Source: Bacilli bacterium
GTDB lineage: Bacteria > Bacillota_I > Bacilli_A > RF39 > UBA660
Assembly (NCBI GenBank): GCA_017510225.1
Contig: JAFWNS010000016.1
Coordinates: 1-48,548 of the forward strand
Reading direction: 5' to 3'
Length of the DNA: 48,548 nucleotides
Every line of letters begins with the position of its first letter. Positions within the stretch are counted from its first letter, which is position 1. This document shows positions 1 to 48,548 of this stretch, in pieces. A model generated the notes under the pieces. That model saw nothing but the letters and a program-made list of their open reading frames with translations. It was not told the DNA's origin and made no database searches. Made by a program: the position numbers and the translations under genes.

Positions 1-8
1 ATTCTTTT

Positions 9-48
9 AAAAAACATAAGTCACCTCTAGTTAGTTATTATGTTTTTT
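9..48. terminator. Hairpin at left edge
   Basis: An 11-bp perfect inverted repeat (AAAAAACATAA at 9-19 and its complement at 38-48) flanks an 18-base loop. A/T runs on both outer sides would allow it to work as a terminator in either direction. It probably ends a gene left of the window, which cannot be seen. Confidence 0.35.
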
Positions 49-53
49 TATAT

Positions 54-82
54 AAAAAAAGAACAAATATCTTTGTTTGTTC
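54..82 (-). terminator. Leftward intrinsic terminator
   Basis: A 7-bp stem (GAACAAA at 61-67 with TTTGTTC at 76-82) is followed, on the minus strand, by a seven-base T run (54-60). It would stop leftward transcription leaving the small-peptide locus. It sits just upstream of the rightward promoter at 85-113. Confidence 0.4.
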
Positions 83-84
83 GA

Positions 85-113
85 TTGTTTTTAATGTATA
101 TAAGTAGTATACT
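85..113 (+). promoter_or_regulatory. Sigma-A promoter of small hydrophobic peptide
   Basis: A -35 box TTGTTT (85-90) lies 17 bases before a -10 box TATACT (108-113). The predicted start near 120 gives a leader of about 55 bases before the small peptide. A short hairpin (CTTCA/TGAAG, about 150-162) lies directly before the RBS GGGAGG (162-167) and could tune access to it. Confidence 0.55.
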
Positions 114-174
114 TTAATTAGGAATACTTAATAGTTGGGTGATGCCAAACTTCATCATGAAGGGAGGCGATAAT

Positions 175-258
175 ATGACTAAGAAAGATTTTTTAATTCT
201 TTCATTAATCACTACTATCTTGCTTTTAATATTATTGCTTTTTACAGTACTAATATAA
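175..258 (+). CDS. Small hydrophobic peptide, candidate type I toxin
   Basis: This 27-residue ORF begins MTKKDF and is then almost entirely Leu, Ile, Thr and Val, so it is one predicted membrane helix with a short charged N-terminus. A strong RBS (GGGAGG, 8 bases before ATG) and a promoter support expression. The 3' end overlaps a predicted antisense RNA, and both transcripts have their own terminators. That layout matches the Fst, TxpA/RatA and BsrG/SR4 families of membrane-damaging type I toxins. Sequence similarity to a named family is weak: the peptide is shorter than BsrG and lacks the usual TYE-type start of the holin-like toxins. The toxin call rests on the arrangement and composition; a small membrane protein with another role is possible. 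Confidence 0.5.
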   Translation: MTKKDFLILSLITTILLLILLLFTVLI

Positions 259-291
259 AAGAAATCACCTAACTAATGCTTAGTTAGGTGA
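250..291 (-). terminator. Terminator of antisense RNA
   Basis: A perfect 12-bp stem (265-276 with 280-291, loop TGC) is followed on the minus strand by a T-rich tail (TTTCTTTTATATT, 264-252). It ends leftward transcription inside the last codons of the small peptide gene. Confidence 0.55.
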
Positions 292-362
292 AACCAAATT
301 TATGGCAACACTCAACCGGCAAAATTAAGTGTTCCTTTTTATTGTATGCAAGTTTCCTTGAC
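252..362 (-). ncRNA. Predicted antisense RNA to the small-peptide mRNA
   Basis: The minus-strand promoter at 369-397 and the terminator hairpin at 265-291 delimit a transcript of about 110 bases. It would be fully complementary to the 3' untranslated region of the peptide mRNA and to its last codons. In type I systems of Gram-positive bacteria such an RNA pairs with the toxin mRNA 3' end and blocks translation or triggers RNase III decay. No ORF of note lies within it. Its existence is inferred from signals only. Confidence 0.5.
307..342 (+). terminator. Terminator of small-peptide mRNA
   Basis: AACACTCAA (307-315) pairs with TTAAGTGTT (325-333) with one mismatch, followed by a T run at 336-340. 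It ends the rightward transcript after about 220 bases. The last 80 bases lie opposite the antisense RNA. Confidence 0.5.
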
Positions 363-368
363 ATATTA

Positions 369-397
369 ATAATACCATAAATACTCTATTTTGTCAA
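369..397 (-). promoter_or_regulatory. Sigma-A promoter of antisense RNA
   Basis: On the minus strand a consensus TTGACA (397-392) stands 17 bases before TATTAT (374-369), a near-perfect sigma-A promoter firing leftward. No minus-strand coding gene follows it, only the 3' region of the small peptide gene, so it most likely makes a non-coding RNA. Confidence 0.6.
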
Positions 398-439
398 AAT
401 AGATAGACCTTATACATATACTTATTTAGAGGTGAAAAT

Positions 440-1105
440 ATGAGGGAATATACTGTTAAAGCTGGAGATACAATTTATGGTATAAGTAAACAATTTGGAG
501 TATCCGCAATGGATATATATAACTTAAATAATTTAACTAATTCTAATATAAAAGTTGGTCAAGTATTAAAAATACCTACTAATAGTGGAACTAATCCATC
601 TAATATGTTTTATTATACTGTTAAAAAAGGAGATAGTTTGTATTCTATTGCTAGGATTTATAATACTACAGTAAATGAAATTATAAAATTAAATAATTTA
701 AAGAGTACTAATTTATCTATAGGTCAAACTTTAAGAATACCTGAAACTAATGAATCTGTTACTACTATGCCTCCTTCTTTTATTAATTATACTGTTAAAA
801 AAGGAGATAATTTATATAGTATTGCGAAAAACAATAATATTAGTGTTGATACTATAATACAAGATAATGCTTTAAATACTAATAATTTGTTTATTGGACA
901 AGTTTTAAAAATAAGAACTGATAATAGTGTTGTTGAAGAATGTTTTGGTAGTAGTTACAGTCCTACTACTAATACTTATACTGTTAAAAAAGGCGATAGC
1001 CTGTATTCTATTTCTAAGAAATTTAATACTACTGTTAATGATTTAATTAGTAAAAATAATTTAAAAAGTACTAATTTATCTATAGGTCAAATATTAAAGA
1101 TATAG
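440..1105 (+). CDS. Protein of four LysM domains, no signal peptide
   Basis: The 221-residue protein is made of four LysM repeats of about 43 residues, at roughly 3-46, 58-101, 116-158 and 179-221. Each carries the YTVKKGDSLYSIA-like start and a closing IGQxLxIP. LysM binds N-acetylglucosamine polymers such as peptidoglycan. The protein starts directly with the first LysM and has no signal peptide, membrane helix or catalytic domain. The RBS (GAGGTG) is well placed before ATG. It leads a three-gene unit with a 10-base gap to the next gene. Repeats two and four are very similar even at the base level, suggesting recent internal duplication. A spore or intracellular assembly role, or non-Sec export, would explain the missing signal. 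Confidence 0.85.
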   Translation: MREYTVKAGDTIYGISKQFGVSAMDIYNLNNLTNSNIKVGQVLKIPTNSGTNPSNMFYYTVKKGDSLYSIARIYNTTVNEIIKLNNLKSTNLSIGQTLRIPETNESVTTMPPSFINYTVKKGDNLYSIAKNNNISVDTIIQDNALNTNNLFIGQVLKIRTDNSVVEECFGSSYSPTTNTYTVKKGDSLYSISKKFNTTVNDLISKNNLKSTNLSIGQILKI

Positions 1106-1115
1106 AGGTGATTAT

Positions 1116-1514
1116 ATGAAAGATGTATATATAGATGATGAAGTATTAAAGAATGATTCTAGTTATTTAGAGTTTATTAATAATAATCCAGGTTTTGGTT
1201 ATTTAAAAATACGTGCTTCTTCTATTAATGAAGCAATACCTGTTAGTGATATTAATATAAGAGTTAGTAAAGTAATTGGTAATAATAATGTTATTTTTTA
1301 TGAAGGAAAAACAGATAATTCTGGAATGATTAATGATATAGTACTTCCTGCTCCTAGAGCTATTTCTAATGATGAAGAGGTACCTAAATTTACAGAATAT
1401 AAATTAGAAGCTATAAAAGGAAATATGAGGCAAGAATATACTATATCTATTTGTTGTTCTATAACTATTATTCAATATATTAATGTAATACCTAGTATTG
1501 GAGATGTTTCTTAA
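1116..1514 (+). CDS. Transthyretin-like/carboxypeptidase-regulatory-like protein
   Basis: This 132-residue protein has no signal peptide. The core (about 28-110) reads like a beta-sandwich: GYLKIRAS, then a proposed IPVSDINIRVSK strand, the GKTDNSGM turn and an LPAP motif. The pattern, in which a value is followed by a D-x-S/N-G turn, is typical of transthyretin-like or carboxypeptidase-regulatory-like domains. From memory, similar domains occur in clostridial proteins encoded next to peptidoglycan-binding proteins. The RBS is GAGGTG. Its stop codon overlaps the next start by one base (TAATG at 1512-1516), so the two genes are translationally coupled. It probably serves as an accessory or spacer for the downstream hydrolase-like protein; that role is inferred. 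Confidence 0.5.
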   Translation: MKDVYIDDEVLKNDSSYLEFINNNPGFGYLKIRASSINEAIPVSDINIRVSKVIGNNNVIFYEGKTDNSGMINDIVLPAPRAISNDEEVPKFTEYKLEAIKGNMRQEYTISICCSITIIQYINVIPSIGDVS

Positions 1515-2857
1515 TGGCAATTAAATATCCTGTTATACCTGAAGAAATAACTGTTCATTTAGGTAAACCAGATGAAGCAGCATCTAATATTACTGTTCCA
1601 TTTGTAGATTATATTTCTAATGTTGCTTCTAGTGAACTATACCCTACTTGGCCTACTAATTCTTTAAAAGCTAATATATTAGCTATTGTATCTTTTGCAA
1701 TGAATAGAATTTATAATGAATGGTATCATACTAAAGGTTATAGTTTTGATATAACATCTAGTCCTATATATGATCAAACTTATATACCTAATAGAAGTAT
1801 TTATGAAAATATTAATAATATAGTCACTGATGCTTTTAATGATTATGTATATAAGGAAGGTCAAATACAACCATATTTTACAAGATATTGTGATGGTAGA
1901 AAAACTACTTGTAATGGGCTTTCACAATGGGGTACTGTTACTTTAGCTAATCAAGGTAAGAATCCATTACAAATACTTAAAAATTATTATGGTAATGATG
2001 TTAATATTAAATATAATGCCCCTATAGGAGGATCTACTGTTAGTTATCCTGGTTATGAAGTTGGACTTGGAGATGTTGGTAATCCTGTTAGAGCAATCCA
2101 AAGAGATTTAAAAAGAATTAAATTAAATTATCCTGCTATACCTACTATTACTGGAGAAGATGGTGCTTATGATTCTTCTACTGAAGATGCTGTTAAAAAG
2201 TTTCAAGAAATATTTTCTCTACCTATAACTGGTATAGTAGATAAAGCAACTTGGTATAGAATTAAATATATTTATAATAGTGTTAAAAAACTATCTGATA
2301 TTTATTCTGAAGGATTATCTCCTGAAGAAGCAGATTTTTCATTTAAAGATGTTGTTAAGTATGGAGATACTGGTATAGAAGTAGAATTTATTCATTATTA
2401 TTTAGGAGCTATTGCTTTTTTAGATAATGATATACCTAATTTAAAAACTAATTCTGTATATAATGATAATACTAAAACTATGGTATTGGCTTTTCAAAAT
2501 AAATATGGATTACCTGCTACTGGAGAAGTAACTTATACTGATTGGAATCTATTAAAAACTACTTATGATAAATTATTAAAAACTATACCTAGTGAGTATA
2601 GTGAATATGCAAATTATTTATATCCAGGATATTTTTTAAGTAAAGGTATGAATAATAGTGATGTATTAAGATTACAAAGATTTTTACTTAAAATATGTAA
2701 ATATGATAAATCTATACCAGGAGTTAGAGTTAATGGAGTATTTGATGATTTAACAGAAAGCTCTATTAGAAAAATACAAAATGATTATAATATTATAGAA
2801 ACTGGTTTAGTAGGACCTCTCTCTTGGGAAAAGATAGTAGAACTTTCTAAAAGATAA
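1514..2857 (+). CDS. SpoIID-like domain plus three peptidoglycan-binding domains
   Basis: Residues about 12-165 resemble the SpoIID/LytB fold. They show VDYISNVASSE with a possible catalytic Glu at position 41, then WPTNSLKAN and, further on, GLSQWGTVTLANQG and ILKNYYG. SpoIID is a lytic transglycosylase that cuts denuded glycan strands during engulfment. Three PG_binding_1-type domains follow (about 182-260, 275-355 and 370-447), each ending with a G-x-V/L-x-x-x-x-W element. The protein has 447 residues and no signal peptide. It is last in the unit with the LysM and transthyretin-like genes, and a shared terminator follows. A cell-wall or spore-wall remodelling role is likely; the substrate and export route are unknown. 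Confidence 0.65.
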   Translation: MAIKYPVIPEEITVHLGKPDEAASNITVPFVDYISNVASSELYPTWPTNSLKANILAIVSFAMNRIYNEWYHTKGYSFDITSSPIYDQTYIPNRSIYENINNIVTDAFNDYVYKEGQIQPYFTRYCDGRKTTCNGLSQWGTVTLANQGKNPLQILKNYYGNDVNIKYNAPIGGSTVSYPGYEVGLGDVGNPVRAIQRDLKRIKLNYPAIPTITGEDGAYDSSTEDAVKKFQEIFSLPITGIVDKATWYRIKYIYNSVKKLSDIYSEGLSPEEADFSFKDVVKYGDTGIEVEFIHYYLGAIAFLDNDIPNLKTNSVYNDNTKTMVLAFQNKYGLPATGEVTYTDWNLLKTTYDKLLKTIPSEYSEYANYLYPGYFLSKGMNNSDVLRLQRFLLKICKYDKSIPGVRVNGVFDDLTESSIRKIQNDYNIIETGLVGPLSWEKIVELSKR

Positions 2858-2882
2858 AAAAAAGAAGATAAATCTTCTTTTT
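2858..2882. terminator. Bidirectional terminator between LysM operon and trxB
   Basis: AAAAGAAGAT (2860-2869) and ATCTTCTTTT (2872-2881) form a 10-bp stem with A and T runs on the two sides. It serves both converging units and overlaps the stop codon of trxB. Confidence 0.7.
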
Positions 2883-3772
2883 TATTTCATTTCATTAATA
2901 GCAGTAGTAGCAGCAATACTTCCATCACTAACTGCAGTAGTTAATTGTCTTAAATCTTTATTTCTACAATCACCTGCTACATAGATACCATCTATATTAG
3001 TATGTACTCCATCATTAGTTTCTATATAACCATTACTATCTATATTAATAATATTTTTAAATATTTCATTTTTAGGTTCTTGTCCAATAGCTATAAATAA
3101 ACCATTTACTTTAATATTTCTAATATTATTTTCTTTATCTATAACATCTATACTTTCTAAAGTATCTATACCATTAATACTTTTAATAGTAGAATTTAAT
3201 ACTAATTCTATATTATCTTTAGTTTTAATTTCTTCTACAAATTTACTTTCTCCTCTAAATTCATCTCTTCTATGAACTAAATATACTTTATTTACAATAT
3301 TAGATAAATACAAACTATCTTCTAAAGCAGTATTTCCTCCACCAACTACCATAACATCTTTATCTTTATAAAAAGCTCCATCACAAGTAGCACAATAAGA
3401 TACTCCTTTACCAATAAAGTCTTCTTCTTTATCTATATTTAGTTTTCTATTATTAGAACCAGTCGCAATAATAATAGCTTTAGTATTATATTTATCTTTA
3501 TTAGTAGTAACTTCTTTTTTATCATTTATATTTATAACTGTCTCTATTTTAATTTCTCCACCTAAATCTTTTACTTGATTATATAAATTAGTAGAAAAAT
3601 CAAATCCACTAATACTTTTAATACCTGGATAATTTTCTATATTAGAAGCATTTACTATTTGTCCTCCATAAGTTTTAGCTTCTAATACTAAAACTTTTTT
3701 ATTAGCTCTTAAAGCATAGATTGCAGCAGTTAAACCTGCAGGTCCTGCTCCTATAATTATAATATCGTACAT
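2882..3772 (-). CDS. trxB: Thioredoxin reductase
   Basis: A 296-residue NADPH- and FAD-dependent enzyme that keeps thioredoxin reduced. It shows the N-terminal FAD site (IIGAGPAGLTAAIYALRA), the redox pair C127-A-T-C130 followed by D, the NADPH-site GGGNTALED, and the C-terminal GIYVAGDCR. The length is slightly short for the family (about 310) but all domains are present. The RBS GGAGG stands before ATG. It is the last of three genes reading leftward, 9 bases after the glutathione peroxidase gene. Many bacterial peroxidases of that family use thioredoxin, so reductase and peroxidase probably work as one peroxide-removal pathway. Confidence 0.95.
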   Translation of the reverse strand: MYDIIIIGAGPAGLTAAIYALRANKKVLVLEAKTYGGQIVNASNIENYPGIKSISGFDFSTNLYNQVKDLGGEIKIETVININDKKEVTTNKDKYNTKAIIIATGSNNRKLNIDKEEDFIGKGVSYCATCDGAFYKDKDVMVVGGGNTALEDSLYLSNIVNKVYLVHRRDEFRGESKFVEEIKTKDNIELVLNSTIKSINGIDTLESIDVIDKENNIRNIKVNGLFIAIGQEPKNEIFKNIINIDSNGYIETNDGVHTNIDGIYVAGDCRNKDLRQLTTAVSDGSIAATTAINEMK

Positions 3773-3781
3773 AACAACCTC

Positions 3782-4321
3782 CTATAATAATTCTTTTATT
3801 TCATCTTCCATAATACTAGGATCTTCTATAGGAGAATACCTAGATACTACATTACCTTTTTTATCTACTAAAAATTTAGTAAAATTCCATTTAATATCAT
3901 TTTTATTTTTATAAGTAGAACTAATCTTTTCTATACCTTTCATAGTTACTTTATGTTTCATACCTTTAACTATATCTTCTTTAGCATTATCTTTTAAATA
4001 TTTAAATAGTTCTATTTCATTTTCTCCATTAACATCAATCTTATCAAATTGATCAAAACTAGTATTATATTTAAACTGACAAAATTCATGTATTTCATCA
4101 TTAGTGCCTGGAGCCTGTTTACCAAATTGATTACATGGAAAATCTAATATTTCTAAACCTTTATCATGATATTTCTTATATAAAGTTTCTAACCCTTCAT
4201 ATTGAGGTGTAAACCCACACCCAGTAGCAGTATTAACTATTAATAATACTTTATCTTTATAATCACTAATCTTTACATCCTTACCATTTCTATCTTTAAC
4301 TACATAATCATAAATACTCAT
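3782..4321 (-). CDS. gpx: Glutathione peroxidase family, probably thioredoxin-dependent
   Basis: The 179-residue protein has the thioredoxin-fold peroxidase motifs: NTATGCGFTPQY with peroxidatic Cys35, FPCNQFGKQ with Cys63 and Gln69, and WNFTKFL near residue 145. Cys81 lies 46 residues after Cys35, the same spacing as the Cys36-Cys82 pair of yeast Gpx3, so it is a good candidate resolving Cys. The peroxidatic residue is a Cys codon, not a selenocysteine TGA. It sits between the MYG1-like gene and trxB with gaps of about 10 bases. Reduction by thioredoxin rather than glutathione is inferred from Cys81 and from the trxB neighbour. Confidence 0.9.
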   Translation of the reverse strand: MSIYDYVVKDRNGKDVKISDYKDKVLLIVNTATGCGFTPQYEGLETLYKKYHDKGLEILDFPCNQFGKQAPGTNDEIHEFCQFKYNTSFDQFDKIDVNGENEIELFKYLKDNAKEDIVKGMKHKVTMKGIEKISSTYKNKNDIKWNFTKFLVDKKGNVVSRYSPIEDPSIMEDEIKELL

Positions 4322-4332
4322 GATATTCCTCC

Positions 4333-5229
4333 TTATTTTAAAGCTTCCTTTACTAGTTTTAATGCAGCCTCTCTTGTTTCTGCTGTTGCGATAAATCTAT
4401 TATTATGACAGAAGATTGCTCCTTTTACTCCTGTTATATCTTCTAGTTTTTTATGAGCTAACCCAGCCCATTTCTCTGGAAGTAATAATCTGTCGGTATG
4501 ATCTTCTAATGATTTAGGTACTGTTTTAATAGCATATCCTTCTCTATTAGATGGATATACTACAAACATTATATTATTTCCTTTAGGATTAGTAAGTATT
4601 GCATCTTCATATGGTAAATACTTATCTAATTCTAAATATAATTCTTCATTTTTATCTATTAATTTATTTACTTCTTTTTTACCTTTTACTCTTCCTACTA
4701 CATTATATACAGTTTCAGATAATATTTCTTTAGCTAGTTTTTCTGCTTTTAAGAATTGTTTATTTTCTTCTTGTTCTGTATAAAAACTTGGATTATAAGC
4801 TCTTATAATATCACTTATAGTTTTTACTTTATAGTTTGCTTCTATTATAGGAAATATTCCATTATCAATAGCATCTATTCCTTCTATTAATTCTTTATCT
4901 ATTAGTTTAAAGACTTCATCTATATCCTCTATATTTTTATTTTTTAAATAATCTTTTCCAAATTCTTTCCATAATAGTCCGATAGATGAATATTTTATAC
5001 CATTTTCTCTTGTTTCTACATCTTCTTGATGGTGGTCAAACTTTCCTCTACCTATATCATATACAATTGTATCTTTTGATATATTTTTATCCACTCTTGT
5101 TACTCTTATTACTTTTATATCTTTTTTATATAATTCTAAAAAGGCAGTTGCGAATACTTCATCTGCATGTATAGTACCACAATGAGTAATACAATTAGCT
5201 TCCTTCTGTGTTTTTACTAGTTTAATCAT
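4333..5229 (-). CDS. MYG1/UPF0160 family protein, putative metal-dependent hydrolase
   Basis: A 298-residue protein with the hallmark motifs of the MYG1 family: ITHCGTIHADEVFA near the N-terminus, YDIGRGKFDHHQED about 45 residues later, and GIKYSSIGLLWKEFG. These resemble the metal sites of DHH-type phosphoesterases. The C-terminal half contains the family WAGLAHKKLEDITG and FCHNNRFIATAET segments. Eukaryotic MYG1 has been described as a 3'-5' RNA exonuclease; the bacterial role is not established. It is the first gene of the unit with gpx and trxB, behind the promoter at 5253-5282. Confidence 0.8.
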   Translation of the reverse strand: MIKLVKTQKEANCITHCGTIHADEVFATAFLELYKKDIKVIRVTRVDKNISKDTIVYDIGRGKFDHHQEDVETRENGIKYSSIGLLWKEFGKDYLKNKNIEDIDEVFKLIDKELIEGIDAIDNGIFPIIEANYKVKTISDIIRAYNPSFYTEQEENKQFLKAEKLAKEILSETVYNVVGRVKGKKEVNKLIDKNEELYLELDKYLPYEDAILTNPKGNNIMFVVYPSNREGYAIKTVPKSLEDHTDRLLLPEKWAGLAHKKLEDITGVKGAIFCHNNRFIATAETREAALKLVKEALK

Positions 5230-5252
5230 ATTACACCTCTTTCCTATCTAGT

Positions 5253-5282
5253 ATTATACATTATTTTTAATTTTTATGTAAA
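5253..5282 (-). promoter_or_regulatory. Promoter of the MYG1-gpx-trxB unit
   Basis: On the minus strand TTTACA (5282-5277) is followed after 18 bases by TATAAT (5258-5253). It is back-to-back with the ATPase promoter at 5319-5327. No terminator hairpin interrupts the three genes downstream, so one transcript is likely. Confidence 0.6.
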
Positions 5283-5318
5283 GTGATAATTATAATATAT
5301 ATAATTTATTAGTATTGA

Positions 5319-5327
5319 TGGTATAAT
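5319..5327 (+). promoter_or_regulatory. Extended -10 promoter of P-type ATPase
   Basis: TGG precedes a perfect TATAAT (5322-5327), making an extended -10 element. No good -35 box is seen 16-18 bases upstream. The predicted leader is short, with RBS GGGGTG at 5340-5345. Confidence 0.5.
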
Positions 5328-5351
5328 ATATATAGTATATGGGGTGAATAT

Positions 5352-7943
5352 ATGTATAGAAAGAAAATAGAAGATGTTTATAAAGAATTGAACTCTTCTA
5401 AGAAGGGGCTTACTAATAAACAAGTTATAAGACGAAAAAAAGAATTTGGTAAAAATAAGATTGAGAATAAACATAAAACTACTAAATGGCAATTGTTTTT
5501 AAATCAATTTGACAATTTAATGATTAAATTATTACTAATAGTTTCTGTTATATCTGGAATATATTCATTTATGGCAGGAGAAAGTCTTACTGATACTATT
5601 CTTATTATTATAATTGTATTACTTAATGTATTAATGGGATATGTTCAAGAGGCTAAAGCAGATGCTTCTATTGAGTCTTTGCAAAAAGTAGAAAGAACTA
5701 ATTGTAAGGTTAAAAGAGATGGTAAAGATATAATAATTAATGTAGAAAATTTATTACCTGGTGATATTTTATATTTAGAAGCTGGTGATAAGATTCCTGC
5801 TGACGCACGAATTATTGAATGTAGTAATTTATGTGTAGATGAATCTCTACTTACTGGTGAAAGTGTTCCAGTTAGTAAAGATGATAAAGTTATAAAAAAT
5901 GAAGTATTAATTAATGATAGATATAATATGGTATATTCTGGGTGTGATGTTACTTCTGGTAAAGGTTTAGTTATAGTGACTGATATTGGTATGAATACTG
6001 AACTTGGTAAAATAGCTAATACTTTAACTGAAAAGAAAGATGTACCTACTCCACTACAAAAGAAAATTACAGAGATTAGTGAAGGTTTAACTAAGATAGT
6101 TAGTGTAATTATAGTATTTGTAGTTGTATATAATATATTTGTTTTAAAAAGCAGTTTAATTAGTGTTGTTATGTTAGCGATTAGTTTGATGGTATCTGCA
6201 GTACCTGAAGGATTACCTGCAGTTATTACTATTTCACTTTCTATTGGAGTTAATTCTTTAGCTAAAAAAAGAACTATTGCTAGAACATTATCTTCTGTTG
6301 AAACTTTAGGTAATGTAGAAGTTATTTGTTCTGATAAGACTGGTACTATTACTCAGAATAAGATGACTGTTACTAAGATATATATTAATAATAATGTTAT
6401 AGATGAAAAAGATTATAAATATGAGAAAGATAATTTATTAGTAAAAGCTATGATGTTAGCAAATGATACTAGTTATATAAAGAAAAAATTAATTGGTGAT
6501 CCTACGGAGACTGCTTTAATAGAATGTTTAATTAATCATAATATTAGTTATGATGAAATGATGTCTCATAATAGAAGAGTTGGTGATATTCCATTTGATT
6601 CTATTAGAAAGATGATGAGTGCTTTATATACAGATGGTAAAAATATGAGATTGTATTCTAAAGGTAGTTTAGAATCTATTCTTTCTAAAAGTAAATATAT
6701 ATTAATTGGTGGTAAAAAAGAAAAATTAGATAAAAAGAAAAAAGATGAGTTATTTAAAATAGAAAAGAAATTGTCTACTAAAGCTTTAAGAGTACTTGCT
6801 TTTGCTTATAAAGATACAGCTGATTTAGAAGAAAAAGATTTAGTGTTTATAGGTATGGTTGGTATGATAGATCCTCCTAGAGATACTGTTAAGAAGTCTA
6901 TAGAAACATGTTTAGCTTGTGGTATTACTCCTATTATGATTACTGGTGATAATTTAACTACAGCTATGGAAATAGCTAAAAATGTTGGATTAGCTAATGA
7001 AGATTCAGTTGGTATAGAAGGAAAAGATATAGCTAAACTATCTGATTTAGAACTTACTCATGTAGTATTAAAATATAGTGTATATGCGAGAGTATCTCCT
7101 GAAGATAAAGTTAGAATTGTTACAGCATTACAGCACAATAATAAAGTAGTTGCAATGACTGGTGATGGTGTTAATGATGCACCTTCTATAAAACTTGCTG
7201 ATATTGGTATTGGAATGGGTAAAACAGGTACTGAAGTTACTAAAAGTACTGCTGATATTTTATTACTAGATGATAGTTTTTCTACTATTGTAGATGCTAA
7301 TTATGAAGGTAGAAGAATATTTGATAATATTAGAAATGTCATTATATATTCCCTATCTAGTAACTTTGCAGAAATATTTATAGTAGTAGCTGGTATGTTT
7401 TTTGCAGTCAATGCCCTACTTCCTATTCATATCTTATATATTGATTTAGTTACAGATGCTGGTCTTTCTATATTACTGGCCTTTGAAAAAGCATCTTCTG
7501 ATGTTATGAAAAGACCTCCACGTAAGAGTACAAGTAAATTCTTTACTCCATGGGTAAATGCTCAACTTATATTCTCTTCTTTATTAGAAGGTTTAGTAGT
7601 ACTTATGTGTTTCTTATTTGGAATGAATTATGGTATAGGAGTTGCTCAAACTATGGCATTATTATGTTTAATAGTACAAGAAACATTCTATTCAATAAAC
7701 TGTCGTAATTTAAAACAACCTATATATAAACAAGGTTGGTTCTCTAATAAATATTTCAATATTGGATTAATTGCTATTATAATTATACAAGTATTAACAT
7801 TTATTACTCCTGCTAGAAAATTACTTCATATACATATGTTAAATATAACTCAAATAGGTATTGTATTTATATTTAATATAGTTATATTTGTATTAATAGA
7901 ATTAGCTAAAGGATTTATTAATAAATATTTTAAAGATGAATAA
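5352..7943 (+). CDS. Calcium-translocating P-type ATPase (type IIA/IIB)
   Basis: The 863-residue membrane pump has the cation-ATPase N-terminal domain (1-70), the actuator motif LTGESVPVSK, and the ion-site helix VSAVPEGLPAV. The phosphorylated Asp328 lies in CSDKTGTITQNKMTV, and the hinge is MTGDGVNDAPSIK. A C-terminal block of membrane helices follows residue 660. The PEGLPA site and overall length fit SERCA/PMCA-like Ca2+ exporters such as B. subtilis YloB. Related Na+/K+-type pumps cannot be fully excluded. It is a single-gene unit with its own promoter and terminator, on the strand opposite to its neighbours. Confidence 0.9.
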   Translation: MYRKKIEDVYKELNSSKKGLTNKQVIRRKKEFGKNKIENKHKTTKWQLFLNQFDNLMIKLLLIVSVISGIYSFMAGESLTDTILIIIIVLLNVLMGYVQEAKADASIESLQKVERTNCKVKRDGKDIIINVENLLPGDILYLEAGDKIPADARIIECSNLCVDESLLTGESVPVSKDDKVIKNEVLINDRYNMVYSGCDVTSGKGLVIVTDIGMNTELGKIANTLTEKKDVPTPLQKKITEISEGLTKIVSVIIVFVVVYNIFVLKSSLISVVMLAISLMVSAVPEGLPAVITISLSIGVNSLAKKRTIARTLSSVETLGNVEVICSDKTGTITQNKMTVTKIYINNNVIDEKDYKYEKDNLLVKAMMLANDTSYIKKKLIGDPTETALIECLINHNISYDEMMSHNRRVGDIPFDSIRKMMSALYTDGKNMRLYSKGSLESILSKSKYILIGGKKEKLDKKKKDELFKIEKKLSTKALRVLAFAYKDTADLEEKDLVFIGMVGMIDPPRDTVKKSIETCLACGITPIMITGDNLTTAMEIAKNVGLANEDSVGIEGKDIAKLSDLELTHVVLKYSVYARVSPEDKVRIVTALQHNNKVVAMTGDGVNDAPSIKLADIGIGMGKTGTEVTKSTADILLLDDSFSTIVDANYEGRRIFDNIRNVIIYSLSSNFAEIFIVVAGMFFAVNALLPIHILYIDLVTDAGLSILLAFEKASSDVMKRPPRKSTSKFFTPWVNAQLIFSSLLEGLVVLMCFLFGMNYGIGVAQTMALLCLIVQETFYSINCRNLKQPIYKQGWFSNKYFNIGLIAIIIIQVLTFITPARKLLHIHMLNITQIGIVFIFNIVIFVLIELAKGFINKYFKDE

Positions 7944-7968
7944 ACCTAAATATAGGTTTATTTTTTTG
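7941..7968 (+). terminator. Terminator of P-type ATPase gene
   Basis: TAAACCTA (7941-7948) pairs with TAGGTTTA (7953-7960), followed by seven T residues (7961-7967). The stem includes the stop codon. Confidence 0.8.
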
Positions 7969-7972
7969 CATC

Positions 7973-7996
7973 AAAAAAGGAAGTTATTTACTTCCT
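7973..7996 (-). terminator. Terminator of the 214-residue protein gene
   Basis: AGGAAGT (7978-7984) pairs with ACTTCCT (7990-7996); on the minus strand a T run follows (7978-7973). It overlaps the stop codon of the gene at 7984-8628. Confidence 0.7.
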
Positions 7997-8628
7997 ATAG
8001 TATTTTCTTTTTCATTAGTATCATCTTGTTTATTAAACATTTCCTTTAATTCATTATTTTTCTCTCTTTGACTTCTAACATATTCTGTATGTTCTTTCAT
8101 TGCTTCTTCATATGTTTTATCACTTATACCATAAGCTATTGGCATTAATCTCTCAATAAGATCTTCTTTATAAGGTTCTTCTCTAAAATGTCTAGCCATT
8201 GAAAAGCCCATAAGTTCATTTAGTTTTCTGAAAGCTTTAAAAGTATCTATAATCTTTCCAAAAAACTTATGTGGTTTTGTTTCCTCTTTTGTACGTGGAA
8301 GAATATCTTTATCTATATTCTTTCCTTCTTTAAGAACTTTTATTCTATCTATATATTCTTTATAATTTCCTTCCTCTAAAAACTTTTTACCTATATTACT
8401 AGTAATCATATTATTAAAGTTTTCTCTTAAATCAATATACTCTTTATACTCATCAGATTCATGATCTATATTATCTAATATATCTTCCATTTCTATACTA
8501 TCTTTATCTAAAGATTCTAATATATTAATTATATTATCATAATTATTAGTTCTAAATAAATCTTTTATTCTAATAGTAGATTGTTTTATTCTTTCATTAT
8601 AATCAATAAGTCTTTTATTTTTTTCCAT
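7984..8628 (-). CDS. Unknown 214-residue cytosolic helical protein
   Basis: I do not recognise this protein. It is rich in Lys, Glu, Asp and Asn, predicted mostly helical, with no signal peptide and no clear membrane segment. A basic patch HKFFGKIIDTFKAFRKLNEL near residue 122-141 is amphipathic and is followed by LMGFSMARHF. The C-terminal 40 residues are charged and coil-like. The RBS GGAGAG is well placed. It lies downstream of the tandem DUF1292/coiled-coil genes but behind their terminator and a separate TATAAT box (8654-8659), so it may be regulated apart from them. Its size does not match the other long members, yet its position suggests a shared role. Confidence 0.6.
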   Translation of the reverse strand: MEKNKRLIDYNERIKQSTIRIKDLFRTNNYDNIINILESLDKDSIEMEDILDNIDHESDEYKEYIDLRENFNNMITSNIGKKFLEEGNYKEYIDRIKVLKEGKNIDKDILPRTKEETKPHKFFGKIIDTFKAFRKLNELMGFSMARHFREEPYKEDLIERLMPIAYGISDKTYEEAMKEHTEYVRSQREKNNELKEMFNKQDDTNEKENTIGSK

Positions 8629-8683
8629 TATAACTCTCCTATCTATATAATTTATTATAACATAATATTTATAAATAAAAAAA

Positions 8684-8701
8684 GAACGTATTTCTACATT
8701 C
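8684..8701 (-). terminator. Terminator after 495-residue coiled-coil gene
   Basis: On the minus strand GAATGTA, loop GAAA, then TACGTTC forms a 7-bp stem with one G-U pair, followed by seven T residues (8683-8677). It lies at the 3' end of the gene at 8694-10181. Confidence 0.65.
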
Positions 8702-10181
8702 TTCTTCCGCTTGTTATTTCAAAATCATCAGTATCATCATTTTCTTCAGCAAGCATACCCTCTAATTCAGAACCAGATTCTGGTTGATTAGGATTTATAT
8801 GAACTTCTTCATCATCATACTCTTCACTATCATATTCATTATCATATTCTTCACTGTCATATTCATCATCATAAGGTATTTCATCATCTTCAAACATTTC
8901 AGGTTTTTCTGTTAAATATTCTCTATAAGTTTGCTCAAATCTATCAATTAATGTATGTGAATATCTATTTCTTAATTCGTCACCTTTTTCTCCATGAAGA
9001 TCATTAATAACTTGTTTGAATTCTTCTGGTGGTAACATCCAAATCATTGCTTGAACATCTACTGCATCATCAAGATCTACCCAAGATGATCTAACCCATC
9101 CTGATAATTTCTTAACTGTATTCTTAACTAAAGATACTCCTGCAGTAAGAACATTGAATCCAAATACTCCTTCTTTTAAATCTTTATGGAATTCTTTACC
9201 TAATTTAATATTTCTAGCTTTATATTTTTTATCTGATTTTTTATCTATTGGTACAATTCTCTTCATTTGATCTAATATTTCTTCTGTTGATCTAATCTCT
9301 CTTCTTTCTTCTTGTTCATTTTGTTCGTTTGGAGTATTGTCATTCTCATTCTCAACTTCATCTTCATTCTCATTATTATTTTCGCTTCCATATTGATCTT
9401 CTGCTTCTATCTGATTTATTTTTTCTTGATCTTGCTTGATTTCTTCATTTATTTTTTCATATTCAGCTTCCAATCTAGCTCTTTCTTCTTCTGGTGTTTC
9501 TTCTTCATCTTCACTATTAGATGAATCCCCAGAATCTGATGTAGATGAATTTTCTACTGCTTCTTTATTCTTTTCTTCTTCATCTTCTTCTACTTCTTCA
9601 TTATCTGCTGAATCATTATTATCTTCATCTGTAGAATTATCACCAGGAGTTTCTACAACTTCTTCTTTATTATCATTTTCTTTTGCTTTTTCTTCTTCTT
9701 TTTCATTTTCTATTTCTGTTTGATCTTCTTTTTTGTTTTCTAATTCAGCCATAATACTTTCAGGAACTATTTTATTTATTTCATCTAATAGTTCTTGTTG
9801 ATACTTTTTGCAGCCTTCAATTATATTAGCATAATCTTCTTTTAAATAGTCAGTTGGAGCATTTTCTTTTTCTTTTTTATATTCTTCTATCTTTTTATTA
9901 TATTCTTCTATTATATTAAATTTATCTTCAACTTCTTTTTGTATTTTCTTAGCATTTTCTATATCATTATTTATTTCATCACTAACATCATACAAATGAC
10001 TATTTTGTATTATTTCACTACTAACGTAGTCTCCTCCTACTTCACGCTCACCAACTTCATTATCATTAGGTCTATTTGCAATTATTTCATCATTAGCTGC
10101 AATTTGATCCTCAATTTTCTTTAATGATTCTTCCAAATTAGCTATATAATTATCGAATTCTTGATTATAATCTTCTAACAT
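8694..10181 (-). CDS. Acidic coiled-coil protein, second member of tandem pair
   Basis: The 495-residue protein is not a recognised family. Residues 1-150 form a coiled coil that matches the N-terminus of the gene at 10525-13179, including the shared KENAPTDYLK and KYQQELLDEIN segments and VPESIMAEL. Residues about 155-290 are extremely Glu/Asp/Asn-rich low complexity. A hydrophobic helix (VFGFNVLTAGVSLVKNTV) lies near 335-352, followed by a folded stretch with LPPEEFKQVINDL. The tail has DSEEYD repeats and ends with MLAEENDDTDDFEI, which resembles the tail of the same neighbour. It follows a DUF1292-like gene after 50 bases, RBS GGAG. A scaffold or envelope role is a guess. Confidence 0.7.
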   Translation of the reverse strand: MLEDYNQEFDNYIANLEESLKKIEDQIAANDEIIANRPNDNEVGEREVGGDYVSSEIIQNSHLYDVSDEINNDIENAKKIQKEVEDKFNIIEEYNKKIEEYKKEKENAPTDYLKEDYANIIEGCKKYQQELLDEINKIVPESIMAELENKKEDQTEIENEKEEEKAKENDNKEEVVETPGDNSTDEDNNDSADNEEVEEDEEEKNKEAVENSSTSDSGDSSNSEDEEETPEEERARLEAEYEKINEEIKQDQEKINQIEAEDQYGSENNNENEDEVENENDNTPNEQNEQEERREIRSTEEILDQMKRIVPIDKKSDKKYKARNIKLGKEFHKDLKEGVFGFNVLTAGVSLVKNTVKKLSGWVRSSWVDLDDAVDVQAMIWMLPPEEFKQVINDLHGEKGDELRNRYSHTLIDRFEQTYREYLTEKPEMFEDDEIPYDDEYDSEEYDNEYDSEEYDDEEVHINPNQPESGSELEGMLAEENDDTDDFEITSGRRM

Positions 10182-10231
10182 TTTATCACTCCATTTGTCA
10201 ATTTTTTATATTATATCACATTTGATATATT

Positions 10232-10510
10232 TTAACCATATTTTTCTTGTATTTGACTTACAATATCTTTTACAAGTTCCATTTCTTTTGGATCAGTTAT
10301 ATCTTCGAACTTTTCAGGTCCAAATAATGGATCATATTTTGATACATATATATTTAATTCTCCATTAGGACCAGTTGTATTATCAGTATAACCAATAATA
10401 GGTTTATCTACGTCTCCTCCATCATATGTAAATAATAAATCACATACAGTAGGTTTTCCATCAATTATAAGTTCTAATTTTTCATCTTGAATATCTTCAA
10501 ATTCACTCAT
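10232..10510 (-). CDS. DUF1292-like small protein, copy 2
   Basis: A 92-residue acidic protein with a beta-rich core: LELIIDGKPTVCDLLFTYDG, then IIGYTDN, NIYVSKYDP, and a C-terminal helix with EMELVKDIVSQI. This follows the pattern of the DUF1292 (YrzB-like) family, in which a LFTF strand and a late EW/EM-x-x-V-x-x-x-I helix recur. It is clearly related to the protein at 13182-13463 over the whole length. Each copy lies just upstream of one long coiled-coil gene, here with 50 bases between. DUF1292 has no known biochemical role that I can cite. RBS GGAGG precedes ATG. Confidence 0.65.
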   Translation of the reverse strand: MSEFEDIQDEKLELIIDGKPTVCDLLFTYDGGDVDKPIIGYTDNTTGPNGELNIYVSKYDPLFGPEKFEDITDPKEMELVKDIVSQIQEKYG

Positions 10511-10524
10511 ATATATCCTCCTAA

Positions 10525-13179
10525 TTACATAGCTGCTTGATATTCATAGTCATCAGTCTTTTCATCATCTTCATCAAGCATAGTATTCATTTCTTTTTTC
10601 TTCTCTCGTTCTGCTTTTTTTCTAGCAGATTCTTCTAGTATATTTTCAAGGTCTCCATTAGTAACTGCTATAATACTCTCTAACTCTTCTCTTTCTTCTT
10701 CTGTTAAATCTTCTATGTTTTTACCTTTCGTTATTTCTTGAACCCTTCTATTATTATCTCCCATCACAGTTGCATTTAAGAATGCCATAATTGTAGGAAA
10801 AATAACAGGTTGTATATCAGGTGCTGCTGTAAGTAAAGTTTGAATCTCTGGAATTTTAGCAACTGTAGTTTCTGTTAATTGTGTACCAATTTTATATACT
10901 GATCTAAAACTACTAACCATATCACTCATGAATGAAGTCGGATTATTTACAATGTCCTGTAACACTTGTATTTGTGGATCATAGTCAAATCGTCCTTTAT
11001 AGAATTTATCAGCTCTCATAAATTTTGTTATAATATCTGGTATTTGTGATGTAATAGTTTTTGTTGTTTGATCTACAATATGTTGTACGTGGCCAAATAT
11101 GCCATCTGCTGGAAGATTCTTAGAATAGTTTGTTATACCGTGATTTATTCTGTATAGTGTTTCAACAGTATCATGAGCTCCTCCAGGACCAGTATCTGCT
11201 AGTCTATATCCTGAACTACCTATTGGGTTCTTAGGATCAAATGCATTACCATACTCAACTACACCCTGATGATTTACATTATCATATTGTAATTGTTGTT
11301 CTACTTTAGGAGCTAATTTGTTTGGATCAGTAATATTTTGTATTTGTCCTCCTTGAGCTCTAACGTTTTTAGCAACAGCTTCATTATATTGATTACCAGC
11401 ATTTATATCGTGATTTCCTCTATTTATTTCACCTTTTTGTGCAATGTATTCTGATTCAACTCGTTTTGCTTCCATCATATTACTTACATTTTGGTAAATA
11501 GATACACCAATAGCTACTTCTGTACCTATTGCCATAAAGTATCTAAGTAGTGGATCATTTCTGAAATCTAACATTTCTGGCATAACTTTATACTTATAAC
11601 TTCCAGATTCTGCCATTCCAAAAATTGTTCTTTTCTGTTTAGTATTCTCTTGTTTATACATTTCATTTTCAACGAAAACTTTGATAGCTCCTAAATCATC
11701 GCCTGCATCAATGGCTTTATTTAGTTTTTTGATTTTTGCTTCCATTTCGTTATTAAACTCATCAACAGCAGCATCTTTTAAATTAGTTCTTTTACTAAAT
11801 ATTTTTCCTTGTTGATTTTGCTGAGATTTTATTGCTTTAGAAATTTCAGCTAATGAATGCATGCCATCTCCATGCATATTCCTATCTAATTGTCTTCTGT
11901 CCTCCAATAGTTTTTTTACTTTTTCTGTTGCTCCTTCAGACAATTCTTTTATTTCTGCTTCTATTTGTTTACGTTCCTGTGGGTCTTTTGTTTCTTCTAA
12001 TTTTACTTTTAAATCTTCTATTTTATCATATCTACCTATTATATCAGTATATAAGGATGAAATTTCTAATCTAAGTGGAGCGTTTTTCTTCTTTTCTATA
12101 TATTCTGATAACTTCTGCATTACTAATGGCATAATCGGCTGAAAAGACCTCATGCTATTTGCTTCTGAACCAGTTAACTCCTTATATAAAATTTCCATTT
12201 CTTCATCACTTAAATTATCTAGTTTTTTTGCTATTTCATCATATGTTTTTGCATCAGATGGATGAAAAATTCTTAGAAATTTGTTAATTCCTTTATATGC
12301 AATACTTCCAGCAGTAAATAAAAGTCCAGCTCCTACTCCTGCAACATTATATATAGTATTGTGATGCGATATTAAATCCTTCATAGTATTAGTAACACTC
12401 AAACGTGATTTTTCAACAACATTAGATCGTGTAATAGTGAAATCATATGGTTTTCCATCTTCATCTCTTATTACAGAATTTAGAATTTCATAAGCTGATT
12501 TTCTAACTTTCTTTGCATTAGTTTCAATGTTTTCGTTTTGTTCTGGAGTTACTTTTATTGGTCTTGGTTGTTTTTCAATTTTTACTTCTTCTTCTTTAGG
12601 TTCTTTTACTTCAACACCTAATTCTTTTAATCTATCTTCTATTTCTTTCTTTCTTTTTTCTTTTTCTTCTATACTTCTCTTTAATCTTTCTCTTTCTGGT
12701 TCTTCCTTTACTTCTTCTTTATTTTCTTCTTTTCTATCTTCTTCTACTTTGTTTTCATCTGTTTCTTTTTCATTATTATCTTCTTTGTTTCCTTCTAATC
12801 TTTCATTAATAGCAGCCATTACACTTTCAGGCATTTTTCCATTTATTCTATTTAATAATTCTTTTTGATACTTCTTAAAATCTTCTATTAATTGACCATA
12901 ACCATTTTTTAGATGCTCTGTCGGAGCATTTTCCATACGTTTAGTATAATCTTCTATTTTTCTATTATACTTTTCTATTTCTGCGAAAATATCCCTTATT
13001 TCTTGTTCACTTGCTCTTAGATTTTCTATTTCTTGTCTAAGCGCTTCTGCCTCATTTTCTAACCATTTATTATGGTCTAAATCATCAGATATAGCATTAT
13101 TTGGATTTTCATACTCTTCCAATCTTGCTTCTAATTCTTCTATATACTTTTCTAATTCTTCCGTATATATTCCTAACAT
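10525..13179 (-). CDS. Large coiled-coil membrane protein, first member of tandem pair
   Basis: This 884-residue protein is not recognised. Residues 1-150 are a coiled coil shared with the protein at 8694-10181, with MENAPTEHLK, KKYQKELLNRIN and MPESVMAAI. A Lys/Glu-rich stretch follows to about 210. A hydrophobic helix around 275-297 (VAGVGAGLLFTAGSIAY) and a second around 545-567 (FMAIGTEVAIGVSIY) suggest membrane insertion, with a helical, charged region of about 250 residues between them. The part after 570 has more polar, Gly/Asn-rich sequence than the rest of the window. The C-terminus is acidic and ends MLDEDDEKTDDYEY plus five residues. It starts 2 bases after the stop of the DUF1292-like gene, so coupling is likely. 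RBS GGAG. Confidence 0.7.
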   Translation of the reverse strand: MLGIYTEELEKYIEELEARLEEYENPNNAISDDLDHNKWLENEAEALRQEIENLRASEQEIRDIFAEIEKYNRKIEDYTKRMENAPTEHLKNGYGQLIEDFKKYQKELLNRINGKMPESVMAAINERLEGNKEDNNEKETDENKVEEDRKEENKEEVKEEPERERLKRSIEEKEKRKKEIEDRLKELGVEVKEPKEEEVKIEKQPRPIKVTPEQNENIETNAKKVRKSAYEILNSVIRDEDGKPYDFTITRSNVVEKSRLSVTNTMKDLISHHNTIYNVAGVGAGLLFTAGSIAYKGINKFLRIFHPSDAKTYDEIAKKLDNLSDEEMEILYKELTGSEANSMRSFQPIMPLVMQKLSEYIEKKKNAPLRLEISSLYTDIIGRYDKIEDLKVKLEETKDPQERKQIEAEIKELSEGATEKVKKLLEDRRQLDRNMHGDGMHSLAEISKAIKSQQNQQGKIFSKRTNLKDAAVDEFNNEMEAKIKKLNKAIDAGDDLGAIKVFVENEMYKQENTKQKRTIFGMAESGSYKYKVMPEMLDFRNDPLLRYFMAIGTEVAIGVSIYQNVSNMMEAKRVESEYIAQKGEINRGNHDINAGNQYNEAVAKNVRAQGGQIQNITDPNKLAPKVEQQLQYDNVNHQGVVEYGNAFDPKNPIGSSGYRLADTGPGGAHDTVETLYRINHGITNYSKNLPADGIFGHVQHIVDQTTKTITSQIPDIITKFMRADKFYKGRFDYDPQIQVLQDIVNNPTSFMSDMVSSFRSVYKIGTQLTETTVAKIPEIQTLLTAAPDIQPVIFPTIMAFLNATVMGDNNRRVQEITKGKNIEDLTEEEREELESIIAVTNGDLENILEESARKKAEREKKKEMNTMLDEDDEKTDDYEYQAAM

Positions 13180-13181
13180 AA

Positions 13182-13463
13182 TTATTCTCCTAACTGAACT
13201 GCTTCATCAATTTGTTCTAATACTTCTTGAACTAATTTCATCTCTTCTTCTGTCTTAATATTTTCTAATTGATCATTATCTTTTGATCTATCATATGAAC
13301 CTACATATATATTTTTTCTACCATTAGATCCAAATGATCCATCACTATAACCAACATATAATTTATTAGTATCATCACCCTCAAAAGTAAATAATACATC
13401 GCATTCTACTTCTTTACCATCTTTAATTATTGTAATTTTTTCATCTTTATCCAAAAATTCCAT
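13182..13463 (-). CDS. DUF1292-like small protein, copy 1
   Basis: A 93-residue acidic protein: ITIIKDGKEVECDVLFTFEG, LYVGYSDGSFG, NIYVGSYDR and a final helix EMKLVQEVLEQI. These match the DUF1292 (YrzB-like) pattern and the copy at 10232-10510. I chose the ATG at 13463 because it lies 8 bases after AAAGGAGG; a TTG one codon earlier is less likely. It is the first gene of a four-gene unit, behind the promoter at 13494-13522, and its stop is 2 bases from the start of the 884-residue protein. The tight spacing suggests the two proteins act together. Confidence 0.65.
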   Translation of the reverse strand: MEFLDKDEKITIIKDGKEVECDVLFTFEGDDTNKLYVGYSDGSFGSNGRKNIYVGSYDRSKDNDQLENIKTEEEMKLVQEVLEQIDEAVQLGE

Positions 13464-13493
13464 CAATAATTCCTCCTTTATTATCCTATATAT

Positions 13494-13522
13494 ATTTTAC
13501 CTAATTACTTATTTATATTCAA
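13494..13522 (-). promoter_or_regulatory. Promoter of the DUF1292/coiled-coil unit
   Basis: On the minus strand TTGAAT (13522-13517) and TAAAAT (13499-13494) are 17 bases apart. A consensus TTGACA also lies a little upstream but has no well-spaced -10. Confidence 0.45.
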
Positions 13523-13525
13523 CTA

Positions 13526-13984
13526 TTAACTGTCAATATTTACATCAATATTTACATTGTTTACATCTTTTGTCTTTATATGTAATTTATATAATGTATT
13601 TTCTTTCTTTTTACCAGCAACTTTTAATTTAACTTCATTCTTACTATTTAATAAATTCTTTTTATCTTTTTCCTTAAATAATTCTAATTTAGTATCATCA
13701 TTACATATAAATCCCATTTTATATTTAACATCTTTTTTAGCGACTTTTTTATTTCTATAATTAATTATTCTAATAACATAATACATTTCATTATTCTTTA
13801 GCTTTTTAGCTTCTACTCTAAAGTCTATATTTAATTTATCTTTTTCTATTGGTACAACAATATCTGCTTTTTCTTTAGTTTTACTACTTACTTTTAAACT
13901 TATTAATTTAATTACTAATCCTAATACTAATATTAATAATAATATAAATATTACTAATAAAACTTTCTTTGGTATCTTTTTCAT
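13526..13984 (-). CDS. Single-pass membrane protein of unknown function (152 residues)
   Basis: An N-terminal basic start (MKKIPKKV) is followed by one membrane helix (about 8-30, IFILLLILVLGLVIKLI). The remaining 120 residues are Lys-rich and predicted beta-rich, probably outside the cell. Repeated beta-strand-like stretches (YYVIRIINYRNKK, LYKLHIKTKD) hint at an Ig-like fold. No catalytic motif is seen. It follows the gene at 13993 by 8 bases with RBS GGAGG and no terminator between, so the two are co-transcribed. Its composition resembles the membrane proteins at 15368 and 15873, and all may belong to one surface function. No family name is justified. Confidence 0.65.
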   Translation of the reverse strand: MKKIPKKVLLVIFILLLILVLGLVIKLISLKVSSKTKEKADIVVPIEKDKLNIDFRVEAKKLKNNEMYYVIRIINYRNKKVAKKDVKYKMGFICNDDTKLELFKEKDKKNLLNSKNEVKLKVAGKKKENTLYKLHIKTKDVNNVNIDVNIDS

Positions 13985-13992
13985 ATATCCTC

Positions 13993-15303
13993 CTACTTAA
14001 TTACCTTATCTATAATATCTTTTATTTTATTCTCTATTTGTTTTTTATTCTCTTTAGGTAAACTACTAGCTAATTTAGATTCTGATACATCGACTCTTAT
14101 CTTCTTAGCTTTAACTATTGTATTATTAAAATTAATAAGTATATTATAAATTCCTGTATTATCTTTTTCTCCATTAAGAGATATATTTATATTCTTTTTA
14201 TATTTTTTCTTATTTACTTTATGTTTACTAATATTTATAGAAACAGTATTTTTTAAACCTCTATCTTTTATGTAAAATACTATCTTCTTTTTATTTTTCT
14301 TTCTAGATAAACTGAAATTACCTATCTTAGTATCTTTTTTATTATAAATATTAATATTTAATCTTTTTTCTTTATTAGAAATATCTCCTCTAAATCTTAT
14401 ATTATTATTTCTATATAATTTAAATTCATTATCTTTATATATTAATTTATATTTATTATACTTGATTTCATACTTATTAGGACTATAAGTAAATCTATCT
14501 GTATATATAGTTATATATAGTTTTTTATCTTTCTTTAAAAAGTTAATATCTTTTACTTTCTTTTTAAAGAAATCTCTATCAAAACCCTTTATTATTTCTT
14601 TAGCTTTTTTATCCTCTTTTAAATCATCTAATGTATCTTTATAAGTTTCATTTAATCTTTTATTATCTAATACTAAAGTTATCTTAGTATAGTTATTATT
14701 CTCTTGCTTAGAAAAATATTTATCATCTAAGTTCTTTATAAAATATTTATTGAAAGTATCTTTTAAATATATTAAATTATTAGTTTCTTTAGTATCACTA
14801 TTTAATGTTTCAAAATATGTATTATTACCATTATTTATATAAGTATCAGTTATATCATTTATATAATAATACTCTGTATTATCTTTTATTAAATATTTAC
14901 CTGTTATTAAATCTTTCTTATTAACAGTACTATTATAATCTATATATAATTCTTTGTTTTTTCTATTAGAAGTGTAATTTATATTAGCTTTTGTATTATT
15001 ATAATTAGTTATTAAATTAGTTATAATTTCATAGTATTTATTATTATATTTTTTATTATCTTCTATCTTACCTGTTGTATTAATACTTAAATTAGATACA
15101 AGAGTAAAATTTTTAAATTCTGATTCAAGTTCTTCTATATTAGAAAATGAACTAGTTAAATTATTGATTGATTCTAAAAATATTCTTTTGGAATTACTTA
15201 AATATAATAGATAAGTACCTAATAATATTACTATAATACTAATTACTATTAATATTTCTATAATCCTTCTATTAATTGGTTTTTTCTTTTTCTTCTTAGC
15301 CAT
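13993..15303 (-). CDS. Single-pass membrane protein of unknown function (436 residues)
   Basis: The N-terminus (MAKKKKKKP) leads into one membrane helix (about 12-37), so the large C-terminal part should face outward. That part is Asn-, Lys- and Tyr-rich, with repeated beta-strand-like segments such as KLYITIYTDRFTY and NIYNKKDTKIGNFSL. It resembles secreted proteins that measure or bind wall material, but I recognise no family. I chose ATG at 15303; the upstream GTG at 15312 overlaps the RBS GGAG. A TATAAT (15331-15336) with TCGACA 17 bases upstream gives a separate promoter. The 152-residue membrane protein gene follows. Confidence 0.65.
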   Translation of the reverse strand: MAKKKKKKPINRRIIEILIVISIIVILLGTYLLYLSNSKRIFLESINNLTSSFSNIEELESEFKNFTLVSNLSINTTGKIEDNKKYNNKYYEIITNLITNYNNTKANINYTSNRKNKELYIDYNSTVNKKDLITGKYLIKDNTEYYYINDITDTYINNGNNTYFETLNSDTKETNNLIYLKDTFNKYFIKNLDDKYFSKQENNNYTKITLVLDNKRLNETYKDTLDDLKEDKKAKEIIKGFDRDFFKKKVKDINFLKKDKKLYITIYTDRFTYSPNKYEIKYNKYKLIYKDNEFKLYRNNNIRFRGDISNKEKRLNINIYNKKDTKIGNFSLSRKKNKKKIVFYIKDRGLKNTVSINISKHKVNKKKYKKNINISLNGEKDNTGIYNILINFNNTIVKAKKIRVDVSESKLASSLPKENKKQIENKIKDIIDKVIK

Positions 15304-15330
15304 AATTTTCACTCCTATTATATATACTAA

Positions 15331-15359
15331 ATTATATCAAAAAAAAAGAGATTTGTCGA
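15331..15359 (-). promoter_or_regulatory. Promoter overlapping the preceding terminator
   Basis: On the minus strand TCGACA (15359-15354) and TATAAT (15336-15331) are 17 bases apart. The -35 box lies in the loop of the terminator at 15347-15367, so read-through and initiation compete for the same DNA. Confidence 0.4.
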
Positions 15360-15367
15360 TTATCTCT
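15339..15367 (-). terminator. Terminator of the mraZ-to-15368 unit
   Basis: On the minus strand AGAGAT, a 9-base loop and ATCTCT are followed by about nine T residues. It ends the division-gene transcript directly after the stop codon at 15368. Confidence 0.7.
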
Positions 15368-15871
15368 TTAATTAATATTGGATGTTAAAATAGTTATTTG
15401 ATATATAAAATCTTTAGATAAAATATTCTTATTTGGAGATAGAACATTAAGTTCTAATTCTATTTCATCTCCTGGTTCTATTACTTCTCCTACAATGTCA
15501 TTATATTTTATAGTTACAAGATCTTTTGAGTAATTAGTTCTTTCGATAATATTATCTATTTGAGCAGATAAACTACCAGTATTTTTTATAACTATTATAT
15601 AAGATACTGAGTCTTTATTATTCTTTAGATTTAATGAAAACTTAGCCGTTTTCTTATTATCAGTTATTTCAGAGTTGGTTGTAATATGTTTATTAGAACC
15701 ATTAATAACATTACCTTTTATTATTTTAGTAATATTTACTTCATATTTTTCTTTTGTTTTCTTTACAGAATTATATCTCATAGATAAATATATAAAACCT
15801 ATACCTACAAATACTATAGTTATACTTAAAAGTAATATTATAGTTGTTTCTAGTTTTATTTTTTCTCTCAT
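15368..15871 (-). CDS. Single-pass membrane protein with Ig-like domain (167 residues)
   Basis: After MREKIKLE there is one membrane helix (about 9-30). The outer part (about 45-167) looks beta-rich and has VSYIIVIKNTGSLSAQI and EVIEPGDEIELELNVL. These phrases recall DUF11-like or bacterial Ig-like repeats that shape surface proteins. I chose ATG at 15871, with RBS AGGGGA, starting 1 base after the stop of the previous gene; longer upstream starts lie inside that gene. It is the last gene of the unit that begins with mraZ, so it is presumably co-expressed with division genes. The precise role is unknown. Confidence 0.65.
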   Translation of the reverse strand: MREKIKLETTIILLLSITIVFVGIGFIYLSMRYNSVKKTKEKYEVNITKIIKGNVINGSNKHITTNSEITDNKKTAKFSLNLKNNKDSVSYIIVIKNTGSLSAQIDNIIERTNYSKDLVTIKYNDIVGEVIEPGDEIELELNVLSPNKNILSKDFIYQITILTSNIN

Positions 15872-15872
15872 A

Positions 15873-16709
15873 TTAACACTTCCCCTCTTTAGAACTATTA
15901 TTTTGATAACAGAATGAATATATATCTTTATCAATAGTAAATTTTATATATGCATAAACTTTACTATCTTTTATGTAATACCAGCTATCAGAATCAGGAT
16001 ATAAATTATTATAAGCAGGTATATCACTTATTTTAATATTATTACCATTAATATCTTGATTAACTATATTATTAGATTTTTGATATTTAAGTAATTTATT
16101 ATATATATTATCTGCATATTCTTTTATCTTTTCTTTAGATAATTTTACAGTTTTTTTAGATTTTTTGTTTTTATTATTCAATATATCTTGTGAGTATATA
16201 CTTAAATTTATTAGTATTCTACTTTCTTTAGTATCTTTAAATTTAAATTCTTTACCTTTTGTTTTTAATTTACTTTTCTTTATATTTATTTTTATATTAT
16301 TATTTTTCTTTATAATCTTTTTAGTGCTTTTTACTAATTTATACTTATCATAGATAATAATATTTAAAGACTTAGAAATAGGTTTAGTTTTATTAAATTC
16401 TTTTATAGTATTTTTAAGTACTACTTTATAATTTTTGTTTTTATATTTTATATTACCTATAAATGTAGATTTATCATTTAGACATAATGTAGTTAATACT
16501 TTGTTTTTATCATCTACTACGATAGCAAAGTCTTCTCCACTATCATAGTTAAATTCTATCATAGTTTTATAGTTTTTATATTGTGCAATATTTTCTAATC
16601 CATGTTTTTTTAATTCTTTTGGTAATTCTTTACTTAGTTTATAGCCGCAAAAACCTATAATAATTAGAATTATTACTAATATTTTTAATCCTTCTTTATG
16701 TTTCTTCAT
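15873..16709 (-). CDS. Single-pass membrane protein of unknown function (278 residues)
   Basis: A basic start (MKKHKEGLK) precedes one membrane helix (about 9-26). The rest is Lys/Asn-rich; a strand-rich stretch (IEFNYDSGEDFAIVVDDKNK) with a later helical EYADNIYNKLLK region faintly recalls the outer part of RsgI-type anti-sigma factors. The match is too weak to name it. It ends SKEGKC and has a second Cys in the final strand. It lies 11 bases after the PBP gene and 1 base before the 167-residue gene. In other Bacillota this spot of the cluster holds mraY and murD, which are absent here. Confidence 0.6.
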   Translation of the reverse strand: MKKHKEGLKILVIILIIIGFCGYKLSKELPKELKKHGLENIAQYKNYKTMIEFNYDSGEDFAIVVDDKNKVLTTLCLNDKSTFIGNIKYKNKNYKVVLKNTIKEFNKTKPISKSLNIIIYDKYKLVKSTKKIIKKNNNIKINIKKSKLKTKGKEFKFKDTKESRILINLSIYSQDILNNKNKKSKKTVKLSKEKIKEYADNIYNKLLKYQKSNNIVNQDINGNNIKISDIPAYNNLYPDSDSWYYIKDSKVYAYIKFTIDKDIYSFCYQNNSSKEGKC

Positions 16710-16720
16710 ATAAAATACCT

Positions 16721-18865
16721 CTAACTAGAAAATTTAGGTTTTAATGTTAGTTTAATTTCCATACCTTTAGTTATTTCAGTATTAGGACTAATACTTTGAT
16801 TAGTAACATAACCTACTCCATCTAATTTAACTTTTATACCTAGTAATTCTAATATATCTTTTGCTACTTTAGAAGATAGTCCTTTTACATTAGGTACTTT
16901 TTGATGGGAATCGTTTGTTATTAAATAGACTATATCTTTAGTAGTAATAGTTTTCTTAGCACTTGGATATTGTTTAATTACTTTATTTCCTTTACCAATT
17001 ACTTGGTATTTAATACCATTACTATTTAATATATTTTGAACTGTATCTAGTTTTTTATTTACTAAACTAGGTAATTTATAATCTTTTACTTCTATTCCTT
17101 TTGCAGGTTTATCATGACCATAGTATTTAGATACATTATTAACTATATCTTTAACTGCATTAGATAATGGTGTTTGACTTCCACCTGCTGGTTTTTTAAC
17201 TGAAGCATATATAATTATTTGAGGATTACTCTTTGGGTATATTCCAGAAAATGATGCGATTACATTATGTTTCCCTTCTTCATATCCTGCACCATGTTTT
17301 TTAGCTATTTGGGCAGTTCCTGTTTTACCAATTAATTCTCCGCTTTCAATTCTAAAACCACTACCTGTATTGCCTAGACCATTAACACAATCATTCATTA
17401 AACTAATCATCTTACTAACAGTCTGTGAAGAAGCAACTCTTTCTATAGTTTTTCTTTTATTTTTTAAAACAACTTCTTTAGTATCTGGATCTACTATTTT
17501 ATCTACTATATATGGTTCTAGTACCATTCCATCATTAGTAAGTGGTGATAGAGCTTTTACATTTTGTATAGGTGTTGTCGTAATACCTTGACCGAATCCA
17601 GCATTATATATTTCTGTTTCATATTTAAAATCTATACTACCTGCATCTTCATATGGTAAAGTTATACCTGTTTTTCTTCCAAAACCTAATCTTTTAAAAT
17701 ATTTTCTTAGCATAATACTACTCATATGGCGATTAATTAAGTTAATAACTCCAACGTTACTACTCATAGCATAACCTTTATCGAAAGTTATATCACCCCA
17801 ACCAGTACGATCCCAGTCACCTATTTCTGTTCCATCTTTAGTTTTATATACTCCTGAGTGATATGTTTCTGAACCATTATAAACACCATTTTCCATAGCT
17901 GCCATATAAGTAAATGTTTTCATAGTTGATCCTGGTTCATATGGAGAAGATACTAAATAATCTAAATAATTTTTCATATCTTTTTTATTTGGATCAAATG
18001 ATGGAGATGTTGAAGTTGCGAGTATTGCACCTGTTTTAGCATCCATTATAGTTATATGAAACCATTCAAATCCATAAGTAGTTTTAGCTGTTTGAATAGC
18101 TTGTTCTACAAAGAATTGTATATTACTATCAATTGTTAAATAGATATCTTTTCCTTGTGTAGCATCTTTTTTATCTACTTTAGTATCAGCTATCTTATAA
18201 CCTTTTAAGTCTTTTTGATAAGTAATATATCCTTCTTCTCCTCGTAATATCTTATCATAATACTTCTCTATACCCATTTCTCCTGTAGTATCTTCATTAT
18301 TGTTATCATCTACTGATGTAGTGGCATATCCAATTGTATATGAAGCAAAATCTCCTTTAGGATAATATCTTTTATAACTTTCTACAAAATCTAATCCTGG
18401 TAGATTTAAATCCATTATTTTATTCTTAGTTATTTCATTTAATCCTCTACCTTTAGAACCAAATTCAACTTGATATACTCCTTCTTTACTTAACTTCTTT
18501 AATATATCCATTTTAGACATTCCAAGTATAGGAGCTAGTGCTTCTGCAGTTTCTTCTTTATTAACTACATGTTGTGGTTTTTTCTTATTAGTAGTTCTTT
18601 TAGGATCTAAATAAGCAATTAATTTATAGGAAGCAACATTTTGAGCTAAAGCATCTTTGTTTTTAGAATAAATACTTCCTCTTTCAGATGGTATTATTTC
18701 TTTTTTAGTAGTTCTCTGACTAGCTAATTTCTTTAAATTGATTCCATCTATATTAGTAGATAAACCTAATTGTAATAATCTTAAAATCATTATAGCAAAC
18801 AAAAAAAGAGAAAATAGTATAACAATCTTAGAATATTTTATATTATTTCTCTTTTTCTTTCCCAT
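16721..18865 (-). CDS. pbpB: Class B penicillin-binding protein with PASTA domains
   Basis: The 714-residue division transpeptidase crosslinks septal peptidoglycan. It has an N-terminal membrane helix (about 11-31), a dimerisation domain, and a transpeptidase domain with S313-T-M-K, S368-S-N and K514-T-G. Two PASTA domains (about 590-650 and 655-714) follow, with PSLVNKKLDTVQNIL and PNVKGLSSKVAKDIL. This plan matches PBP2B/SpoVD of B. subtilis. It follows ftsL, as expected for partners of the divisome, with 14 bases between. The RBS (GGACGTG) is distant from ATG. It may serve the SEDS protein FtsW encoded at 35149. Confidence 0.93.
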   Translation of the reverse strand: MGKKKRNNIKYSKIVILFSLFLFAIMILRLLQLGLSTNIDGINLKKLASQRTTKKEIIPSERGSIYSKNKDALAQNVASYKLIAYLDPKRTTNKKKPQHVVNKEETAEALAPILGMSKMDILKKLSKEGVYQVEFGSKGRGLNEITKNKIMDLNLPGLDFVESYKRYYPKGDFASYTIGYATTSVDDNNNEDTTGEMGIEKYYDKILRGEEGYITYQKDLKGYKIADTKVDKKDATQGKDIYLTIDSNIQFFVEQAIQTAKTTYGFEWFHITIMDAKTGAILATSTSPSFDPNKKDMKNYLDYLVSSPYEPGSTMKTFTYMAAMENGVYNGSETYHSGVYKTKDGTEIGDWDRTGWGDITFDKGYAMSSNVGVINLINRHMSSIMLRKYFKRLGFGRKTGITLPYEDAGSIDFKYETEIYNAGFGQGITTTPIQNVKALSPLTNDGMVLEPYIVDKIVDPDTKEVVLKNKRKTIERVASSQTVSKMISLMNDCVNGLGNTGSGFRIESGELIGKTGTAQIAKKHGAGYEEGKHNVIASFSGIYPKSNPQIIIYASVKKPAGGSQTPLSNAVKDIVNNVSKYYGHDKPAKGIEVKDYKLPSLVNKKLDTVQNILNSNGIKYQVIGKGNKVIKQYPSAKKTITTKDIVYLITNDSHQKVPNVKGLSSKVAKDILELLGIKVKLDGVGYVTNQSISPNTEITKGMEIKLTLKPKFSS

Positions 18866-18879
18866 AAATAAATCACGTC

Positions 18880-19179
18880 CTATTTATCCTCAGTTACTGT
18901 CTTTATATTATTATTATTATAACTCAATCCTTCCGTTTCTGCAACTTCTTGTATCTTAGTAAGTGAGGCTAACTCATTTATAGTCATAGCTAAACTCTCA
19001 TTAGTCTTTTGTTGCTTTTCAATCTTTTGTTTTTGCTTTTCTACTTGATAGTTAACACTAGCAAGTGTTGCTTTAGAAAAAACAATCGATACTGGAGATA
19101 CCACCAATAAAAAAATTGCTAAAGTATATATTAATCTTTCAAATTTTGACATTTTTAACCTCTTCTTTACTTTTCTCAT
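18880..19179 (-). CDS. ftsL: Cell division protein FtsL
   Basis: The 99-residue protein has a basic cytosolic start, one membrane helix (about 15-36) and a coiled-coil outer segment (YQVEKQKQKIEKQQ and on). FtsL recruits and activates the septal synthases. Sequence conservation is low in this family, so the call rests on the size, the topology and the place between rsmH and the PBP gene. RBS GGGAG is 7 bases before ATG. Gaps to neighbours are 14 bases on both sides. Confidence 0.85.
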   Translation of the reverse strand: MRKVKKRLKMSKFERLIYTLAIFLLVVSPVSIVFSKATLASVNYQVEKQKQKIEKQQKTNESLAMTINELASLTKIQEVAETEGLSYNNNNIKTVTEDK

Positions 19180-19193
19180 ATTTTATCTCCCTC

Positions 19194-20123
19194 TCATTTT
19201 ATTTTTTCTATTACTCTAAGCTTTGCACTTCTAGAGCGTGGATTATTTTCTATTTCTTCTAAACTAGGCTTTATGGCCTTATTTATGACTAATTTAAAAC
19301 TAGGTAGATATTCTTCTGGTATGTTAGGGAGTCCTTGTACTCTTTTATCTACCAAAGTTTTTTCTTTAAATATATTTTTTACAATTCTATCTTCTAAAGA
19401 ATGAAATGTAATTACTGCAATTCTTCCACCTACTTTAATTAAATCTAGAGCTTGTTCTAGAGCTATAGGAATAACATCTAATTCTTTATTTACTTCTATT
19501 CTTATAGCTTGAAATATCTGCTTAGCCGGATGCTTATCTACTCTAAATTTCATAGGTACAGCAGTCTTTATAATATCAACTAATTCTAAAGTAGACTCTA
19601 TTTCTTTTTCTTCTCTATACTCTACTATTTTCTTAGCTATGTTTCTAGCAAACTTAGCTTCTCCATACTTACTAAATATATTAGTTAATTCTTCTTTAGA
19701 ATAGTTATTAACAATTTTCTTTGCACTTATAGGATTATCTTTATCCATTCTCATATCAAGTGGTGCATCTTTATGATATGAAAAACCTCTACTAGAATCA
19801 TCTAGTTGTGGAGAAGATACTCCTAAATCAAATAAAATACTATCTACTTCGTATACATCTTTTTTATTTAACTCTTCCTTTAAATTCTTAAAGTTACTTT
19901 TAATGATAGTGAAGTTAGTACCAATAGACTTAAGTCTATCAGTACTATGCCGAATTGCTTCACTATCTTGGTCGAAGGCGAATAAGTGCCCCCTAGATAT
20001 TCTTTTCAAGATGCAACTACTGTGTCCACCATAGCCTAATGTACAATCTACAACAATACTATCTTCTTTTAAGTTTAACGCTTCAATAGATTCGTTTTTA
20101 AGCACACTAATATGTTTTTCCAT
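19194..20123 (-). CDS. rsmH: 16S rRNA (cytosine(1402)-N(4))-methyltransferase
   Basis: The 309-residue SAM-dependent enzyme methylates C1402 in the ribosomal P site. It shows DCTLGYGGHS for SAM binding, FDLGVSSPQLDDSSRGFSY, the DAPLDMRMD loop, and VITFHSLEDRIVKN. The C-terminus has NPRSRSAKLRVIE. The length is typical. The start codon shares one base with the mraZ stop codon, so translation is coupled. It belongs to the autoregulated mraZ operon. Confidence 0.97.
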   Translation of the reverse strand: MEKHISVLKNESIEALNLKEDSIVVDCTLGYGGHSSCILKRISRGHLFAFDQDSEAIRHSTDRLKSIGTNFTIIKSNFKNLKEELNKKDVYEVDSILFDLGVSSPQLDDSSRGFSYHKDAPLDMRMDKDNPISAKKIVNNYSKEELTNIFSKYGEAKFARNIAKKIVEYREEKEIESTLELVDIIKTAVPMKFRVDKHPAKQIFQAIRIEVNKELDVIPIALEQALDLIKVGGRIAVITFHSLEDRIVKNIFKEKTLVDKRVQGLPNIPEEYLPSFKLVINKAIKPSLEEIENNPRSRSAKLRVIEKIK

Positions 20124-20560
20124 TATAGATCGACGCTCGCATTAAATAAATTTTCAGCTATGTCAGACATGTTGTCCTTAGCAGAATCGAAATAAGCATT
20201 CCATAAATCTTTAGACCATATTTCTAACCGATCTCCTGTACCAATAACAACACAATCTTTCTTGATGTCGGCATAAGAGATTAAAGGGGAGGTAATATTA
20301 ATACGACCTTGCTTATCAAACTCTGCCACAGTGGCACCAGATAAAAAGAAACGAGTAAAACTACGGGCATCTTTTTTTGTAAAAGGTAGAGTTTCTAGTT
20401 TATCTACTATCTTGTCAAAAGATTTTTTAGGGTAAACAAAAAGACAATGTTCAATACCACGAGTAACTATGAATTCGTTACCTAAATCTTTTCTAAATTT
20501 AGAAGGAATTATAAGTCTTCCTTTATCATCAATAGAATGATGATATTCTCCCATAAACAT
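20123..20560 (-). CDS. mraZ: Transcriptional regulator MraZ
   Basis: The 145-residue DNA-binding protein forms a ring of SpoVT/AbrB-like units and represses its own operon in E. coli (and activates it in Mycoplasma). It shows two copies of the motif: EYHHSIDDKGRLIIPSKFR and VAEFDKQGRINI. I chose the start at 20560, 7 bases after GGGGG; an upstream start at 20593 would place the first codons over the operator repeats and lacks an RBS. It is the first gene of a unit of six: mraZ, rsmH, ftsL, pbp and two membrane proteins. Confidence 0.95.
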   Translation of the reverse strand: MFMGEYHHSIDDKGRLIIPSKFRKDLGNEFIVTRGIEHCLFVYPKKSFDKIVDKLETLPFTKKDARSFTRFFLSGATVAEFDKQGRINITSPLISYADIKKDCVVIGTGDRLEIWSKDLWNAYFDSAKDNMSDIAENLFNASVDL

Positions 20561-20563
20561 AGA

Positions 20564-20593
20564 AATCCCCCACTTTCTACCACTTGTCACCAC
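20564..20593 (-). promoter_or_regulatory. MraZ operator: three 10-base GTGG repeats
   Basis: On the minus strand GTGGTGACAA (20593-20584), GTGGTAGAAA (20583-20574) and GTGGGGGATT (20573-20564) stand in direct 10-base register. MraZ binds series of such repeats (AAAGTG-type in mycoplasmas, TGGG-type in E. coli). The third repeat contains the RBS of mraZ and the first covers the predicted transcription start, so binding could affect both initiation and ribosome access. The 10-base period places each site on one face of the helix. Confidence 0.75.
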
Positions 20594-20599
20594 TGACTA

Positions 20600-20628
20600 A
20601 TTATATTCTACCGAATATAAAAGAAAAA
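20600..20628 (-). promoter_or_regulatory. Promoter of mraZ operon
   Basis: A perfect minus-strand TATAAT (20605-20600) lies about 7 bases before the repeats. The -35 (TTTTTC at 20628-20623, 17-base spacing) is poor, fitting a regulated promoter. Confidence 0.55.
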
Positions 20629-20673
20629 GTAAATACGAAATAAAAAGTTTTTTTAAATTTTACACTTCTTTAC

Positions 20674-20701
20674 AAAAAAATAAGTTAGCCTTAGCTAACT
20701 T
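20674..20701 (-). terminator. Terminator of TPR protein gene
   Basis: AAGTTAGC (20682-20689) pairs with GCTAACTT (20694-20701). On the minus strand the hairpin is followed by seven T residues (20680-20674). The stem overlaps the stop codon of the TPR gene. Confidence 0.8.
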
Positions 20702-22313
20702 AGTCTAAATTATACTTTTTATTAAACATTTCTATACGTGACATTTTCTTAACTTTAGGTTTCTCTTTCTTTCTTTCTTCACCATATCTATTAGAAATTG
20801 GATACATAGTTATAATATTTTTAGTATCAGGTATTACTATTACTTTAATCATACTACACTCTTCTCCATCTCTAGTCTTACCTATATTATCCATTTCTAT
20901 ATAATAGCAATCAGCTAGTCCTTGAAGTTCTCTTTTTTCAGGAACTATTTTAGTTTTAACATCTAATATTAATTCTTCTAAATTAATATCATCATTAAAT
21001 ACTGATCTATCAAAATCTTCCCCATAATGGTTCTTTTCTATATGTTCATAAGCTTCTTTTTCATCATAATTAATATATTGTCCTAAACTATAAGAATATG
21101 AATCTTCTAACTTAATATGTTTATTTTTTTCTTTATCTAATATTACTTTTATTTTTAAAGCTTCTTCTTTATCTTTAGAAAAGATAGATTCTTTTATAGC
21201 TTTTTCATAATAATAATTAGCATTTTTAAAATCTTTTTTTCTTATATGAATATATATTAAATTAATTATTGAAGGTTTTCTATATCTTCTATTATGACTT
21301 GATTTAATAAGATTACTAGCTGCATCATTAAATTTTCCTTCTTTAAAATCTAACATTCCTATATTAAAAGCTATCTTACCATCTTTCTTTTCTTTATTGG
21401 CATCTGCTTTAGATTTCTCATAATATTGTCTAGCTACTTCATATTCATTCATCTTTGCATATATTTGTCCTTTAGCTAGATATATCTCACCATTTATAAC
21501 TTCTCCTTTTTGAAGTAATTCATCACATATATTTAAAGCTTTATCGTAATTCTCAAATTCCATTTCTAATTCCATTAGCTTTAACATTGCAGTACGATAA
21601 ACATTATCTCTAGGGCCACTTAAAGAATTTTCATAATACTCTTTAGCTAAATCATAATTATTAAAAGCTGCTTCTATATTACCTTTTTGAATGAGTACTC
21701 TACGATTAAATATATTACTATCAGCTTCTTTAATTTGACTAACATAATTAAATGCATCTATTGTTTTACTTTCTTCTAAAGCAATACTTGATAATTCTAA
21801 AAGAGCTGCACCTTGATGCTCATCTTTTACACTTAATAATATTTCTTTAGCTTTTTCTATTTTACAATCTTCTCTATAAATTTGAGCTAAAGATACTTTA
21901 GTTAATCCTTCATTATATGGACTTTCTTTAATTACTTTTTTATAAATACTTTCTGCTTTTTCTATATTACCATTTTTCTTTTCTAAATTACCTATTTTAT
22001 ACATGGCACTATATTGATTATCAGAATCCATATGTATTAATCTTTTTACTTGTTTTTTAGCTTCTTCTTCTTTATTTAATCCAATTAAAATAGTTACATA
22101 TAAGTTTATACCATATTCATCATCATGATATTCATATAAATAATCTTCTATTTCCCCTAAAGCTTTAGGATATTTACGTTCTTGAACTAATTTTTTAATA
22201 GAATTATATTTATTTTTCTTTTTTTGTTCCTTTTCTCTTTGACTAATATTATGATGTTTATTTTTATGATATCTATTTTTGTTTCTCATACTTCTATAGC
22301 CATTTCTACCCAT
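20700..22313 (-). CDS. TPR-repeat protein
   Basis: The 537-residue soluble protein starts with a very basic segment (about 1-45, Arg/Lys/His-rich) and then has about ten helical hairpins of TPR type. Examples are MYKIGNLEKKNGNIEKAESI and FNIGMLDFKEGKFNDAA. The last 120 residues leave the repeat pattern and contain a strand-rich region (MIKVIVIPDTKNIITMYPI). TPR arrays bind partner proteins; no partner is indicated. The basic N-terminus could contact RNA or DNA, which is a guess. It forms a single-gene unit with promoter at 22341-22369 and terminator at its stop codon. RBS GGGGGA. Confidence 0.75.
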   Translation of the reverse strand: MGRNGYRSMRNKNRYHKNKHHNISQREKEQKKKNKYNSIKKLVQERKYPKALGEIEDYLYEYHDDEYGINLYVTILIGLNKEEEAKKQVKRLIHMDSDNQYSAMYKIGNLEKKNGNIEKAESIYKKVIKESPYNEGLTKVSLAQIYREDCKIEKAKEILLSVKDEHQGAALLELSSIALEESKTIDAFNYVSQIKEADSNIFNRRVLIQKGNIEAAFNNYDLAKEYYENSLSGPRDNVYRTAMLKLMELEMEFENYDKALNICDELLQKGEVINGEIYLAKGQIYAKMNEYEVARQYYEKSKADANKEKKDGKIAFNIGMLDFKEGKFNDAASNLIKSSHNRRYRKPSIINLIYIHIRKKDFKNANYYYEKAIKESIFSKDKEEALKIKVILDKEKNKHIKLEDSYSYSLGQYINYDEKEAYEHIEKNHYGEDFDRSVFNDDINLEELILDVKTKIVPEKRELQGLADCYYIEMDNIGKTRDGEECSMIKVIVIPDTKNIITMYPISNRYGEERKKEKPKVKKMSRIEMFNKKYNLD

Positions 22314-22340
22314 GTTATTATCCCCCTTTAAAGCTCTGCT

Positions 22341-22369
22341 ATTATAACATATTTTACGTTATAAGTCAA
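22341..22369 (-). promoter_or_regulatory. Promoter of TPR protein gene
   Basis: On the minus strand TTGACT (22369-22364) and TATAAT (22346-22341) are exactly 17 bases apart. The -35 box overlaps the end of the T run of the thrS terminator. Confidence 0.75.
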
Positions 22370-22396
22370 AAAAATATCTAACTATTTGTTAGATAT
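22367..22396 (-). terminator. Terminator of thrS
   Basis: ATATCTAAC (22374-22382) pairs with GTTAGATAT (22388-22396). On the minus strand seven T residues follow (22373-22367). Confidence 0.8.
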
Positions 22397-24151
22397 TCTT
22401 TTCTTAGTTTCTATTTCATTTTTAATTAAATCAACAAACTCATCAACTTTAACTGTAGTAGTATCTTTTTCTCCATGTAATCTATAACTTATAGAGTTAC
22501 TATCTTTTTCTTTATCTCCTAGTATTAAAGTATATGGTACTTTAGCAGTTTGTGCTTCTCTTAATCTATAACCTAATTTTTCATTACGATTATCTAATTC
22601 TACTCTTATACCTTCTTTATGTAATAAATCATATACTTTTTCTGCATACTCTCCTTGGAATTCAGCATTAACAGGGATAACTCTAACTTGAATAGGTGCT
22701 AACCATGTTGGAAGATTTCCTTTAGTTTCTTCTAAGTAGTAAGCGATTGTTCTATCTAGAGAACCAAATACTGCTCTATGAAGAACAACTGGTGTTTGTT
22801 TAGATCCATCAGGTGCAACATAAGTTAAATCAAATTTAGCAGGTAAACAAAAATCAATTTGACAAGTTGATAAACTAAATTCATTTCCAACTGCAGGTTT
22901 TACTTGAACATCAAGTTTAGGTCCATAGAAAGCTGCATCTCCTATCATTTCTCTATATGGAATACCGATATCATCTAATATCTTACGAAGTGCATTTTCG
23001 GCATTATCCCACATTTCATCATCTGGATAAAATTTAACTTTATCTTCTGGATCACGTAGTGCTAAATCAAATTTATAATCAGTGATTCCTAAATCCTCAT
23101 AGCACTCTAATATTAAATTAACAACATCTTTAAACTCTGACTCAATTTGTTCTGGAGTACAGAATATATGTGCATCATTTTGACAGAAAGTACGAACTCT
23201 TTCAATACCTTTTAAAGATCCTGAAGTTTCATAACGACAGTCTCTAGCTATTTCAGCTATTCTTAATGGTAAATCACGATAAGAATGAATATCATTTCCA
23301 TACATTACCATATGATGAGGACAGTTCATTGGACGAAGTACATATTCTTCATCTTCTACTTCCATAATAGGAAACATTGCATCCTTATAATGATCTAGGT
23401 GTCCACTAGTTTTATATAATTCAACATTTCCTAGAGGTGGAGTTTGTACATGTAAATATCCTCTTTTAATTTCTTTATCTCTAATATAAGTTTCAAGTTC
23501 ATTCCATAAAGTAAATCCATTAGGTAAATACATAGGTAATCCTCTACCTACTAAATCACTCATCATATAAATACCTAAATCTTTACCTATTTTTCTATGG
23601 TCTCTTTGTTTTGCTTCCTCTAATTCTTCTAAATGCTTTTCTAAATCTTCTGGATTCTCAAAACAAATACCATAGATTCTTTGAAGCATTTTATTTTTAG
23701 CATCACCTTTCCAATAAGCTCCACTAACTTTTAATAATTTAAAGTTCTTTAATTTCTTAACTGTATCTAGGTGAGGTCCTCTACATAAATCTGTAAAGTC
23801 TCCTTGAGTATAACAACTAATTACATTTTCATCTTCATCCATTCTAGATATTAAATCTATTTTATATGGATCATCTTTAAACATTTCTAAAGCTTCTTCT
23901 TTAGAAATTTCATTTCTTACTATTCTTTTTCCATCTTTAGCAATTTTTTTCATTTCTTTTTCGATTTTTACTAAATCATCTTCTGTAATAACTTGATCTC
24001 CTAAATCAATATCATAATAGAATCCTTCTTCTATTACAGGTCCAACCCAAAACTTAGCATCCGGATATAAATGCTTTACAGCTTGAGCAAGTAAATGTGC
24101 ACATGAATGGTTCATTACACTTAATTTTTCATCTTCTTTAATATTTATCAT
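22382..24151 (-). CDS. thrS: Threonyl-tRNA synthetase, without TGS domain
   Basis: The 589-residue class II synthetase joins threonine to tRNA-Thr. The editing domain is visible (MNHSCAHLLAQAV, later CRGPHLD), as are the catalytic core with RPMNCPHHMVMYG and RYETSGSLKGIERVRTF, and the anticodon domain (about 485-589). Usual bacterial ThrRS has about 640 residues and begins with a 60-residue TGS domain; here the protein starts directly before the editing domain. The start overlaps the stop of a 61-residue ORF by four bases (ATGA), and its RBS lies inside that ORF. Expression should be controlled by the T-box at 24353-24550. Confidence 0.96.
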   Translation of the reverse strand: MINIKEDEKLSVMNHSCAHLLAQAVKHLYPDAKFWVGPVIEEGFYYDIDLGDQVITEDDLVKIEKEMKKIAKDGKRIVRNEISKEEALEMFKDDPYKIDLISRMDEDENVISCYTQGDFTDLCRGPHLDTVKKLKNFKLLKVSGAYWKGDAKNKMLQRIYGICFENPEDLEKHLEELEEAKQRDHRKIGKDLGIYMMSDLVGRGLPMYLPNGFTLWNELETYIRDKEIKRGYLHVQTPPLGNVELYKTSGHLDHYKDAMFPIMEVEDEEYVLRPMNCPHHMVMYGNDIHSYRDLPLRIAEIARDCRYETSGSLKGIERVRTFCQNDAHIFCTPEQIESEFKDVVNLILECYEDLGITDYKFDLALRDPEDKVKFYPDDEMWDNAENALRKILDDIGIPYREMIGDAAFYGPKLDVQVKPAVGNEFSLSTCQIDFCLPAKFDLTYVAPDGSKQTPVVLHRAVFGSLDRTIAYYLEETKGNLPTWLAPIQVRVIPVNAEFQGEYAEKVYDLLHKEGIRVELDNRNEKLGYRLREAQTAKVPYTLILGDKEKDSNSISYRLHGEKDTTTVKVDEFVDLIKNEIETKKRISNK

Positions 24152-24333
24152 CTTTTCATTCCTCCATTTTCTTTTTGTTCATATTCTTTCATCATTGCTT
24201 TCGCAAGTTCTCTTCTACATTTTTTAATTTCTTGTCTTACTCTTTCTTGTTCTTCTTCGCTTAATCTTCTAACTCGAAAAGCTTCAAAACGAAGTTCACG
24301 TAACTCTTCTTTTAACTCCGTCGTGGTTTTCAT
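24148..24333 (-). CDS. Small L29-like helical protein encoded before thrS
   Basis: The 61-residue protein is highly charged and should form two helices. The segments ELKEELRELRFEAFR and RVRQEIKKCRRELAKAM look like ribosomal protein L29, which has KKELFNLRF and a later RKxIARIK helix. I chose ATG at 24333, just after RBS GAGGTGAT; longer versions would read through the T-box terminator. It lies between the T-box and thrS and overlaps thrS by four bases, so it is co-regulated with it. It could be a displaced L29, a partner of ThrRS, or unrelated. It ends with a TGA stop, which supports the standard code. Confidence 0.5.
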   Translation of the reverse strand: MKTTTELKEELRELRFEAFRVRRLSEEEQERVRQEIKKCRRELAKAMMKEYEQKENGGMKR

Positions 24334-24352
24334 AAATATCACCTCATAAAAT

Positions 24353-24395
24353 AAAAAAAGGATAGTACAGGAGTGCAATATGCACGGTACCATCC
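24353..24395 (-). terminator. T-box terminator of thrS leader
   Basis: On the minus strand a long hairpin (24395-24360) ends in seven T residues (24359-24353). Its 5' arm contains the conserved T-box bulge segment TGGTACC (24392-24386), so formation of the antiterminator would dissolve it. Confidence 0.75.
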
Positions 24396-24550
24396 TTTGT
24401 TTAACTTAATCTTATAACGGCATTACCGGAATTACTTTTCATAATTCTACTCGAAAGGTAGTAATAAATTAATCTTTAATTCGTTCTCACCAACCACGAA
24501 CTCTCTTTATAAAGTTTTTAATTTATCTTGTCCTTTGTCTTTGTATTTAC
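24360..24550 (-). promoter_or_regulatory. T-box riboswitch for threonine tRNA
   Basis: Reading leftward, the leader begins near 24550. It shows the Stem I signs AAGAGAG and GGTTGGTGAGAAC, then a candidate specifier ACT (threonine) at 24462-24460, followed by ACC-TTT-CGAG-like spacer sequence. The T-box TGGTACCGTG (24392-24383) and a terminator follow. Uncharged tRNA-Thr would pair its anticodon with the specifier and its CCA end with the bulge, and so allow read-through into the L29-like ORF and thrS. The specifier choice is inferred from the spacing seen in other T-boxes. Confidence 0.85.
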
Positions 24551-24556
24551 ATGTTT

Positions 24557-24584
24557 ATTATAACACTATTTTTATTATTTTCAA
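24557..24584 (-). promoter_or_regulatory. Promoter of T-box leader and thrS
   Basis: On the minus strand TTGAAA (24584-24579) is 16 bases before TATAAT (24562-24557). The start near 24550 fits the first base of Stem I. Confidence 0.65.
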
Positions 24585-24589
24585 ACATT

Positions 24590-25372
24590 TTATCTCTTAT
24601 TCCAAGAACTTGGAACATTCATAACAGATTGTAGTCCATAAAATCCTTGTGAATATCTAACTCTTCCATAATTAAAGAAACTTCCTAAATCAGCACATCT
24701 ACCATCACTACTAAATGAATTACAATCAAGTAAAGCAATATGTAAGTGTGTTCCATAAGCTACACCAGTAGATCCCATATAACCTAATCTATCATTAACA
24801 GTTACATGTTTACCTATATATATTCCTTCTTCATATCTAGATAAGTGAACATATTGTGATGTATATAAATTACCATTTATACTATGATTTACGGTTACTA
24901 TTAAAGCTCCTGCATAATCAGTATATATATTAGAAATAATACCATCAGCAACTGGATATATGGCTTCAGCTTCTCCTCTTGGACTAACTATATCTAATGC
25001 ATAATGAGAATAATCTACTCCTCCAGATACAGCACCCACTTCACAAGGTAAATACCATATTCTAGTATTAACAGGTTTTACTTCATTATTTTTAATAACT
25101 GGTAAATTAACTTCTTTAGGTGACTCACTATTTATTTCTTTATTATAATTATTAATTATTTCAGTAAGTCCACTCTTTTCAGTTTCCTTTTTATTACCTA
25201 CATTTGCGGTTGCCATATCTTTAACATTGACATTTTCATAACTAATATCATATTCAGCATTACCTTCATGTTCATATAGATACATTTCTATACCACTAGA
25301 AATCATTATAAGGGCAATTGATACGGTAATCATTAATTTACCTCTTAATATGTATTTGTCTAAATTTGACAT
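24590..25372 (-). CDS. Membrane-anchored M23 (LytM-like) peptidase
   Basis: The 260-residue protein has a short cytosolic start and one membrane helix (about 13-33), then a linker and an M23 domain (about 115-250). Metal-site motifs are GVDYSHYALDIVS (His and Asp) and YGTHLHIALLDC. M23 enzymes cut peptide crossbridges in peptidoglycan. Cys residues (CEVGAV, DCNSF, RCADLG) are unusual for an outer domain and could form disulfides. I chose ATG at 25372; a GTG three codons earlier overlaps the RBS GGGGTG. That RBS lies in the 3' arm of a hairpin that ends the dnaI unit, which may limit translation. Confidence 0.85.
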   Translation of the reverse strand: MSNLDKYILRGKLMITVSIALIMISSGIEMYLYEHEGNAEYDISYENVNVKDMATANVGNKKETEKSGLTEIINNYNKEINSESPKEVNLPVIKNNEVKPVNTRIWYLPCEVGAVSGGVDYSHYALDIVSPRGEAEAIYPVADGIISNIYTDYAGALIVTVNHSINGNLYTSQYVHLSRYEEGIYIGKHVTVNDRLGYMGSTGVAYGTHLHIALLDCNSFSSDGRCADLGSFFNYGRVRYSQGFYGLQSVMNVPSSWNKR

Positions 25373-25373
25373 A

Positions 25374-25399
25374 AAAAACACCCCACCGGAATGGGGCTT
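25374..25399 (-). terminator. GC-rich hairpin between dnaI and M23 gene
   Basis: On the minus strand GCCCCATTCCGGTGGGGTG is followed by TTTTTT and then the ATG of the M23 gene. It looks like an intrinsic terminator, yet its 3' arm carries the only RBS of the next gene. Confidence 0.55.
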
Positions 25400-25430
25400 A
25401 TAATAACATATTTTACTAAAAAAGTCAATA

Positions 25431-26333
25431 TTATCGCCTGTTCTTACTTACTAATTCTAAGTTTTCAGTTAACTGTTTTATTCTTTCAATTATTCTTCTA
25501 GCTTTAACTTTATCTACACCAGAAGTAGTAATAGATAAAGATTTTTCTAATTCTTTTAGTGTTAAATTAGAAGTAAAAAATGTAGGTAGATTACTTTCCA
25601 TACGATATTGAAGTATAGGTCCTAAAACTTCATCTCTAGACCAACTACTACAGTTTTCTGCACCAATATCATCAAGTAATAATAATGGTACTTTTTTAAT
25701 ATATTCAAATTTTTCTTTATAATCTGTTTGAAATGATGCTTTCAAACTTCTTAAAAACTCTGGATAATATACAAGTACTGATTTAATGTCTTTTTTAGCC
25801 ATTTCATTGAAAAGAGCTGCTATTAAATAAGTTTTACCACTACCAAACGATCCATTTAAATATAATCCTTTAGGTTTATCTTTTTTATCATAGTTCTTCA
25901 TAAACTCATTAAAATATTTAAGTATAGGAAGCCTAGCTGAATCATCTTTATAAATATTCTTAAATGAAGCTTCACTAATCTCTTTAGGCATATCATATAA
26001 TTCAACATTTTCTTTATATAAATTATTTTTAATTTCTTTTTGTTTTTTAGGACATGCAATATATGAAAAAGTAATTATATTATTATCTTTTTCTGGAGTA
26101 TATTTATAACCAACTATATTATTCTTACAAGTAGTAATGCTTTTACACTTACTACAATTTTTCTCTTCACAAAAACTTTCTTCTAAACTAGAAGTATATT
26201 TCATAAGTATTTCATCTTTAATATTTAAACTATCAACATAGTCTTTAAACTCTTTATTACTACATGCATCTTGATAATCATGTACTAAAGCAGTCTCATC
26301 TACTTTATCAATAACATTTTTTACTTTCTTCAT
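25431..26333 (-). CDS. dnaI: Primosomal protein DnaI (helicase loader)
   Basis: The 300-residue AAA+ ATPase loads the replicative helicase onto DNA. The N-terminal part contains a Cys cluster (CEEKNCSKCKSITTC) as in DnaI zinc domains. The ATPase part shows Walker A GSFGSGKT with Lys167, Walker B LLLLDDIGAE, and sensor region TFFTSNLTLKEL with an Arg-rich end (KARRIIERIKQL). The length is usual for DnaI. It has its own promoter (26353-26381) and RBS GGTGG. The partner DnaB is not in the window. Confidence 0.93.
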   Translation of the reverse strand: MKKVKNVIDKVDETALVHDYQDACSNKEFKDYVDSLNIKDEILMKYTSSLEESFCEEKNCSKCKSITTCKNNIVGYKYTPEKDNNIITFSYIACPKKQKEIKNNLYKENVELYDMPKEISEASFKNIYKDDSARLPILKYFNEFMKNYDKKDKPKGLYLNGSFGSGKTYLIAALFNEMAKKDIKSVLVYYPEFLRSLKASFQTDYKEKFEYIKKVPLLLLDDIGAENCSSWSRDEVLGPILQYRMESNLPTFFTSNLTLKELEKSLSITTSGVDKVKARRIIERIKQLTENLELVSKNRR

Positions 26334-26352
26334 ATTACCACCACTTAATATA

Positions 26353-26381
26353 ATTTTATCTAAAATAATTATTTTTGTCCA
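26353..26381 (-). promoter_or_regulatory. Promoter of dnaI
   Basis: On the minus strand TGGACA (26381-26376) and TAAAAT (26358-26353) are 17 bases apart. The -35 directly adjoins the comEC stop codon. Confidence 0.5.
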
Positions 26382-26383
26382 TA

Positions 26384-28456
26384 CTAATTTCCTGTAGTTA
26401 TTTTATATGTGTCAAGATTAATTGTTATTGTACCTAGTTTGTCTGTTCTTAAATAGTTAATATTATATTTATTTAATTTTTCTATTGTTTCTAAATGAGG
26501 ATGTCCAAATCTATTATTTCTTCCACATGAGATTAAAGCTAATTTAGGATTTGTTTTTTCTAATAAATCTTCACTTGTAGAAGTTCTTGATCCATGATGC
26601 CCTAGTTTTAATATATCTATATTTTTAATATTATAATTATTTAATATATATTCTTCACTTTTAACAGATGCATCTCCTGTAAATAACATCTTTAAATTAT
26701 TATAAGTTATATAGTATATAGAACTACTATCATTTTCATCTTCTAAATCTGTATTTAATTCTAAAAAATTAAAATTGCCTATATTAAAATTAGTTCCTTC
26801 TTTAGATATATAAATATTATTATGTTTCTTTATAATTTGTTTTTCTAAATAATTAATTTTATTATCATTTATATAAACTTTATCTACTTTAAAATTATTA
26901 ATTAGATTTAATGCTTCTCCTAGATGATCATAATCACCATGAGTAAGAATTATTATATCTATTTTTTTAATACCTAAAGATTTAAGTAATGGTATAGTTA
27001 TATTTTTTACTAATGAATTATTATTTTGTCTCTTCATCCATTTATCTTTTATAAAAGACATATTCCCTCCTGTATCTATAAGTACTGTTTTATTATTAGA
27101 ATGAAGTATAAAAGAATCTCCCTGTCCAATATCAAGCATCTTTATATAATTATCATTTTTATAATATGGATATAAATAATGAATAATTATTAATAAAAAT
27201 AATGGTATATATAATAGTCTTTTATTTTTATTAAGACCAATAAAAAAGATTATTATAAATATAAAATATAATATATAAATAATTATGTTTAGTTTTGGAA
27301 ATATAAATTTAAAAGTATTTATTTTATTTAAGTATAAGGAAGTTATTTCTAATATATTAATTAATATATTATATAGTGGTTTTAGAAAGTTGAAGATGTA
27401 TGTTAGAAGTGATAATGGGAATATTATAATACTTATTAATGGTACATAGAATAAATTATATATAATACTTAGTATGTTTATTTGATAGAAATTATATAGT
27501 GTAATTGGAATACTAGATACAAAAGATAGGAATGATGTTACTAGTAATTTCTTTAGATAATTATTGTATCTATTTATAAACTCTCCCATTAATATTAAAG
27601 TTAGACTAATAGTAAAAGAATACCAGAAAGCTACTTCATAAATATAGAATGGTTCTATTAATAAAGAAATAGATAAAGTTAAAATAAATATGTTATATCC
27701 TTTAATATAAAAATAATATATTTTATTAATAGAAAATAATATAAAGAATAATACTCCTCTAAGTATAGATGGAGAAAGTCCTGTTAGAAATAAATATAAT
27801 AATAGAATAATACAAGTAATTAAATATCTTTTGTTTTCAGATATCTTTAATTTCTTTAGAATAGATAATATAATTCCTCCAAGTAAACTTGTATGCATCC
27901 CGCTTAAAGCAAATAAATGAGATATACCATTATTTTGATAAGACTCTTTTATTTCTTGTTTTAAATATCTTTTATCTCCTAATATAAAAGTATTTAAATA
28001 TGGATTATTATTTAGACTATTAATTATACTTTGTTTTAATAAATAATAAATATTATTAGTATTAGATATTTTTTTAATAGAATCTATTTTTACTGTTTTA
28101 TATATATGTTTATATTCTAAATACTTTTTATAATTAAAAGTATTTTTTGTAGTATTAGAACCTATATTATTAATAGTTCCATTAATACTTATTTTATCTC
28201 CTAGATGAAAACTATCTTTATAATATTTTAATTCTTTTTTAGATTTAAAATAATAATTACCTATATATTTATTATTAGATTTTAATGTTAAAGATAATTT
28301 GTTTCCATCGATAACTTGATCTAGGATAATTGATTCTTTTATCTCTATATTATTTTTTTTATTTAAATTAATTCTAATTAGTGATATTAATAATACTAAT
28401 ATAATTATAACTATATATAAATGATTAGATAGTAAGACGGTCCTTAATTTTAGCAA
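26384..28456 (-). CDS. comEC: DNA uptake channel ComEC
   Basis: The 690-residue protein forms the pore for single-stranded DNA in transformation. It shows an N-terminal membrane region with an OB-like DUF4131 part (about 1-130), the competence domain with HLFALSGMHTSLLGG and LSPSILRGVL, about nine further membrane helices, and a C-terminal metallo-beta-lactamase-like domain (about 438-690). That last domain has DIGQGDSFILHS, the TGGN turn, ILTHGDYDHLGEAL, and GHHGSRTSTS. The start is a TTG at 28456 with AGGAG nine bases upstream; no ATG or GTG lies near. It overlaps comEA by 32 bases. Confidence 0.93.
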   Translation of the reverse strand: MLKLRTVLLSNHLYIVIIILVLLISLIRINLNKKNNIEIKESIILDQVIDGNKLSLTLKSNNKYIGNYYFKSKKELKYYKDSFHLGDKISINGTINNIGSNTTKNTFNYKKYLEYKHIYKTVKIDSIKKISNTNNIYYLLKQSIINSLNNNPYLNTFILGDKRYLKQEIKESYQNNGISHLFALSGMHTSLLGGIILSILKKLKISENKRYLITCIILLLYLFLTGLSPSILRGVLFFILFSINKIYYFYIKGYNIFILTLSISLLIEPFYIYEVAFWYSFTISLTLILMGEFINRYNNYLKKLLVTSFLSFVSSIPITLYNFYQINILSIIYNLFYVPLISIIIFPLSLLTYIFNFLKPLYNILINILEITSLYLNKINTFKFIFPKLNIIIYILYFIFIIIFFIGLNKNKRLLYIPLFLLIIIHYLYPYYKNDNYIKMLDIGQGDSFILHSNNKTVLIDTGGNMSFIKDKWMKRQNNNSLVKNITIPLLKSLGIKKIDIIILTHGDYDHLGEALNLINNFKVDKVYINDNKINYLEKQIIKKHNNIYISKEGTNFNIGNFNFLELNTDLEDENDSSSIYYITYNNLKMLFTGDASVKSEEYILNNYNIKNIDILKLGHHGSRTSTSEDLLEKTNPKLALISCGRNNRFGHPHLETIEKLNKYNINYLRTDKLGTITINLDTYKITTGN

Positions 28457-29108
28457 ATACTGCGTCTCCTATACCTTTTATATTTTTAATTTCATCTATT
28501 GTTTTAAAAGTATTTTTATTTCTATAAGAAATAATATCATTGGCTTTAGCTTCTCCTATACCAGATAACGTCATTAATTCTTCTTTAGTAGCAGTATTTA
28601 TATTTACTTTAGAATTATTATCTTTAGTAGTTTTATCTCCATCTATACAAGCATCATTCTTTAGAGAATTTGAATCTTTTTGTTTGCACATTTCTATTAG
28701 GCTAGCTTCTATTTCTTTAGTTCTTTTAAAATTATTTACTTCATAATTACTATAAATTATAATTACCATTTCATCAGTAATCTTTTTACTTAAATTAATT
28801 ACAGAAGTATTAGCTTTATCAGTTAATCCTCCAGCCATTTCTATAACATCTATTACTCTAGAATTAGTTTTTAATTCATATATACCTGGAACATTTACTT
28901 CTCCTTTTATATCTACTATTACTTTTTTAGGAGTAGTCTTTTTCTTTTTAACTGTTTCTTTTCTAGATAGTAATAATTCTTTTTTATTAGTATTTTTAGT
29001 TTTAGTATTTAGTATTTTAGATATTGTAAATATAGTAGTAGATAGAATTAAAATAAATACAATAATTCCAATAGTTATTTGTTTTCTATAACGATATTTA
29101 AAAGTAAT
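28425..29108 (-). CDS. comEA: DNA receptor ComEA, initiating at ATT
   Basis: The 227-residue protein binds incoming double-stranded DNA. It has a membrane helix (about 11-28), a linker, an SLBB-type region (VDIKGEVNVPGIYEL and on, about 72-150) and a C-terminal helix-hairpin-helix pair (KVNINTATKEELMTL, IKNIKGIGDAVFAKI). The first ATG in frame lies at 28838, inside the SLBB region and without an RBS, and would drop the membrane anchor. The frame is open up to a strong RBS (AGGAGGTG), where an ATT at 29108 has ideal 5-7 base spacing. No ATG, GTG or TTG exists between. Either AUU starts this gene or a base error has changed an ATG. It overlaps comEC. Confidence 0.9.
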   Translation of the reverse strand: MTFKYRYRKQITIGIIVFILILSTTIFTISKILNTKTKNTNKKELLLSRKETVKKKKTTPKKVIVDIKGEVNVPGIYELKTNSRVIDVIEMAGGLTDKANTSVINLSKKITDEMVIIIYSNYEVNNFKRTKEIEASLIEMCKQKDSNSLKNDACIDGDKTTKDNNSKVNINTATKEELMTLSGIGEAKANDIISYRNKNTFKTIDEIKNIKGIGDAVFAKIKDRLTI

Positions 29109-29152
29109 AATTACACCTCCTATTTAAATTATTGTATAAAAAAAGAAAAGTT

Positions 29153-30247
29153 CTACACTTCTCTTGGTTTTTTTATTAATTTTTTTGCTTCTTCTTTAGG
29201 AAGACCATGGTGTGCTTGTTGCATCAATTCTTTTTCCATTTCAAATATATTACCTGGATCTTCTATTTTACAACCTGCACTTCGAATACTTCCTCCACCA
29301 CCCATATGATCCATTATTTTTCCTACATCGATTTTTCCTTTACTTCTTGCGGACATATAGATAGCATCTGGATTAATATAACCTATTACAATAGCAGCAT
29401 CTACTGTTCTAAAACTTATCATTCTATCTGCAGTTTGCGCTAAAACAACTTTTTTATATTTTTTAGTTGGATCATTTCTATTTAAAGTAATGGATATATT
29501 ATAACCTTTAAGTAATATATCATCTTCATCAAAATATGGATCTCCATACTCTACCATTCTTGTATTATGGTCATCATGTATAAGTAAAGATATTTCTTTA
29601 TCTACATCTATTTCTGATGCGAATAATTCTTCAACATTATCTACATCTGCACCTCTATTAAGTAACTTTTTAACAGCATCATATGTATTAGCAGATGTAT
29701 TCTTTTTAAATCTTTTAGTATCTAATCTAATACCAGAAAGTAAATAGTTAGCAGTATCTTCACTATGTTTTACTTTTAAACAACTAAGTAGGTATGTAAC
29801 TATTTCACTAGCACTAGAAGCATTATCATCAATATATTTCTTTTCTGTTTCAATAGTTCTAGCGCTTTCACCATGATGATCTATTATTAAAATATCTTTA
29901 AAATCATCTAAATAATCTCTTACGGATACTAGAGCTTGATTATTAGTATCAGTTACTATTAATGAAGATGCGCTATCTTTTAATTCTTCAAACTTATCTA
30001 TATCAATAATATTACATCTTTCTTTTTCTTTATCTATAATTTGTTTAACACCGGGTTCTAATTCAATATCATTATCATTAACTATTATATAAGACTCTAT
30101 ACCAAATTTTTGGCACAATTCACTAAGACCTATTGCAGACGCAATAGCATCATAATCTGGTTCATCATGACCTACAATAAATATCTTAGAAGATGTAGTA
30201 GAAATATCTACAAACATATCTTTTAAGGATTTTATTGACTTTCCCAT
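29153..30247 (-). CDS. DHH/DHHA1 phosphoesterase, possibly cyclic-di-AMP or oligonucleotide hydrolase
   Basis: The 364-residue soluble protein has an N-terminal DHH domain (GHDEPDYDAIAS, VTDTNNQ, IDHHGES) and a C-terminal DHHA1 domain ending with HMGGGGSIRSAGCKI. This is the catalytic part of GdpP, which hydrolyses c-di-AMP, without the membrane helices, PAS and degenerate GGDEF domains. Stand-alone versions such as Pde2 or NrnA act on pApA or short RNAs. The sequence alone does not decide between these. It is a single gene with a strong promoter (30273-30301) and RBS GGGGGA. Confidence 0.8.
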   Translation of the reverse strand: MGKSIKSLKDMFVDISTTSSKIFIVGHDEPDYDAIASAIGLSELCQKFGIESYIIVNDNDIELEPGVKQIIDKEKERCNIIDIDKFEELKDSASSLIVTDTNNQALVSVRDYLDDFKDILIIDHHGESARTIETEKKYIDDNASSASEIVTYLLSCLKVKHSEDTANYLLSGIRLDTKRFKKNTSANTYDAVKKLLNRGADVDNVEELFASEIDVDKEISLLIHDDHNTRMVEYGDPYFDEDDILLKGYNISITLNRNDPTKKYKKVVLAQTADRMISFRTVDAAIVIGYINPDAIYMSARSKGKIDVGKIMDHMGGGGSIRSAGCKIEDPGNIFEMEKELMQQAHHGLPKEEAKKLIKKPREV

Positions 30248-30272
30248 AATAATCCCCCTTATATGGCTTCAT

Positions 30273-30301
30273 ATTATAACATAAAATTACTAAAAAATCA
30301 A
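30273..30301 (-). promoter_or_regulatory. Promoter of DHH phosphoesterase gene
   Basis: On the minus strand TTGATT (30301-30296) and TATAAT (30278-30273) are 17 bases apart. The -35 overlaps the stop codon of the flavoprotein gene at 30298. Confidence 0.65.
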
Positions 30302-31854
30302 TTTCTAGCAATATTCTCAGCTTGTTTTATACCATCAATTGCAGACGTAGTAATACCTCCAGAATATCCAGCACCTTCACCACAAGGATATATTCCTTCT
30401 ATATTAGAAATACCTTTTTCATTACGTTTAATCTTTATAGGAGATGAAGTCCTAGATTCAATACCTAACATAATAGTATCATTCCTATCAAAACCTTTAA
30501 TCTTCTTACCAAACATTGGCAAAGCTTCCTTTATAGAATCGTATACATAGTCTGGTAATAGCTTGTTTAAGTCACTAAATTTATAATTACCTTTAATACA
30601 AGGATCATAGTTAAATTTAGTACTAACTTTTTTATCTATAAAATCTTTATATAATTGTACTGGTATATTACCTTCCCCTAATTTATAAGCTTGTCTTTCT
30701 AATTCTCTTTGGAATTTCACTCCATCAAATAATTCTTTTCCATAGTCATTTTTATTAACAGTTACAACAATAGCGCTATTAGAATTTTTACTATCTCTTT
30801 TATAATCACTCATACCATTTATTACTAATCCATCTTTTTCAGTAGATGAGTTTACTACATATCCTCCTGGACACATACAAAATGAATATACTCCTCTACC
30901 TTTTTTAGTATTATATGTTAGTTTATAACTAGCGGGATTTAGTTTTTTATAAGATTCACCATATTGAGATTTATTTATCATAGATTGAGGATGTTCTACA
31001 CGAAGTCCTACTGCGAATGGTTTGGATTCCATACAAATACCTTTTTTATGTAACATTTCAAAAGTGTCCCTTGCACTATGACCGATTGCAAGAACTAAAC
31101 TGTCACATTCTATTTCGTTATTATTTACAATTACACCACATACTTTATTATTCTTTATCTTAATATCAGTAACTAAACTATTAAATAGAAATTCTCCACC
31201 CATATTTATTATTTTATGTCTAATATTTTTTACTACTTCTCTTAATTTGTCTGTTCCAATATGAGGAAGTGCATCATAAGCTATTTCTTTAGGTGCACCA
31301 TTTTCTATAAATATAGAAAACACTTTATTACCTCTAGCTTCTTTATCTTTTGTTAATGTATTTAATTTTCCATCAGAAAAAGTACCTGCTCCTCCTTCTC
31401 CAAAACAGACATTACTATTTATATTTAAATTATTATTTTTCCAAAATTCTTCTACAGTTTTTACTCTGTCTTCTATTTTTTCTCCACGTTCTATAATTAT
31501 AGGTTTGTATCCTGCTTCAGCAAGAACATAACCACAAAATAGTCCAGCTGGACCACTACCTACTATAACTATTTTTTTATCTTTATTATTTATTTTAGGA
31601 AAAGAATAGTTTTTACTTATACTTTTAAATATATCTTTAGAATTTATTTTCTTTAAAATAATATCTTCACTCAAAACTTCTACATCTAATTCATATACAT
31701 ATAAAATATTATTTTTATCTCTTGCATCAATAGATTTTTTTATATATTTAATATCTTTTATATTAGATTCTTTTGTTTTTAATAATTTAGATACTTTCTT
31801 TTTTAAATCTATTTCTTTATCTATTGGAACTCTTACTTGTCTTAATCTAATCAT
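30298..31854 (-). CDS. FAD-dependent dehydrogenase (COG2509-like)
   Basis: The 518-residue flavoprotein begins with a family-specific region (MIRLRQVRVPIDKEIDL, about 1-85). It then shows the FAD site IVGSGPAGLFCGYVLAEAGY, FGEGGAGTFSDGKLNT, and the C-terminal GEGAGYSGGITTSAIDG. This is a widespread, largely uncharacterised family of FAD-dependent dehydrogenases; substrate unknown. I chose ATG at 31854, 8 bases after AGGAAGA; a GTG 30 bases upstream lacks an RBS. It overlaps the previous flavoprotein gene by 8 bases, so the two are coupled and may act in one pathway. Confidence 0.85.
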   Translation of the reverse strand: MIRLRQVRVPIDKEIDLKKKVSKLLKTKESNIKDIKYIKKSIDARDKNNILYVYELDVEVLSEDIILKKINSKDIFKSISKNYSFPKINNKDKKIVIVGSGPAGLFCGYVLAEAGYKPIIIERGEKIEDRVKTVEEFWKNNNLNINSNVCFGEGGAGTFSDGKLNTLTKDKEARGNKVFSIFIENGAPKEIAYDALPHIGTDKLREVVKNIRHKIINMGGEFLFNSLVTDIKIKNNKVCGVIVNNNEIECDSLVLAIGHSARDTFEMLHKKGICMESKPFAVGLRVEHPQSMINKSQYGESYKKLNPASYKLTYNTKKGRGVYSFCMCPGGYVVNSSTEKDGLVINGMSDYKRDSKNSNSAIVVTVNKNDYGKELFDGVKFQRELERQAYKLGEGNIPVQLYKDFIDKKVSTKFNYDPCIKGNYKFSDLNKLLPDYVYDSIKEALPMFGKKIKGFDRNDTIMLGIESRTSSPIKIKRNEKGISNIEGIYPCGEGAGYSGGITTSAIDGIKQAENIARN

Positions 31855-33073
31855 TATTAACACTTCTTCCTGCAAGTATTCCACTTAACCAAGCAATTGT
31901 TAGATTATAACCACCACATAAACCTACTATATCTAGTAGTTCTCCTGTTATATATAAATTACTTACTATTTGTGACTCCATTGTTTCTAAATTAACTTCT
32001 TTTAATGAAACTCCTCCACTACAAGTTTGTGCTTCTTCAAAACTATTTGTATCAATTATATTTAGTGGGAATTCTATTAAATTATTTATTAAAGTATTTT
32101 GTTTTTCTTTAGATAATTCTGTAAATAGTTTGTTACTATCTATATTAGATTCTTTTAAAATAATATTTACTAATTTATAATTAAGTATTCTTTCTAATAC
32201 TTTAGATATAGATAAATCTAGTTTCTTAGTCTTATATATTAACCACTCTATATATTCTTCTTTTTCTATATAATCTAAGAATGGTATAAAGTTTATTTTA
32301 ATTATTTCTTGTTTTTTATTATCTAATCCTTTTACTATTAATCCTGATAAATTAAAAGTACATATACCACTAATACCATATTTAGTAAATTGAGCTTCAC
32401 CGTATTCTTCTTTTAATAATTTATTATTTTCATATAAAGATAGTTTTACTTCACTTCTTACACCTGTCCATTCTTTTAAATACTTAGCATCACTTTTAAC
32501 ACCCATTAAATTAGGATATACTTTTTCTATTTTATGACCAAATTTTTCTAAGAATTTATAACCCATACCTGTACTTCCTGTTTTAGGATATGAGTATGAT
32601 CCAGTAGAGATTATTACTTTATCACAAGTAATAGTTTCTTTATCTGATTTTATTATAAATTTATTATTTTCTTTTTTAATATCTTCTACTAAAAAATTGT
32701 TTTTTATAATAACTCCACTTCTTTTTACTTCTTCTACTAATGCATTTTTAATAGTTACTGCTTGATTAGAAAATGGATAATATAAGTTATCTTTTATTTT
32801 AGGAGTAATTTCTAGCTCATCAAAAAACTTTAATACTTTGTATATATTCTTAGTATTAATAAATTCTTTTATTAAATTATTATCATTACTATAATAATTA
32901 CTTAAATCTTGATTACTATTAAAGTAATTACATCTACCATTACCAGTTATTAGTAATTTCTTACCACAATCTTTATTTCTTTCTAGTAAAATTACTTCAT
33001 TGTTTTTATTCTTACTAATAATAGAACTTACTAGACCAGAAGCTCCTCCACCAATAATAACTATTTTATCCAT
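31847..33073 (-). CDS. HI0933/BaiN-family flavoprotein
   Basis: The 408-residue protein has the N-terminal FAD site (IIGGGASGLVSSI), the family motif GKKLLITGNGRCNYFN, STGSYSYPKTGSTGMGYKF, and a C-terminal TCSGGVSLKEV with GGYNLTIAWLSG. This is the HI0933-like NAD(P)/FAD-dependent oxidoreductase family, of which BaiN was linked to bile acid dehydroxylation in one gut Clostridium. The family is broad, so no bile acid role is implied here. It precedes the second flavoprotein with an 8-base overlap. RBS GGTGG. Confidence 0.88.
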   Translation of the reverse strand: MDKIVIIGGGASGLVSSIISKNKNNEVILLERNKDCGKKLLITGNGRCNYFNSNQDLSNYYSNDNNLIKEFINTKNIYKVLKFFDELEITPKIKDNLYYPFSNQAVTIKNALVEEVKRSGVIIKNNFLVEDIKKENNKFIIKSDKETITCDKVIISTGSYSYPKTGSTGMGYKFLEKFGHKIEKVYPNLMGVKSDAKYLKEWTGVRSEVKLSLYENNKLLKEEYGEAQFTKYGISGICTFNLSGLIVKGLDNKKQEIIKINFIPFLDYIEKEEYIEWLIYKTKKLDLSISKVLERILNYKLVNIILKESNIDSNKLFTELSKEKQNTLINNLIEFPLNIIDTNSFEEAQTCSGGVSLKEVNLETMESQIVSNLYITGELLDIVGLCGGYNLTIAWLSGILAGRSVNND

Positions 33074-33118
33074 AATACCACCACTTTTTTTACTAAATTA
33101 TATCATATTTTTCCAAAT

Positions 33119-33149
33119 AAAAAAGAAAATATAAGTAAATATATTTTCT
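33119..33149 (-). terminator. Terminator of serpin gene
   Basis: AGAAAATAT (33124-33132) pairs with ATATTTTCT (33141-33149). On the minus strand a T run follows (33124-33119). The stem overlaps the stop codon. Confidence 0.7.
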
Positions 33150-35046
33150 ATTTATTTTTTTCTATTGGTTCATATACTGTACCAGTAAACCATACTTCAC
33201 CACTATTTTTATCTCTTATTATAAACATATATGGTTTATCAAATGTTAAATCTATTTTTTCTATTGGTACATCAAATAAGTAATCAAATCCTCCACTTGT
33301 AGAACCTAATCCACCCATCTCAGTTGCGGCAGCAGCTTTAATTCCATCATTAGAGAATTCTATATTAGCCTTATGAGAAGCACTATCTATAAAAGCTTCT
33401 TTCTTAGTTAAATTAGATAAATCTGCTTTACCTTCTTCAAATACATTTTTAATTCCTAATTTCTGTAAATCTTTCTTTAATTCTAAAGTATAATCAAATT
33501 TAAAGAATGGTATATATCCTTTAATTATAGTAACTACTCCATCTTTAAAACTTTCCTTTTTTAATTCTTTTAAATTCTTTATAATCTTATTTAATTTCTT
33601 TGCATTAGTTTTTTCTACATATTTATCTAAATCTTCATTTTTAGGCATAATACCTACATATTGTAGAGTAGTTCCATCATATGTTTTTAAATCTTTAGCA
33701 AATACTTTTACATTTTTATCATCATGGAATAAGAAATCCGATGATTTATCTGATTTATTATAATTTTCTTTTAGATCTTTAATAAATCCATCTACATATT
33801 TATCTACATCTTTTTCTTCTGGATTATCATTTGTCCAATTCTTTCCATCCTCAGTATTTAACCATTTTTTATACTCATCACTAACTGTTTTTCTTATTTT
33901 ATCTTCTCCTAATTCTTTAACGATATTATAACGGTTATATACTGCACCTATTTCTGCAGATTTAATATTATCTTTACCATCAAATTTTAATGAGTGATAG
34001 TCAGATTCATCAAATATTATAGGTATAGCCCATGTAAATCTGTATCCATCTTCACCTTTTTCGTGATCATATCCTCCACCATAATCTAGGCATTGTACTT
34101 TACTTCCACTAGCACATTGAATTTGATAATTCCAATTCATATCAATCGCTAAAGCATTAGTAAGTACGAAATCATATTTAGAAACACTATCATCAAATAA
34201 ATCTTTTATTAAATTAAATGTTTTTTCACTAACCCATTTATTTAGAGCATCTGGTGTTTTAAATGAATCATATATAACTTCTGCATTATATTTTTCTTTT
34301 AAATTATCTGTATATTCTACTTTTACTGAATCTTTATAACTATCTTTTATAAACATAGCATTTGCGAAAGACATATTCTTATTATTATTGTATTTTTTAG
34401 CTTTATAGTCACCTATAATATCTGTAATTTGATCTTTTGAATCTCCATTAGCTCCTTCTTTTAACATCGCTAATGCATATTTAATTGAAAGTGGACTATA
34501 TATTTTATTATTATCTTTATTTTCTATTTGTAAAAACTTTAAATCAAAATCAGTTAAATCATTACTAGAAATTCTATAAGCTGATTGTTTTTCTGGTGTT
34601 GTTACTGATTCTTTTTGTGAATTAGTTAAATAGAAATATACTCCTACTCCAATTCCAACTAGTAATAAAAGTATAATAAATACTATTATTGGTTTCTTTT
34701 TACCTTTCTTCTTTGGTTTATCAGTAGCATCACCTACTTCTTCTATTGTAGAACTCGGAAGTGTCTCATTAAGTGTTGTTTCTATAGGTGTCGTGTTTTC
34801 TACTGATGTTTCTTCTACTGTAGGTAATTCCTCTACCGGATTCTCTGCTGGTATATTTGGTTCCTCTATAGTACTTTCTCCTACTGGAGTTTCCTCTGGT
34901 ATAGTTGATTCCTCTACAGTACTTTCTTCTGCTGGTGTTTCCCCTGTTTCAGTATTTTCTACTGGTTCCTCTAATACTTCTTCTTTTTCTTCTAGCACTT
35001 CTTCTACTTCATCATCTAATACCTCTGGTTTATTTTCTTCTTCCAT
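33148..35046 (-). CDS. Membrane-anchored serpin (protease inhibitor)
   Basis: The 632-residue protein has an acidic Glu/Pro/Thr-rich N-terminus (about 1-105, with repeats like TVEES and IPEE), a basic stretch (KPKKKGKKKP) and one membrane helix (about 119-139). The rest is a serpin. Key signs are IYSPLSIKYALAMLKEGANG, TNALAIDMNW, HKANIEFSNDG, and the final DLTFDKPYMFIIRD with WFTGTVYEP. The hinge of the reactive loop, starting at Gly568 with AAAAT (571-575), fits inhibitory serpins. Predicted P1 is in the GSTS region. An insert of about 110 residues follows the TNAL strand. The basic segment implies the serpin part faces outward, perhaps against host or microbial proteases. Confidence 0.88.
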   Translation of the reverse strand: MEEENKPEVLDDEVEEVLEEKEEVLEEPVENTETGETPAEESTVEESTIPEETPVGESTIEEPNIPAENPVEELPTVEETSVENTTPIETTLNETLPSSTIEEVGDATDKPKKKGKKKPIIVFIILLLLVGIGVGVYFYLTNSQKESVTTPEKQSAYRISSNDLTDFDLKFLQIENKDNNKIYSPLSIKYALAMLKEGANGDSKDQITDIIGDYKAKKYNNNKNMSFANAMFIKDSYKDSVKVEYTDNLKEKYNAEVIYDSFKTPDALNKWVSEKTFNLIKDLFDDSVSKYDFVLTNALAIDMNWNYQIQCASGSKVQCLDYGGGYDHEKGEDGYRFTWAIPIIFDESDYHSLKFDGKDNIKSAEIGAVYNRYNIVKELGEDKIRKTVSDEYKKWLNTEDGKNWTNDNPEEKDVDKYVDGFIKDLKENYNKSDKSSDFLFHDDKNVKVFAKDLKTYDGTTLQYVGIMPKNEDLDKYVEKTNAKKLNKIIKNLKELKKESFKDGVVTIIKGYIPFFKFDYTLELKKDLQKLGIKNVFEEGKADLSNLTKKEAFIDSASHKANIEFSNDGIKAAAATEMGGLGSTSGGFDYLFDVPIEKIDLTFDKPYMFIIRDKNSGEVWFTGTVYEPIEKNK

Positions 35047-35068
35047 ATATTATCCTCCTATTATATAT

Positions 35069-35097
35069 AATATATCTATACATATTATTATAGTCAA
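35069..35097 (-). promoter_or_regulatory. Promoter of serpin gene
   Basis: On the minus strand TTGACT (35097-35092) and TATATT (35074-35069) are 17 bases apart. RBS GGAGG follows before ATG. Confidence 0.65.
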
Positions 35098-35133
35098 TTG
35101 TTTTACTTATATTATTATTCTATTTACGTAAAA

Positions 35134-35157
35134 CAAAAAAAAGAACTATTAAGTTCT
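35134..35157 (-). terminator. Terminator of ftsW
   Basis: AGAACT (35142-35147) pairs with AGTTCT (35152-35157); on the minus strand eight T residues follow (35141-35134). It overlaps the ftsW stop codon. Confidence 0.7.
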
Positions 35158-36300
35158 TCTTTTTCTTCTTTTTGTTTCTCTACTTAAACCACTTTCTACA
35201 CTTACTCTTTGTACTACAGTTAGGGCGGCAATTAAACAGATAGTAAAACTTCCTCCATAACTCATAAATGGAAGTGGTACTCCTGTCATTGGGATTAGTC
35301 CAAATAAACCTAATAAGTTTATTGCGATATGTAAGAATATATAAATAGCTATTCCATAACACATCATGGCCCCACTATTACTCTTACTTTTTCTACCGAT
35401 TGCAAGTATTCTATATAATAAGAACATATATGCAAGTAATATAGCTATACCAAACCATACGCCCATTTCTTCTACTATAATTGCGAAGATAAAATCTGTA
35501 TATGGTTCTGGTAAATACAAATACTTTTGAGTTGAGTTACCTAGACCTACTCCAGTAAGTCCACCATTATTAATCGCAATATATCCATTACATACTTGAT
35601 TACCAGTAGATAATAATCTCTTACATGGATTCCTATAATTAAATCTTTCATTTTGTCTATCTTGTAATACTTTACTACCTAGTGTTTTATAACCTAATGC
35701 AGCAAATACTAATAAACCTACTCCTAGGAATAATAGTTTAAACTTGATTGATTTAGATACTGGAGATGAGAAAAACATTGCCCCTATAATAGATGTGTAT
35801 ATTATAGTAGTACCTAAGTCTGGTTGAATAAAAATCAATAAACATATAATCATACATATTCCTATTGGGAATAAACTTTTCATATAAGTTTTTAATCCTT
35901 TAGAATTCAAATCATAATATCTAGCTAACCAAATGATACTTATAACTTTCGCAAATTCACTTGGTTGAATACTAATAAATCCTAAATCAAACCAAGAAAT
36001 CGCTTGATTTTTAGCTCTTCCTAGTACTAATAAGCATACTAAAGAAGCTATTACTATCAGTAATAATCCCCAGGATAATTTACCATATGTTTTAGTAGAC
36101 ATTTTTATCATTATAAAAAATAATATTAACCCTGTTATTAAGAAAAATAATTGTTTTAAGAAATAATTATATGGACTAACGGCATGTGACATATAAGCAG
36201 TAACATTAGATGATGAGAATACTGCGATTAATCCCACGACAAAAAGTAATATAGTTATTAATAATAAAGGTTTATCTAAGTTCTTAAATACTTTCTTCAC
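35149..36300 (-). CDS. ftsW: SEDS glycosyltransferase FtsW
   Basis: The 383-residue membrane protein polymerises lipid II glycan strands with a class B PBP. It has about ten membrane helices, ISIQPSEFAKVISIIWLARY, the LPEPYTDFIFAIIVEEMG loop, and GVPLPFMSYGGS near the C-terminus. SEDS proteins include FtsW, RodA and SpoVE; the LPE-Y-TDFIFA and S-GGS loops fit FtsW/SpoVE better, but RodA cannot be excluded. The start is a GTG (36300) 5 bases after GGAGTG. It stands away from the mraZ cluster, unlike in Bacillus. Confidence 0.88.
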   Translation of the reverse strand: MKKVFKNLDKPLLLITILLFVVGLIAVFSSSNVTAYMSHAVSPYNYFLKQLFFLITGLILFFIMIKMSTKTYGKLSWGLLLIVIASLVCLLVLGRAKNQAISWFDLGFISIQPSEFAKVISIIWLARYYDLNSKGLKTYMKSLFPIGICMIICLLIFIQPDLGTTIIYTSIIGAMFFSSPVSKSIKFKLLFLGVGLLVFAALGYKTLGSKVLQDRQNERFNYRNPCKRLLSTGNQVCNGYIAINNGGLTGVGLGNSTQKYLYLPEPYTDFIFAIIVEEMGVWFGIAILLAYMFLLYRILAIGRKSKSNSGAMMCYGIAIYIFLHIAINLLGLFGLIPMTGVPLPFMSYGGSFTICLIAALTVVQRVSVESGLSRETKRRKRRT

Positions 36301-36422
36301 TATATCACTCCATTCTAATATAATAATATCATATTTTCATAGTTTTTTATAGGTTGTTTTCATTAACAATATTTTTATCTTTACATATTTTATAGTAGAT
36401 TATGTAAAGGAGGCTATCTATT

Positions 36423-36566
36423 ATGTATTATTATGGTGGAGGAAGTAGTTGTTGTGGTAATAGTATGCCATACTACACTACTTGTGGAAACAATAATAAC
36501 TATGCCATTATCTTAGTATTATTTATTTTATTAGTTATTATAGTTGGTACTCGTTTTAATGATTAA
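36423..36566 (+). CDS. YjcZ-like small membrane peptide, 47 residues
   Basis: The small ORF starts with a Gly/Tyr/Cys-rich head (MYYYGGGSSCCGN) and ends with one membrane helix (YAIILVLFILLVIIVG). The tail is the pattern of the YjcZ family, small peptides often annotated as sporulation-related in Bacillus, where FALIVVLFILLIIVG is typical. The three Cys and Tyr runs are extra. A consensus RBS AGGAGG (36410-36415) lies 7 bases upstream, and a strong terminator (36570-36597) follows. Because the lineage is not known to sporulate, its role here is unclear. Confidence 0.7.
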   Translation: MYYYGGGSSCCGNSMPYYTTCGNNNNYAIILVLFILLVIIVGTRFND

Positions 36567-36569
36567 TTT

Positions 36570-36597
36570 GTGTATAGATATCTATACACTTTTTTTG
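36570..36597 (+). terminator. Terminator of YjcZ-like gene
   Basis: A perfect 10-bp palindrome arm (GTGTATAGAT with its complement, 36570-36589) is followed by seven T residues. The T run flows directly into the TTGACT -35 box of def. Confidence 0.85.
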
Positions 36598-36623
36598 ACT
36601 AAGTTTTTTATGTGTGCTATAAT
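36595..36623 (+). promoter_or_regulatory. Promoter of def
   Basis: TTGACT (36595-36600) and TATAAT (36618-36623) are exactly 17 bases apart, with TGC before the -10. The start near 36630 leaves a leader of about 20 bases. Confidence 0.85.
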
Positions 36624-36650
36624 ATGCTTTGATTGAGGGCTGGTGGTAGT

Positions 36651-37199
36651 ATGCTTAAAACAAAAGATATTTTAGACGAAAAAGATAAAAGATTAAGAGA
36701 AATTAGTAAAGAAGTTAAGTTTCCACTTACTAAAAAGGATAAAGAATTAATTAATACTATGATGGAATATTTACGTAATTCTCAAATTGAAGAATTAGCT
36801 GAGAAATATGATTTAAGACCTGGTATGGGAATGGCTGCTATACAGTTAGGTGTTCCTAAAAGATATTTTGTAGTTGTTAATGAAATTGATGAAGGTGAAT
36901 TTGAAGAATATGTTTTAATTAATCCTAAGATTATTAGTAATTCTATGGAAAAGATATATGTTGAGATGGGTGAAGGCTGTTTAAGTGTTAATAGACCTGT
37001 TGATGGTATTGTCCCAAGATTCGCTAGAGTTACAATGGAAGCGTATGACATGGATGGTAAAAAAATTCATGTTAGAGGACGTGAAGAATTAGCTATTGCC
37101 TTCCAACATGAACTTGATCATTTAAATGGTATTATGTTTACTGATCATATAGATAAAAAAGATCCATTCAAAGATAAAGACCAGATGAGAGCCATCTAG
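36651..37199 (+). CDS. def: Peptide deformylase
   Basis: The 182-residue iron enzyme removes the formyl group from new proteins. The three motifs are GMGMAAIQLG, EGCLSV (Cys ligand) and QHELDHLNG (two His ligands and Glu). The sequence between them fits type 2 enzymes of Gram-positives. I chose ATG at 36651; a TTG at 36633 would lie at about the third base of the predicted transcript and lacks an RBS. The leader has G-rich segments (GAGGGCTGGTGG) rather than a clean RBS. Single gene with its own promoter and terminator, converging on smc. Confidence 0.95.
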   Translation: MLKTKDILDEKDKRLREISKEVKFPLTKKDKELINTMMEYLRNSQIEELAEKYDLRPGMGMAAIQLGVPKRYFVVVNEIDEGEFEEYVLINPKIISNSMEKIYVEMGEGCLSVNRPVDGIVPRFARVTMEAYDMDGKKIHVRGREELAIAFQHELDHLNGIMFTDHIDKKDPFKDKDQMRAI

Positions 37200-37208
37200 T
37201 CTTTTTTT
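37179..37208 (+). terminator. Terminator of def
   Basis: GACCAGATG (37179-37187) pairs with CATCTAGTC (37193-37201) with one mismatch, followed by seven T residues. The stem includes the def stop codon. The opposite side is less T-rich but may serve smc weakly. Confidence 0.7.
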
Positions 37209-40143
37209 ATTGCATTTTTACACTTACAAGTTTTGATACACCTGATTCTTGCATAGTAATACCATAAAGTGTATTAGCATATTCCATAGTTTTCTTTTTA
37301 TGTGTAATTATTAAGAATTGTGTTTTATTTTTATAATGATCTAAGTATGTTCCAAATTGTGAAACATTTGCTTCATCTAGAGCAGCTTCTACTTCATCGA
37401 ATAAACAGAATGGAGTACTTCTAACATTAAGTATTGCGAATAATAAAGATATTGCTGTTAATGTTTTTTCTCCTCCTGATAATAATGAAATAGTAGTTAG
37501 TTTCTTACCTGGAGGTGAAGCAACTATTTCTACTCCTGTAGTAAGTAAGTTATCTGGATCAGTTAGTTTTAAGTCAGCACTACCTCCTCCAAATAATTCT
37601 CTAAATACACCTTTAAATTCACTTCTTATTTCTATAAATGTATTTTTAAATTCATCTCTCATTACAGAATCCATTTCATTCATTATATCAAGTAATGTAT
37701 TTTCTGCATTTAATAAATCTTCTCTTTGGTTAGTTAAGAACTCATATCTAGTATTAACTTTTTCATACTCTTCTATAGCATCTAAGTTAACCATACCAAT
37801 TCTTTTAATATTTGCTCTATAACCATTAACTTTTACTCTAGCTTCTTCTGGATCTATATCTAATTTATAATTAGCTTTAGCTTTCTCAAAAGTCATTTCA
37901 TATTCTTCACTTAGAGTAGTTAGCATATTATCTATTTTTACATCTAATCTATTTATTAATATTTCTTTTTCCCTAGATACTTTTTCTAAATTGCGTAATT
38001 TAGAATTCTCTAGTTTTAATGAAGCAGTCTTCTCTTCTATCTTTTCTTTTAACTTATCTATTTCTTTAGCTAAATTACTAAGTTTATTAGAAACAGTTTC
38101 TTTTATAGTATTAGCTTCATAATATTTCTCTATTAATTCTTTTTCTTTTTCATCAATAGAATTATTTATTACTGAATCTAATCCTTCTAAGTCCTTATTT
38201 ACTTCATCTAAAGATTTATCTACTTTGTCTACTTCTTCTTTTTTAGAATTATATTGTTCTTTATAAGAAACTTTCTTTCTAGATGATTTAAATAATTTAT
38301 CTTCTAAGTTAGTAATAGATTCATCTATTTCTTTAACTTCAGTAGATATATCTTCTTTTTCTTTATTTAGTAATTCTAATTTGTTTTTAAAATTATTTAA
38401 TTCTTGTTTTATTAGTACTACACTTTTTACTTTAGAAGTAGATCCTCCTGACATAGATCCACCTACATTAATAACATCTCCATCTAAAGTAACTATTCTA
38501 TATTTTCTATTTACTAGTCTAGATAATCTATTAGCACTATCTATATCAGTAGAGACTAAAACATTACCTAATTGATTTTTAATTATATTTTGATATGTAG
38601 TATCATAATCTACTAAATCACTTAATACACCAATAAAATCTTCATTATTAGTAATTAAATCTAATGTATTATTATCAACATAACGCTCTTTAATTACTGA
38701 GATTGGGAAGAAAGTCGCTCTTCCTAGGTGATTATCTTTTAAATAATTAATTGCATTCTTAGATGAATTCTCATCTTCTGTTACTACAAAGTTTTTAGAT
38801 GCAGATATCGCAATATTTAAAGCTTTAGTATATTTATCATCTACACTTAATAAATTACCTATAGTATTATGAATTCCTTTTAAAGAATTTTCTTTTAATA
38901 TACTTCTAACTGAATGAGGTAAATCTAAGTTCTCATCTATTTCTCTTTGTAGTGAACTTATTTTATGATTAGTAGAAATTAATTCTTTTTCATGATTAGA
39001 ATATTCATTATTTAACATATTTTTCTTTGTTTTTAAATTATTAATTTCTTCTTTTAATCCATCATATTCTTTATCTTCATTCTTAGATTTTTTAATTATT
39101 ATATCTAATTCATCTTTTAATATAGTAAGTTTAGATTCTAATTCATTCTTAGATTCTAATTTTTCTTTTAATTCTTCTTTATTTTTATCTTCTTTATCTT
39201 TAGTTTTATTTCTTAAAGCAAGTAATTTTCTTTCTCCATTAATCTTTTCTACTTCTGCAGTTGTATTTACTAATGTTTTTGAAAGATCAATTCTTTTCTT
39301 TTCAAGTTTTTCTAATTTATTAGTATCATCTATAGTAGATGCATCATTTTTAGAAGTAGTTGTACTAATATTTAGTATTTCACTATCTACTTTATCTTTT
39401 TCTTTTTTAGCATTTTCTAATTCTTGTGTTTGATTTTCTATATCATATGCAAGTAAAGCTATTTCATATTTATCTAATCCTTCTTTATTTTCTAAATATA
39501 TTTTAGCTTTTCTACTTTGTTCTTTTAGTGGACCAACTTGCATATCTAACTCAGTAATAATATCATTTACTCTATCTAAGTTATTATGAGTTCTATCTAG
39601 TTTTCTTAAAGCTTCTTCTTTACGTTTTTTATATTTTAATATACCTGATGCTTCTTCAAAGATAATTCTTCTATCACTAGGTGAATTACTAAGTATTTTA
39701 GATACTTCTCCTTGAGATATAATATTAAAAGATTCTTTTCCCATACCTGAATCTAATAATAAATTAGTTATATCTTTTAATCTACATTTTTCTCCATTTA
39801 AATAATATTCATTTTCTCCACTACGATATATTTTTCTTTTAATAGATATATCAGTATATGGAATATTTATATATTTATCACTATTATCAAATATTAATTC
39901 TACAGAGGCAACATTTAGAGGATTTCTTGATTTACTTCCAGAGAAAATAACATCACTCATTGATCCTTCACCACGTAAGGATTTAACTGATTGTTCTCCT
40001 AATACCCATCTAACAGCATCTACTACATTACTTTTACCAGATCCATTAGGTCCAACTATACAAGTAATTTTATCATCAAGATTTAACTCTAATTTATCTG
40101 CAAAAGATTTAAATCCACTTGTTACTATTTGTTTTAAATACAT
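37207..40143 (-). CDS. smc: Chromosome segregation ATPase SMC, compact form
   Basis: The 978-residue protein organises chromosomes as a coiled-coil dimer. The head shows Walker A GPNGSGKSNVVDAVRW, the C-terminal signature LLSGGEKTLTAISLLFAIL and Walker B PFCLFDEVEAALDEAN. The hinge lies around residues 410-560, with NTIGNLLSV and GGSMSGGST. Bacillus SMC has nearly 1,190 residues; here the coiled-coil arms are shorter, as in mycoplasmas. I chose ATG at 40143; a GTG three codons earlier overlaps the RBS (GGTG). Its partners ScpA and ScpB are not in the window. Confidence 0.95.
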   Translation of the reverse strand: MYLKQIVTSGFKSFADKLELNLDDKITCIVGPNGSGKSNVVDAVRWVLGEQSVKSLRGEGSMSDVIFSGSKSRNPLNVASVELIFDNSDKYINIPYTDISIKRKIYRSGENEYYLNGEKCRLKDITNLLLDSGMGKESFNIISQGEVSKILSNSPSDRRIIFEEASGILKYKKRKEEALRKLDRTHNNLDRVNDIITELDMQVGPLKEQSRKAKIYLENKEGLDKYEIALLAYDIENQTQELENAKKEKDKVDSEILNISTTTSKNDASTIDDTNKLEKLEKKRIDLSKTLVNTTAEVEKINGERKLLALRNKTKDKEDKNKEELKEKLESKNELESKLTILKDELDIIIKKSKNEDKEYDGLKEEINNLKTKKNMLNNEYSNHEKELISTNHKISSLQREIDENLDLPHSVRSILKENSLKGIHNTIGNLLSVDDKYTKALNIAISASKNFVVTEDENSSKNAINYLKDNHLGRATFFPISVIKERYVDNNTLDLITNNEDFIGVLSDLVDYDTTYQNIIKNQLGNVLVSTDIDSANRLSRLVNRKYRIVTLDGDVINVGGSMSGGSTSKVKSVVLIKQELNNFKNKLELLNKEKEDISTEVKEIDESITNLEDKLFKSSRKKVSYKEQYNSKKEEVDKVDKSLDEVNKDLEGLDSVINNSIDEKEKELIEKYYEANTIKETVSNKLSNLAKEIDKLKEKIEEKTASLKLENSKLRNLEKVSREKEILINRLDVKIDNMLTTLSEEYEMTFEKAKANYKLDIDPEEARVKVNGYRANIKRIGMVNLDAIEEYEKVNTRYEFLTNQREDLLNAENTLLDIMNEMDSVMRDEFKNTFIEIRSEFKGVFRELFGGGSADLKLTDPDNLLTTGVEIVASPPGKKLTTISLLSGGEKTLTAISLLFAILNVRSTPFCLFDEVEAALDEANVSQFGTYLDHYKNKTQFLIITHKKKTMEYANTLYGITMQESGVSKLVSVKMQ

Positions 40144-40161
40144 ATTATTCACCTATTATCA

Positions 40162-40190
40162 ATTATACTATATTTAGACATATTTTCCAA
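40162..40190 (-). promoter_or_regulatory. Promoter of smc
   Basis: On the minus strand TTGGAA (40190-40185) and TATAAT (40167-40162) are 17 bases apart. Confidence 0.6.
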
Positions 40191-40223
40191 ATATTTTATT
40201 GCTATTTAAGCAAAAAAAAAGAA

Positions 40224-40760
40224 TTAAGTATTCTCTTCTTCAATTATAATTGAATTGATTAATCTAAATATATCTTTTCTTATATCATCACTTTTAATAT
40301 TCTCATCTAAATTAGCATAACCAGATATTTGAATACACTCTTTCTTATCTATAAATACTAAACAATCTATATTTTCAAAGTTATCTTCATTATATTTATA
40401 ATAATATACTGTATATAATCCTACTTGCTTTTCTTCTACATCTGTAGTAGTTTTATTTTGTTTTTTTACTTCTTTTGCTTGCTTTTTAAAATATTTTATT
40501 TCATAATCTTTTGAATTTATAATTTCTGTCATATTAGCACTTATATTAGCTGATGATTTTTCATGTGAAAGATTTAGAGAATTATCATATTCTCCAGTAT
40601 CTACATCAGCATCACTTTTTATAGCTTCCCAGTTTCTAGGTACTTCTACAGATATATTATAATCATTATTCTTAATAAATTCTCTATATCTATATGAAAC
40701 TTTACTACATCCAACTAAAAATAATGTCATAATTATTAATAATAATACTTTCTTCTTCAT
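40224..40760 (-). CDS. Lipoprotein of unknown function
   Basis: The 178-residue protein starts with a signal (KKKVLLLIIMTLFLVGC) whose lipobox ends at Cys18, so it should be lipid-anchored outside the membrane. The mature part (about 19-178) is mixed alpha/beta with IDCLVFIDKKECIQISGYA. It resembles PsbP-like or DUF-type outer lipoproteins, with no catalytic motif and no firm family. It is a single gene with promoter (TTGCTA at 40814-40809, TATACT at 40791-40786, 17-base spacing) and a weak terminator (40220-40234). RBS GGGGA. Confidence 0.7.
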   Translation of the reverse strand: MKKKVLLLIIMTLFLVGCSKVSYRYREFIKNNDYNISVEVPRNWEAIKSDADVDTGEYDNSLNLSHEKSSANISANMTEIINSKDYEIKYFKKQAKEVKKQNKTTTDVEEKQVGLYTVYYYKYNEDNFENIDCLVFIDKKECIQISGYANLDENIKSDDIRKDIFRLINSIIIEEENT

Positions 40761-40785
40761 ATATATTCCCCTTTATTATATATAA

Positions 40786-40814
40786 AGTATATAAGAAAAT
40801 ATTAATTTTAGCAA
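40786..40814 (-). promoter_or_regulatory. Promoter of lipoprotein gene
   Basis: On the minus strand TTGCTA (40814-40809) and TATACT (40791-40786) stand 17 bases apart. Confidence 0.5.
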
Positions 40815-40825
40815 TATCTAAATAA

Positions 40826-40853
40826 TAAAAAAGTCAAATATTTTATTTGACTT
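40826..40853 (-). terminator. Terminator of repeat-protein gene
   Basis: AAGTCAAATA (40831-40840) pairs with TATTTGACTT (40844-40853). A T run follows on the minus strand. The stem overlaps the stop codon. Confidence 0.75.
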
Positions 40854-41829
40854 TCTTAGGAATTGCTTCATTTATTTCTTTTATTAGAGTTTTTACTCTC
40901 TTAGGACTTAATCCATAATCCATAGGTAGACCTATATATGTTTCAAATTGATTTAAATCAGCAACATTACCATTTTCTAAGAATACTTGATAATGACATT
41001 TAAGATCAGCATCATCTATATCTTTAGCATATAAATAGTTATATGGTAAATTCTCACTTTCTACAACTGCTTTTTCTAAGTCTTTCCTATCAATTCCTGG
41101 AACATCCTTAGCAAATCTATAACAGAATTCTGGATCTTTAGATTCAGTAATTACTTTTTTAAATTTATTTATATCAGATTCAGGTATGCCTCTTGCAAAT
41201 TTATAACAATACTCTGGATCAAGACTTTCCATAACCACTTTTTCATGAGAATCTATATCTGCGCCCAATACACTAGCAGCAAATAAATAATTATATTTAG
41301 CATTCTTACTATTTGCAACTGCTTTACCATGCTCTTTTACATTTGTATATTTAATACTTCTTGCGAATAAATAGTTATATTTTGGATCACCACTTTTAAT
41401 TATAATTTGTCCTAATCTAGCTTTATTAGCACCTTCTACATCTTTAGCAAAGAAATAACAATATTTAGCATTCCTACTTTCAATAACTGCTTGTTCATGA
41501 GCACCAACATCTACTCCTTCTATATCTTTAGCACAATAATAATTATACCTAGGATTTTTACTATCTATAATTACTTGAGCGTGCTTTTCTATATCTGCAT
41601 CTTCAAAATCTTCTAACAAATAATAATTATAAGCAGGATTTTTATTGTCTAATATTATTTTTTCATGCTCTTTAAAATTTGCTCCCTTAATATTTTTTAG
41701 AAACTTATAAGATAAATAATCATTTTTAGTAGCTAATATAAGTTGTTCAAAATTATCAACTACATATTTATCCCCATATTCTTCTTTTAATCTTTCTATT
41801 AAATTCACTATTTTATGTTTTTTTTCCAT
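40843..41829 (-). CDS. Protein of nine 28-residue repeats (YNY-FAK-type)
   Basis: The 328-residue soluble protein is almost wholly a tandem array. After about 20 charged residues, nine units of 28 residues follow from about 24 to 275. A typical unit has a VIESKNPKYNY-like helix, then FAKDIEGADI, then a short link such as xHEKx. Aromatic Tyr/Phe positions recur, while the rest varies by charge. Such regular helical pairs suggest a solenoid that binds protein or other ligands. I do not recognise a named family. No signal peptide or membrane helix is seen. The gene has its own promoter (41853-41880) and terminator. Confidence 0.75.
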   Translation of the reverse strand: MEKKHKIVNLIERLKEEYGDKYVVDNFEQLILATKNDYLSYKFLKNIKGANFKEHEKIILDNKNPAYNYYLLEDFEDADIEKHAQVIIDSKNPRYNYYCAKDIEGVDVGAHEQAVIESRNAKYCYFFAKDVEGANKARLGQIIIKSGDPKYNYLFARSIKYTNVKEHGKAVANSKNAKYNYLFAASVLGADIDSHEKVVMESLDPEYCYKFARGIPESDINKFKKVITESKDPEFCYRFAKDVPGIDRKDLEKAVVESENLPYNYLYAKDIDDADLKCHYQVFLENGNVADLNQFETYIGLPMDYGLSPKRVKTLIKEINEAIPKKVK

Positions 41830-41852
41830 AATAATCCCTCTTTCGACACATT

Positions 41853-41880
41853 ATTATAACATTTTATTTAAAATTTTCAA
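41853..41880 (-). promoter_or_regulatory. Promoter of repeat-protein gene
   Basis: On the minus strand TTGAAA (41880-41875) is 16 bases before TATAAT (41858-41853). It directly adjoins the previous stop codon at 41881. Confidence 0.65.
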
Positions 41881-42732
41881 TTATTTATCATAACTTTCAC
41901 TTAATAATTCATCTAAAGTTAAAAAAGTATAGCCTCTAGATTTAATATAATCTATTACTGTAGATAGTTCTATTTCAGTAGATGAATTTGTTGGTATAGA
42001 TATAATTGAAGCATTTTGTAATTTGTTTTTTATTTCTTTATATGGATAGTTTCCTACTTTAATAGTAGGTAGTATTGTATGCAGTTTTAATCTAGAACAT
42101 AATTCTATTAATTCTTTATTATCATAGTCTGCATAACAGTATTTAGCAGTCTTTCCTGTAATATTATTTAAATAATTAATAGATGAAGAAAAATAGATTT
42201 CTTTATAAGAATTATCATAATTTAGTATTTCTAATTCTGAAAGTTTAAAACTATTTACTAAATCTAAATTATTTTCTAAAAATAATCCATCTATAAATAT
42301 AGTAGATTTTATATTTTTGTTTACTAAAATATTATTTATGTTTTTAATATTTTCTATATCAGTATTATTTTCTATTTTAAATACTAAAGATACAGACTTT
42401 TTTTCATTATTACCTACTGTTATATATTTATCATATATATTATTTATAGATATATTAGGTTTTGTTTCTTTAAATACAGTTAATACTTCATTATAATTAC
42501 CATATTTTTTCATTTTTCTATAACTTTTTTTATAATCTATTTTTTTCCCATTAATACCAGGTATTATAGTATTATTAACTACTTTAGCATTCATAGCTTT
42601 TTTATAATACTTATTATTACTTTTTTTTATTTCTTTCATTATAGGATCTGTTTCTCTTATAATATCAATCGTTTTATTTGTATAATAAAAACTGAATATA
42701 GTTAGAAAGATTACTATTAATACTTTTTTCAT
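41881..42732 (-). CDS. Secreted or membrane-anchored degenerate polysaccharide deacetylase (NodB fold)
   Basis: The 283-residue protein has an N-terminal hydrophobic segment (about 3-17) with a basic start. The C-terminal part (about 112-275) reads like a NodB fold: SVSLVFKIENN, a helix, NIKSTIFIDG, and a final VIDYIKSRGYTFLTLDEL. The usual catalytic Asp pair (TFDD) is replaced by KIE, and the HxxxH metal motif is absent, so deacetylase activity is unlikely. It may be a binding or regulatory relative. It is divergently arranged to the gene at 42821, with about 90 bases between. Confidence 0.6.
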   Translation of the reverse strand: MKKVLIVIFLTIFSFYYTNKTIDIIRETDPIMKEIKKSNNKYYKKAMNAKVVNNTIIPGINGKKIDYKKSYRKMKKYGNYNEVLTVFKETKPNISINNIYDKYITVGNNEKKSVSLVFKIENNTDIENIKNINNILVNKNIKSTIFIDGLFLENNLDLVNSFKLSELEILNYDNSYKEIYFSSSINYLNNITGKTAKYCYADYDNKELIELCSRLKLHTILPTIKVGNYPYKEIKNKLQNASIISIPTNSSTEIELSTVIDYIKSRGYTFLTLDELLSESYDK

Positions 42733-42763
42733 ATAATCACCTAGTAGATTATATGAGTATTTA

Positions 42764-42792
42764 TTGACTTTTATTAAGTTTTAGTGTATAAT
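42764..42792 (+). promoter_or_regulatory. Promoter of 123-residue protein gene
   Basis: TTGACT (42764-42769) and TATAAT (42787-42792) are exactly 17 bases apart. RBS GAGAGGGG follows. A near-consensus minus-strand -10 for the divergent gene lies about 30 bases to the left. Confidence 0.8.
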
Positions 42793-42820
42793 AAGTCTGC
42801 TTTTTGAGAGGGGGAATATA

Positions 42821-43192
42821 ATGACTAATTTTGAAATTATGAAAAATTTCATTAATTCTTTGGATGATGATGATGAGATTATGAGTATGCAAGAAGAATA
42901 TGAATTATCAGACAATGATAAATCAAAATTAATAAAAGGTATAATAGAAAAATCAATTGATTTTGATTCTAAGGGAAAAGTTTTAGCTTTAGAAGAATGG
43001 AAAGAAATATATAAAGATACTATGATTATGGTTACTTCTTCAGCTTATGATATTTCTACTGGTAAAAAAAGACCTAGACCTAAGAATTTTATTAATAAGT
43101 ATATTGATTTAACTATTGAAAAACTAGATATTAATAATGATGATAATTATGAAATTGAAGATAGTTATGATGATGGAAACATAATAAAATAA
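42821..43192 (+). CDS. Unknown 123-residue acidic protein
   Basis: The protein is soluble, acidic and helical. It starts with MTNFEIMKNFINSLDDDDE, has a central positively charged phrase (STGKKRPRPKNFINKYIDL), and ends with an Asp/Glu/Asn-rich tail. I recognise no family and see no catalytic or DNA-binding motif. It is a single-gene unit with a consensus promoter, strong RBS and strong terminator, so it is probably well expressed. It is one of few plus-strand genes in the right half of the window. Confidence 0.65.
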   Translation: MTNFEIMKNFINSLDDDDEIMSMQEEYELSDNDKSKLIKGIIEKSIDFDSKGKVLALEEWKEIYKDTMIMVTSSAYDISTGKKRPRPKNFINKYIDLTIEKLDINNDDNYEIEDSYDDGNIIK

Positions 43193-43220
43193 AAGACTTT
43201 TAAAAGTCTTTTATTTTTTT
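43191..43220. terminator. Bidirectional terminator between 123-residue gene and pnp
   Basis: AAAAGACTTTT (43191-43201) and AAAAGTCTTTT (43202-43212) form an 11-base inverted repeat followed by a T run on the plus strand. It directly follows the first stop codon and overlaps that of pnp (43211). Confidence 0.75.
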
Positions 43221-45376
43221 TCTTTTTTAGTTTTTGGTTTAGGTAGAGCATCTTTTCTTGAGAAGTTTTGACGACCACGTTTATCTGCTCCTAGAGCTTT
43301 AACGATTATTTCGTCTCCTTCATTTACAATGTCTGTAACTTTATTAACTCTTTCGTGTGCAAGTTGAGATATATGAACTAAACCTTCACATCCAGGCCAT
43401 ATTTCTACGAAACATCCAAAGTCTTCTACTTTAACAACTTTAGCATTATAGATTTCTCCTACTTCTACTTCTTTAATTACATCTTCAATCATAGCTTTTG
43501 TTTTTTCAATTACATCTTTATCTGTATGATAGATAATTACTCTTCCATCTTCTTCTAAATCTACTTTAACAGCATTTACATTAGTAACTTCTGTAACATT
43601 AGAAGCTTCACAAATAATCTTAGTAATCATTTCTCCACCACGACCGATTACTTCTTTTATCTTATTAGGATCAATTCTAAATGTTTCCATCTTAGGAGCA
43701 TATTTAGATACTTCTTTTCTAGGTTCTTTAATTTGTTTAGCAATTACTTTTAATATTTCTAATCTTGCTTTTTTAGCTTGCGCTAAAGCTTCTTTTAAAA
43801 TATCTTTTGTAATACCACTAATCTTAATATCCATTTGAAGTGCAGTAATACCATCTTTAGTACCAGCAACTTTAAAGTCCATATCACCTAAGTGATCTTC
43901 CATACCTTGGATATCAGTTAAAATAGTATAATCATCTTCATGAGTAATTAATCCCATTGCGATACCTGCAACTGGGGCTTTAATTGGAACTCCTGCAGCC
44001 ATTAATGACATACATCCAGCACAAATACTTGCTTGTGATGATGATCCATTTGATTCTAATATTTCAGAAACAATTCTAATTGTATATGGGAATTCTTCTT
44101 CACTTGGAATAACTTGTAGTAAAGCTTTTTCACCTAAAGCTCCATGTCCTACTTCTCTTCTTCCAGGAGCACCATATCTTCCTGTTTCACCTACTGAAAA
44201 TTGTGGGAAGTTATAGTGTAACATAAATCTTTTTTGATCTTCTAATCCAAGACCATCTAGGATTTGATGTTCTCCTAAAGCACCTAATGTAGTTACTGAT
44301 AAACTTTGAGTTTCACCTCTAGTGAATAATGCAGAACCATGAGTTCTAGGTAACATATCGATATCAGTAGATAATTTTCTTATCTCATCCATCTTACGTC
44401 CATCAGCACGTTTCTTTTCTTTAACTACAATACTTCTAAATAATTTATATTCTATATCAGATAAAACCATATTTACTTTAGCAAGTAATTCTTTTAATTC
44501 AATATCTTTTAAATATTCTTCATTTTCTTCTGTATAGATTTCAATTATTTCTTCTTTAACTGCATCTATAGCAGCATATTTTTCTAACTTGTCTTTAATA
44601 CGTAAAGCTTTATCCATTTTCTTAGTTGCAAGTTTTTCTATACGTTCAATCATTTCCTTATCAGGTGTTAATGTTTCATATTCCATTTTTTCTTCCCCGA
44701 TATCTTTAATGATCTTTTCTTCAAACTTAATTAATTCTTTAATTGCATCATGTCCAACCATTAATGCTTCTAACATAATATCTTCAGGTACTTCTTTAGC
44801 GCTAGATTCAACCATATTAATAGCATCTTTAGTACCAGCAACTGTTAATTCTAATTCTGATTTTTCTAATTCTTCTGGAGTTGGATTAATGACAAATTTA
44901 CCATTTACACGTCCAACTTTAACTCCAGCAATTGGTCCATTAAATGGAATCTTTGAAATTGAAGTTGCTAGAGATGATGCAAACATTGCAGTTAATTCAG
45001 GTGAACAATCTTGGTCAACTGATAATACTGTTGATATTATTTGTACTTCATTTTTAAATCCTTCTGGGAATAATGGTCTCATTGGACGATCAATCATTCT
45101 AGCAGCAAGTGTAGCTGCTTCACTAGGACGTCCTTCCCTTTTAATGAATCCACCAGGTATTTTACCTACTGAATATAATTTTTCTTGATAATTTACTGTT
45201 AGTGGAAAGAAATCAGATAATAAGTTAACATTCTTAGATACTACAGCAGCAGTTAATACAACTGTATCATTATATCTTACTAATACTGCACCATCAGCTT
45301 GTTTTGCTAATTCTCCTGTTTCTACTACTATTTTTCTTCCATGAAATTTTAATTCATATGTCTTTTTCTTCTTCAT
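43211..45376 (-). CDS. pnp: Polyribonucleotide nucleotidyltransferase (PNPase)
   Basis: The 721-residue 3'-5' exoribonuclease uses phosphate to degrade RNA. It shows two RNase PH-like domains (about 1-225 and 300-540) with a helical link, a KH domain (about 555-615, IGRGGEMI) and an S1 domain (about 620-690, [15 protein letters not shown]). Phosphate-site motifs are [33 protein letters not shown] and [21 protein letters not shown]. The last 20 residues are basic. It follows rpsO by 68 bases, the usual order; a terminator in between probably shares control of pnp with read-through. Confidence 0.98.
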
Positions 45377-45417
45377 ACTTCTACCTCTTTTATATTATAT
45401 TTGTCTACTTTATTTCT

Positions 45418-45447
45418 AAAAAAATAGACACTGAAAAAACGTGTCTA
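45418..45447 (-). terminator. Terminator of rpsO
   Basis: TAGACAC (45425-45431) pairs with GTGTCTA (45441-45447). On the minus strand seven T residues follow (45424-45418). A TATAAT box before pnp suggests some separate initiation. Confidence 0.75.
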
Positions 45448-45714
45448 CTTTCTTAATCCTAATTTTTTAATTACTTCACGATAACTTTGAATATCTTTCT
45501 TAGCTAAGTATTTTAATAAATTCTTACGTTGTCCAACTTTCTTAAGAAGACCTCTACGTGAATGATAGTCATGAATGTGTACTTTTAAATGTTCAGTTAA
45601 ATCGTTAATTTCTTTTGTTAAAATAGCGATTTGTACTTCTGTTGAACCAGTATCATTCTTACTCTTAGCAAATTCTTTAATGATTTTTGCTTTTTCATCT
45701 TTACTTAATGCCAT
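45445..45714 (-). CDS. rpsO: 30S ribosomal protein S15
   Basis: The 89-residue protein binds the central domain of 16S rRNA. It shows the family motif [21 protein letters not shown], then [23 protein letters not shown]. The length is standard. RBS GGAAG precedes ATG. The leader (45715-45792) may carry an S15 autoregulatory fold. It has its own promoter (45798-45826). Confidence 0.98.
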
Positions 45715-45792
45715 AATAAAACTTCCTTTCTTTAAAATTCACCAATACTAAGTAAAAAGTCGGAAAATCTTTAAACCTGGAATTGGTAAGCA
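45715..45792 (-). promoter_or_regulatory. Candidate S15 autoregulatory leader
   Basis: The 78-base leader contains ACCAAT (minus strand, 45787-45782) and ATTGGT (45746-45741), which pair across about 35 bases of purine-rich sequence, and a GGAAG RBS. S15 of several Bacillota and proteobacteria binds its own leader. The exact fold cannot be judged by eye. Confidence 0.4.
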
Positions 45793-45797
45793 AATAT

Positions 45798-45826
45798 AAT
45801 ATACTAAATTTTTAATGATTTGTAAA
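45798..45826 (-). promoter_or_regulatory. Promoter of rpsO
   Basis: On the minus strand TTTACA (45826-45821) and TATATT (45803-45798) are 17 bases apart, behind the metallopeptidase gene end at 45832. Confidence 0.55.
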
Positions 45827-45831
45827 GTCTT

Positions 45832-46896
45832 TTACTTACTTTTTCTATTTTTATATTCACTATTAAAATACACTTTATTTTCTCTAGGATAAACATAACT
45901 ATAATTACCCTCTATATTTCTCATTAAACTCATATAATAATTATCAAATAAATCATTAGCTTCATCTATTTCTTTATAACCTTCATTGTTTTTCTTTAAA
46001 TAATACTTTCTAAGTGTATATAATTCACCTGTCAATTTTTCTTTCTGTTTATTTGATAGTTTTTCATTAGTTATATTCTCTAAATAATAGTCAATATTAT
46101 AAATTAATTCTTGTGCATCTGTAGGTTTTCCTCCTATTTTTGCCATTTCATTATAAATACATGTCATATCATTAGTTGAATATGCTTTTAATACTGTATC
46201 ACTTCCAACTATTTCACATAACATTTTAACTAAACTTATATATTCATCATATGTCATATTTGGTTTATTTAAATATTCTGACGCTAATAACTCAGTCATT
46301 CCTTCATATATAAATTTAGGCCCAAAAGCACTATTATTATGTATCGCATGAATTGCTTCATGAAAAAATACGTGCTGTTCCCAATATGGATTTGTATCTT
46401 CTATATAAATATCATTTCCATCCCAATAACCAGCAAGCCCTTTTTCTTTTAGATTTTTTTTGTGTTTTATATCTAAATTTAATAAATTAGTATATGCAGA
46501 TTCTTTATCTATATAAGGATTATCTTCTATCAAATCAGCTAATCCATAAAAATTTGCTTTTTCATCTGGAGTAAGTTTTTTATTTCTTTCTATTGAATCA
46601 AAAAATAATATACTACTTTTTTGTTTTTCTTTTATTTTAATATTATATTTTTTTTCAATATTTTTAATTATATTTTCTTGATCTTTTTTACTTATAGTAA
46701 GTTTTCTTCCAGAATAAATATTATAAGTATCTTTTGTATATCTATCTATATTATTTATAGATACTCCTATTAAGGTAGCTGATGAAATCCATAGAATTGT
46801 ATTAAATATAAATATTCTTGATTTTTCTTTAGCTAATTTCATAGGAGATTTAGTACTTATTTTATTCTTTTCTATATTTAAGTTTTTAACATCCAT
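45832..46896 (-). CDS. Membrane-anchored HExxH metallopeptidase-like protein
   Basis: The 354-residue protein has one membrane helix (about 28-48) after a basic cytosolic start. The outer part has FFHEAIHAIHN with His179, Glu180 and His183 as a zinc site, followed by IYEGMTELLASEY, where Glu in EGxTEL is a likely third ligand as in gluzincins. Substrate and precise family are unknown. It follows truB by 9 bases and appears to be co-transcribed with it; a functional link to pseudouridine synthesis is not evident. The gene is followed by rpsO with its own promoter. Confidence 0.7.
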   Translation of the reverse strand: MDVKNLNIEKNKISTKSPMKLAKEKSRIFIFNTILWISSATLIGVSINNIDRYTKDTYNIYSGRKLTISKKDQENIIKNIEKKYNIKIKEKQKSSILFFDSIERNKKLTPDEKANFYGLADLIEDNPYIDKESAYTNLLNLDIKHKKNLKEKGLAGYWDGNDIYIEDTNPYWEQHVFFHEAIHAIHNNSAFGPKFIYEGMTELLASEYLNKPNMTYDEYISLVKMLCEIVGSDTVLKAYSTNDMTCIYNEMAKIGGKPTDAQELIYNIDYYLENITNEKLSNKQKEKLTGELYTLRKYYLKKNNEGYKEIDEANDLFDNYYMSLMRNIEGNYSYVYPRENKVYFNSEYKNRKSK

Positions 46897-46905
46897 ATAA
46901 TCACC

Positions 46906-47763
46906 TTACTTAGTATTAAAATTCTTCCATGTCTTTAACATATCTTTATCTCTTTCATATATTCCAAGTAATTTATCTTTATATTTAAATATTACTTTAT
47001 CTTTTATTTTATATTTATTATTTATTTTTACTCCATTAGATATTTTTTTATATAAATTATCTTCTATTTCTATTACAGGATAATCTAGGGCTTCATCTAT
47101 AGAATATAATTTATAATTATTATTTCTTATATCATCTAAAGTATATGAATTTTCTATATTAAACTTACCTAATTTAGTTCTAATTAGTTTAGTCATAGTA
47201 GCATAAGTATTTAGACTTTCTCCAATATCATTAATTAAACTTCTAATATAACAACCTTTAGAAACTAAAGCTTTAAACATAAATTCATTTCTATCTGTAC
47301 TTAATAATTCTATTTCTTTAATAGTTACTTTCTTTTTTGGCAATTCTACTTCTTCATTATTTCTAGCATACTCATATAATTTTTTACCATTTACTTTTAC
47401 TGCTGAATAGATTGGTACTTCTTGCATATATGTTTTTTTATAACTAGAGATAATTTTATCTAATTTTAAATTATCTTTTACAGGTTTATTGTCTATTACT
47501 TTGCCTTCTATATCATAAGTATCAGTTTTAATACCTAGAATAGCACCAGCAATATATTCTTTATATTCTGCAGTTAATAATTCTGATATTTTAGTAGCAT
47601 TTCCTATAGTCACAACTAAAACACCTTCTGCAAGAGGATCTAATGTACCAGTATGACCAATCTTTTTAGTATTAAATATTTTGCATATTTCATTTACTAC
47701 ATCCCTAGATGTCATACCCTTTTTCTTATTAATAACTAGTACACCATTTATTTTTTCTTTCAT
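46906..47763 (-). CDS. truB: tRNA pseudouridine(55) synthase
   Basis: The 285-residue enzyme makes the pseudouridine at position 55 in the T loop of tRNAs. It shows GVLVINKKKGMTSRDVV, the active-site GHTGTLDPLAEG with Asp42, and VPIYSAVKVNGKKLYEYAR. Residues SKGCYIRSLINDIG in the middle are also typical. A short C-terminal domain follows. RBS AAAGGA lies inside a 19-residue ORF that ends one base before the truB start. The promoter at 47846-47873 drives both and probably the metallopeptidase gene. Confidence 0.96.
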   Translation of the reverse strand: MKEKINGVLVINKKKGMTSRDVVNEICKIFNTKKIGHTGTLDPLAEGVLVVTIGNATKISELLTAEYKEYIAGAILGIKTDTYDIEGKVIDNKPVKDNLKLDKIISSYKKTYMQEVPIYSAVKVNGKKLYEYARNNEEVELPKKKVTIKEIELLSTDRNEFMFKALVSKGCYIRSLINDIGESLNTYATMTKLIRTKLGKFNIENSYTLDDIRNNNYKLYSIDEALDYPVIEIEDNLYKKISNGVKINNKYKIKDKVIFKYKDKLLGIYERDKDMLKTWKNFNTK

Positions 47764-47764
47764 A

Positions 47765-47824
47765 TTATCTTATTCCTTTAGTAAGATTTTCTTCTTCTAA
47801 AAAATTATAATTATCTAAATCCAT
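47765..47824 (-). CDS. 19-residue ORF coupled to truB
   Basis: The short ORF (MDLDNYNFLEEENLTKGIR) has its own RBS (GAGGTGG) and ends one base before the truB ATG. Its last codons contain the truB RBS. It could be an accidental ORF, a leader peptide that controls truB translation by coupling, or a small acidic protein. Nothing in the sequence decides this. Confidence 0.35.
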   Translation of the reverse strand: MDLDNYNFLEEENLTKGIR

Positions 47825-47845
47825 GGTACCACCTCATCTGTTTTA

Positions 47846-47873
47846 ATTATATCATAATAAAAGTAGCGGACAA
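47846..47873 (-). promoter_or_regulatory. Promoter of truB unit
   Basis: On the minus strand TTGTCC (47873-47868) is 16 bases before TATAAT (47851-47846). The -35 lies inside the stem of the polC terminator. Confidence 0.55.
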
Positions 47874-47893
47874 TTAATTTTGTCTACTACTTT
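47860..47893 (-). terminator. Terminator of polC
   Basis: On the minus strand AAAGTAG and GACAA pair with TTGTC and CTACTTT around a two-base mismatch, giving a stem of 12 pairs. TTTTATT follows. It lies directly after the polC stop codon. Confidence 0.55.
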
Positions 47894-47896
47894 ACA

Positions 47897-48548
47897 CTAA
47901 AATAGTGATAATTGATTAGAGTCTGGTAAATCTTTTAATATATCCATCTCTTTCATTTTTTCTATTAGTGTTTGAGATATTTTAGCACGATGTTGGATAT
48001 CTTCTATACTAATAAATGGTTTCTTTTTTCTTTCTCTTACTATATTATGAGCAACTGTATCACCTAATCCATCTATAGAATTAAATGGTGGATATATCTC
48101 ATTATCATTTTTAACTACCCAGTCAGTTGCTTCACTATTGTATAGGTCTACATTTAAGAATTTAATTCCACGAGCAGTAGCTTCCAATCCTATTCTTAAA
48201 CTTTCTAATTGATTCATCTCTTTATTAGAAGCTTCATAACCCTTTTCTTCTATTTCTTCTATTTTTTTCTTTATAGAGTCATATCCCTTAATCATAGAAT
48301 CTATTTCTACATCTACTGCTTTTGATGAATACCAAGAACTATAGAAATATACTGGCATATGTACTTTATACCAAGCTATTCTAAAAGCTGAGATAACATA
48401 AGCTGCAGCATGAGCTTTAGGGAACATGTATTTAATCTTTTGACAAGATTTTATAAACCATTTAGGTATGTTTCCTTCTTCCATTATCTTGACATATTTT
48501 TTCCATACATCTGGATCTTTAGATGCTCTACCTTTACGTACAAACTCC
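47897..48548 (-). CDS. polC: DNA polymerase III PolC, C-terminal part (cut by window edge)
   Basis: The open frame runs without a start to the right edge, so the 5' part lies outside the window; about 216 residues are seen. The visible part matches the end of PolC: EFVRKGRASKDPDVW, MFPKAHAAAYVISAFRIAWYK, PVYFYSSWYS and a helix-hairpin-helix-like NSIDGLGDTVAHNI. It ends QLSLF, a typical clamp-binding motif (QLSLF), so the polymerase should bind DnaN here. PolC is the main replicative polymerase of Bacillota. An internal ATG at 48484 is not a real start. A terminator follows. Confidence 0.95.
   Translation of the reverse strand, partial: EFVRKGRASKDPDVWKKYVKIMEEGNIPKWFIKSCQKIKYMFPKAHAAAYVISAFRIAWYKVHMPVYFYSSWYSSKAVDVEIDSMIKGYDSIKKKIEEIEEKGYEASNKEMNQLESLRIGLEATARGIKFLNVDLYNSEATDWVVKNDNEIYPPFNSIDGLGDTVAHNIVRERKKKPFISIEDIQHRAKISQTLIEKMKEMDILKDLPDSNQLSLF

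What the first reader, a model, noticed from the sequence alone, without database searches (positions are those of the whole stretch)
8694..13463. Tandem two-gene module: DUF1292-like protein plus long coiled-coil membrane protein
Two neighbouring cassettes each pair a DUF1292-like protein (93 and 92 residues) with a long protein (884 and 495 residues). The small proteins match along their whole length, and the long proteins share their N-terminal coiled coil and, more loosely, the central hydrophobic helix. This is a duplicated unit, transcribed as one, with a 2-base junction in the first cassette. No known system has this plan to my knowledge. The pair may form an envelope or membrane scaffold in which the small protein caps or gates the coiled coil.
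Basis: partly seen in the sequence, partly recalled or inferred. Interest (0 to 1): 0.7.

Follow-up and report, generated by a model that had tools for sequence, protein, structure and literature searches.

The report
DUF1292 protein paired with helical giant
In one family of uncultured gut bacteria, a small protein of unknown function is always encoded directly in front of a long helical protein of a previously undescribed family, usually at the end of a cell-wall and division gene cluster, so the two most likely work as a dedicated pair in building or dividing the cell envelope.

Summary
The two cassettes are real. The pair, not the tandem, is the conserved feature. The 884-aa protein belongs to an undescribed family (no match in Pfam, NCBIfam, PHROGs or the PDB) found only within one family of gut Bacilli. 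In all 41 distinct loci checked, a DUF1292-type gene lies directly upstream (-65 to +23 bases). The reverse also holds. The paired-type DUF1292 profile separates from housekeeping YrzB (102 bits and above versus 96.5 and below), and all 24 genomes of 291 with a paired type also carry a long gene beside it. In most loci the pair ends an operon with ftsI and up to four membrane-anchored proteins. In about five unrelated places it stands alone, so the two genes travel together. Distance-matrix comparison ties DUF1292 to the long protein's core rather than to its N-terminal coiled coil. 'Membrane protein' is poorly supported: the hydrophobic helices are far weaker than real neighbouring spans. The second cassette is a truncated paralogue. 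Short forms recur and always keep the first core segment and the DUF1292 gene. Best reading: a dedicated subunit or chaperone plus cytoplasmic helical scaffold, serving envelope or division functions. Co-occurrence with type VII secretion is striking but confounded by ancestry.

The parts
13182..13463 (-). DUF1292-type partner 1 (93 aa; predicted four-strand sheet plus C-terminal helix)
   Evidence: Pfam PF06949 32.9 bits vs cut-off 24; paired-type profile 132.7 bits; fold from readthrough model of the homologue
10525..13179 (-). long helical protein 1 (884 aa): N-terminal helical region aa 1-142, linker, family core aa ~223-875 with beta hairpin (aa 513-526) and weakly hydrophobic helices (aa ~270-295, 544-562, 789-807)
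   Evidence: family profile E 9.8e-160; alignment A3; AlphaFold model pLDDT 61
10232..10510 (-). DUF1292-type partner 2 (92 aa)
   Evidence: paired-type profile 119 bits; whole-length match to partner 1
8694..10181 (-). long protein 2 (495 aa), truncated paralogue: same N-terminal region plus first ~135 positions of the core, then acidic tail
   Evidence: blast E 4.5e-21 to aa 24-161 of protein 1; core profile E 1.5e-10
7978..7996 (.). terminator-like hairpin with T tail, probable end of the transcript
13526..13984 (-). operon neighbour g190: 152 aa, N-terminal membrane anchor, extracytoplasmic domain
   Evidence: directly upstream of DUF1292 in about three quarters of loci; membrane segment -14.9 kcal/mol
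13993..15312 (-). operon neighbour g455: 439 aa, N-terminal membrane anchor
15368..15871 (-). operon neighbour g178: ~167 aa, N-terminal membrane anchor
15873..16709 (-). operon neighbour g290: 278 aa, N-terminal membrane anchor
16721..18865 (-). ftsI-type penicillin-binding protein with PASTA domains
   Evidence: Pfam PF00905 1.7e-65, PF03717, PF03793
18880..20593 (-). ftsL/divIC-like, mraW (rsmH), mraZ: start of the division and cell-wall cluster
   Evidence: Pfam hits PF04977, PF01795, PF02381

Best explanation
The cassette encodes a dedicated two-protein complex. A DUF1292 paralogue, split off from housekeeping YrzB, is made just before the long protein (gap usually under 25 bases). It binds the first segment of that protein's core, as a permanent subunit or an assembly chaperone. 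The long protein is a cytoplasmic, mostly helical scaffold: variable N-terminal coiled coils and linkers, and a conserved core that may touch the membrane from inside. In its usual place it is the cytoplasmic end of an operon with FtsI and up to four membrane-anchored extracytoplasmic proteins, so it most likely serves envelope synthesis or division. Shown: obligate pairing in both directions, movement as a unit, correlated divergence, operon context, all-helical prediction. Inferred: physical binding, its site, scaffold or chaperone role, envelope function.
For: DUF1292 directly upstream in 41 of 41 distinct loci, counting one frameshift-split long gene. Paired-type DUF1292 never found without the long gene: 24 of 24 genomes among 291, two of them cut by contig ends and one with a divergent short form. 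The pair stays together in about five unrelated settings (rpsB/rplT, miaA, tdk, two-component and ABC-transporter neighbourhoods) and in duplicated copies. Seven short forms of the long protein keep the first core segment and the DUF1292 gene. DUF1292 distances follow the core (r 0.78 and 0.73) better than the adjacent membrane gene (0.55) or the N-terminal coiled coil (0.46), and the first core segment stays the best partner after outliers are dropped. FtsI operon in most loci. Helical models.
Against: No direct evidence of binding: no complex prediction could be run, and the joined model's continuous helix across the linker is an artefact of joining. The pair exists without the ftsI operon in genera g44, g51, g123 and most of g164, and the operon exists without the pair in G053 contig 4, so the envelope role is not obligatory. 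Correlated divergence also reflects shared ancestry of 21 related loci. No fold match gives a functional clue.
Confidence: 0.45

Rival explanations
1. The long protein is a substrate or accessory component of a type VII secretion system, and the DUF1292 protein is its targeting chaperone, doing the job of the small helical partners of LXG proteins.
For: 27 of 28 module genomes have EssC over the TIGR03928 cut-off against 11 of 36 genomes without the module (Fisher p 3e-8; by genus 12/12 vs 11/36, p 2e-5). A particular EssC subtype with EsaB and two small helical proteins occurs in 24 of the 28 and in none of the 36.
Against: Confounded: on a tree of seven housekeeping genes the sampled module genomes (g1, g14, g89, g114) fall together, so this may be one shared origin. 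Module genomes of g44 and g123 lack that EssC subtype, and G172 has the module but no EssC. The module is never next to essC in the loci read. No LXG or WXG match in 31 members. The small partner is beta-rich, not a helical hairpin.
Confidence: 0.15
2. A purely cytoskeletal or organelle-forming coiled-coil protein, comparable to the large structural proteins of mycoplasma attachment organelles, with DUF1292 regulating its polymerisation.
For: Long helices, acidic and proline-rich repeats, large length variation (367-2297 aa).
Against: No sequence or fold match; short forms keep little coiled coil; the conserved part is the core, not the repeats.
Confidence: 0.2
3. Phage-derived tape-measure-like protein with its chaperone.
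For: Helical, long, hydrophobic patches; the best predicted-structure matches include tape-measure proteins at weak scores (E about 1e-3, TM about 0.1).
Against: No relative in 2.9 million viral contigs, no shared PHROG, no phage genes nearby, chromosomal division-cluster context, TM-scores meaningless.
Confidence: 0.03
4. The small gene is a translational or operon hitch-hiker, with no functional tie to the long protein.
For: Genes at the end of one operon can stay adjacent by descent.
Against: Adjacency persists after movement to unrelated loci and in duplicates, while the other operon genes separate; correlated divergence exceeds that with the adjacent g190.
Confidence: 0.07

Closest known systems
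DUF1292 / YrzB family (Pfam PF06949), B. subtilis YrzB of the yrzL(reoM)-yrrK(ruvX)-yrzB cluster (cluster layout from own knowledge)
   Same: Same domain; partner 1 passes Pfam's cut-off. The genome also has a housekeeping copy beside RuvX- and IreB-like genes (L019).
   Different: Paired type forms a separate high-scoring group with an NGRKNIY motif, sits outside the ruvX cluster, and is bound to the long gene.
LXG effectors with Lap partners of type VIIb secretion (PMC9600955)
   Same: Small gene just upstream of a long protein with a helical N-terminus; essC present in nearly all module genomes.
   Different: No LXG homology, C-terminal part conserved rather than a variable toxin, small partner not a helical hairpin, not located at essC.
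ZapG-like (PF06295)
   Same: Weak hit of the 495-aa protein (E 6e-4, 20.3 bits).
   Different: Below the curated cut-off (33.5), only 1 of 31 family members scanned, coiled-coil stretch only.

Membership tests
DUF1292 (PF06949) | profile match over curated cut-off | tested here: met
   Partner 1 32.9 bits vs 24; partner 2 below Pfam's reporting level but 119 bits on the lineage profile
YrzB housekeeping orthologue | located with ruvX and ireB/reoM | tested here: not met
   RuvX- and IreB-like genes lie beside another DUF1292 gene in this genome, G000:C35
LXG effector of type VII secretion | LXG domain at N-terminus | tested here: not met
   no LXG or WXG family at E <= 0.01 in 31 members scanned against Pfam
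LXG effector of type VII secretion | small partner is a helical hairpin (Lap) | tested here: not met
   partner predicted as four strands plus one helix
LXG effector of type VII secretion | encoded in a genome with EssC | tested here: met
   27 of 28 module genomes
LXG effector of type VII secretion | secreted through EssC | not testable with these tools
   needs culture and genetics
ZapG-like (PF06295) | profile match over cut-off | tested here: not met
   20.3 bits vs 33.5, one member only
Phage tape-measure protein | relatives in viral genomes | tested here: not met
   none in viral contigs; no shared PHROG
Known fold of the core | match to a solved structure | tested here: inconclusive
   best Z 10.9 to helical bundles, within chance range for helical models; domain not searched alone
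Integral membrane protein | hydrophobic span comparable to real membrane segments | tested here: not met
   medians -2.4, -0.4 and +0.15 kcal/mol against -6 to -20 for neighbouring anchors; reentrant or amphipathic contact not excluded

The most novel reading that the evidence does not exclude
The pair is a new class of type VII secretion partner and substrate or scaffold, linked to an EssC subtype found only in module-bearing genomes of this lineage, with a beta-fold DUF1292 protein in place of the usual helical partners and a tie to FtsI-driven envelope synthesis.
Probability: 0.12. Interest if true: 0.75.

Novelty: new variant of a known kind. Interest (0 to 1): 0.45.

Why it matters
DUF1292 proteins occur across Bacillota and, as far as the library searched here shows, have no known function or partner; a fixed partner in one lineage gives the first handle on what the domain does (bind a helical protein). 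It also defines a new protein family inside the division cluster of poorly known gut Bacilli, which makes the question of how these cells build and divide their envelope testable.

Tried and rejected
First genome-contig scan with the single 884-aa sequence found nothing; an alignment was needed. Sequence search of solved structures with both families: nothing significant. Fold searches with both models, including BFVD: no usable match; helical bundles dominate the lists and the small domain was not tested alone. Phage origin rejected. ZapG and SMC hits rejected as coiled-coil bias. Type VII link tested and kept only as a rival after the tree showed the sampled module genomes grouping together. 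The tree of small proteins is poorly resolved, so the age of the tandem duplication was not settled. A test whether other DUF1292 paralogues also pair with low-complexity proteins found relatives of the 402-aa neighbour only within the genus. Literature on DUF1292: six papers mention it, each with one occurrence in the search; the one opened (PMC8528326) did not hold the term in its main text, and the other five were not read.

Full report
What is there. The window is contig 3 of a small, incomplete metagenome-assembled genome (0.85 Mb, 64% complete). On the minus strand a gene series runs mraZ, mraW, ftsL/divIC-like, ftsI with PASTA domains, then four proteins of 278, ~167-188, 439 and 152 aa, each with an N-terminal membrane anchor, then DUF1292-1, the 884-aa protein, DUF1292-2, the 495-aa protein and a 214-aa protein, ending at a terminator-like hairpin at 7978-7996. 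The lineage reading (uncultured gut Bacilli of the RF39 kind) is an inference from the titles of related records and was not tested.

Observation. All coordinates and sizes are right. Partner 1 passes Pfam DUF1292; partner 2 does so only through lineage profiles. The N-termini of the long proteins share 43% identity over residues 24-161, far beyond shuffles that keep heptad blocks (z 12.6) or heptad registers (z 21). The cores of the two long proteins cannot be aligned pairwise above chance, but the 495-aa protein matches the family profile at 1.5e-10. It is therefore a truncated paralogue, closer to the family type in that segment than the 884-aa protein is.

Family and distribution. A first search of relatives found homologous genes in four other genomes; an alignment profile found 30 of 386 genomes of the same taxonomic family, in 12 of 150 genera. 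Searches of 395 class-level and 295 phylum-level genomes found none outside the family. Scanning 84,980 species genomes with the alignment gave 29 loci, viral contigs none. No Pfam, NCBIfam, PHROG or PDB family matches meaningfully.

Pairing. In 41 distinct loci the gene directly upstream, on the same strand, is a DUF1292 gene; the one apparent exception is a long gene split by a frameshift, with DUF1292 ahead of its first half. The gap is -65 to +23 bases and mostly 8-18 (start codons were chosen mechanically), which suggests coupled translation. The loci were found by the long protein's core, not by DUF1292, so this is not built in. Conversely a paired-type DUF1292 profile over 291 genomes gives hits of 102 bits and above in 24 genomes and then drops to 96.5 and below, where ruvX-linked housekeeping copies lie. 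The gap is narrow and was chosen after seeing the scores. All 24 genomes have a long gene next to the paired type: 21 by profile, one as a divergent 611-aa short form (G016), and two running off the contig with recognisable N-termini (G215, G110).

A unit that moves. In about three quarters of loci the order is ftsI, g290, g178, g455, g190, DUF1292, long, with one or another of the middle genes missing in some. In genera g44, g51, g123 and most of g164 the pair sits elsewhere: near miaA, tdk, rpsB/rplT, a two-component system or an ABC transporter. In G053 the ftsI operon stands on another contig without the pair. G046 has two separate pairs, one with a decayed second core behind it. The tandem in the window is unique among the loci seen. 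The pair is thus the conserved unit, and the operon is its usual but not necessary home.

Anatomy. The conserved core (about 590 positions) holds motifs such as KKYxASNIKVxxxFKxELxSGNxLYNI, GLHGFSEDMKA, FGKRSTGKKYYSPL and LDYRDDPF; the N-terminal part varies from about 200 to 1700 residues with coiled coils and repeats. AlphaFold gives an all-helical protein with one hairpin (pLDDT 61 for the window protein; 74 for relative L092 read together with its DUF1292); the DUF1292 part is four strands and a helix. No solved fold matches beyond generic helical bundles. The hydrophobic segments are weak: medians -2.4, -0.4 and +0.15 kcal/mol against -6 to -20 for the neighbouring anchors, and the short forms of genus g89 replace the first with more polar residues. 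Membrane spanning is not supported; contact is possible.

Where the partner binds. Short forms (window copy 2, three g89 species, G043, G353, G016) keep the first segment of the core and the DUF1292 gene, while losing much or all of the rest. In 21 loci DUF1292 distances correlate with the first core segment (0.78) and the rest of the core (0.73) more than with the adjacent g190 (0.55) or the N-terminal coiled coil (0.46); with g455 and g178 held constant the values are 0.64, 0.55, 0.23 and 0.17. Dropping outliers lowers the first core segment to 0.43-0.59 but it stays first. This points to the core, not to a cap on the coiled coil. It remains indirect.

Type VII secretion. EssC over its cut-off occurs in 27 of 28 module genomes and 11 of 36 others. 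A subtype of EssC, with an EsaB-like gene and two small helical genes, occurs in 24 of 28 and none of the 36. A tree of seven housekeeping genes puts the six sampled module genomes together, with weak internal support, so much of this may be one ancestral event. Module genomes of g44 and g123 have other EssC types, and G172 has none. The link is a lead, not a finding.

Judgement. An obligate, undescribed gene pair with a new protein family, most likely a cytoplasmic complex tied to envelope synthesis or division. It counts as a new variant of a known kind (a small dedicated partner with a large scaffold or client), because no new mechanism has been shown; the long family itself is new. Interest is moderate: lineage-restricted and of unknown function, but it gives DUF1292 its first fixed partner.

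Noticed in passing
G000:C30 (L203 2722-8035) and 23 other module genomes: EssC subtype (start MIVRLIKKxKIYNFTLPT) with an EsaB-like gene and two ~65-85 aa helical genes, without obvious EssA/EssB/YueB beside it; often next to rplM/rpsI. May be an unnamed type VII variant.
   Followed up: partly
window 7984-8628: 214-aa protein at the end of the transcript with no family match; absent from the same place in genus relatives.
   Followed up: no
L018 1626-3113 (G000:C35): Another DUF1292 paralogue directly upstream of a 402-aa acidic, low-complexity protein with a C-terminal coiled coil; relatives of the 402-aa protein found only within the genus.
   Followed up: partly
L016 15253-17070 (G053:C10): A further DUF1292-like gene directly upstream of a 509-aa protein with acidic EENSSDEETPVEEE repeats, a few kb from the module.
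   Followed up: no
L017 2008-7186 (G046:C74): Long protein whose core is followed by a second, frame-broken core: decayed tandem duplicate.
   Followed up: partly
window 13526-16709: Four fast-evolving membrane-anchored extracytoplasmic proteins behind ftsI, without known family; the 439-aa one has distant relatives in 72 of 386 family genomes.
   Followed up: partly
window 440-2857: LysM-repeat protein (221 aa) and a 447-aa protein with peptidoglycan-binding and SpoIID-like domains.
   Followed up: no
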